In this document: piece by piece, positions 1-33,905 of the stretch
Position numbering within the stretch: position 1 is the first letter of the stretch
How the letters are laid out: each line of letters begins with the position of its first letter
Position numbers and translations under genes: made by a program
Notes under the pieces: generated by a model
What the model saw: only the letters and a program-made list of their open reading frames with translations
Told to the model about the DNA's origin: nothing
Databases searched by the model: none
Source of the DNA: a virus
Direction: 5' to 3' (one strand)
DNA length: 33,905 nt
IMG/VR virus record: IMGVR_UViG_3300010885_059158
Span: 1 to 33,905 of that record

Positions 1-674
1 AATCAGACTATGGTCAGATTGTTCTTCATACATTTAGATTTGATGGACTTCTTGGAACAGCATATGAAAATGCTCCAACTTTAACTGAAAGAAAAGAAAT
101 ATACAATATTGGTACACCTACTGCTCTTCCTAGCTTTACAGTAATGGGTAATGCTTTCAATGTTGAATCCCAAGTTGATATAACTCCTAACTTCTGTATA
201 GCAAGAAATGATGCAGGTGTTACTTTTGCAAATATAGGAGATGAATTCCCTATATTAGGATTAGCAATAAGAGCAGGGGAACCATATCAGAGAGCAGACA
301 TTCAACTCAACAATATTCATATAATGGATACTGCAAATTTAAATAAAGATAATAATCTTGCAGCAATCTCTTGGAGATTGGTTTTAAATCCATCAATTCA
401 GGGAACATTACCAACTCCAACTAACATAGGAAAAGCTTCCAGACAATGGGCATATACAACAGCAAATTCTGTATCTGGTGGACAGGATTTATTAGGTGGT
501 TATATTGTATCTAGATCAACAGAGGATTTAAACACTCAACTAAACTTCCTTAATATGGGATCAAATATTGATAATACAGATTCAGATAAAATAGTTTTAG
601 TTGTAAAAAGACTTACTAATAGTACAGCAGATCCAAATATAGTTGCTACAATGAACTTTGGAGAAGCACTCTAA
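1..674 (+). CDS. Partial virion-type protein, 5' end outside window
   Basis: The reading frame is open from the first complete codon at base 3 to the stop at 672-674, so the gene enters from the left and at least 224 C-terminal residues are present. The Met at 144 is probably internal, because the upstream part (codons for SDYGQIVLHTFRFDG and onward) reads as ordinary protein. The sequence is rich in Asn, Thr and Ile with few charged runs, as in beta-rich phage structural proteins. I see no catalytic motif and do not recognise the family. The gene is followed at once by a small late-type gene and then by baseplate genes, so a tail or baseplate role is likely but inferred from position only. 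Confidence 0.75.
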   Translation, partial: SDYGQIVLHTFRFDGLLGTAYENAPTLTERKEIYNIGTPTALPSFTVMGNAFNVESQVDITPNFCIARNDAGVTFANIGDEFPILGLAIRAGEPYQRADIQLNNIHIMDTANLNKDNNLAAISWRLVLNPSIQGTLPTPTNIGKASRQWAYTTANSVSGGQDLLGGYIVSRSTEDLNTQLNFLNMGSNIDNTDSDKIVLVVKRLTNSTADPNIVATMNFGEAL

Positions 675-677
675 TTG

Positions 678-685
678 ATTAAATA
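678..685 (+). promoter_or_regulatory. T4-type late promoter candidate (ATTAAATA)
   Basis: One mismatch to TATAAATA, 16 nt before the ATG at 694. If the octamer spans -13 to -6 as in T4, transcription would start about 3 nt before the ATG. Confidence 0.4.
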
Positions 686-693
686 ATATATCT

Positions 694-894
694 ATGGCAA
701 ACTATACACCAAATCGTAAGTACACAAAGAAGAATATGTCAAATACAACTAAATCTGCATACTTCAAGGAAGAACCTAAAGTAGAAAAAGTTAAGCCAAA
801 AGTTACAAAACTTACTTCCAAGACTGTTAAAGTTGAAGAGAAGAAATCTTTGGTAGATAAGGCTGTATCTTGGATTAAAGGACTCGTTAAGTAA
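694..894 (+). CDS. Small basic Lys-rich protein, unknown function
   Basis: A 66-residue protein rich in Lys, with a disordered-looking N-terminal two thirds (NYTPNRKYTKKN, KVEKVKPKVTKLTSK) and a short amphipathic C-terminal segment (LVDKAVSWIKGLVK). It is 19 nt downstream of the preceding gene and has its own late-type octamer at 678-685, with no Shine-Dalgarno. The family is not recognised. The charge and late promoter would fit a small virion or nucleic-acid-associated protein, but nothing in the sequence proves that. Confidence 0.65.
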   Translation: MANYTPNRKYTKKNMSNTTKSAYFKEEPKVEKVKPKVTKLTSKTVKVEEKKSLVDKAVSWIKGLVK

Positions 895-906
895 GTAGTG
901 TATTAT

Positions 907-924
907 AAGGCCTATAACGGCCTT
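907..924 (+). terminator. Candidate hairpin terminator
   Basis: A perfect 6-bp stem (AAGGCC/GGCCTT) with a 6-nt loop, 13 nt after the stop of the small basic gene and before the late-type promoter of the next gene. The following sequence (CTCCTTAGTTT) is only moderately T-rich, so termination is plausible but not strong. Confidence 0.4.
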
Positions 925-976
925 CTCCTTAGTTTAATAGCCTTATACAGTAAACTTGTTATTCTTAGTTTTTAGA

Positions 977-984
977 GCTAAATA
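977..984 (+). promoter_or_regulatory. Late promoter candidate (GCTAAATA)
   Basis: A weaker match to the late octamer, 22 nt before the ATG at 999 and after the hairpin at 907-924. It is listed because it follows the same placement rule as the stronger sites. Confidence 0.3.
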
Positions 985-998
985 ATATAGATTAATAT

Positions 999-2453
999 AT
1001 GGCTGATCCGCAAGTAACAACATTCAATGGTGATAACACACAGGTTGCTCTTCAAGAACAAAAAGTTATTAATGATGCATATGCTGATCAATTAGCAAAT
1101 GCTGAAATAACTAAACTATTAAATAAAAACGCGCCAACCTCAAGCACTCCTTCAGCAGGTAGTAAAAGCCAGCCAGCCTATGCTACACCGGCTCCTTCAG
1201 GTAGTCGTTCTTACGGTACTGCCTCTACTCAAAGAACTATTGACGTATTAAGAAAAATACCTAGTAAAAAGAGTTTAGCGGATAAGATGGAATCACTATT
1301 CCTTGGTACAGGTTCAAATTCTCTATCCGGTAATTTAAATCAGTACGAAACAAATGTAGCACATACTATATTTGCGCAAGAAAAAATGTTTGCTGAAACA
1401 ACAAGTTCAGTTGTCTCAGCAGTTAACACGAGTATTCAATCAGGTGTTAACACTATTGTATCTACATTAGAAAATACATCAAAAGAAATACACGAAACAT
1501 TAAAACCTGTATCAAAAGCCGTCGGAGGCACTTTTAGTACATTAAATCAAATGCTTAGTAGCCCGACAGGTATTCCAGAATTTTTAGGACGTCAAGTCGG
1601 TCATCTTATTAAAGCAGTAAATCCGGAATTTTATGATAGAATGAATGCTACTTTTAAGAGTAATAAAGTACAAAATATAAAAAATATACCCGGACAAGTG
1701 GTAGGTAGTATTCGTAGTATTGTAAATATGTTTGATGCTGTTCTTTCTTTACCTGCTGCTTTAATATCAGATATATATAATGGTTTACAAGATATAATGA
1801 GGGAAATTAGCTCTGCTATTGATCAGGTAGAAGCAGCAGTACAGAAATTTATTTTTGGTAAAGACGGCTTACTTGATAGTATTGTTAGTTTTGAAGATTT
1901 TGGAGAATTTTTAGGAACTATACAAGAATTAGCAGGGTATGCTGTGGGTATTAGTCAAACCTTTGCCGGGGCTACTTCTATTGCTAATATAGCTTTACAA
2001 ACCACTAGCTATATAAATCAGTTTGTAAGTTTTGTAAATAACCCTCTTAATTTAGCTTTTGCTTACGCACCTCCCGTTGTCAGTCAAGGTTTGTACGCTC
2101 TTCGAAACCCTCAAGCTATTTTCAATCAGCTTCTCCCCCCTCAACTATCTCAAGGCTTTGCTCAAATATCTAAAATGACAGGTCTTGGTTTTAACGGTAA
2201 TATGGGGTACGGGTTAGCAGGAGTATTACAAGGCTTACAAGGCGGTATGGTGAGTAGTATTTTAAAAAATTATTCAAGACAATACCCTATACTTGCCCCT
2301 TTATTAACCCTGGCACCTGGAGTAAGTACAGTAACATATAATCAGTCTTATAAACCTTTATATACACCATCCCCAATTAACCCTGCAATTAAAATAACCC
2401 AAAAAGGTATGCCAATAAATATACTCTCAGCCCCACCAATAAAAACAAAATAA
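999..2453 (+). CDS. Tail/baseplate-associated structural protein, unknown family
   Basis: 484 residues. Roughly residues 45-80 form a Ser/Thr/Pro/Ala-rich, probably unstructured linker. From about 110 to 330 the protein is helical and low in Pro, with long amphipathic stretches (for example TTSSVVSAVNTSIQSGVNTI, SAIDQVEAAVQKFIF) that could form coiled coil. The C-terminal third is hydrophobic and Gly/Pro-rich and ends in a basic tail. No enzymatic motif is visible. Its stop is one base before the ATG of the gp5-like hub gene, so the two are co-transcribed and probably act in the same baseplate or tail-tube-tip assembly. The precise role is not known. Confidence 0.6.
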   Translation: MADPQVTTFNGDNTQVALQEQKVINDAYADQLANAEITKLLNKNAPTSSTPSAGSKSQPAYATPAPSGSRSYGTASTQRTIDVLRKIPSKKSLADKMESLFLGTGSNSLSGNLNQYETNVAHTIFAQEKMFAETTSSVVSAVNTSIQSGVNTIVSTLENTSKEIHETLKPVSKAVGGTFSTLNQMLSSPTGIPEFLGRQVGHLIKAVNPEFYDRMNATFKSNKVQNIKNIPGQVVGSIRSIVNMFDAVLSLPAALISDIYNGLQDIMREISSAIDQVEAAVQKFIFGKDGLLDSIVSFEDFGEFLGTIQELAGYAVGISQTFAGATSIANIALQTTSYINQFVSFVNNPLNLAFAYAPPVVSQGLYALRNPQAIFNQLLPPQLSQGFAQISKMTGLGFNGNMGYGLAGVLQGLQGGMVSSILKNYSRQYPILAPLLTLAPGVSTVTYNQSYKPLYTPSPINPAIKITQKGMPINILSAPPIKTK

Positions 2454-2454
2454 T

Positions 2455-4572
2455 ATGCAAAAATATTACGGAAATTACTTAGGTTTATGTATCAGTAATG
2501 CTGACCCTGAATATAGAGGAAGGGTACAAATTTTCATTCCTCACATCATGCCAGCTCTATATGAAGGCTGGAATCAAGATGGAAAAGATATCTCTATACA
2601 AGGTGTAGGAGATAATGTTGTTAATGGTTTAAACTCTGATGTTATTGCTAGGCTTAGTAAGATTCTACCTTGGGCAGAAGCTGCTTCCCCTATTATGGGA
2701 GGCTCCTCCTCTGGCACTCTTTCCCAGTTAGGTCAAGCGTTTGTACAAACTGCTGCAGCAGGATTTACTGGAGGTGTAAGTACGGCAGTACAAGCTGTAA
2801 AAAACTATTTTAATCAATCACCAGTTCAATCTCCTACAACCGGAGGAACTGGAGGAAACTGGGGAGGTTCATTACCTAAATTAGAAAGTATTTTACCACA
2901 GAATCAAACTTTTAAACCATCAAACGATAAAAGAGAAGAACGACTTACAAAGGATGGAAATGTGTCTGACCACTATTTAGGAAATCCTAACGCGTATGCT
3001 GTAGATTTAGGAGTAAATTCAACGTTTAATGGAAATACCCAACTTGCAACACAAACTGCAATAGAGACAGTAAATAACATTAAAAAATCTATAGGAGAAC
3101 CACCTATAACATCTTGGAGTCAGGTAACTAATGGTTATTATTCTACACCTAAAGGCAAGCCGACTCCAGACGGTTTTAGAATTCAGGTAATATGGCAATC
3201 CCAGGTAGGAGGTAATCATAATGATCATGTTCATGTAGGTGTTATGGTTGATAATACAGGAAAATCTAAAACAGCAACTGCTCCAACAGCACGTGCTGAA
3301 ACCATGGGTCATCAAGACCCTCAAGTCCCTAACCCTCTAGATGGTCAAACAAAAACTGCTGCCGGCCAGCCTAACCCTACTGTTGGTTATGAAGTAATTA
3401 ATGATGGAAAATTTAATACACAATTAAAACAGTTTCAAAATTTTTACAATCAAAATTATTCAGTTTTTGATACTATATCTCAACAAGCAAAAACTAAAAC
3501 CGGATATGATATCCCTCCTTCGTTATTAGCCTCTATATATGCAAGAGAATCCTCAGCTTATGAATATCCTGAAGTAGGTGTCTCTACTGATAAATGGTAC
3601 AGAAATTTTGCAGAGGGTAATGAATACTCTGAAGGCCCAGTGAATACGAATCAATTTATATCAGATGCAGTTGATAGTATAGTAAAAGAAAAGGGTCATT
3701 TTAAAGGTGTTGACCCTAATGATTTTCAATCTCAATTAAATGCCGCAGAAGCTTGGAATGGTCCCGGGTATCGAAACAAACCTGGTGGTAACCCTTATTT
3801 ATACAATGGAACAACCGGTTATACTATTGGTCAATATCCTCAAGATCCCAAAACTGGAAAGGATCTGCCTTATGACCCTACTAGACCAGATAAAAACCCA
3901 GGTGTCGCTTTAATGCTCAATAGTTTAAATGGAATGCCTATACCTTCTGCAAGCAATAGCCATCAACTTATATCAGATAGTCATGGGGCAACATCAACTT
4001 ACAATCACAACAATACAACAAAAGGTATGTTTAGTTACCCTTCACCTGGTGCCATGCTTTGGTTATTCTTTCAAGAAGGTAATCCTTTATTCCCTGTTTA
4101 TTTTGCTGCTAATTATGGTAAGTCAGAGTGGCAGAGTGTTTATAAAAATTCTTCACCAGGCTCCGGCTACGCCCACACACCAACAAAAAATAACCCTGTA
4201 CAGTCTGAAGGTGTAGTTTATAATACAGGTGTTGGAGGGTTTAGAAGCGAGAACACAACCCATCTTACTGATCCTACACAAGATCAAAAAAGTTTTATGG
4301 TGTATGGTAATGATGGTTCAAATATGTTTTTTAATGACGGTTATCATCAAATTTTTTCAAAGTACGATAGAAGAGATCAAGTAGAAGGAGACAGATTTCA
4401 TTCTACTTTAGGTTATAAAGAAGAATTAGTACAAGGTAGTAATAGCCATACAACAATGGGTGATATAGTAATAAGATGTGGTAATACTACCCAGGCAGCA
4501 GTTGATGCTTTTAATAAGATACAAGAAATACAGCATAAGGTACATGCCCCGCTAACACAAACAAAAAAGTAG
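2455..4572 (+). CDS. gp5-like baseplate hub with inserted peptidase-like and lysozyme-like domains
   Basis: 705 residues. Residues 1-85 look like the first half of a gp5/VgrG OB fold (YRGRVQIFIP at 20-29; LPWAEAASPIMGG at 71-83). The second half appears only at 523-555 (KGMFSYPSPGAMLWLFFQEG, then NPLFPVYFAANYG). The roughly 435 residues between hold two candidate cell-wall domains. The first (about 155-265) has SDHYLGNPNAYAVDL at 171-185 and NHNDHVHVG at 254-262, resembling the SxHxxG...D and HxH metal motifs of M15/LAS D,D-peptidases. The second (about 320-490) has SIYARESS, with Glu365 as a candidate acid, and AWNGPGYRNKPGGNPYLYNG at 433-452, a pattern seen in lysozyme/transglycosylase-like proteins. 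The C-terminal region (600-675) resembles the post-OB part of gp5/VgrG proteins. Likely role: central spike hub that opens peptidoglycan during injection. The hub call is fairly secure; exact enzyme classes are inferred. Confidence 0.72.
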   Translation: MQKYYGNYLGLCISNADPEYRGRVQIFIPHIMPALYEGWNQDGKDISIQGVGDNVVNGLNSDVIARLSKILPWAEAASPIMGGSSSGTLSQLGQAFVQTAAAGFTGGVSTAVQAVKNYFNQSPVQSPTTGGTGGNWGGSLPKLESILPQNQTFKPSNDKREERLTKDGNVSDHYLGNPNAYAVDLGVNSTFNGNTQLATQTAIETVNNIKKSIGEPPITSWSQVTNGYYSTPKGKPTPDGFRIQVIWQSQVGGNHNDHVHVGVMVDNTGKSKTATAPTARAETMGHQDPQVPNPLDGQTKTAAGQPNPTVGYEVINDGKFNTQLKQFQNFYNQNYSVFDTISQQAKTKTGYDIPPSLLASIYARESSAYEYPEVGVSTDKWYRNFAEGNEYSEGPVNTNQFISDAVDSIVKEKGHFKGVDPNDFQSQLNAAEAWNGPGYRNKPGGNPYLYNGTTGYTIGQYPQDPKTGKDLPYDPTRPDKNPGVALMLNSLNGMPIPSASNSHQLISDSHGATSTYNHNNTTKGMFSYPSPGAMLWLFFQEGNPLFPVYFAANYGKSEWQSVYKNSSPGSGYAHTPTKNNPVQSEGVVYNTGVGGFRSENTTHLTDPTQDQKSFMVYGNDGSNMFFNDGYHQIFSKYDRRDQVEGDRFHSTLGYKEELVQGSNSHTTMGDIVIRCGNTTQAAVDAFNKIQEIQHKVHAPLTQTKK

Positions 4573-4607
4573 CTAGAAACTTATAAAAACATTAATTAAA
4601 TTATACT

Positions 4608-6017
4608 ATGGCCGATCAACCAGCACAGAGAAAAGTAGACTGTCCTATATGTACAGGAACAGTTACTCCTAATCAAAACGGAAAAGTTTTTTCGTATATT
4701 ACAGGGTTCTGTCAAAGACATAATATAGTAATCCCGACCGCTTTATTAAACTACTTTAAAGAGCGTTTACAGATACCGAAATCTGATATTTTAGAAGGTA
4801 AGTGTGAAGCCTGTAATAATACAGGAACAATAAAAGACCCTACTGATGATTCAGCAAAGTACGAACAAGTAAAATCATTAGTACAACAAAATATTAAAGA
4901 AGTAACAGATCTTGAAGCTCTATTATCCCCTCCTGGTGGTAATTTTTCTGCTACCTTTCAAGGTGATGGTTCAGTTCAATTCGGCTTAGGTATGAATACT
5001 GTTCCCTCTTATCGACAAGACCCTGACGGTCTTCGACTTAAGCAAATGGTTATAAAACCTAAGGGTACAATTCCTGCAGGTGGTAAAGCGGTTCAAACAA
5101 TAGGTACTAACCCGACATCCTCTCCAGGTGGTACCTTCACTATAGCGTGCGGTAATAGTTTTAGAGTTGTAACAGGTTCAATAGGTATTGAAATGAATAC
5201 AGGAGGACCGGTTACCATTAGCGGGGGTATAATGAGTTTTACAGGTGCTGAAGTTACTATAGGTAGTTCATCTAAAACAGCTATAGGAGGAGATGTTGTT
5301 AGTATAGATGGTAAGAGTATAGAATGTTCACCTACTGATGGAGCTTTTATAGTGAAGGGTCATATTGATAGTACTGGCGATATTAAGAGTGGAGGTAATA
5401 TTCACGGGGAAAGCGGCACGTTTGTGGACCTCACCTGTGTAGGTGCAAACGAGACATCTAAAATAGGTTCACCTAATGACTTAATTACAGGAGGACCAAA
5501 GTGGGGAGGCCCTGTAGAAGATGCTTCATTATGGGCTATTAAAGATCTTGCTTTTGCTGCTAAAAAGAATATGTCAGATTGGAGATTTGCTCAACAGCTT
5601 GTTGCTCCTGCTGGAATTAGTGCTCTCTCCGATAAAATAGCAAATTTAGTTTATAGTTTGTTAACTACAGAATTAGTACCCAGTGGTTATGTTGAAATAG
5701 CTTCTATACCCGGTTTAGAATTAGCAGAGGCACTTCTCTTTCCTGTATACTTGTACCCTCATCATCACGGTTTACCTAACTTACGATTAACAGTTGATAC
5801 CCACGTTGTAGCTGCTAACAAAAAAGATAAAGCAGAAGATGTACGTAGTAGTGCTGTTGCTAGTAATAACTCCGGAGGTGCACCTTCTACAAGACAGCAT
5901 ACAACAGCTTTAGATGCCGCCCTTAGTATATTCGGTACTTCTACTGCCGCAATTGGTACATCTTTAGAAACTCTAGCGAAAGGTCTCTTTAGGCCATCAG
6001 GTAGTGATGTAGCTTAA
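4608..6017 (+). CDS. Baseplate spike-like protein with N-terminal zinc knuckle
   Basis: 469 residues. The N-terminus carries two paired-Cys motifs, CPIC (12-15) and CEAC (66-69), spaced like a zinc ribbon. The middle (about 100-280) is Gly/Thr/Ile/Ser-rich with alternating hydrophobics (PVTISGGIMSFTGAEVTIG, AFIVKGHIDSTGDIKSGGNI), the look of the beta-prism/beta-helix found after the gp5 OB fold and in phage spikes. The C-terminal part is helical and contains a His cluster (YPHHHG) near residue 385. It follows the hub gene by 35 nt, so it probably supplies or caps the membrane-piercing needle. Its stop overlaps the stop of the convergent minus-strand gene by 3 bases. The exact T4 counterpart is uncertain. 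Confidence 0.6.
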   Translation: MADQPAQRKVDCPICTGTVTPNQNGKVFSYITGFCQRHNIVIPTALLNYFKERLQIPKSDILEGKCEACNNTGTIKDPTDDSAKYEQVKSLVQQNIKEVTDLEALLSPPGGNFSATFQGDGSVQFGLGMNTVPSYRQDPDGLRLKQMVIKPKGTIPAGGKAVQTIGTNPTSSPGGTFTIACGNSFRVVTGSIGIEMNTGGPVTISGGIMSFTGAEVTIGSSSKTAIGGDVVSIDGKSIECSPTDGAFIVKGHIDSTGDIKSGGNIHGESGTFVDLTCVGANETSKIGSPNDLITGGPKWGGPVEDASLWAIKDLAFAAKKNMSDWRFAQQLVAPAGISALSDKIANLVYSLLTTELVPSGYVEIASIPGLELAEALLFPVYLYPHHHGLPNLRLTVDTHVVAANKKDKAEDVRSSAVASNNSGGAPSTRQHTTALDAALSIFGTSTAAIGTSLETLAKGLFRPSGSDVA

Positions 6018-6475
6018 TTATGTATATTGATAAAGTGTGTTAATAGTTTTTGTGCTATTACTTTTGTATTTGCTTTAGAGATATATTCAACGGGTATACT
6101 GTTAACAATCTCGTGAAACTCGATATACTTTTTTACTTTGTCATGATTTACGTTAAATTGTTCCCCGTCATGAGTAGCAAAAGCGTTACCTAAATGCTCA
6201 CAATTTGTTTCTAAATGCTCTAAATGTTGTTCGTTTACAATTTCTTGTTGTTCTCTTATTTCAGATAACGCTTTAATACAAGCATGTGGACAAAAGTCTT
6301 CTGGAGTCTCTAAATCATGTATAGTGGGAAATACATGACCTTCATCAAAGTATTGATTTTTTAAACTATTATAAGGATGAGGATCACCTGTTAATGAAGG
6401 TAGAAGTGTGCTAGTTATATTATTAAGTTTATTCAGTAAATCTTCAGATTGTGATTGTAAATTTGTTTCATCCAT
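6014..6475 (-). CDS. Unknown acidic His-rich protein
   Basis: 153 residues, helical and acidic, with many His residues, notably in 100-125 (EQHLEHLETNCEHLGNAFATH). The spacing of His/Glu/Cys might bind metal, but no known motif is recognised. It lies downstream of phoH on the same strand. A candidate early promoter (TAGATT-16 bp-TATAAT, reading left) ends 10 bases before the ATG, giving a predicted leader of only a few bases. It converges with the spike gene with a 4-base end overlap. Confidence 0.6.
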   Translation of the reverse strand: MDETNLQSQSEDLLNKLNNITSTLLPSLTGDPHPYNSLKNQYFDEGHVFPTIHDLETPEDFCPHACIKALSEIREQQEIVNEQHLEHLETNCEHLGNAFATHDGEQFNVNHDKVKKYIEFHEIVNSIPVEYISKANTKVIAQKLLTHFINIHN

Positions 6476-6485
6476 AATATAACTT

Positions 6486-6513
6486 ATTATAGACTACCTA
6501 ACAATACAATCTA
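6486..6513 (-). promoter_or_regulatory. Early (sigma70-like) promoter candidate
   Basis: Read on the minus strand: TAGATT (6513-6508), a 16-bp spacer, TATAAT (6491-6486). The spacer length matches the candidate promoters at 15519-15546 and 25029-25056. The predicted start lies about 4 nt before the ATG of the 153-aa gene. Confidence 0.45.
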
Positions 6514-7287
6514 CTTTTTATATATTTCTAACTTCTCTACAATGAACTTTAGAATGCCAGAACGCATGATGTCTTCTTTTCCAAGTTCAACACAGTAAAT
6601 GCCTTGAGCTCTAGATTCTTCATTATTAAAGATATCAAACATTGGCTTAAAGCCGGACTTACCTTTTTCTTTAATATCCGTCTGCATTGGATCACCACAA
6701 AATACAAATTTACTGAAGTTACCAATACGTGTAATAATTGTTTGAATTTCTGAAAACTCAGCATTTTGCATCTCGTCAGCTATAATAAAGTTAACATTAA
6801 AAGAAGCACCACGAAGAAAGTTAATAGGTATAGGCTTTACTCTTTCCTCTTGTACAAGCTTATTGATGTCCTGCTGTTTAATAAGTTCTTCCATCTTATC
6901 TACTAAAGGCATAGCAAATGGTTTCATCTTATCACCTGCTTCCCCAGGAAGAAAGCCTAATGATTTAGAAGCACTTTCAATAACTGAACGAATATAAATG
7001 ATTTCACTTATCTTTCTTTCACTTAAAAGCTTGAGTGCACAATAGGTAGCCAGTATACTTTTTGACGTACCTGCTGGACCACTTATAAAAACAATCTTAG
7101 TATTTTTATCGTTAATGAGATTAATAATATCTCTTTGTTTATCTGTCCAAGGAAGATCTCGAACTATTAAATCGAATCCTATTTTATCTCTTTGAAAGAC
7201 GTATGGGGAGTTATCCTTGATTTCCATTTTCTTGGTAATCGAAGGCTTGACGGGTGCAGCTTTCGCTGTACGCTTTTTATGGCTCAT
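6511..7287 (-). CDS. phoH: PhoH-like ATPase
   Basis: 258 residues with the PhoH-family P-loop ATPase layout: Walker A GPAGTSKS at 70-77, Walker B FIIADEMQN at 167-175, and the downstream GDPMQTD at 198-204 typical of PhoH. The first 25 residues are a basic Lys/Ala/Pro-rich extension. PhoH-like genes are common in T4-like phages of aquatic bacteria; biochemically the family is tied to RNA processing and NTP hydrolysis, but its phage role is unsettled. The start MSHKK fits a late-type context (TTAAATA on the minus strand about 14 nt upstream). Length is usual for phage PhoH. Confidence 0.92.
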   Translation of the reverse strand: MSHKKRTAKAAPVKPSITKKMEIKDNSPYVFQRDKIGFDLIVRDLPWTDKQRDIINLINDKNTKIVFISGPAGTSKSILATYCALKLLSERKISEIIYIRSVIESASKSLGFLPGEAGDKMKPFAMPLVDKMEELIKQQDINKLVQEERVKPIPINFLRGASFNVNFIIADEMQNAEFSEIQTIITRIGNFSKFVFCGDPMQTDIKEKGKSGFKPMFDIFNNEESRAQGIYCVELGKEDIMRSGILKFIVEKLEIYKK

Positions 7288-7310
7288 CTATTAATATTTA
7301 ATCAAAACTA

Positions 7311-7343
7311 TTGCATAGATTTGTATTATTGTTTATATATAAT
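7311..7343 (+). promoter_or_regulatory. Early promoter candidate
   Basis: TTGCAT (7311-7316), 17-bp spacer, TATATA (7334-7339), continuing into TATAAT (7338-7343). It lies between the divergent phoH and the 108-aa gene, and places the transcript start within about 0-4 nt of the ATG at 7350. Confidence 0.35.
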
Positions 7344-7349
7344 TGTAAC

Positions 7350-7676
7350 ATGACAGCCTTTGAACTTAACGAAGAGTTAAAAGAGAGATGTGTCTTGTTA
7401 GGCGCTAAAAAAACTATTACAACACATTTTAAAGAAGGTGTACCTCTATTACCAGAACCTTTCTGGGAAACAATTGTTATAATACCTTTAAGCCTACATA
7501 AAAATTATATTAAAGTAATTTACTCCCTAATTAATGAGTATATGCAGATATTTGAAAAGAATAATTTCTTTTGTGCAAAACCGGTATTAGAATTTAGCTA
7601 TGGAGAACCAAGAATAATATACGCAATATTTCCTGAAAAACTTTCTTTCACAAAAAAGTTGATAAAGGACGTATAA
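7350..7676 (+). CDS. Unknown 108-aa protein
   Basis: I start the gene at the ATG at 7350 (MTAFELNEELKE), because the longer frame from 7311 would begin inside the candidate promoter and give an implausible hydrophobic N-terminus. The protein is mixed alpha/beta with a conserved-looking hydrophobic core (WETIVIIPLSLHKNYIKVI) and ends TKKLIKDV. No family is recognised. The last codons and stop overlap the TATAAATA late promoter of the next gene, which shows how tightly the region is packed. Confidence 0.6.
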   Translation: MTAFELNEELKERCVLLGAKKTITTHFKEGVPLLPEPFWETIVIIPLSLHKNYIKVIYSLINEYMQIFEKNNFFCAKPVLEFSYGEPRIIYAIFPEKLSFTKKLIKDV

Positions 7677-7679
7677 ATA
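7672..7679 (+). promoter_or_regulatory. T4-type late promoter (TATAAATA, exact)
   Basis: Exact match to the T4 late consensus, 24 nt before the ATG at 7696, overlapping the stop codon of the upstream gene. Confidence 0.7.
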
Positions 7680-7695
7680 GATAAAAATTATACCC

Positions 7696-7878
7696 ATGAA
7701 ACTTAAAAAGAACGAAATAGAATCCTTAATAGAGCACGCCTTAGATGATATTATATCTCAAGTTTTTGAAAACCAGTTCGCAAGTCTTAGTGACTTAGAG
7801 TATGCTATAGATTATCTTAAAGAAAAGATAAACGACTTAGAGGCTGAAGACTTTGAAGACTCTATTACAGAAGAGTAA
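7696..7878 (+). CDS. Small acidic helical protein, unknown
   Basis: 60 residues, strongly acidic at the C-terminus (DLEAEDFEDSITEE) and helical throughout, with a heptad-like pattern (IESLIEHALDDIISQVF). It stands behind an exact TATAAATA late promoter, so it should be made late, perhaps as a small capsid or scaffold-like component. That role is inferred only from charge and timing. It converges on the 184-aa minus-strand gene with one base between stops. Confidence 0.6.
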   Translation: MKLKKNEIESLIEHALDDIISQVFENQFASLSDLEYAIDYLKEKINDLEAEDFEDSITEE

Positions 7879-7879
7879 T

Positions 7880-8434
7880 TTATTTTAAACCTTGTAAGTA
7901 CTTCGAAGTATTAGGTGCCCCTGTTGTAGGAGCAGCTTCTGGAGCTGGTGTAGGTGCTGGAGGAACTGCTCCAGGCATTTCAGATGGAGTTTCACCAACT
8001 GCCTCCGGTGCTGTCTCTCCTGGTACTTCTTCTTCAGTACCTCCACTCTTTTCTTTTTCAATATAATCTCCGATTTCACTTATTGAAGAATCTTCAAATG
8101 TATTATCAATAACGTGAGGTTCTTTTTCCTTATCTAACAAATCATAAATACGAACCTGCATACCGGTTAAATTCTTTTCAGTATTATCAAATACGAAACT
8201 TATCTTGTAGGCAACGTTATGATCGTTATCATAGTCGTTATAAATGTAATACCCCTTATTAACAATATCTTCTGCAGTTTCTCTTAAATCTCCCATTGCA
8301 TTAGGGGGTAATAAATCTCTACTAACAAACTGTTGTAACATAATTACGACGTAATCGTAGAAAGATGGATCATTACGATCTTCAACGTTAAACTCGGTTA
8401 AAAACATTTCCAATAAACTATCAAACTTTTTCAT
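7880..8434 (-). CDS. Unknown protein with Pro/Ala-rich acidic tail and possible capsid-targeting N-terminus
   Basis: 184 residues. The N-terminus MKKFDSLLEMFLTEF resembles the short amphipathic leader of the 271-aa protein at 28582 (FDSLYENLISEM) and, in pattern, the T4 capsid-targeting sequence. Residues 20-120 look like a compact alpha/beta domain. About 120-184 is a Glu/Pro/Ala-rich disordered tail (EVPGETAPEAVGETPSEMPG, PPAPTPAPEAAPTTG). A CTTAAATA octamer lies on the minus strand about 23 nt before the ATG. Packaging into the head is a hypothesis; no enzyme motif is visible. Confidence 0.6.
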   Translation of the reverse strand: MKKFDSLLEMFLTEFNVEDRNDPSFYDYVVIMLQQFVSRDLLPPNAMGDLRETAEDIVNKGYYIYNDYDNDHNVAYKISFVFDNTEKNLTGMQVRIYDLLDKEKEPHVIDNTFEDSSISEIGDYIEKEKSGGTEEEVPGETAPEAVGETPSEMPGAVPPAPTPAPEAAPTTGAPNTSKYLQGLK

Positions 8435-8479
8435 ATTTTATGTAGAAATATTTAAGCTATTTCACTTAATTAAACACGG

Positions 8480-8626
8480 ATGATTAATATACTTCAAAAG
8501 ATATCTTACTATTTTTGGTTATGCTATTATTTAATATTAGCCCTACCTACTCTTTTACCTCTTTTAATATTAAAAGAAATTATTTATATAAAACTTTTTA
8601 TACTTAGTTTTTTCGATGAAGATTAA
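8480..8626 (+). CDS. Small membrane protein ORF opposite the lysis cassette
   Basis: An uninterrupted 48-codon ORF, from ATG at 8480 to TAA at 8624-8626. It starts MINILQKISYYFWL and is dominated by a long hydrophobic segment (YYFWLCYYLILALPTLLPLL), then a second hydrophobic stretch and an acidic end (FFDED). It fills the otherwise empty gap between the divergent 184-aa gene and the endolysin, and its stop overlaps the endolysin stop by 3 bases, the same convergent overlap used elsewhere here. One or two membrane helices next to an endolysin suggest a holin, antiholin or other lysis-timing peptide, but expression is unproven and no promoter was seen. Confidence 0.45.
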   Translation: MINILQKISYYFWLCYYLILALPTLLPLLILKEIIYIKLFILSFFDED

Positions 8627-9234
8627 ATACAAGACTCTACAAGATTTGCTTCAGCTTCTCTTCTTTCAAGCAAACCGTCTAGCCCTTTGCCTTTCCAGAT
8701 TCTTTTCATTTTTCTAAGTTCTCCGGCTATCCCTTTATAATCTTTTTTAGGTATAAGATCTCTTATATTACGCATCTCCAGTCTGCTATCACCTACTAGT
8801 GACGAGCCTCTATTGAATACGAGTGATACTATAGCACCATAGGCATTGTCACATAATTGATCTAAACCCGGAAATGCCTTTTCAGCTAGCTTTGCAAACT
8901 TAGGCCAGGTTAAAGAATCAAATATTTCAAGAGCTTGATCCCAAGATACGACTATACCATCACCTTTATGTTTATTTGTATAGTCTTTACCTGCTTGTCC
9001 TGTTTTATTAGAAGCTCCTTTTACTATTTCTAATTGATTCTTTGGTAAAAAATTAAAAAGCTTTTCTAATTCTGTAGGAGAATAATATCCACAATCTACT
9101 CCAATGCCAAGGGTCATACCACTTGCACCCCCCGGCCAAGTAGGCTTAGACAAATACTTGTCATAGTAAGATTTACCGCCCCCTACTTCATATTCTAAAA
9201 TTAATGCTAAAGCTTTTGGTGATGGATTTTTCAT
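8623..9234 (-). CDS. Endolysin, lysozyme-like muramidase
   Basis: 203 residues. The N-terminal part has a candidate catalytic Glu (LILEYEVGGG, Glu14 or Glu16) and the segment KPTWPGGASGMTLGIGVDCG (30-49), a variant of the TxGxG core of phage lysozymes with the WPGGxSG insertion of a lysozyme-like subfamily. The C-terminal half keeps AIVSLVFNRGSS and a closing LLERREAEANL, matching the usual R-R-x-x-E end of GH24-type lysozymes. No signal peptide is visible, so release should need a holin. It is the last gene of a four-gene minus-strand cassette and its ATG overlaps the preceding stop (ATGA). Confidence 0.85.
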   Translation of the reverse strand: MKNPSPKALALILEYEVGGGKSYYDKYLSKPTWPGGASGMTLGIGVDCGYYSPTELEKLFNFLPKNQLEIVKGASNKTGQAGKDYTNKHKGDGIVVSWDQALEIFDSLTWPKFAKLAEKAFPGLDQLCDNAYGAIVSLVFNRGSSLVGDSRLEMRNIRDLIPKKDYKGIAGELRKMKRIWKGKGLDGLLERREAEANLVESCI

Positions 9235-9674
9235 ACCTCTACCTCTGATATATTATAATCATTTTCTTTTGCGTTATTAGTTAATATCTGTTCATTAATA
9301 TTTACATCTTTTAGATCAACCTCTCCATTTAATCCGGCACTTGATTGACTATTATATCTTAAATCAACAAGACCTTGAGCACCAAGATAGGTAGCAACAA
9401 TAACAGCAAATATCTCCATCATCTTAGCAAATATAGTTGTATATGCAGTAACTAATTCAGGTGTTCTTGGTATAAAAAATAAAATACCAACACTAATAAA
9501 ATAAATTGTTACAAGAGCAATAGCAGCACTAAAGATAATAAAAAACTTTTTAGATGAAAAATGATTTGTATCTTCTAATTGCTGTTCTAAACGAGGAGGG
9601 GTATTAGGAGGTGCTTTATCGCTTGTAAGAAAAGCTTCTGCTGATTGAATTACACTAATAACACTCTGCCACAT
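9231..9674 (-). CDS. Holin-like membrane protein
   Basis: 147 residues with two predicted membrane helices: about 44-68 (FFIIFSAAIALVTIYFISVG) and 84-107 (AKMMEIFAVIVATYLGAQGL). A polar N-terminal region (about 42 residues) and an acidic C-terminal tail flank them. It is directly upstream of the endolysin with a 4-base ATGA overlap, which implies translational coupling, and directly downstream of the u-spanin candidate. Position, size and topology all suit a class II-type holin, but holins cannot be proven by sequence and I recognise no specific family. Confidence 0.65.
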   Translation of the reverse strand: MWQSVISVIQSAEAFLTSDKAPPNTPPRLEQQLEDTNHFSSKKFFIIFSAAIALVTIYFISVGILFFIPRTPELVTAYTTIFAKMMEIFAVIVATYLGAQGLVDLRYNSQSSAGLNGEVDLKDVNINEQILTNNAKENDYNISEVEV

Positions 9675-9678
9675 ATCA

Positions 9679-10281
9679 TTAGATTATAAAAGGAGCTGCA
9701 ATTTTACCGTAAGCAATTGCTACTCTTAAACCGATGTAACCTACAATAAGAACTAGTAAACCAAGAATTACAAAATTCCTATACCAAATAGCTGCATCTT
9801 TCTTTTGAATAGTTAATTGAGCTTTATTGTAATCGTCAATGAGCTTTAATTGATTTTGCTCGTTTATTTGACGCTGTTTGTCAATATCAAGAACAACCTT
9901 CTTCTGTATTGCAAGCTCTTCTGTTACTTGTTGTGCTATTTCTTTATTCTTTAATAATTCTTTATATTCATCAGACCCAATAACAATTACTTTTGTATTC
10001 TTTAACTCTTCAGGGACAACTAAGATTCTTGCACCTACTGAATTTGTTGTTGTAGTTGTTTCATACAACGGTTTAATAGAAATTCTCTTTAATGGAGGTC
10101 CAACTAACTTAGTAGTTTCATTTGAGTAGAACCAAGCTAAATCAATACGAGCTTCCTTTAAGGAGTCATTTACTCCATAAACAGCCTGCTTTAAAGGCTC
10201 TGATTGTTTTTCAATATACTTGGTAGAAGTACAAGAACAAAATAAAGATAGTGCTGCTACTAATAGTATATTCTTTTTCAT
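9679..10281 (-). CDS. Probable unimolecular spanin (u-spanin)
   Basis: 200 residues. The N-terminus (MKKNILLVAALSLFCSCTST) is a lipoprotein signal with Cys17 as the likely lipidated residue; Thr and Ser follow, so no inner-membrane Asp retention signal is present. A periplasmic region with a long helical, coiled-coil-like stretch (about 105-165: EELAIQKKVVLDIDKQRQIN and following) leads to one membrane helix near the C-terminus (about 168-190: YRNFVILGLLVLIVGYIG). An outer-membrane lipid anchor plus an inner-membrane anchor in one chain is the topology of phage T1 gp11 u-spanin, which fuses inner and outer membranes at lysis. It sits between a GAF-like protein and the holin/endolysin. The lipobox is slightly atypical (Phe at -3, Ser at -1). 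Confidence 0.7.
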   Translation of the reverse strand: MKKNILLVAALSLFCSCTSTKYIEKQSEPLKQAVYGVNDSLKEARIDLAWFYSNETTKLVGPPLKRISIKPLYETTTTTNSVGARILVVPEELKNTKVIVIGSDEYKELLKNKEIAQQVTEELAIQKKVVLDIDKQRQINEQNQLKLIDDYNKAQLTIQKKDAAIWYRNFVILGLLVLIVGYIGLRVAIAYGKIAAPFII

Positions 10282-10287
10282 ATTAAA

Positions 10288-10935
10288 TTAATTAAACAAA
10301 AAACTAATCTTTTTAACAGCGATTGCAGCTACGTAACCGGAGAGCAAAATAGACTCATTTTTTAATTCTGCGTAGATATTATCTGGTAAAAAACCGTCTT
10401 TCTTAATTAAATCTACTCCTAGTATACCAATAAACCCGCCTTCCAAACATTTAATAGGAAATATATAGATAGTATTAGCTCCTCTATTTTGCCAAAAAGA
10501 ACGAAGGGCATGATCTTCTTCTGTAAAAATATCTGATACAACACTTTCAGCACCACTATTTAATTTTTGTAAAGCTGCACTAAAGAACGATACAGGTAAG
10601 TTTTGCATCTTCATTATATCTGTAGCAACACCCGGTGCTGAGGATTCAAAGGTAACAGACATCTTCTTCATTGACTTATTACCTGGATAAAAACTACCAC
10701 CGTTATGAAATTGGGCAACCCAGATTCTATCTAAATTAAAACGATTTTGAAGCTTATTTAAAGAATCATTAATAAGTTCTTGGGTTTCAATGACAGATTC
10801 GAAATCAGTCTTACGCCTTTCCAGTACCCGAGACTTTAAACGAAGCTTATGTTTTATGTATGTTAACCCTATAGGTCCTGCAATGCCTGTTAAAAAAGCT
10901 GCTACAATAGGGTAGAGTGTTGTTAAATTACTCAT
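10288..10935 (-). CDS. Membrane-anchored GAF-like protein, first gene of lysis cassette
   Basis: 215 residues. One N-terminal membrane helix (about 8-28: YPIVAAFLTGIAGPIGLTYI) is followed by a basic, helical linker and then a domain beginning DRIWVAQFHNGGSFYPGNKS, which resembles the FHNGG...KKxS segment of GAF-like domains in plasmid and phage proteins. Later strands (NTIYIFPIKCLEGGFIGILG) fit a GAF beta-sheet. Its stop is 6 nt before the u-spanin ATG. A CATAAATA late octamer lies 21 nt upstream. Role unknown; a membrane sensor tuning lysis timing is possible from position alone. Confidence 0.6.
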   Translation of the reverse strand: MSNLTTLYPIVAAFLTGIAGPIGLTYIKHKLRLKSRVLERRKTDFESVIETQELINDSLNKLQNRFNLDRIWVAQFHNGGSFYPGNKSMKKMSVTFESSAPGVATDIMKMQNLPVSFFSAALQKLNSGAESVVSDIFTEEDHALRSFWQNRGANTIYIFPIKCLEGGFIGILGVDLIKKDGFLPDNIYAELKNESILLSGYVAAIAVKKISFLFN

Positions 10936-10948
10936 GATTAGCTGATAT

Positions 10949-10956
10949 TATTTATG
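10949..10956 (-). promoter_or_regulatory. Late promoter for the lysis cassette (CATAAATA, minus strand)
   Basis: The octamer reads CATAAATA on the minus strand, 21 nt before the ATG of the GAF-like gene. It is back to back with the plus-strand site at 10966-10973. Confidence 0.55.
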
Positions 10957-10965
10957 CATAATCTA

Positions 10966-10973
10966 GATAAATA
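10966..10973 (+). promoter_or_regulatory. Late promoter (GATAAATA)
   Basis: One mismatch to TATAAATA, 14 nt before the ATG at 10980. By T4 spacing the first transcribed base is about one base before the ATG, so the message would be essentially leaderless. Confidence 0.55.
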
Positions 10974-10979
10974 TAGTTA

Positions 10980-11255
10980 ATGTCAAGTCGCCTTCACAAT
11001 AAATTTCATCGACACAATCATCATACTAACTCTACAGGAGATGCTAGATATCCAGATGCATCTTACGATCCTATAGCTTCTTATGATTCACCCTTTCAAG
11101 GAGATTTTGTTCTTAATGGTAATCTTTCCATTAGTACTACATTTACAACAACAAGTGCACTCAGTGGGTTTAAGACAAGTTCGGTATTACCTATCTACAC
11201 TAATGTAGGTACTCTTATAGGTTATATACCTATCATTAGTTTACCAGGGTTATAA
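10980..11255 (+). CDS. Small His-rich N-terminal fibre-type structural protein
   Basis: 91 residues. The N-terminus is His/Arg/Asn-rich (SSRLHNKFHRHNHHTNSTGD), followed by an Asp/Tyr/Pro segment (DARYPDASYDPIASYDSPFQ) and a strand-like region (GDFVLNGNLSISTTF) resembling the start of other fibre proteins in this window (EIFGDLVITGELS in the 871-aa fibre). It heads the adhesin region and has its own late promoter. It may be a small fibre-base or virion-decoration protein. Family not recognised; the role is inferred from context. Confidence 0.55.
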   Translation: MSSRLHNKFHRHNHHTNSTGDARYPDASYDPIASYDSPFQGDFVLNGNLSISTTFTTTSALSGFKTSSVLPIYTNVGTLIGYIPIISLPGL

Positions 11256-11261
11256 TTTATT

Positions 11262-11280
11262 AGGTATATTTCTAATACCT
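11262..11280 (+). terminator. Weak hairpin after the 91-aa gene
   Basis: AGGTAT/ATACCT with a 7-nt loop, just after the stop at 11255. No T-run follows, so this may be an mRNA 3'-end stabiliser rather than a terminator. Confidence 0.25.
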
Positions 11281-11300
11281 TGAGTATAGAAGAATTAAGG

Positions 11301-11308
11301 TTTAAATA
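11301..11308 (+). promoter_or_regulatory. Late promoter candidate (TTTAAATA)
   Basis: One mismatch to TATAAATA, 19 nt before the ATG at 11320. Confidence 0.4.
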
Positions 11309-11319
11309 TATTATAATAA

Positions 11320-13362
11320 ATGGCTACAGTACTCAATCATTATGTAAGAGTAAGTCAGCAGGTAACAACTGAACCTGCTGTTGTTTACTCTACACCGTAT
11401 GAGACAACGGGTATCATTATTATAGCTTATGCTACGAATTTAACCAGTAGCCCGCAAACTATTTCTGCGTATATATCTTCCTTTAACCCATTAGGTAATG
11501 GCAGTGAAGATACAATTACTACCTTAGTAAGTGATTTTGTATTACCACCTAATGATACAACAAATTTAATTAAAGAGAAATTAGCTCTATCAGATGTCGA
11601 TCAGTTTATTATTTCTTCAGAAAATCCTGAAGCAGTAAATATAACTCTTTCTATTCTTGAAACTTATAACGCTACCCAGCGTAAGCCTACTCCAACACCT
11701 GCGGTTTCTAATCCTCCAACACCGTCTGTTACCCCTAGCATTACACCGACTCCAGATGTTACACCTTCCTATACCCCGACACCGACTGTTACACCTTCCT
11801 ATACCCCGACACCGACTGTTACACCAACAATTCCTCCGACACCTAGTATAACCCCGACATATACCCCGACACCTAGTATAACACCTACTATTCTTCCAAC
11901 ACCAACGGTAACACCATCAATTACTAGAACACCCACTACTACCCCGACTAATACCCCGACTAATACTAAGACACCAACTACAACACCAACCAATACTCAT
12001 ACCCCTAAGGTTACCCCTTTTAATACTGTAACACCAACTGTAACACCAACTGTAACACCAACATCCAGTATAACACCAACCACAACGCCGTCAAATACCT
12101 GTACACCCACTATTACACCAACTGCAACAGTTACACCTACTGTAACTCGAACAAATACCGCTACACCTACTCAAACAATAACTCGTACACCTACCTCGAC
12201 TACTACTCCGACTAAAACATCTACAACTACCCCAACACCTACCCCTTCGATAACTGCTAATGCTACAGCTACCCCTACACCAACAACTACTATCACGGCT
12301 ACAACTACTCACACTGTAACACCATCGATAACACCTACAAATACTGTAACATCAACCCCGAGTGTTACCCCTACTAAAACACCGACTGCAACTGGTACAC
12401 CAACAACTACACCTAGCGTAACACCAACTAACACTAAGACCCCTACCCACACACCAACTAATACTAAAACTTCTCCTAATACCCCGACCCCGACCCAGAC
12501 AGTTACCCCAACGGTTACCCCAACGGTTACCCCAACGGTTACTAAAACACCTACCCGTACAAGCACTCCAACAGTTACTCCAACAAATACTAAAACACCA
12601 ACAGTTACTCCAACAAATACTAAAACACCAACTTATACAGCAACTCCGACTGTTACTAAAACACCAACACAAACACCTACCACAACATCTAAAGTCACCA
12701 ATACCCCTACACCTACAGTTACACAAACACCAACGAATACTTCGACACCGACGGGGACATCACCGGTTACACAAACTCCTACCCCTCCGGTTACCCCTCC
12801 GGTTACCCCAACCGTTACCCCTACAAGAACTCACACACCTACCCCTACAAATACACCAGATCCTACAAATACCCCGACTCCGTCTGTAACACCAACGAAT
12901 ACCCGTACCCCTACCCACACACCTTCTGCTACACCAACTATAACAGGTACACCTGATATAACACCTTCCTTTACACCAACATGTTCAACTACCCCTAAGG
13001 TAACAAATACTGTAACACCAACAAATACTGTAACCCGCACTGTTACGCCAACAAATACTGTTACACCGACTAACACATCTACAATTACACCGACTCCTTC
13101 TGTTACACCTTCTGTTACCCCTACTGTTCCTCCGACACCAACAACTACACCAACACATACACCAACACCTACGGTTACTCATACACCGACAACTACTGTT
13201 ACACCAACTAAAATTGACGATACCGCTTTATTTACTGAAGACAATCTCAATGAAATAAGAACAGAAGATAATATACCTATTATCGAAGAAAGGGAGACTC
13301 AACTATCTACAGATGGAGGAGATGATATTCTCACCGATGGAAGCTTAAAAATATACACATAA
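11320..13362 (+). CDS. Adhesin/fibre-associated protein with about 500-residue Pro-Thr repeat stalk
   Basis: 680 residues in three parts. Residues 1-120 form a beta-rich domain clearly paralogous to the free-standing 120-aa protein at 18956 (shared: VVYS, GIII, ATNLT.SPQTI, LPP.DTTN, VNITLS.LE). Residues about 124-628 are almost entirely TPT/TxTPTxT repeats of period 3-6 with variable third residues, a mucin-like extended stalk. The last roughly 50 residues are acidic ([17 protein letters not shown] and on). At the DNA level the stalk holds perfect 30-bp and 12-bp tandem duplications, so its length likely changes by slippage or recombination. Likely an extended virion surface protein; the Thr density makes O-glycosylation conceivable but unproven. 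Confidence 0.7.
11761..11820 (+). repeat. Perfect 30-bp tandem repeat, 2 copies (Pro-Thr stalk)
   Basis: Bases 11761-11790 and 11791-11820 are identical (starting ACACCTTCCT), encoding a 10-residue TP-rich unit twice. In frame, so expansion does not break the gene. Confidence 0.9.
12499..12540 (+). repeat. 12-bp tandem repeat (TVTP units)
   Basis: The unit ACGGTTACCCCA occurs at 12511-12522 and 12523-12534, with a one-base variant just before and a partial copy after. Confidence 0.85.
12571..12630 (+). repeat. Perfect 30-bp tandem repeat, 2 copies (Pro-Thr stalk)
   Basis: Bases 12571-12600 and 12601-12630 are identical (starting ACAGTTACTC), encoding [10 protein letters not shown] twice. 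Confidence 0.9.
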
Positions 13363-13376
13363 CAATCTAAAAGAGG

Positions 13377-13384
13377 TATAAATA
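13377..13384 (+). promoter_or_regulatory. T4-type late promoter (TATAAATA, exact)
   Basis: Exact consensus 17 nt before the ATG at 13394; heads the collar/chaperone gene array. Confidence 0.7.
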
Positions 13385-13393
13385 TAATACAAT

Positions 13394-13984
13394 ATGGCAG
13401 GAATTAAAATAGCAGATCTACCAGGTGTAACTAGCTCTTTAGCAGCTGATGACCGTATACCAATATCAAGAGGTGGTGTGACATACCAGATGGTTGGAGA
13501 GTTGTTTATACCAACAGGTACTATTATAGCCTTTGCATCAGATTCGGTTACCCCGCCAGGGGGTTGGCTTTACTGTGATGGTGCTCCATATAGTACAACA
13601 GCGTTTAGTCGTTTAAACGGTGTTATTGGTACAAAATTTAATGTAACTAATCCCGGAACAGGACTCTTTAGAGTACCGGATTTAAGAGGTCGGTTTATAC
13701 GAGGTTATGCGACGGTGGCAGCTGGAGGAATTGCTACTGCTGCTTTTGGAGCTCAACAAGATGATGCATTTCAAGGTCATTACCACTCGGCCTCAACCAC
13801 CGGATACACGGCAAACGGTGAAGGAGGAACGGGAACGGGGTCAGCAAACAGCCGTTTATCTGGCGGCTTAGCTCCAAATACTACTGTTACTTCGCCTACC
13901 ACGGATGGAACAAACGGAACCCCTCGAACAGCGTCAGAAACACGACCTAGAAATATAGCTGTATATTATTATATAAAGTATTAA
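13394..13984 (+). CDS. Tail collar-domain fibre protein, copy 1
   Basis: 196 residues. An N-terminal segment (GIKIADLPGVTSSLAADDRI) shared with copy 2 is probably the virion attachment part. The Phage Tail Collar domain core follows: GWLYCDGAPYST, then FRVPDLRGRFIRGY around residues 94-107. The C-terminal part is Gly/Thr/Ser-rich with a histidine motif (GHYHSAS) and ends RPRNIAVYYYIKY, as in short-tail-fibre-like proteins. It is followed after 8 nt by a tail-fibre assembly chaperone. The pair is duplicated immediately downstream, so this is one of two alternative or combined receptor-binding tips. Confidence 0.85.
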   Translation: MAGIKIADLPGVTSSLAADDRIPISRGGVTYQMVGELFIPTGTIIAFASDSVTPPGGWLYCDGAPYSTTAFSRLNGVIGTKFNVTNPGTGLFRVPDLRGRFIRGYATVAAGGIATAAFGAQQDDAFQGHYHSASTTGYTANGEGGTGTGSANSRLSGGLAPNTTVTSPTTDGTNGTPRTASETRPRNIAVYYYIKY

Positions 13985-13992
13985 ATAAAAAT

Positions 13993-14412
13993 ATGAATGT
14001 ATATAGCTACGATCCAGATACTAAGATTTTTACAGGTATTACTAAAGCTAATGAATCCCCTCTAGAACCAGGTGTTTATGCTATTCCGTTGTGGGCAACA
14101 GATGTAGCGCCCCCGGAAGTACCTGTAGGTAGTTTTGTTTGGTGGAATGAAACAAGTTGGATTATTGAAGCAATTCCTCCAACTCCAACCCCGACTCCAA
14201 CCCCGACTCCAACCCCTTTACCTCTTCCAATTACTTGGAATGATATTAGAGCTCAAAGAAACAACCTTCTCTTTTTATCTGATTGGACACAATTTACAGA
14301 CGTTAATTTAGCAAATAAACAGGAATGGGCTACCTATCGTCAGTCACTTCGAGATATTCCACAAAATGTTGGAGCACCGGAAGACGTTGTATGGCCTCAG
14401 GAGCCTGTATAA
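13993..14412 (+). CDS. Tail fibre assembly chaperone, copy 1
   Basis: 139 residues. The C-terminal half matches the phage tail assembly chaperone pattern: RAQRNNLLFLSDWTQFTD, then EWATYRQSLRDIPQN and a final WPQEP. The N-terminal half (about 1-60) looks like the small beta domain that recognises a fibre tip. The two are joined by a pure (PT)n linker of about 14 residues encoded by a 12-bp repeat around 14178-14218. It lies 8 nt after collar fibre copy 1, its likely client. Function as folding/trimerisation chaperone follows from the family; the Pro-Thr linker is unusual. Confidence 0.8.
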   Translation: MNVYSYDPDTKIFTGITKANESPLEPGVYAIPLWATDVAPPEVPVGSFVWWNETSWIIEAIPPTPTPTPTPTPTPLPLPITWNDIRAQRNNLLFLSDWTQFTDVNLANKQEWATYRQSLRDIPQNVGAPEDVVWPQEPV

Positions 14413-14426
14413 GTATATAAAATAAT

Positions 14427-15068
14427 ATGGGTATTAGAATATCAGAATTACCAGCACCTGCTACAACATCACTTCAATCAAGTGATTTAATACCTATTGT
14501 TCGTAGCGGTACTACATATAAATTACTAGGTTCCGGGGTAGCAGTACCAGTAGGTACAGTAATAACTTTTGCCGGAACCGGTGTACCAGACGGTGGATGG
14601 ATACTTTGTAATGGTGCTGAGTTAAACGCTACAACTAGTCCAGAATACACTAACTTATATAATGCTATCGTTACAACATACGGAGGCACCGGCTCTTCTA
14701 AATTTAACGTACCGGATCTTCAAGGTATTTTTATTCGCGGATCCGGTACAAGTAACACATATAAAAACGCTGCCGGTTCTTTTTTAGCCGGTGGAAACTT
14801 AGCTTCTACTTCTGTTGATGCTTATCGAAATCATGGTCATGCTCATAATATTGGCGTTAGTATTAACTCCGCAAACACTACCGCCAATACCTTTAGCTCC
14901 AAAACCTTTGCAGGACAAGGCAGTAATTACGCACCAGCTGAAGTTAATAAAGGTACTGGTACTGTTGCTGTAGGTGCATCGATCACTGGAAGTATTTCAG
15001 ATAGTACAACAGGTGGTACAGAAACAAAGCCTGCTAGCATTTCATTAAAATTTTACATAAAATACTAA
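14427..15068 (+). CDS. Tail collar-domain fibre protein, copy 2
   Basis: 213 residues, paralogous to copy 1. The N-terminus GIRISELPAPATTSLQSSDL aligns with copy 1. The collar core follows: GGWILCNGAELN and FNVPDLQGIFIRGSG. The distal part differs in sequence and has a different His motif (NHGHAHN), but the end KPASISLKFYIKY keeps the family close. Conserved attachment and closing segments with divergent middles fit diversification of receptor binding. Its own chaperone begins one base after the stop. Confidence 0.85.
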   Translation: MGIRISELPAPATTSLQSSDLIPIVRSGTTYKLLGSGVAVPVGTVITFAGTGVPDGGWILCNGAELNATTSPEYTNLYNAIVTTYGGTGSSKFNVPDLQGIFIRGSGTSNTYKNAAGSFLAGGNLASTSVDAYRNHGHAHNIGVSINSANTTANTFSSKTFAGQGSNYAPAEVNKGTGTVAVGASITGSISDSTTGGTETKPASISLKFYIKY

Positions 15069-15069
15069 C

Positions 15070-15513
15070 ATGACCGGATACTGCTACGATAAAGATACAG
15101 GTATATATCTCTGGGAAACTGATACTATTCAGGAATTACCTACTAATTCAGGTACCTATTTACTTCCAACGAACGTAACATTAGTTCCTCCTCCAGAAAT
15201 ACCTGCGGGTAGTTTTGCACGGTGGAACGGTAGTGGTTGGGGTATTGAAACTCTTCCTCCAACTCCTTCTTCAACCCCGGTTCCTTTACCGACCCCAACT
15301 CCAACACCTTTACCAGTACCTGTCCCGGAAACTATTACCTGGGAAACAGTTAGGACCGATAGAGATAACCGTCTAGGTCTTTCTGATTGGACACAATTAC
15401 CGGATAGTAATGTAAATAAAGAGGTTTGGGCTACTTACCGTCAGGCACTTAGAGATGTACCTCAGAATAATAGTGACCCAGAAAATATAAACTGGCCTAC
15501 AAAACCTCAATAA
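15070..15513 (+). CDS. Tail fibre assembly chaperone, copy 2
   Basis: 147 residues, paralogous to copy 1: RTDRDNRLGLSDWTQLPD, EVWATYRQALRDVPQN and WPTKP at the C-terminus; an N-terminal CYDKDTGIYLWETD segment parallel to SYDPDTKIFTGITK of copy 1; and a Pro-rich linker (PPTPSSTPVPLPTPTPTPLP) in the middle. It begins one base after the stop of collar copy 2, its presumed client. The stop codon overlaps an AATAAATA octamer at 15509-15516, 43 nt before queC. Confidence 0.8.
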   Translation: MTGYCYDKDTGIYLWETDTIQELPTNSGTYLLPTNVTLVPPPEIPAGSFARWNGSGWGIETLPPTPSSTPVPLPTPTPTPLPVPVPETITWETVRTDRDNRLGLSDWTQLPDSNVNKEVWATYRQALRDVPQNNSDPENINWPTKPQ

Positions 15514-15518
15514 ATACA

Positions 15519-15546
15519 TTGATTATCTATAAGAGTGTAATATAAT
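15519..15546 (+). promoter_or_regulatory. Early (sigma70-like) promoter of queC
   Basis: TTGATT (15519-15524), 16-bp spacer, TATAAT (15541-15546). The transcript should start at about 15553, at the ATG (15554), making a leaderless message. An AATAAATA late-type octamer at 15509-15516 may add late expression. Confidence 0.6.
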
Positions 15547-15553
15547 CTCTTAT

Positions 15554-16270
15554 ATGTCAAAAGCCGTTGTTGTATTTTCTGGTGGTTTAGATTCTACTGT
15601 TCTTCTTGAACATTGTATTAAAAATCATGATGAAGTTTATGCTTTAACGTTTGATTATAATCAGCGTCATAAGAAAGAGATTAATGTTGCTGAAGCTTAT
15701 ATATACAATCATTATAGTTATCATCACTCTAAAGTAAAAGAGCATAGAGTTATTGATTTAAGCTTCTTTAGAAATCTAGCACCTACTTCTGCTCTTACAT
15801 CAAACGATATTGATGTACCGAAGATGAAAGATGTAATTGGAGAAGCACAAACTTCTGCTTACGTTGCTAATAGAAATATGATGTTCCTATCTATTGCTTG
15901 TTCTTATGCTGAAGCAGTAAATGCTACTGAAGTTTATTACGGAGCAGTAGCTGTTGATAATCTTAGCGGTTTTTGGGATTGTACAAGTCCGTTTATAGAA
16001 GGTATTAATAACGTATTAGCTCTTAATCGATTAAATCGAATTCAAATACAAGCTCCTTTACTTTTTAAAACTAAAAAAGAGATTGTAGAAATGGGTATAG
16101 AATTAGGTGTTCAATTTGAAAAAACTTGGTCCTGTTATAATGGTAGAGAAGTAAGTTGTGGGGAATGCCCGGCATGTTCAAGTCGTATAGCGGGTTTTAA
16201 AAAGTCAAAATATATAGATCCTCTACCTTATACAAAAGATATAGATTGGAAAGATTGTAAAAGTTTGTAA
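15554..16270 (+). CDS. queC: 7-cyano-7-deazaguanine (preQ0) synthase QueC
   Basis: 238 residues, full length for the family. It has the ATP-pyrophosphatase loop FSGGLDST (8-15), the YVANRNMMFLSIA segment (103-115) corresponding to the QueC YVPxRN motif, and a C-terminal zinc site with four cysteines at 194, 202, 205 and 208 (SCYNGREVSCGECPACSSR). QueC converts 7-carboxy-7-deazaguanine to preQ0 with ATP and ammonia. In phages this pathway commonly supplies 7-deazaguanine derivatives for genomic DNA modification that blocks restriction; tRNA queuosine supply is the alternative. No other pathway gene is in this window. It has its own early-type promoter but lies among late fibre genes, which suggests later insertion. 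Confidence 0.95.
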   Translation: MSKAVVVFSGGLDSTVLLEHCIKNHDEVYALTFDYNQRHKKEINVAEAYIYNHYSYHHSKVKEHRVIDLSFFRNLAPTSALTSNDIDVPKMKDVIGEAQTSAYVANRNMMFLSIACSYAEAVNATEVYYGAVAVDNLSGFWDCTSPFIEGINNVLALNRLNRIQIQAPLLFKTKKEIVEMGIELGVQFEKTWSCYNGREVSCGECPACSSRIAGFKKSKYIDPLPYTKDIDWKDCKSL

Positions 16271-16306
16271 TACCTACATAGGCTTTAAAAGCCGCCGAAG
16301 TAAATG

Positions 16307-16314
16307 CTTAAATA
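16307..16314 (+). promoter_or_regulatory. Late promoter candidate (CTTAAATA)
   Basis: 17 nt before the ATG at 16324, after a small GGCTTTAAAAGCC palindrome (16281-16293) that follows queC. Confidence 0.4.
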
Positions 16315-16323
16315 TACACGTAT

Positions 16324-18939
16324 ATGTCTATTACGTATTTAAACTCTTCGATGATACTAGTTCCGGCGAGTATTTCGCCGTTGAGTGCTGCCCACCTTTC
16401 ATCCGTAGATATTTCATTTCCTCGAACCGGAGGTAGTATATTTAATAATACAGAGATATTCGGAGATTTAGTTATCACAGGGGAACTTTCTGCAGTAAGA
16501 CATAATTACCAAAAAATAGATTATTGCTTTTATGTAGGACAATACGGGGTTGATACAGACGATCTTCATGAAAAAGAGCTTGGTAGAGGTAGAAACGAAC
16601 AATTTCCTTTTGCCTCAATTAAATTTGCTGCTACTAAGGTAGCAGAATTAAGATTACAAGGAGACACTAACCCGTATACAATTTTTGTTAAGAGTGGGAG
16701 ATATGTAGAAAATAACCCTATATATCTTCCCCCGGCAACAAGTATAATCGGGGACAATTTAAGAAGAATTAGTATTGAACCTGCTAACCCGTTTCTTGAT
16801 ATTATTTGGGTAAATAGTGCTTGTTATGTATGGGGTGTAACATTTAGAGGTCATAAGACTCCTTCTGCAGCTGTAGCCTTTCCTCTTTGGTATAGTACAG
16901 CTACGGCAACAAATAGTAGCCTGAATCCCGATGCATTTAAAATTGCTTATAATACACCTACCTCTCTTGTAACCCCACCTTCGGCAAGACCTTTTATAGC
17001 TGTCAGTCCTTATATACAAGGTTGTACATCTTATGCTACTTCAACAAATGCCCCTAATGATGGTGGTGATGCCGGATGTGGTATGAGAATTGACGGTAGT
17101 TTAGTAGACGGTAATATAAGAAGTATGGTACTTGATTCTTACACTCAAGTAAATCAAGGCGGTAGAGGTATTCATATTATTAATCATGGTTATGCCCAAC
17201 TTGTTAGTATCTTCACTATTGCAACAACCGATGGTATTGTTTGTGAAAGTGGTGGTAGTTGTTCTATTAGTACTTCAAATAGTACATTTGGTTTATCTGG
17301 AATAGTTGCAAGAGGTAAATCCCCCACCCCTATTCTTAGTGGTGTATTTGCAGACTTTATAGTAGGTACAAACGTATTTACTATAAGTGCAGTACAAACT
17401 ATTCCTACTATTCTTCCCGGTAATGATAAACAATTTATAGCAAAAGTTCCTTACCCTGGTACTTGCTTCTATATAGATGGATTAGCATTAAGTGCTCTTA
17501 ATCCTTTAGAACCATCTGGAGCACAACAAATGTTCCCTGTTAATAGACCATTAACAATATCTGATGGTGTAGAGTATACTTCTTCCTCTCAAACACTTAC
17601 TATTAGTAGTAGTTTAGAAAACTTTAAAACAATTATTTTAGATCAATATAGTGTACCTGCAACATCACCGAGTGGTAACCCTAGTGACTTTACATATGCT
17701 GCCGCTAGTAAACAAATATTAAGTAACAAATCTAAATTACAACAGCAAATAGTTAACTGGGTAAGATGGTATAATTCAGCAGCAGTAGCAACTACTGCCC
17801 TCTCTGCTCAAACATATAGAGATAGCGGTTATGTTATTGATGCAATAGCTGCTGACATTGCTAATAATGCTAATCATCGATCGGTTGAAGTAGGTAATTT
17901 ATTTTTCCAAGCTGTATCAAAAGATATTGTTTATGGTAATGGTTCAACAACCCCTGTTATACGTCCAGAATTTATAGATGCTACTAAAGAGTCTTTTAAA
18001 GCGTTAGGTAAATATATAACAGGTGTAGGAGGTATACCCTCAGGCCCTGAAACAATACCACCGTTTACAACAACTTATTTACTTTCAAGCACAGGTGTAG
18101 GTTCGGCGAGAGCTGCTAATGTAAACTCTCTAGTAACCAATATAATTTATCCGTTTGAAAATAGCGGTTCCCTTCAAGCGTATTCTCCTGCAGGTAGTTA
18201 TACTGCTACTGATAGAAATATGGCAAATGCTATAGCGGCTCAAAGATCTACTTTACAAGCTCAGGTTTCAAGTTATGTGCTACAAAAAGGTTATTTAACT
18301 GATCCTGCCTACCTCGCTATTTGTTCGAGAGATTCTGGTAAGTGGGTCGACGCCGTTGTTAATGATTTATATTACGGTGTTAACGCTCGATCAATTGCGT
18401 ATGCTGAAGCCTATTGGAAGGGCAGTACCAGTAGATTGCCAAATAGTATTATACCAAATCATGCAATTAAAACAAACGATTCTATTGATGCTTTCCGTAG
18501 ATATGTATACGATGTTTTAGCTACCCAGGGCAATATTACCTCCGTTGGTAGTCATGATCAATATATTGTACAAATACCTTTGGATAGTAATATAGGGTTT
18601 GACTTAAAGTCCTATTTTGGTAAAACAGTTAACTTCTATGCAAGAAGCACTGCTGAAACCGGATCTCATACATTTGAATATATAGGGTGTGGTACAAATA
18701 TACTTCAAGCAATTCCTGCTCAAGGAGGTCAAGTTAATAACAACAATGAAGTAGTCTTTGATGGACTCTTTGACTATAATGCCCCTGGTATAGTTTACTA
18801 TACTAGTTCTAACGAAAAGGGTAATTATAAAATTGGACCTGGATTTACTGTTATACAAAGTACTGGTACAGTTGAGGGAGATACATTTAAACGATCAATT
18901 CTAACATTAGTAACCCCGCTTACAATTGCTTTAGAATAA
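16324..18939 (+). CDS. Large tail fibre with beta-helix domain (cyanophage-fibre type)
   Basis: 871 residues. After an N-terminal attachment-like region (about 1-60, with NTEIFGDLVITGELSAVRHN), residues about 65-340 look like a right-handed beta-helix of the pectate-lyase type: SIKFAATKVAELRLQGD, YTIFVKSGRYVENNPIYLPP, TSIIGDN. Then comes GIHIINHGYAQLVSIFTIAT plus a Ser/Asn-rich segment, a pattern I associate with T4-like cyanophage fibres. Residues about 460-740 are helical with two similar units (QQQIVNWVRWYNS and LQAQVSSYVLQKG, each followed by DSGYVIDAIAADI or DSGKWVDAVVNDL), an internal duplication. The C-terminus (VYYTSSNEKGNYKIGPGFTV) resembles fibre closing domains. No catalytic residues for depolymerisation can be assigned. 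Confidence 0.75.
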   Translation: MSITYLNSSMILVPASISPLSAAHLSSVDISFPRTGGSIFNNTEIFGDLVITGELSAVRHNYQKIDYCFYVGQYGVDTDDLHEKELGRGRNEQFPFASIKFAATKVAELRLQGDTNPYTIFVKSGRYVENNPIYLPPATSIIGDNLRRISIEPANPFLDIIWVNSACYVWGVTFRGHKTPSAAVAFPLWYSTATATNSSLNPDAFKIAYNTPTSLVTPPSARPFIAVSPYIQGCTSYATSTNAPNDGGDAGCGMRIDGSLVDGNIRSMVLDSYTQVNQGGRGIHIINHGYAQLVSIFTIATTDGIVCESGGSCSISTSNSTFGLSGIVARGKSPTPILSGVFADFIVGTNVFTISAVQTIPTILPGNDKQFIAKVPYPGTCFYIDGLALSALNPLEPSGAQQMFPVNRPLTISDGVEYTSSSQTLTISSSLENFKTIILDQYSVPATSPSGNPSDFTYAAASKQILSNKSKLQQQIVNWVRWYNSAAVATTALSAQTYRDSGYVIDAIAADIANNANHRSVEVGNLFFQAVSKDIVYGNGSTTPVIRPEFIDATKESFKALGKYITGVGGIPSGPETIPPFTTTYLLSSTGVGSARAANVNSLVTNIIYPFENSGSLQAYSPAGSYTATDRNMANAIAAQRSTLQAQVSSYVLQKGYLTDPAYLAICSRDSGKWVDAVVNDLYYGVNARSIAYAEAYWKGSTSRLPNSIIPNHAIKTNDSIDAFRRYVYDVLATQGNITSVGSHDQYIVQIPLDSNIGFDLKSYFGKTVNFYARSTAETGSHTFEYIGCGTNILQAIPAQGGQVNNNNEVVFDGLFDYNAPGIVYYTSSNEKGNYKIGPGFTVIQSTGTVEGDTFKRSILTLVTPLTIALE

Positions 18940-18942
18940 ATA
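18935..18942 (+). promoter_or_regulatory. Late promoter candidate (AATAAATA)
   Basis: One mismatch to consensus, 21 nt before the ATG at 18956, overlapping the stop of the 871-aa fibre. Confidence 0.45.
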
Positions 18943-18955
18943 ATAATAATAAAAT

Positions 18956-19318
18956 ATGGCACAGCTAATCCCACTAAACTACTTTACAAGAGTATCCAAA
19001 CCAGTTACCACAGTGCCTACAGTTGTTTACTCTGTACCTATTGATAGAGCAGGTATTATAATAACAGCACTTGCAACAAATTTAACTAATTCACCGCAAA
19101 CAATAACTGCTGGTCTTTCAACATCAAGTCCTAAGAAAGACAATACTAATAGTTATTTTGAAATTGTTAAAAATTTTCAATTACCTCCAGATGATACAAC
19201 AAATATTGTTATTAATAAATTAGTTTTAGGGGAATACGATAATTTCATTATCTATGCAACTAACCCCTCTGTCGTTAATATAACCTTATCAGTACTTGAA
19301 TCTGTAAATACCCAATAA
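18956..19318 (+). CDS. Stand-alone beta domain, paralogue of the Pro-Thr protein N-terminus
   Basis: 120 residues. It aligns over nearly its full length with residues 1-120 of the 680-aa Pro-Thr protein (NYFTRVSKPVTTVPTVVYS versus [53 protein letters not shown]). It ends where the other continues into its repeat stalk, so the domain can be used alone. Alternating hydrophobic pattern implies a beta sandwich; a virion-surface or fibre-joint role is inferred from company. The gene is followed 5 nt later by a fibre gene. Confidence 0.7.
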   Translation: MAQLIPLNYFTRVSKPVTTVPTVVYSVPIDRAGIIITALATNLTNSPQTITAGLSTSSPKKDNTNSYFEIVKNFQLPPDDTTNIVINKLVLGEYDNFIIYATNPSVVNITLSVLESVNTQ

Positions 19319-19323
19319 AATAA

Positions 19324-20751
19324 ATGGAATCCTACCATCAAACATTAGGTAATGTAGTACGCTTAAAGAGCTTAACAGCAACAGACTTAACTACAAATGC
19401 CTACGTAAATAACTTCATTAGTTTAAATGCTGTTGAACCGAGCTTAGGTCGGCCTTCTAGTATTTCAAATGCTAATCCGTTATCTGCGTATTATTTCCCT
19501 GTATTAGGAACTGAAACTTCTTATCTCTCTTCAAGACGTATAACAGGTAAAGATACTTTATACGTAAAGGGATCTGCCTTATACATACCAGGTAGTGCTA
19601 TAATTAATAATTTATCAGCTAATACTGCATTTATAAACAGGTTATCTGCTAATGATGTTTTTATAAAAAATCTTACAGCTAATACTGCCTTTATAAATGA
19701 GTTAACTGCTAATACTGCTCTTATAAAAAATTTAATAGTTGATGTTTCGTTTACAGATAGTTTAACAGCAAAAAACGGTTTAATTGTAAATTTAACTTCA
19801 ACAAACGTATTCACTAATTACCTTACAGCATCAAATGAACTAGTTAATAATTTAACAGCAACAAATGTATTTACAAATACGTTAACAACCTCTAACGCTT
19901 TTACTAAACTTCTTACAGCTAATAAAGCTTTAATTACAAGTCTTACATCCTATGAAATATACGGGTTTAAAGGTACTGATACCGGTACTGGCAACCCTAT
20001 ACCACCGTTCATTCCTAGCAGTCACGATATTGTTCCCGGTGGTAGTCAAGGCTTAATAAAAATAAATGGCGGGAACCCCTCTTTAGCTGCATTTATTGCG
20101 CCCGGTAGTTACAGCGGATGGGTTGCAAGTACAGGAGGTAGCGGTGGATGTTTTATAGCTATTGGTGGTACTGCAGATACTGGATCGTTTAACTCCTCTG
20201 GTATTGCCCTACCTGCTTCAGGCGGTGATGCCGGTATTATTAATGTAAGTGGTGCCTCCGGTAGTGGAACCCGTTCTGGGGGAAACGGTGGTAGCCTCTT
20301 AATGGTTGGTAGTATATCAAATAGTACTAACAGTGGTTACAATGGCGGTTCAATTAATACATCTGCAACAGTATACGGCTCCGGCGGTAATATTACTACA
20401 TCTAGCGGTGGTGGTTCAATAAATACAACAGGTTCAGGTTACATTCAATTTGGTTATGATACTCAAAGAACAACCTTAAGTGGAACTGCTACAGCTAACA
20501 GAAATGTTAATTTACCAAATGCTAGCGGTACACTAACTGTTAAAACAGTATCAGCTATAGGTAATGGTGTTGATAAAGTAATTAACTTTGTTCATAATTT
20601 AAATAGTAGAGATATTATAACTCAAGTTTACGATAACACTAATTATGAAGTTGTATATGCTTCAATAGCTAATATTAACACAACAACAATAAGTTTATCC
20701 TTTAATGTAGTTCCTCCAGTGAACGGTTATAAGGTTGTAGTTATAGGATAA
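19324..20751 (+). CDS. Tail fibre with decapeptide-repeat stalk and Gly-rich tip
   Basis: 475 residues. Residues about 93-209 are tandem units of roughly 10 residues (NLTANTAFIN, ELTANTALIK, NLTATNVFTN), the same stalk type as in the 811-aa fibre. Residues about 236-376 are very Gly/Ser-rich with short repeats (GGSGGCFIAIGG, GGDAGIINVSG, GGNITTSSGGGSI), compatible with a Gly-rich or polyglycine-II-like tip. The C-terminal 100 residues (RDIITQVYDNTNYEVVYASI, then NGYKVVVIG) are a compact beta domain seen at fibre ends. It sits in a late fibre operon. Which host structure it binds cannot be told. Confidence 0.7.
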   Translation: MESYHQTLGNVVRLKSLTATDLTTNAYVNNFISLNAVEPSLGRPSSISNANPLSAYYFPVLGTETSYLSSRRITGKDTLYVKGSALYIPGSAIINNLSANTAFINRLSANDVFIKNLTANTAFINELTANTALIKNLIVDVSFTDSLTAKNGLIVNLTSTNVFTNYLTASNELVNNLTATNVFTNTLTTSNAFTKLLTANKALITSLTSYEIYGFKGTDTGTGNPIPPFIPSSHDIVPGGSQGLIKINGGNPSLAAFIAPGSYSGWVASTGGSGGCFIAIGGTADTGSFNSSGIALPASGGDAGIINVSGASGSGTRSGGNGGSLLMVGSISNSTNSGYNGGSINTSATVYGSGGNITTSSGGGSINTTGSGYIQFGYDTQRTTLSGTATANRNVNLPNASGTLTVKTVSAIGNGVDKVINFVHNLNSRDIITQVYDNTNYEVVYASIANINTTTISLSFNVVPPVNGYKVVVIG

Positions 20752-20754
20752 ATA
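20747..20754 (+). promoter_or_regulatory. Late promoter (GATAAATA)
   Basis: 18 nt before the ATG at 20765, overlapping the stop of the preceding fibre gene. Confidence 0.5.
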
Positions 20755-20764
20755 TTAAAATAAT

Positions 20765-23200
20765 ATGGCTATTAATTTATTAGATAATGAAAACCTTTAC
20801 GGTAATTTAAGTGCAACCGGAGACGTTATTTCTACAAACGTATTTACTAAGTACGTTAGTGCTTCTAACGCCTTATTTAACACTTTAACAGCTACAAATG
20901 CTTTAGTAAATACAATATCATCAACAAATGTATTTACTAATTATCTTACTGCTAATAACGGATTAATTACAAATTTATATTCTGTTAATACTTTTACTAA
21001 CTTTCTTACAGCATCAAATGAACTAGTTAATAATTTAACAGCAACAAACGTTTTTACTAACTACCTTACAGCGTCAAATGCTACAATTACAAATTTAACC
21101 TCAGTAAATACTTTTACTAATTATTTTACTGCTAATAATGCTGTTGTTAATAATTTAACTGCTATTAATATTTCTTCAAATAGTTTAGTTAGTATAAATG
21201 GTTTAATTAGTAATTTAACAGCTACAAACGTATTTACCAATTACCTTACAGCATCTAACGCTTTAGTAAATAATATTTCTTCAGTAAATACTTTTACAAA
21301 TACTTTAACAGCTAATAATACTGTTGTTAACAATTTAACAGCGTATAATATTTCTTCAAATATTATAGCAAGCACTAACGGATTATTTGTTAATTTAACT
21401 TCAACAAACGTATTCACTGATTACCTTACAGCGTCTAACACTTTAATTAGCAATTTAACAGCTTCTAACGCCTTATTTAACACTTTAACAGCTTCTAATG
21501 CTTTATTTAACACTTTAACAGCTTCTAACGCCTTATTTAACACTTTAACAGCTTCTAATGCTTTATTTAACACTTTAACAGCTTCTAATACTCTTTTTAA
21601 TAATACAACTTCAACAAACGTATTTACTAATTACCTTACTGCTGATAATACTCTTTTTAATAATACAACTTCAACAAACGTATTTACTAACTATCTTACT
21701 GCTTCTAATACATTACTAACAAAAATTACATCAAATAATGTAACCCTTTACGGGGATTTAAGCGCTACCGGTTACCTTCGTTCAAGTAGTTTAATTGTAA
21801 GGGGTATGGCATTTGGTGGTTGTTGTAGTACATTTTCTGGAAATTACTCAACTATAAGTGGCGGTTTGTCTAATACTTTACTTACCGATTATTCGTTTAT
21901 TGGAGGTGGGCAGTGTAATTCTGCCCCTCTAAGTGCTTTTACAACTATTGTCGGTGGTAAGTGCAATACAGCGTCCAGTATATATTCGTACGTTGGAGCC
22001 GGTTCCGGAAATTGTATAGCAGGAGCCGGTAATAATATTATCGTAGGAGGTTCTAATAACTACCTTGCTTGTGCGTATTCTACTATTGTTGGCGGTTTGA
22101 GTAATATATCTACTGGAGGTTATGCCTTTATTGGTGGAGGTAACCATAATCAGAATGAAGATAATTATGGTGTAATAGTTGGTGGGTATAGTAATTATAC
22201 AAAATCCGGGTATGGTTTTATAGGTAGTGGAGCCAGTAATAAACTTTGTGGAGGTTATAGTTCAATAGTTGGTGGTACCGGAAATCAAGCACAAGGTTCC
22301 GGATTTAGTTTTATTGGTGGTGGACAATCAAACATTTTACAAAACGGTTCCAATTATAGTGTAATAGCCGGCGGTATATCAAACTATATTACTTCTTATC
22401 TATCCGGTGGATTTATCGGGGCCGGTTGTCAAAACTATGTAGATGTAAACGGTTGTAACGCTAGTGTAGTCAGTGGTGTTAAAAATCACGCCTCTGGTGC
22501 TAACAGCTTTATAGGTGGCGGGCAATGTAATTGTACCACCGGTTGTTATTCAACAGTTGTTGATAGCTTATGTAGTATAGCTTCTGGTAATTTCTCTGTT
22601 GTAGACGGTGGTAAATGTAATACAGCATCTGGTAACTATTCTTTTATTGCCGCTGGTTCATCCAATGATACAAAAGGATTTGCTAATACTTTTATTCTTG
22701 GTACCGGTATAAACGCAATAAGTGCAAATTATACATACGTTAACAATTTAAGTGCTACCGGTAATATTACAGCTGGTACATATTACGGAGACGGATCTCA
22801 ATTAAAAGGTATTAACGCTGCTAATCTTACAGCACCATATTTACCTCTATCCGGTGGCACGGTTACAGGTAATGTATCTGTGACGGGTACAATAGCAGGT
22901 AATGTTAATATAGCATCTATAAATAATACTAGTTACACTATACAGCTATCAGACGCCGGAGGAGTTATTGTATCAAAAAATACAACCGGTCTTATAGCAT
23001 CTGTAGTAAGTACTATAAATTACCCAGCAGGGTTTCAAACCGGTTTATTACAGTTAAGTACTGGTAGAATAACAGTATCTGGTTCAAATATAATAATAAA
23101 CAACACTGACGGCTTTGTTAAAACAACTAGACAATTTTCAGCTGCTACACTGATTAACACAGGTGGGGATTGGGTATTATTCGGTGACTTAAACATATAA
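20765..23200 (+). CDS. Long tail fibre: decapeptide stalk plus Cys-rich YadA-like head
   Basis: 811 residues. Residues about 19-322 are some thirty decapeptide units in a 20-residue alternation (LTASNELVNN, LTATNVFTNY). Residues about 346-645 form a repeat of the type YSTIVGGLSN/YSFIGGGQCN with GG-x-x-N every 14-20 residues, like the head of YadA-type trimeric adhesins and of S74-containing phage and bacterial fibres; many units carry Cys at the same place (GGGQCN, GGKCN, GAGSGNC). A joint (FANTFILGTG) leads to a C-terminal domain with LSATGNITAGTYYGDGSQLK and a final WVLFGDLNI. No S74 autoprotease Ser-Lys end is obvious. Probable trimeric distal fibre. Confidence 0.75.
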   Translation: MAINLLDNENLYGNLSATGDVISTNVFTKYVSASNALFNTLTATNALVNTISSTNVFTNYLTANNGLITNLYSVNTFTNFLTASNELVNNLTATNVFTNYLTASNATITNLTSVNTFTNYFTANNAVVNNLTAINISSNSLVSINGLISNLTATNVFTNYLTASNALVNNISSVNTFTNTLTANNTVVNNLTAYNISSNIIASTNGLFVNLTSTNVFTDYLTASNTLISNLTASNALFNTLTASNALFNTLTASNALFNTLTASNALFNTLTASNTLFNNTTSTNVFTNYLTADNTLFNNTTSTNVFTNYLTASNTLLTKITSNNVTLYGDLSATGYLRSSSLIVRGMAFGGCCSTFSGNYSTISGGLSNTLLTDYSFIGGGQCNSAPLSAFTTIVGGKCNTASSIYSYVGAGSGNCIAGAGNNIIVGGSNNYLACAYSTIVGGLSNISTGGYAFIGGGNHNQNEDNYGVIVGGYSNYTKSGYGFIGSGASNKLCGGYSSIVGGTGNQAQGSGFSFIGGGQSNILQNGSNYSVIAGGISNYITSYLSGGFIGAGCQNYVDVNGCNASVVSGVKNHASGANSFIGGGQCNCTTGCYSTVVDSLCSIASGNFSVVDGGKCNTASGNYSFIAAGSSNDTKGFANTFILGTGINAISANYTYVNNLSATGNITAGTYYGDGSQLKGINAANLTAPYLPLSGGTVTGNVSVTGTIAGNVNIASINNTSYTIQLSDAGGVIVSKNTTGLIASVVSTINYPAGFQTGLLQLSTGRITVSGSNIIINNTDGFVKTTRQFSAATLINTGGDWVLFGDLNI
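21451..21600 (+). repeat. 30-bp tandem repeat array, about 5 copies
   Basis: Five 30-bp units (CACTTTAACAGCTTCTAAYG type) in the stalk of the 811-aa fibre. Two synonymous versions (AACGCCTTA and AATGCTTTA) alternate, so the duplicated unit was partly 60 bp. Encodes LTASNALFNT repeatedly. Confidence 0.9.
21601..21720 (+). repeat. 60-bp tandem repeat, 2 copies
   Basis: Bases 21601-21660 and 21661-21720 share TAATACAACTTCAACAAACG and most of the remainder, diverging at their ends. Encodes the 20-residue pair TTSTNVFTNY + LTA.NTL. Confidence 0.8.
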
Positions 23201-23209
23201 GGTACCTAT

Positions 23210-25024
23210 ATGTTCTGGTCTAATGCCATCATACCTAAAAAGTATACACTAACAAATAATCTTACTGCTTTTTATAACTTTGATGGTAGCTTAAATGCTA
23301 GTAATGGTGTTAATCTTACGTTAATAGATCCCGCTCTTTATGCCAAATGGACTACAAAAGGTAAAATAATATCAGCTTTATATTTACCTCTTTCATCAAG
23401 TTATTATCAAGGTGTTTATAACTCTACAAATCTTTGGACATTAACTGGTGAGCCTGGAACAAACTTTACTATACCTAGTTTTAGTGTGTCGTTTTTTTAT
23501 CAAACCACTTCTATACAGCCAAGTTTACAAAATGTAAGAAACGCAAACCGTATTTTATTTGGATCAAAATACGGATCAATGTCTTTTTCTGTATTTTTAA
23601 GCCCGAAATTGGAGTTTGCTTGTCATATAGGAAATGAAGTTACTGGAGGATATAATTATTATTCAGAAACTGCTTCGTCAGTTTATGGTTATTACACTGG
23701 AACAACTCTCTATACAGCCGTTACTGCTTTAACAGGTGATTGGAATCACGTTGCCGTAACCCATAGTCGAGGTACACATACCTTAAAGATGTATATAAAC
23801 GGTAATTTAGAAGGTTCAATAAAAGGTACATATTCCCCCACTGGAGGAACAAGTGGTAGTGTAGCTCGTACCGATTTTCCGGGGTATTCAGTTGGAGGCT
23901 CTTCAACTGGAGGAGGAACCGAAAACGGACAGACTGGATTCTTTGATGCATTAGGTATATGGCAAAGAGAATTAGCTGATAGAGAAATTAGTACCCTCTA
24001 TAATAGTGGTAGCGGAAGACAGTTCCCTTCATACGGTGATGTGTGGACTAATAAAGATTCTACTAGAGCATGGAGCGGTATAGCAATGTCTTCAGATGGA
24101 TCAAGACAAACGGCAGTTGTAAATGGAGGCAATATCTATGTTTCTTCTGATTACGGTGATACATGGACCCCGGTTGTGGTAAGTAACTCTAATAATGTAT
24201 GGAGAGGTATAGCAATGTCCTCGGACGGATCAATACAAACAGCAGTTTCGTACGGGCATTACACCCCCGCATCTTCTAAACCTCCTCCTGGAACTCCTGC
24301 TATTCTAGGAGGTGCAGTATATGTTTCTACCGATTACGGTAATACATGGAGAGCTGTTACATCAACCACCAGCGGTTCTAGGACTTACTTTACTAGTGTA
24401 GCAATGTCTTCAGACGGACGCATACAGACAGTTTGTACTGATGATAGTAATGAAGTGTTTATTTCTACCGATTACGGTAATACATGGAATCCGATCTCGG
24501 GAAATGGCTTCTCTGGTGGAACTGGTGCTAAACTTTTAGCAATGTCTTCAGACGGACGCATACATTTAGGTACTGGCCACGCGTACACAAATATTTCTTA
24601 CGATTACGGTAATACATGGGTCCAACTTTATCAGGTAGGTTGGCCACAAAATAAAATTGCACCTAATGGTCGGTCAGTAGCAATGTCATCAACCGGTAAA
24701 ATACAAGCAATAATTTCACTAAATACTAATCTAATATTTATTTCTACTGATTTTGGAGTAACGTGGTATGACAAAACATCGACTTCCCAAGTATTTAATA
24801 ATATAGCAATGTCATCAGATGGACGTATAATGACGGCTACAACAACTGGTGGTCAAATATATATTTCTTACGATTACGGTAATAATTGGGGTGCTAGAGC
24901 AGGAGTAGCAAATTGGAATAGAATAGCAATGTCTTCAGACGGTAGTAAGCAAACAGCAAGTCGATCTGATAGTTCATTAGCTACTTCTAATTTTAATTTA
25001 GATCCTTCTTTGTATATTATTTAA
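23210..25024 (+). CDS. Receptor-binding candidate: LamG lectin-like domain plus Asp-box propeller
   Basis: 604 residues. Residues about 16-265 are a LamG/concanavalin-like domain (LTAFYNFDGSLNASNG, FSVSFFYQTTS, GDWNHVAVTHSRG, LKMYINGNLEGSIKG, FDALGIWQRELADREI). Residues about 270-595 hold six Asp-box motifs of the S-x-D-x-G-x-x-W type (SSDYGDTW, STDYGNTW twice, SYDYGNTW, STDFGVTW, SYDYGNNW), each set with an AMSSDG segment that occurs up to seven times, as in six- or seven-bladed BNR/sialidase-like propellers. Sialidase catalytic residues are not evident, so sugar binding is likelier than hydrolysis. Last gene of the adhesin region, 9 nt after the 811-aa fibre. Confidence 0.78.
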   Translation: MFWSNAIIPKKYTLTNNLTAFYNFDGSLNASNGVNLTLIDPALYAKWTTKGKIISALYLPLSSSYYQGVYNSTNLWTLTGEPGTNFTIPSFSVSFFYQTTSIQPSLQNVRNANRILFGSKYGSMSFSVFLSPKLEFACHIGNEVTGGYNYYSETASSVYGYYTGTTLYTAVTALTGDWNHVAVTHSRGTHTLKMYINGNLEGSIKGTYSPTGGTSGSVARTDFPGYSVGGSSTGGGTENGQTGFFDALGIWQRELADREISTLYNSGSGRQFPSYGDVWTNKDSTRAWSGIAMSSDGSRQTAVVNGGNIYVSSDYGDTWTPVVVSNSNNVWRGIAMSSDGSIQTAVSYGHYTPASSKPPPGTPAILGGAVYVSTDYGNTWRAVTSTTSGSRTYFTSVAMSSDGRIQTVCTDDSNEVFISTDYGNTWNPISGNGFSGGTGAKLLAMSSDGRIHLGTGHAYTNISYDYGNTWVQLYQVGWPQNKIAPNGRSVAMSSTGKIQAIISLNTNLIFISTDFGVTWYDKTSTSQVFNNIAMSSDGRIMTATTTGGQIYISYDYGNNWGARAGVANWNRIAMSSDGSKQTASRSDSSLATSNFNLDPSLYII

Positions 25025-25028
25025 AAAG

Positions 25029-25056
25029 TTGATAGTTTAATAATATAGAGTATAAT
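25029..25056 (+). promoter_or_regulatory. Early (sigma70-like) promoter of the amidotransferase operon
   Basis: TTGATA (25029-25034), 16-bp spacer, TATAAT (25051-25056). The predicted start near 25063 coincides with the ATG of the 12-codon upstream ORF. Confidence 0.65.
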
Positions 25057-25062
25057 GTCGGT

Positions 25063-25101
25063 ATGTACTATATTTTAACTTCTACAAAGGAAGGAGGGTA
25101 A
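25063..25101 (+). promoter_or_regulatory. 12-codon upstream ORF in the leader (MYYILTSTKEGG)
   Basis: ATG at 25063, at the predicted transcription start; stop TAA at 25099-25101, four bases before the ATT start of the amidotransferase. The GGAGGG Shine-Dalgarno lies inside its last codons, so it may couple or regulate initiation at ATT. It could also be chance. Confidence 0.35.
25093..25098 (+). promoter_or_regulatory. Strong Shine-Dalgarno (GGAGGG) that decides the start
   Basis: GGAGGG (within AAGGAAGGAGGG) is 7 nt before ATT at 25106. It is the only strong Shine-Dalgarno I found before a gene in this window. Confidence 0.7.
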
Positions 25102-25105
25102 CTCT

Positions 25106-25744
25106 ATTTGCGGTATAGCTGGATCTACTAGTTTTGATAAAGCTTGGGATTTATATCAATTAAATCTTAAGCGAGGATTCTTTTCTTCCGGGTTCTTATC
25201 ATTCGATAAGAAGGGCAATATACTGATAAAAAGACAAAAAGAGAAGTTTAAGAAGAATGATTTGTTTAAAGATATAAATTACAATCTTTTAGAGCCAGTG
25301 TATTACTTGTTTCATTCCCGGGCTCCTACTAATTCAACAGAACCGTTTTCAGAAGATACCTGTCATCCTTTTAACTTTGAAAACTACTATGTTGCCCATA
25401 ATGGTATAATAACTAATTTTAATAGCTTCTCTGAAAGTCCAGAATTTATAGTTGATAGTTCTATTATACCTTTTCATTTATCGAAAAATGATGGTGACAT
25501 AAAAAAGACATTTGAAGCTTATGAAGGTTTACTTTCCTGTTGGATTTATAACCATGAAGATAGCACAGTAAAAATAGTAAAAGCAGGAAGCTCGTTATAC
25601 ATGGATGATGATAGTTTTTCATCTGTACAGTTTGATAATTCCCGTTGTATAGAAGATGACGGTAAAGTATTTTGGCTTTATCAAAATACATTATCGCAAA
25701 TTAACGGTTCAACGTTTAATTACGATAACCCTTACGAATTATGA
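25106..25744 (+). CDS. Class II glutamine amidotransferase, apparent ATT start
   Basis: 212 residues if begun at ATT 25106. The frame then reads (M)CGIAGSTSFDKAWDLYQLN, placing the catalytic Cys at position 2 as class II (Ntn) amidotransferases require. HSRAPT (70-75) and AHNG (97-100) supply the family's Arg and Asn/Gly oxyanion residues. There is no ATG, GTG or TTG between the in-frame stop at 25076-25078 and this point; the next start (TTG 25264 region) would remove the nucleophile. A strong Shine-Dalgarno sits 7 nt upstream. The domain should release ammonia from glutamine, but no synthase domain is attached, so the acceptor is unknown. Its stop overlaps the next ATG (ATGA). Confidence 0.85.
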   Translation: MCGIAGSTSFDKAWDLYQLNLKRGFFSSGFLSFDKKGNILIKRQKEKFKKNDLFKDINYNLLEPVYYLFHSRAPTNSTEPFSEDTCHPFNFENYYVAHNGIITNFNSFSESPEFIVDSSIIPFHLSKNDGDIKKTFEAYEGLLSCWIYNHEDSTVKIVKAGSSLYMDDDSFSSVQFDNSRCIEDDGKVFWLYQNTLSQINGSTFNYDNPYEL

Positions 25745-26430
25745 AACAAGTATTATTAGTAACAGCTACAAAAGCAAAAACAGAAGAAGAATTTCGAAAG
25801 AGACCAATCTATAAATCACTTCAGAAGTATTACGATTTTTATTCAAGAGAGGAGTTTGACTTTGATGTTGTAAAAGATAATAAGGAAGGTTTGTCTACTG
25901 TATATAACCGATATATAACCGATGATAATTGTGATAAGATTGTATTGTTTGTTCATGATGATCTTATTCTTGATACTCTCTTCTTAGTTGAGCATCTTAA
26001 TAAATCTCCTTATACTGTAACTGGGTTAGCTGGATCTACAGCAATTAACTTACAAGAGGATAAATGTGCTTGGCATCTAATGTCAAAAAGAGAACACTTA
26101 CGAGGAGAAGTAAAACATATTAGAGATGGTAAGATATGGACAACAGTGTTTGGAGATACTACAGGTGTTGTAACAGTATTAGATGGACTGTTTTTTGCTG
26201 TTAATGTTGAACAAATTCTAACAACACCTGCACGATTTAATGAGAAGTTTAATTTTCATCATTACGATCTAGCTTTCTGTATGGAGTGTCAAAAGCATAA
26301 TGTCAGTATGGGGGTATTACCAATTAATGTTATTCATTTTGGATTAGGTGATTCAATGCTTACAAATAATTGGGAAGATTCTAATAAGAATTTTAAAGAG
26401 ATCTATTGCAACAAAGCAAAAGGGGTATAA
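25741..26430 (+). CDS. Glycosyltransferase-like protein (StrF/GT2-like)
   Basis: 229 residues. It resembles the single-domain GT-A proteins of the StrF-like group: an acidic HDD motif after a strand (IVLFVHDDLILD, 68-77), VTGLAGSTAI, then VLDGLFFAVNVEQI, and NFHHYDLAFCMECQKHNVSM for the acceptor-side helix. The sugar donor and acceptor cannot be read from sequence; phage DNA, virion protein or host surface glycan are all possible. Its ATG overlaps the amidotransferase stop, so the two are translationally coupled and may act in one modification pathway. Confidence 0.65.
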   Translation: MKQVLLVTATKAKTEEEFRKRPIYKSLQKYYDFYSREEFDFDVVKDNKEGLSTVYNRYITDDNCDKIVLFVHDDLILDTLFLVEHLNKSPYTVTGLAGSTAINLQEDKCAWHLMSKREHLRGEVKHIRDGKIWTTVFGDTTGVVTVLDGLFFAVNVEQILTTPARFNEKFNFHHYDLAFCMECQKHNVSMGVLPINVIHFGLGDSMLTNNWEDSNKNFKEIYCNKAKGV

Positions 26431-26439
26431 GATATACAT

Positions 26440-27026
26440 ATGATTATTAATCGTGAACAACTACAGAATGTAACCGGGTGTAACTTTTATGATGGTGCTA
26501 TTTTACATCAGAGATTTGCTTATAAATTCTTTAAGAAGAATGTACGAGCATTAGGTAATATTGTTTCTTTTATTGCTCCAATGGAGGTTACAACAAACCT
26601 TATTGACCTAGAAGATGCTATTAATAACGATTTTATTTACTCAGATAACGCTATTAATTTCTTGATTAGATACCTAATATTGATCTTTATGCCGGTGTTT
26701 GTTTCCAACGCTTGTATAACGCCCAGCTTGGCTCTCTCCTTTGTACGAAGTATCTTCAGAAGGAAGGTTATGTAGATGGAGATGATATTATGGTAAAGGA
26801 AGGAGAAGAGTTTAAGAAAGCTTCAGTATCTATCGCCACAAGAGTGAATGGAGCGGTTCTTATTCATATTGGTATTAATATTGAAGCAGGAGATAAAGCA
26901 CCTTCATTTGCCTATTCAACTCATCTTAATGACGAAGCTGCAAACGCCTTTATAAACGATGCTATTAGTATGTTTAATGTTATGGCTCAAGATATCTTTG
27001 TAGCAACGAGCAAGACAATTGCGTGA
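26440..27026 (+). pseudogene. Frameshifted gene of unknown function (DUF366-like)
   Basis: The first part (26440 onward) reads MIINREQLQNVTGCNFYDGA through SDNAINFLI, then continues as implausible hydrophobic sequence to a stop at 26773-26775. The -1 frame from about 26670 reads IPNIDLYAGVCFQRLYNAQL and continues sensibly to 27026, with no own ATG or Shine-Dalgarno at the join. Inserting one G near 26668 (ATT GAG ATA CCT) restores a single ORF of about 195 residues. The pattern (YDG.ILH..FAY, LEDAINNDFIYSDNAINF, KASVSI) recalls the DUF366 family, from memory. One-base loss in the genome or assembly is likeliest; no slippery site is visible, and a TAG at 26667-26669 blocks an earlier -1 shift. 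Confidence 0.7.
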
Positions 27027-27376
27027 CAATATTTGATTATCTAGGAGATATTTTAGTAAAAAAGAAAGGGGATCTACCTGTTGAAGAGTATGTTCCCTTT
27101 CTTATTAATCGTTGGTTATCTTTTAGTTCGCCCTCAGCTGCTCTTGCTTTAAATCAAACTGTTAATTCATTTGGTAATATAGATAAGAATGTACATTATA
27201 AGTTACTTGTATCAGCGTTTCCAAAGTTTAATAGAATGCCTATGATATCTTATATTAAAAAATTAAAACAGGAGAAGACAGAAGAAGATAATAATGTTAA
27301 TTTACTTGCAAACAACTTAGAGTTGTCTCAAAGAGAGATTAAACAATTACTTGAACTTAAAGAACAAACAACATAA
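27023..27376 (+). CDS. Clamp-loader small subunit candidate (gp62-like)
   Basis: 117 residues from a GTG start that overlaps the preceding stop (GTGA). The segment EEYVPFLINRWLSFSSPSAA, followed by YKLLVSAFPKFNR and YIKKLKQ, resembles gp62 of T4-like cyanophages (PFxxNRxLS, later K-R-x-x-Y/W-x-K), and the C-terminus LANNLELSQREIKQLLEL fits the helical end. gp62 would join gp44 to load the sliding clamp, which T4 also needs for late transcription. It is shorter than T4 gp62 (187 residues). Moderate confidence; other small replication proteins are possible. Confidence 0.5.
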   Translation: MTIFDYLGDILVKKKGDLPVEEYVPFLINRWLSFSSPSAALALNQTVNSFGNIDKNVHYKLLVSAFPKFNRMPMISYIKKLKQEKTEEDNNVNLLANNLELSQREIKQLLELKEQTT

Positions 27377-27384
27377 ATTAAGTT

Positions 27385-27804
27385 ATGTATCAACAACAAG
27401 CTACAGCAGCTAGAGAGAATCAGGGCATAGCACCTGAAGATTATAAGGACCTTCCCTTACCTGAAGATTACGAAATTACACAATTACTTAGTAATGTAAT
27501 TTCAGCAGAGTATATTGATGTTGCCGATGATGGTAAGTCATTAGTTAGAAACGGTATTATATTACCTAATCAAATTGTTGATAATCGTGCTTGGAGAATA
27601 GCACGAGTGCTTTTAGCAGGTCCTGAATGTAAGCAAGTTAAGCCAGGAAATATTGTTATCTTCCCTGGTGATAGAGGCTTACAGGCTCTTAAGCGTAATG
27701 GTAAGATGATTATCTTTTTATCGGAAGATAGAATTTTTGGTATTTGCGAGGCTCTTAATGATGAGATGCCTGAACCTATAAAGACTATTAAAAAGAAAAA
27801 GTGA
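27385..27804 (+). CDS. GroES/gp31-like co-chaperonin candidate
   Basis: 139 residues. After a polar N-terminal extension (about 1-40) the order follows Cpn10: EYIDVADDGK, a candidate mobile loop VRNGIILPNQIVDNR (about 54-68), WRIARVLLAGPECKQVKPGN, IVIFPGDRG, then MIIFLSEDRIFGICEAL, which matches the GroES ending (xxIMSExDILAIVE). T4 gp31 replaces GroES so GroEL can fold capsid protein gp23, and a similar job is expected here. Longer than GroES by the N-terminal extension and a Lys-rich tail. Its last bases overlap the next gene's GTG. Confidence 0.65.
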   Translation: MYQQQATAARENQGIAPEDYKDLPLPEDYEITQLLSNVISAEYIDVADDGKSLVRNGIILPNQIVDNRAWRIARVLLAGPECKQVKPGNIVIFPGDRGLQALKRNGKMIIFLSEDRIFGICEALNDEMPEPIKTIKKKK

Positions 27805-28190
27805 GACTAGGAATTGGTGCATTAGCTCTTCTACTTCAAACCAACGTTGTTGAATTAAGATTTCGTCGACGTATTGAAAAACCAGGTTATATAGATTATA
27901 GAAGAATGCTTTGTACCAATGACCGTTTACTTTTAAATTCTCAACTCGGTAGAAACATTCTTAACTATAACCCACCGCGTGATGGTGGGTTAAAATACAA
28001 TCCTGCAGCTAAAAATCTAATACCTGTATGGGATGTGTTTATTCAAAATTATAGAATGGTAAATTGTAACGATGTCGATGTAGTTTCAGTTATTAAAACA
28101 TCTCCTGACCCAGCAGAATTCTGGAAGTACTTTAACGAGAAGCTTATACCAATGTCATCTGATCAGAAGGTGGCATTTATGAATACCTAA
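27801..28190 (+). CDS. WYL_2/SH3-barrel-like small protein
   Basis: 129 residues from a GTG start overlapping the upstream stop. NVVELRFRRRIEKPGYIDYR followed by RMLCTND and later IPVWDVFIQNYRMVNCNDVD resembles the strand pattern of WYL_2 (DUF2693) phage proteins (VxFxKxxGxxRxMxCT ... VWDxxxxxWRxxxxxxI). The family has no established function. The segment NPPRDGG is encoded by a strong 8-bp hairpin at 27969-27991. Confidence in the family is low to moderate. Confidence 0.5.
   Translation: MRLGIGALALLLQTNVVELRFRRRIEKPGYIDYRRMLCTNDRLLLNSQLGRNILNYNPPRDGGLKYNPAAKNLIPVWDVFIQNYRMVNCNDVDVVSVIKTSPDPAEFWKYFNEKLIPMSSDQKVAFMNT
27969..27991 (+). other. Intragenic hairpin
   Basis: Perfect 8-bp stem AACCCACC/GGTGGGTT with a 7-nt loop inside the WYL_2-like gene. 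It may be a by-product of the PPRDGG codons or an RNA element. Confidence 0.4.
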
Positions 28191-28192
28191 TT

Positions 28193-28570
28193 ATGTCTGT
28201 TACAAACACTTATATCGATTCTTTTCCTGGAGAGGATTTCTTTACTAGCTCTCTTCAAAGTCAGCTTGTTTTCACTTTGGGTAAAAAGGTATTAAAGCAA
28301 GGTAAATTAATAATCTTTAAACAAGCACATTTCTATATACAGCTAACAATGCTTAGTAATAAAAATGTTAGAGAAACATTTGAAATACCTATACCGTTCT
28401 TTACAGAAAGATATCCTAATGAGCGTTTAGTATTTTTTGATTACCGTATAAGAGCTCTTGCAGGTAATAATAATGAAATAAGTGAGAGATTAAAAAAGGT
28501 GTTTATAAAAAATACAACACCTGCTCAATATTATAATAAAATTTTAGAAATTAAAACATTAGCGCCATAA
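28193..28570 (+). CDS. Unknown 125-aa protein
   Basis: Mixed alpha/beta protein with a strand pair in the middle (GKLIIFKQAHFYIQLTML, then RETFEIPIPFFTERYP) and a basic C-terminal helix (ISERLKKVFIKN). Starts two bases after the preceding stop and appears to be the last gene of the operon begun at 25029. The gene and its stop run into the CATAAATA octamer of the next gene. No family is recognised; position beside replication and chaperone genes suggests an early or middle function. Confidence 0.55.
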   Translation: MSVTNTYIDSFPGEDFFTSSLQSQLVFTLGKKVLKQGKLIIFKQAHFYIQLTMLSNKNVRETFEIPIPFFTERYPNERLVFFDYRIRALAGNNNEISERLKKVFIKNTTPAQYYNKILEIKTLAP

Positions 28571-28573
28571 ATA
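28566..28573 (+). promoter_or_regulatory. Late promoter (CATAAATA)
   Basis: 16 nt before the ATG at 28582; separates the early-type operon from the late acidic gene. Confidence 0.5.
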
Positions 28574-28581
28574 ATAAACAT

Positions 28582-29397
28582 ATGACAAACTCTTTTGACT
28601 CTCTTTACGAAAACCTCATTTCTGAAATGATGCCTATTGATATTGTTCCTGGTTATTCCGGTACAGGAGAAGAAACAGAAGCAAGCTTTCCTGAGAAGGC
28701 TGTAAAGTATTCTTTAACCCCTGAGCAAACAAAAGAGGTAGCAAGTAAGGTTGTTGCAAAGCTTAGAGAGATGGGGGGTCATTCTGATAAGACATATAAA
28801 GAATTTCAAGAAGAAGATATTGCCGATGTTGTTAAAGAGGTAGCCGGTCACTCTGGTACAAATTCTAAATACGCTGCTAGAGTTATTCATACAGCTCTTA
28901 AGTCCGCCGGTATTATTACTGATGAAAGAGATGGTACAAAATTAGTTAAGTCAAAACCTTCTGAAGATGAATTAAAAGAAGTAGCTGATACAGCTGCTAG
29001 TGATGAAGGTACAGAAGAAGAAACAGTATCAGAACCTTCAGTAGAAACAACAGAAGAAGAAAATTTAGTTTATTATAAGTCTGCAGATTTTGACGTTGAT
29101 GATGCTGAACTTGAAAAGAAGTGGAATAAGATTCCTGAAGGTAACCTTGAATGGGATCAGATTGTTAAGTTAGTTGGAACATCATCTGCTTTAAAGCTAC
29201 TTGAAAAGGGTGCACTTCTTTCAACAGAAAAGGAAGAAGAAAAAGAAGAAGAAACAGACGAAGAAGGTAACCCAAGAGAGATACCTACAATCGAAACTGA
29301 TGAAGAAGACGAAGAAGGTCGTACAATAAAGAATCCTGAGAAGCTTACAAGTAACTTCAATCGTACCTTCAGCCCATTTGCTCACAGCGAAGAGTAA
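28582..29397 (+). CDS. Acidic late protein, possible internal capsid protein
   Basis: 271 residues, very acidic. The N-terminus (NSFDSLYENLISEMMP) resembles the leader of the 184-aa protein at 7880 and, in pattern, T4 capsid-targeting sequences; LISE could be a head-protease site. About 45-125 is helical and winged-helix-like (TPEQTKEVASKVVAKLREMG, KYAARVIHTALKSAGII). The remainder alternates Glu-rich disordered stretches (EEEKEEETDEEGNP) with one helical unit (LEWDQIVKLVGTSSALKLLE). It has its own late promoter, so a virion-internal or scaffold-like role is plausible, unproven. Confidence 0.6.
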   Translation: MTNSFDSLYENLISEMMPIDIVPGYSGTGEETEASFPEKAVKYSLTPEQTKEVASKVVAKLREMGGHSDKTYKEFQEEDIADVVKEVAGHSGTNSKYAARVIHTALKSAGIITDERDGTKLVKSKPSEDELKEVADTAASDEGTEEETVSEPSVETTEEENLVYYKSADFDVDDAELEKKWNKIPEGNLEWDQIVKLVGTSSALKLLEKGALLSTEKEEEKEEETDEEGNPREIPTIETDEEDEEGRTIKNPEKLTSNFNRTFSPFAHSEE

Positions 29398-29844
29398 TTA
29401 AAAGTATAAAGATTCCTCTTCGTAAGTAAGTTGTATAACTTCTATACCTAAGTCTTTACCAATCTCTATTGGTGAATATTCATCGCTAAATTTATAGCGA
29501 GTACTAAATACAACTTTCTTAATTCCATAAGCAGCAAGCGATTTCAAGCAATCGTTACACGGTGAGTGGGTTATAGCAGCAAGATAGCACTCATTTGGCT
29601 TTATCATTCTTAAAGCGTTTACTTCTGCGTGAATAACACGCTTGTGTTTTTCCTCTCTATTATTCCATTCTATTTGAACCCCAGCAGGTGCTCCATTATA
29701 ACCAATACTAGCTATAGTATGATCGTGACGTAAGAGACAGCATCCTACTTTTGTTCTAGGGTCTTCAGAACGAAGGGCTGCAACTTCAGCTAAACGGAGA
29801 GCGTACTCTTCCCAGGATATTCTATTTGTTTGTATATGTTCCAT
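29398..29844 (-). CDS. dCMP deaminase
   Basis: 148 residues with a full set of deoxycytidylate deaminase motifs: YNGAPAG (49-55) for nucleotide binding, HAEVNA (72-77) giving the zinc His and catalytic Glu, and PCNDC (95-99) giving the two zinc cysteines. It converts dCMP to dUMP for thymidylate synthesis, as T4 cd does. It is shorter than T4 cd (193 residues). Its start overlaps the end of the upstream deaminase-like gene by 23 bases, and it abuts the stop of the plus-strand acidic gene with no spacer. Confidence 0.93.
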   Translation of the reverse strand: MEHIQTNRISWEEYALRLAEVAALRSEDPRTKVGCCLLRHDHTIASIGYNGAPAGVQIEWNNREEKHKRVIHAEVNALRMIKPNECYLAAITHSPCNDCLKSLAAYGIKKVVFSTRYKFSDEYSPIEIGKDLGIEVIQLTYEEESLYF

Positions 29845-30232
29845 TATTAGTTGACCAAATAATCTCTTTAAAGCTATGATATTTAAGAAGACTGTTGCAA
29901 CTTTGACAGGGTTTGGCTAAAGCTACTTTATCGTTTCTATCATAACGAATGTTAATGAGTGTACACTTCTTTGTATCAATGTTCGTTAGACGTTTAAGTT
30001 TGAGAATAGCATTAAGTTCATAGCACGTTTGTTTTTGTTCAGAGTAATCTTCACCTGTTACTTTTGATATCTTACGATTAATAAGATTGAGGGGATGGGT
30101 TTTACTACTATTTGTCCCGGTCGATATCAGGCGTCCCTTATAGATAATAAAAGAAAAGTGTCGGCACCGTCTATCGGAGTTATACTCAACGAGAGACTGA
30201 GCTAGTTCCTCAAGTCTTTTATATTTCTTCAT
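29822..30232 (-). CDS. Second cytidine-deaminase-fold protein with CxE zinc motif
   Basis: 136 residues. FSFIIYKGRLISTGTN and KTHPLN match the N-terminal sheet of deaminases. The zinc motif is CYELNA (70-75), with Cys where dCMP deaminases have His, followed by KPCQSC (108-112). A Cys ligand is the arrangement of CDA-type cytidine deaminases. The strand LINIRYDRNDKVALAKPC precedes the second half motif as in the family. Substrate (free nucleoside, nucleotide or nucleic acid) is unknown. It overlaps the dCMP deaminase gene by 23 bases, so the two are co-expressed. Confidence 0.7.
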   Translation of the reverse strand: MKKYKRLEELAQSLVEYNSDRRCRHFSFIIYKGRLISTGTNSSKTHPLNLINRKISKVTGEDYSEQKQTCYELNAILKLKRLTNIDTKKCTLINIRYDRNDKVALAKPCQSCNSLLKYHSFKEIIWSTNNGTYTNK

Positions 30233-30260
30233 TCTCTATAGAATAAAGGCTCTTTACTAA

Positions 30261-30530
30261 TTAGTCAAGCTTTTCTTCTAAAGGAGCTGTAACAATAGTG
30301 AACTTATATAAGAGCATATCCTTAACCGCTCTTTGATTTAAATCGTTTAAATTATAAAGTAAAATATTTGAGCCTTTCTTTACTTGAAGTTCCTTTTTAC
30401 AGCTTACTATTCTTTTTCTTAAACTAACTTTACTAACTTTTTTTTCTAAATCTTTCTGCGCTTCATCCTCCGTCTTAAAAAAACCACTCCACTTTATAGT
30501 GTTATTGTGTACGGAGTAGCCATCGTCCAT
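30261..30530 (-). CDS. Unknown small basic protein
   Basis: 89 residues, Lys-rich, with a helical centre (DEAQKDLEKKVSKVSLRKRI) and a strand-helix end. The first residues MDDGYSVHNNTIKWSGFF look like a short beta hairpin. It heads the minus-strand group that contains the two deaminases, 28 nt upstream, behind an AATAAATA octamer on the minus strand. No family recognised. Confidence 0.5.
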   Translation of the reverse strand: MDDGYSVHNNTIKWSGFFKTEDEAQKDLEKKVSKVSLRKRIVSCKKELQVKKGSNILLYNLNDLNQRAVKDMLLYKFTIVTAPLEEKLD

Positions 30531-30535
30531 ATTAA

Positions 30536-30543
30536 TATTTATT
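30536..30543 (-). promoter_or_regulatory. Late promoter candidate, minus strand (AATAAATA)
   Basis: 13 nt before the ATG of the 89-aa gene; divergent from the plus-strand site at 30572. Confidence 0.4.
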
Positions 30544-30571
30544 CATTTAGTAAAATATTTGAGTAGCAAAG

Positions 30572-30579
30572 ATTAAATA
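30572..30579 (+). promoter_or_regulatory. Late promoter candidate (ATTAAATA)
   Basis: 17 nt before the ATG at 30589. Confidence 0.4.
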
Positions 30580-30588
30580 ATACATACT

Positions 30589-30804
30589 ATGTATACATCA
30601 CCTGTTCTTATAGCTACATCAGGTGCCTCGGTTACATATAACACTAATATAGCTGTTACTTTAATTTTAGCTTATAATAGTTTAATTAAAAAATATAAAC
30701 TTGAATTGTCAGAATTTAAAGCTAAGACTAAGAAAATAAAAAAAGAAAAAATTAATCTTTTAACGAATTATTCGGACGTTTCTTTTCAAAAAAAAGATAA
30801 ATAA
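30589..30804 (+). CDS. Small protein sharing an N-terminus with the downstream LCIB-like protein
   Basis: 71 residues. The first 25 (MYTSPVLIATSGASVTYNTN, then IAVT) align with the start of the next gene (MSLTPILQPSPGTPPTYNVG, then MAET): S/T-P-x-L, SG or PG, TYN, then A-x-T. The rest is a Lys-rich helical tail (KAKTKKIKKEKINLL). It may be a truncated or stand-alone version of a localisation or virion-attachment module. It ends 8 nt before the LCIB-like gene, and its stop region contains that gene's late promoter. Confidence 0.55.
   Translation: MYTSPVLIATSGASVTYNTNIAVTLILAYNSLIKKYKLELSEFKAKTKKIKKEKINLLTNYSDVSFQKKDK
30796..30803 (+). promoter_or_regulatory. Late promoter (GATAAATA)
   Basis: 17 nt before the ATG at 30813. 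A second octamer (AATAAATA, 30800-30807) overlaps it. Confidence 0.5.
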
Positions 30805-30812
30805 ATAAGAAC

Positions 30813-32033
30813 ATGTCTTTAACTCCTATATTACAACCTAGCCCTGGTACCCCTCCGACCTACAATGTAGGTATGGCAGAAACATTTTCTTGGATACCAG
30901 TTGATGGTGCGCCTAGGTCAATTTTTGCCAGAGCGAGTTATTTGGTTAATCCTCAGGATATTACAGACGCAATTGTTGCTGATGATCCTAATAAAAACGG
31001 ATTCACGTTTGTCGAAGCAAGCAGTTCCGTACAATACGGAAATTATCAAAGTATTAAAGTACTTTCTGCATGTTTATTTTCTGGATTAACTTCACTTAAT
31101 ACAACTGTTGGTAACTTAATCAATTATCAATTACCTCAAAATTTTGAGTTTATCGCAGACATTCGTAGCTTTAAATTAGCTTATGGGTCTGTTTTAGCTT
31201 ACAATTCTGAAAATACCTATTCTACTACTATTAGAAACGTGTATCCAAGTGCAATCTTAGCAGAAACTTTTGGTGCTAGATCAATGAGTTTTATACAATC
31301 TCAATTTGGATACACTCCAGACAATATTGTTATTGCTGAGTCTATCTGTTCGGACGATGTCAATGCTCCTATATTTAGCGGTAACATAGGGCAATTTCCA
31401 AACTCAATGACATCTTACCTCGGGCCTTTCATGGCAGGAGGTCTTGCAGGATATCCTCATACCGGTGTTGTTGGATTAGTAGCCTGGATAAGCCATGCTA
31501 CAACAGCTACAAACGGTGCTCTCTTCTTATACTCTGCCCCTCACATCGGTATTACTTTTGATGGAGCTGTTGGCTTCATGAAGAGAAGAGGTCAGAATGG
31601 AACTCTTTCAACCACTTGCGGTGCTGTTGGTGCTGCTATTTCTTCAGTTGTTGCTCCTAATGCAGTAGCTCCTACAGTAAGCAATTATAGTTTACTCAAT
31701 GGAAGTAATGCTATTAACGATTATCAACAATTTACATTGACTAGTATTCTTTGGAACAAAAGAAATATACTCCTCGGTACAGTTGATTCCGATAGAATGA
31801 GAGTGGCAACAGATATAATTAGAGCAGCTTCTTTAGATTGGATTATGACCAATCTTCCTACTGCTTATGCTCTAGCTGGTTCAACTGTAGATGTTTTCGT
31901 ATGCACTGGTACATTTATTAATGCTGATGACGGTTATGATGCATATATAGATACAAATACTTTTGCAAAATATAATGGAACTTCTGGATGGACAGATTAT
32001 TCCTCTATATTCACAAACACTTTAGCTCGATAA
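30813..32033 (+). CDS. LCIB-type (beta/theta) carbonic anhydrase homologue, copy 1, with N-terminal extension
   Basis: 406 residues. Residues about 145-300 carry the pattern I associate with the limiting-CO2-inducible LCIB/LCIC family: ESICSDDVNAP (176-186) with a beta-CA-like Cys-x-Asp (C179, D181), LGPFMAGGLAGYPHTGVVGL (203-222), ISHA (H228), APHIGI (H244), KRRGQ (R258, R259) and STTCGA (C269). In characterised LCIB proteins zinc is held by Cys, His and Cys, corresponding to C179, H244 and C269. The reaction would be CO2/bicarbonate interconversion. The first 130 residues are a unique beta-rich extension, and the end (GTFINADDGYDAY, then KYNGTSGWTDYS) resembles virion-protein tags. Late promoter just upstream. 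Activity unproven. Confidence 0.7.
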   Translation: MSLTPILQPSPGTPPTYNVGMAETFSWIPVDGAPRSIFARASYLVNPQDITDAIVADDPNKNGFTFVEASSSVQYGNYQSIKVLSACLFSGLTSLNTTVGNLINYQLPQNFEFIADIRSFKLAYGSVLAYNSENTYSTTIRNVYPSAILAETFGARSMSFIQSQFGYTPDNIVIAESICSDDVNAPIFSGNIGQFPNSMTSYLGPFMAGGLAGYPHTGVVGLVAWISHATTATNGALFLYSAPHIGITFDGAVGFMKRRGQNGTLSTTCGAVGAAISSVVAPNAVAPTVSNYSLLNGSNAINDYQQFTLTSILWNKRNILLGTVDSDRMRVATDIIRAASLDWIMTNLPTAYALAGSTVDVFVCTGTFINADDGYDAYIDTNTFAKYNGTSGWTDYSSIFTNTLAR

Positions 32034-32037
32034 TTTT

Positions 32038-32937
32038 ATGCCAAATCCCTCAACATACACAACAAAAGTATCCTCTATAAATTATAGTTGGGGTCCAGGA
32101 AACTCCGCTACTACTTTTAATCTTGCATCTGCAATCACTGCTGAAAGCTTTGGCACTAGGGCAGCAACCCTTATTAGTAACGTTTCTGGATATAATACAA
32201 AGCAAGTTTTAATGGCACAATCTATATGTGCAGATGATGTAAATGCTCCAATATACCCAAATAATAATATTGGACAACAACCTGTTTCACTTCAATCATT
32301 CTTAGGTCCCTTCATTCAGGGTGGAATTGGTGGTTATCCATTTGCAGGACCTACAGGGTTATTTGCTTGGGCAAGTCACATAACAACAGGTGGAGCTTTA
32401 TTCCTCAATGTCAATACTCACCTTGGTGTACCGCTTAGTGGTGATGCTGGTTATATCAGAAGAAGAGGTCAGGGTGGTTCTCTTTCTAATACTTGTGGAG
32501 CAGTTGGTGTAGCTGTCAGTTATGTAGCGTTAAGCTCTAATACTACAGCCCCAGTTAGTGCTGATTATATTAATACTTTTGGCTTCCAGCAATGGATGCT
32601 AACAAATACAGTTTGGTCCGCAAGACCGTATTTAACTGCTGCTAATATTAATAATATTACTCCAATCAATACAACCGCTGCTCCAACTAGTGCACAAATG
32701 ATTGTAGCTACTAAAACAATTCTTAATGCTGCTTCTGCTGCTATAGAACAAATTCTCCCGATAGCATATAGTTCTTATTTTGGAGCTCTAACAAGTACTC
32801 CAGTATTTGTAAGTTATGGTACATTCATCAACGTTGATGATGGTTATACAGCTTATGTAAATGTTGACGGCTTTAAGAGATATAATGGAGCCGGCTGGAG
32901 AGATTTAACTTCTCAGTTTAGTACTATAACTGGTTAA
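32038..32937 (+). CDS. LCIB-type carbonic anhydrase homologue, copy 2
   Basis: 299 residues, paralogous to copy 1 without its long N-terminal extension. Conserved: AQSICADDVNAP (60-71; C64, D66), LGPFIQGGIGGYPFAGPTGL (89-108), ASHI (H114), NTHLGV (H128), RRRGQ (141-145) and SNTCGA (C153). The putative zinc ligands Cys, His, Cys and the Asp are intact. It also keeps the C-terminal element YGTFINVDDGYTAY, then RYNGAGWRDL, found in copy 1. It starts 4 bases after the stop of copy 1, with no Shine-Dalgarno, so the pair is one transcript and may form a heteromer, as LCIB and LCIC do in Chlamydomonas (comparison from general knowledge). Confidence 0.7.
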   Translation: MPNPSTYTTKVSSINYSWGPGNSATTFNLASAITAESFGTRAATLISNVSGYNTKQVLMAQSICADDVNAPIYPNNNIGQQPVSLQSFLGPFIQGGIGGYPFAGPTGLFAWASHITTGGALFLNVNTHLGVPLSGDAGYIRRRGQGGSLSNTCGAVGVAVSYVALSSNTTAPVSADYINTFGFQQWMLTNTVWSARPYLTAANINNITPINTTAAPTSAQMIVATKTILNAASAAIEQILPIAYSSYFGALTSTPVFVSYGTFINVDDGYTAYVNVDGFKRYNGAGWRDLTSQFSTITG

Positions 32938-32953
32938 TAAATTAAAAATTTAT
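32937..32953 (+). terminator. Weak AT-only hairpin between convergent units
   Basis: ATAAATT/AATTTAT with a 3-nt loop, directly after the copy 2 stop and before tRNA-Glu on the other strand. Weak because the stem is all A/T. Confidence 0.25.
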
Positions 32954-32963
32954 ATAAGCTTTT

Positions 32964-33038
32964 TGGCGACCCTAAGCAGAATTGAACTGCTGTTCTGCGG
33001 ATGAAAACCGCATGTCTTAACCTCTAGACGATAGGGTC
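32964..33038 (-). tRNA. tRNA-Glu (anticodon TTC), CCA encoded
   Basis: On the minus strand: acceptor GACCCTA pairs with TAGGGTC, then discriminator G and an encoded CCA. The D arm contains TCGTCTAGAGGTTAAGAC, the anticodon arm TGCGG-TTTTCAT-CCGCA gives TTC, and the T arm AGCAG-TTCAATT-CTGCT is perfect. All stems are complete, so it should be functional. Confidence 0.93.
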
Positions 33039-33053
33039 TAATAAATTACTATA

Positions 33054-33170
33054 TTAGAACCACTTTTTATATAATGCAATAAAATATTTACCAAATACAA
33101 TTGTACAGTAAGCAGACAAAAACCCTAAAGTAAAGACACCTGTCATGGCTGCTTCAAGAGGATCGAGCAT
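33054..33170 (-). CDS. Small membrane protein ORF (38 aa)
   Basis: ATG at 33170 to TAA at 33054-33056: MLDPLEAAMTGVFTLGFLSA, then YCTIVFGKYFIALYKKWF. One clear membrane helix (about 8-31) with a basic C-terminus. It starts 8 nt after the stop of the HNH gene on the same strand, so co-expression is likely. No function is recognised; the clean topology and operon-like spacing favour a real gene. Confidence 0.5.
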   Translation of the reverse strand: MLDPLEAAMTGVFTLGFLSAYCTIVFGKYFIALYKKWF

Positions 33171-33178
33171 GCATATAC

Positions 33179-33538
33179 TTATTCAAAATGCTGTTCCTTC
33201 AATTTAGCATTCCATGTTTTAGCATCTTCAACTGAGTTAGGGTTAATGTTTTTATAATCTCCTAAGTGACCGACAAGTATATGACAAATAATACCGTAGC
33301 TAGCACTCTCACATAATGTAATAAGATTGCTAGGTTCAAGTTCAAGATCAGGATGAAGATGAAAAGGCTGAATATGATGAACGTTTAATTGCTGGGTACC
33401 TTCGCATACAGCACACTTTGGATTATTCTTAAGATGTTCTTTACGTACAGTGGCCCACTTAGAGGAACGCTGAGGTCCGTCTACAGGTATCTTACCTTGT
33501 GATATATCTCTAGTATGTATTAAGCGTGTTGAAGCCAT
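33179..33538 (-). CDS. HNH endonuclease
   Basis: 119 residues. CAVC (42-45) and a following Cys/His pair form the zinc part; LNVHHIQPFHLHPDLELEPS and NLITLCE give the HNH core (His-His, Asn), and ICHILVGHLGDYKNINPN supplies the closing Cys-His and His-Asn residues. It lies between tRNA-Glu and tRNA-Thr on the same strand. Such small free-standing HNH proteins in T4-like phages are homing nucleases or packaging-associated nucleases; no terminase is nearby, so homing beside tRNA genes is the likelier reading. Confidence 0.85.
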   Translation of the reverse strand: MASTRLIHTRDISQGKIPVDGPQRSSKWATVRKEHLKNNPKCAVCEGTQQLNVHHIQPFHLHPDLELEPSNLITLCESASYGIICHILVGHLGDYKNINPNSVEDAKTWNAKLKEQHFE

Positions 33539-33554
33539 ACATTACTTATTAAAA

Positions 33555-33630
33555 TGGAGCCCCCGGTCGGGATCAAACCGACGACCTCAAGATTACAAAT
33601 CTAGCGCTCTATCAACTGAGCTACAAGGGC
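33555..33630 (-). tRNA. tRNA-Thr (anticodon TGT), CCA encoded
   Basis: On the minus strand: acceptor GCCCTTG with CGGGGGC (two G-T pairs), discriminator T, encoded CCA; D arm GCTCAGTTGATAGAGC; anticodon loop TTTGTAA gives TGT; T arm GTCGG-TTTGATC-CCGAC is perfect. The anticodon stem has one T-T mismatch (CTAGA/TCTTG, second pair). Confidence 0.9.
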
Positions 33631-33680
33631 AAAAGAAAACCGGGCGTGAGATAGCTTGTATGTACAGAGGCCCGCCCGGT
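33631..33680 (-). terminator. Candidate terminator or structured RNA upstream of tRNA-Thr
   Basis: Minus strand: ACCGGGCG (33680-33673) pairs with CGCCCGGT (33646-33639), 26-nt loop, followed by TTTCTTTT. The GC-rich 8-bp stem and T-run suit a rho-independent terminator, though the loop is long. Confidence 0.4.
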
Positions 33681-33683
33681 CTA

Positions 33684-33830
33684 CTAAAAGACACCTCCGG
33701 AATTACGCATCACATACTCTATATGAAAAGCTGCAGCAAAAATCATATAAAGTTTTAATATGGAGAGGCGCCGGAGGTCTAATAAATTAATGTGAGCCTT
33801 TTTGTCTTGACAACTTGGAACGTCTTCCAT
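33684..33830 (-). CDS. Possible small ORF (48 aa)
   Basis: ATG at 33830, stop TAG at 33684-33686: begins MEDVPSCQDKKAHINLLDLR and contains a hydrophobic run (LKLYMIFAAAFHI). It shares its span with an 8-bp inverted repeat (33693-33700 with 33771-33778), so the region could instead be a structured RNA. No promoter or Shine-Dalgarno was seen. Confidence 0.3.
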   Translation of the reverse strand: MEDVPSCQDKKAHINLLDLRRLSILKLYMIFAAAFHIEYVMRNSGGVF

Positions 33831-33905
33831 TATGTATCAGTTTTGTTATGACTCACGAATGACACGGTTTCATCACATAGCTTTCCGAACAACTATGGAG
33901 AGGAG

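Follow-up and report, generated by a model that had tools for sequence, protein, structure and literature searches.

Enzymes of the LCIB type are parts of algal CO2-concentrating systems. A carbonic-anhydrase-like fold, of the alpha type and non-catalytic, is also found on the vaccinia virus particle as protein D8. The latter has an adhesion role and binds chondroitin sulfate (PMC4256255). Within the LCIB/LCIC family (Pfam PF18599), PtLCIB3 and PtLCIB4 are constitutively active (PMC9614477), yet Chlamydomonas LCIB and LCIC are inactive once purified; LCIC joins LCIB in a mixed oligomer (PMC5876011). The viral carbonic anhydrase found in the literature searched, from a sponge virome, is of the carboxysome-shell type (PMC7863781). 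No published phage LCIB was found in that literature, which takes in few subscription journals and no bioRxiv preprints. A precedent for attachment to a phage particle through a short N-terminal segment comes from crAss001, where the head fibres gp21 and gp29 are bound to the capsid by their N-terminal 38 and 58 residues, respectively (PMC10172136).

The whole stretch of DNA analysed here, referred to as the window, comprises positions 1 to 33,905 (33,905 nucleotides) of IMG/VR record IMGVR_UViG_3300010885_059158, from a virus of bacteria. It encodes two beta-carbonic anhydrases of the LCIB type, which belong to a branch specific to viruses. They share domain, fold and the residue set Cys-Asp-His-His-Arg-Cys with PtLCIB4 (5b5y, 6kfs) and with Chlamydomonas LCIB (5k5w) and LCIC (5b5x). 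The viral members differ from this family in being phage-encoded, in forming a clade separate from the sampled bacterial members and, in most cases, in carrying an N-terminal extension, which one member of the tandem pairs lacks. Cellular LCIBs, from Bacteroidota and a few other bacteria, have the same domain and active-site residues as the viral proteins; nearly all are 244–274 aa long and, unlike most viral LCIBs, have no N-terminal extension.

The tandem LCIB proteins

The first protein (406 aa; 30813..32033, + strand) consists of an N-terminal module followed by an LCIB domain at about residues 136–398 (31218..32006, + strand), as delimited by Pfam, fold and residues. The second (299 aa; 32038..32937, + strand) comprises the domain only, and the gap between the two ORFs is 4 bases. 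The first-pass annotation had proposed two tandem LCIB homologues, and this is borne out by the agreement of Pfam, PDB sequence search and predicted fold. LCIB_C_CA (PF18599) matched the first protein at 1e-31 (110.4 bits, residues 158–384) and the second at 7e-25 (88.0 bits), against a cut-off of 25; both values are far beyond chance. It was the sole Pfam match in either protein at E up to 1, and Pro_CA, the profile of canonical beta-carbonic anhydrases, was not matched. Solved LCIB structures were recovered from the PDB by sequence at 7e-16 and 2e-14 for the first and second proteins, LCIB entries being the only significant matches, and a profile built from the viral relatives found eight LCIB sequences in the PDB, the best at 6.6e-27. 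The AlphaFold models match LCIB over the whole fold, with Z 27.0 and 26.7 to 6kfs and an rmsd of 2.2–2.3 over about 240 residues (242). They also match PtLCIB4 at Z about 27, within a range of Z 20–27 for the LCIB-family fold, and ordinary beta-carbonic anhydrases follow as the next matches at Z 11–12. Residues 1–133 of the first protein are modelled at low confidence.

The motifs that had been listed for the pair are present in both proteins: C179-S-D-D-V-N, GGLAGYP, SH (H228), PHIG (H244), RRGQ (R258) and TTCGA (C269) in the first, and C64-A-D-D-V-N, GGIGGYP, SH (H114), THLG (H128), RRGQ (R142) and NTCGA (C153) in the second. Six key residues in each protein (C179, D181, H228, H244, R258 and C269 in the first; C64, D66, H114, H128, R142 and C153 in the second) align with the conserved residues of the LCIB structures, R258 and R142 being the invariant arginine of RRGQ. 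Going by alignment with the family, the Cys-His-Cys zinc residues were correctly named; we take C179, H244 and C269 to be the zinc ligands, and D181 and R258 to be the catalytic pair. H228 falls at the position mutated in the H88A structure of PtLCIB4, and S180 at the one mutated in S47R. In an alignment of viral and bacterial proteins, each of the 74 distinct viral proteins keeps all six residues, as do 79 of the best 80 bacterial rows; the median pairwise identity among the viral LCIBs is 45 %. The viral residue at the position of PtLCIB4 Ser47 is Ser in 68 proteins and Ala in six. Because purified Chlamydomonas LCIB and LCIC are inactive (PMC5876011), conserved sites are no guarantee of activity; given that PtLCIB3 and PtLCIB4 are active, a working active site in the viral LCIBs is likely.

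The N-termini of the two proteins differ and a C-terminal element, GTFIN..DDGY, is common to both, as had been noted. The suggestion that this element is a virion-protein tag did not hold, since bacterial LCIB proteins end in an IN-x-D stretch with which it aligns; in the first protein it lies inside both the Pfam match (158–384) and the fold alignment, which extends to about residue 397. A separate tag was therefore rejected: the LCIB domain itself ends with this element, and cellular relatives have it too. The late promoters ascribed to the pair are not supported. The T4-type late promoter TATAAATA occurs five times in the window, against eight expected, and not at all near the pair, and sigma-70-like and terminator-like sites are at chance level.

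Relatives in metagenomic phage contigs and in bacteria

A first scan of IMG/VR gave 28 loci; later scanning brought the confirmed stretches to 90, and 80 of these were retained, on contigs of up to 217 kb. The relatives are metagenomic, and about 80 contigs carry them, a count that overstates the number of independent cases because several contigs are near copies; 74 distinct viral proteins were compared. Each of 20 records searched for further copies contained one or two. No LCIB relative was present among 50,697 annotated phage records. Searches of annotated phages with the LCIB pair, its neighbours and the anchors gave no match apart from an insignificant one for the anchors. The viral LCIB branch is apparently large and undescribed.

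Bacterial relatives, taken as the best 80 rows of a scan seeded with viral motifs, are mostly from Bacteroidota, with a few from other bacteria. In a tree of the 74 viral proteins and 78 of these bacterial ones, to which neither algae nor other bacterial branches contributed, the two sets are separated by a branch with SH-aLRT 100. Recent acquisition from a host is unsupported because of this separation from the sampled bacterial proteins.

The window and contigs L001 and L033 have the tandem pair in common. In the tree, the three second members cluster with a support of 99; the first members of the window and L001 also cluster, and that of L033 is nearby. It therefore seems probable from these groupings that the duplication is older than the split of the three phages.

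N-terminal modules and gene neighbourhoods

The N-terminal module of the window (residues 1–131; 30813..31205, + strand), a proposed particle anchor of about 130 aa, is 51 % identical to the module in L001. It also stands alone in contig L193, as a 167-aa protein adjoining tail tube and tail sheath genes. Searches for this module in further fusions led to no contigs beyond L001, L193 and L002, a near copy of L001. A Dps/ferritin-like gene (L193:815-1180, − strand) adjoins the stand-alone module as well. In the window, an ORF of 71 aa (30589..30804, + strand) lies 8 bases upstream of the first LCIB ORF, and its start weakly resembles that of the module (z about 4 against 100 shuffles, over a 24-residue ungapped match); in five relatives the ORF at the same place is clearly module-like.

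More generally, viral LCIBs that occur singly or come first in a pair carry about 48–135 extra N-terminal residues, which fall into several unrelated types. Proteins that come second in a pair are almost without an extension, and the start of the L033 second member is of the same kind. In 40 of the 74 viral LCIBs the extension has matches among phage ORFs other than LCIB (E up to 1e-3), in many cases on the same contig. For one type, LKAYVRYDGSGRVVAGSLILR..KPKVGKW.E, a profile gave 19 distinct non-LCIB proteins, of which some carry poly-Thr linkers, one carries BspA leucine-rich repeats and another a Fib_succ_major domain. Another is LTLR.TKGSALT..EMDGNFEYFTGSY; phage structural proteins presumably often begin in this way. 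Non-LCIB proteins with the same anchors are assumed here to be particle proteins. Located near phage LCIB genes and sharing the LCIB anchor are a BspA leucine-rich repeat protein (L084:6723-7925), a Fib_succ_major protein (L074:10840-11883) and a protein with a poly-Thr linker (L089:1283-2527); a further Fib_succ_major protein is encoded near an LCIB gene at L107:19133-20773.

The LCIB gene lies inside the virion block in three groups of relatives. In the L034 type, represented by seven contigs, it follows the portal gene (phrog_213) by 8–14 bp; in the L044/L046 type it is about 100 bp after a major head protein gene (phrog_138), and contigs of the L053/L057 type have it two to three genes beyond such a gene. 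In 19 contigs it falls within a terminase-portal-MCP block. The MCP of these contigs is similar to the MCPs of Cellulophaga phages phi4:1 and phi17:2, phage csAssE-Sib and Leptolyngbya phage Lbo-JY46, and on this likeness the 19 contigs are taken to be crAss-like. The flanking genes c6 and c16 have homologues in Lbo-JY46, which adjoin each other there without an LCIB gene in between. The LCIB virion blocks also repeatedly contain Dps/ferritin-like genes (phrog_858, 'starvation-inducible'), as at L045:11468-11968, the cluster being present in 27 loci.

The pair in the window, by contrast, is beyond the tail and fibre genes: it is past tape measure-like, collar and tail fibre genes, away from the head genes and near deaminase genes. 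The latter are two overlapping deaminase-type genes at 29398-30232 (− strand), the second a weak match under the Pfam cut-off; a dCMP-deaminase-type cluster near the pair is also present in the L001 and L033 contigs. Elsewhere in the window, two pairs of tail collar and tail assembly chaperone genes form a tandem duplication (13394-15513), a QueC gene (15554-16270; PF06508, 2e-62) is situated between the tail collar/chaperone genes and the tail fibre gene, and the tail fibre genes are followed by a gene for a protein with laminin-G-like and BNR/sortilin-like repeats (23210-25024), which is possibly receptor-binding or glycan-acting.

Possible roles of the phage carbonic anhydrases

Because viral LCIBs are often joined to N-terminal segments that other phage proteins share, a CO2 enzyme may sit outside phage particles. 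Module sharing and gene position make it the simplest account that the carbonic anhydrase domain is one of several domains placed on particles via exchangeable N-terminal anchors. For the window, the N-terminal module of the first protein would dock it on the head or tail, with the carbonic anhydrase domain displayed outside; the domain would bind zinc and interconvert CO2 and bicarbonate, and the module-less second protein might assemble with the first in a mixed oligomer, by analogy with LCIC and LCIB. We favour this combined reading with modest confidence. The wider proposition, that diverse phages, crAss-like ones included, display a catalytically active carbonic anhydrase via interchangeable N-terminal anchors, is put forward more tentatively, as a possibility that falls a little short of probable. 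Carriage on the virion, as raised in the first-pass annotation, is thus plausible through the N-terminal modules common to phage proteins and the portal and capsid gene neighbours, although not through the tag and late promoters on which it had been based.

The proposed plan of a short N-terminal anchor and a displayed C-terminal domain resembles that of crAss001 gp21 and gp29, and the LCIB gene is in the virion block of the phages read as crAss-like. The displayed domain is a different one and there is no detectable sequence similarity between the anchors and gp21 or gp29; homology was accordingly rejected, and the head fibres serve as a precedent, not as demonstrable homologues. This lack of a sequence match to the crAss001 head fibres or to annotated phage records counts against the particle reading, as does the position of the window pair, which is near deaminase genes and not beside head genes.

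The deaminase genes near the pair, present also in L001 and L033, are in keeping with a soluble auxiliary metabolic enzyme made in the infected cell, whose N-terminal extension has no virion role. Such a carbonic anhydrase could supply bicarbonate for carbamoyl phosphate, purine or fatty-acid synthesis, or control pH, and both the intact active site and the absence of an extension from the second protein would fit. Several unrelated types of extension common to non-LCIB phage proteins, and genes positioned beside head genes, would be unexpected for a soluble enzyme, and we consider this explanation unlikely, though worth retaining.

It is still less likely that the domain is a binding fold alone, a non-catalytic adhesin or decoration in the manner of vaccinia D8. 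Neighbouring proteins with the same anchors do bear adhesin-type domains, and the purified Chlamydomonas proteins are inactive (PMC5876011). D8 is of the alpha type, whereas the phage proteins belong to the LCIB beta type and have their site intact. The adhesin use alone that the first-pass annotation had entertained loses ground because all six active-site residues are invariant in the viral proteins; in addition, these have Ser or Ala at the Ser47 position of PtLCIB4, an enzyme described as active (PMC9614477). Chance similarity of motifs in proteins that are not LCIB, for which no supporting point was found, is contradicted by the concordant Pfam, PDB sequence and fold matches and is extremely improbable.

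If the particle-anchored enzyme is real, it would make an inorganic-carbon enzyme a component of the particle, acting at the cell surface or around the particle itself. We know of no particle-borne phage enzyme of inorganic-carbon exchange described earlier. The viral branch provides diverse LCIB domains for asking why some LCIBs are active and others are not, and a widespread branch with its active site intact, fused to phage surface-type modules, would represent a new use of carbonic anhydrase.
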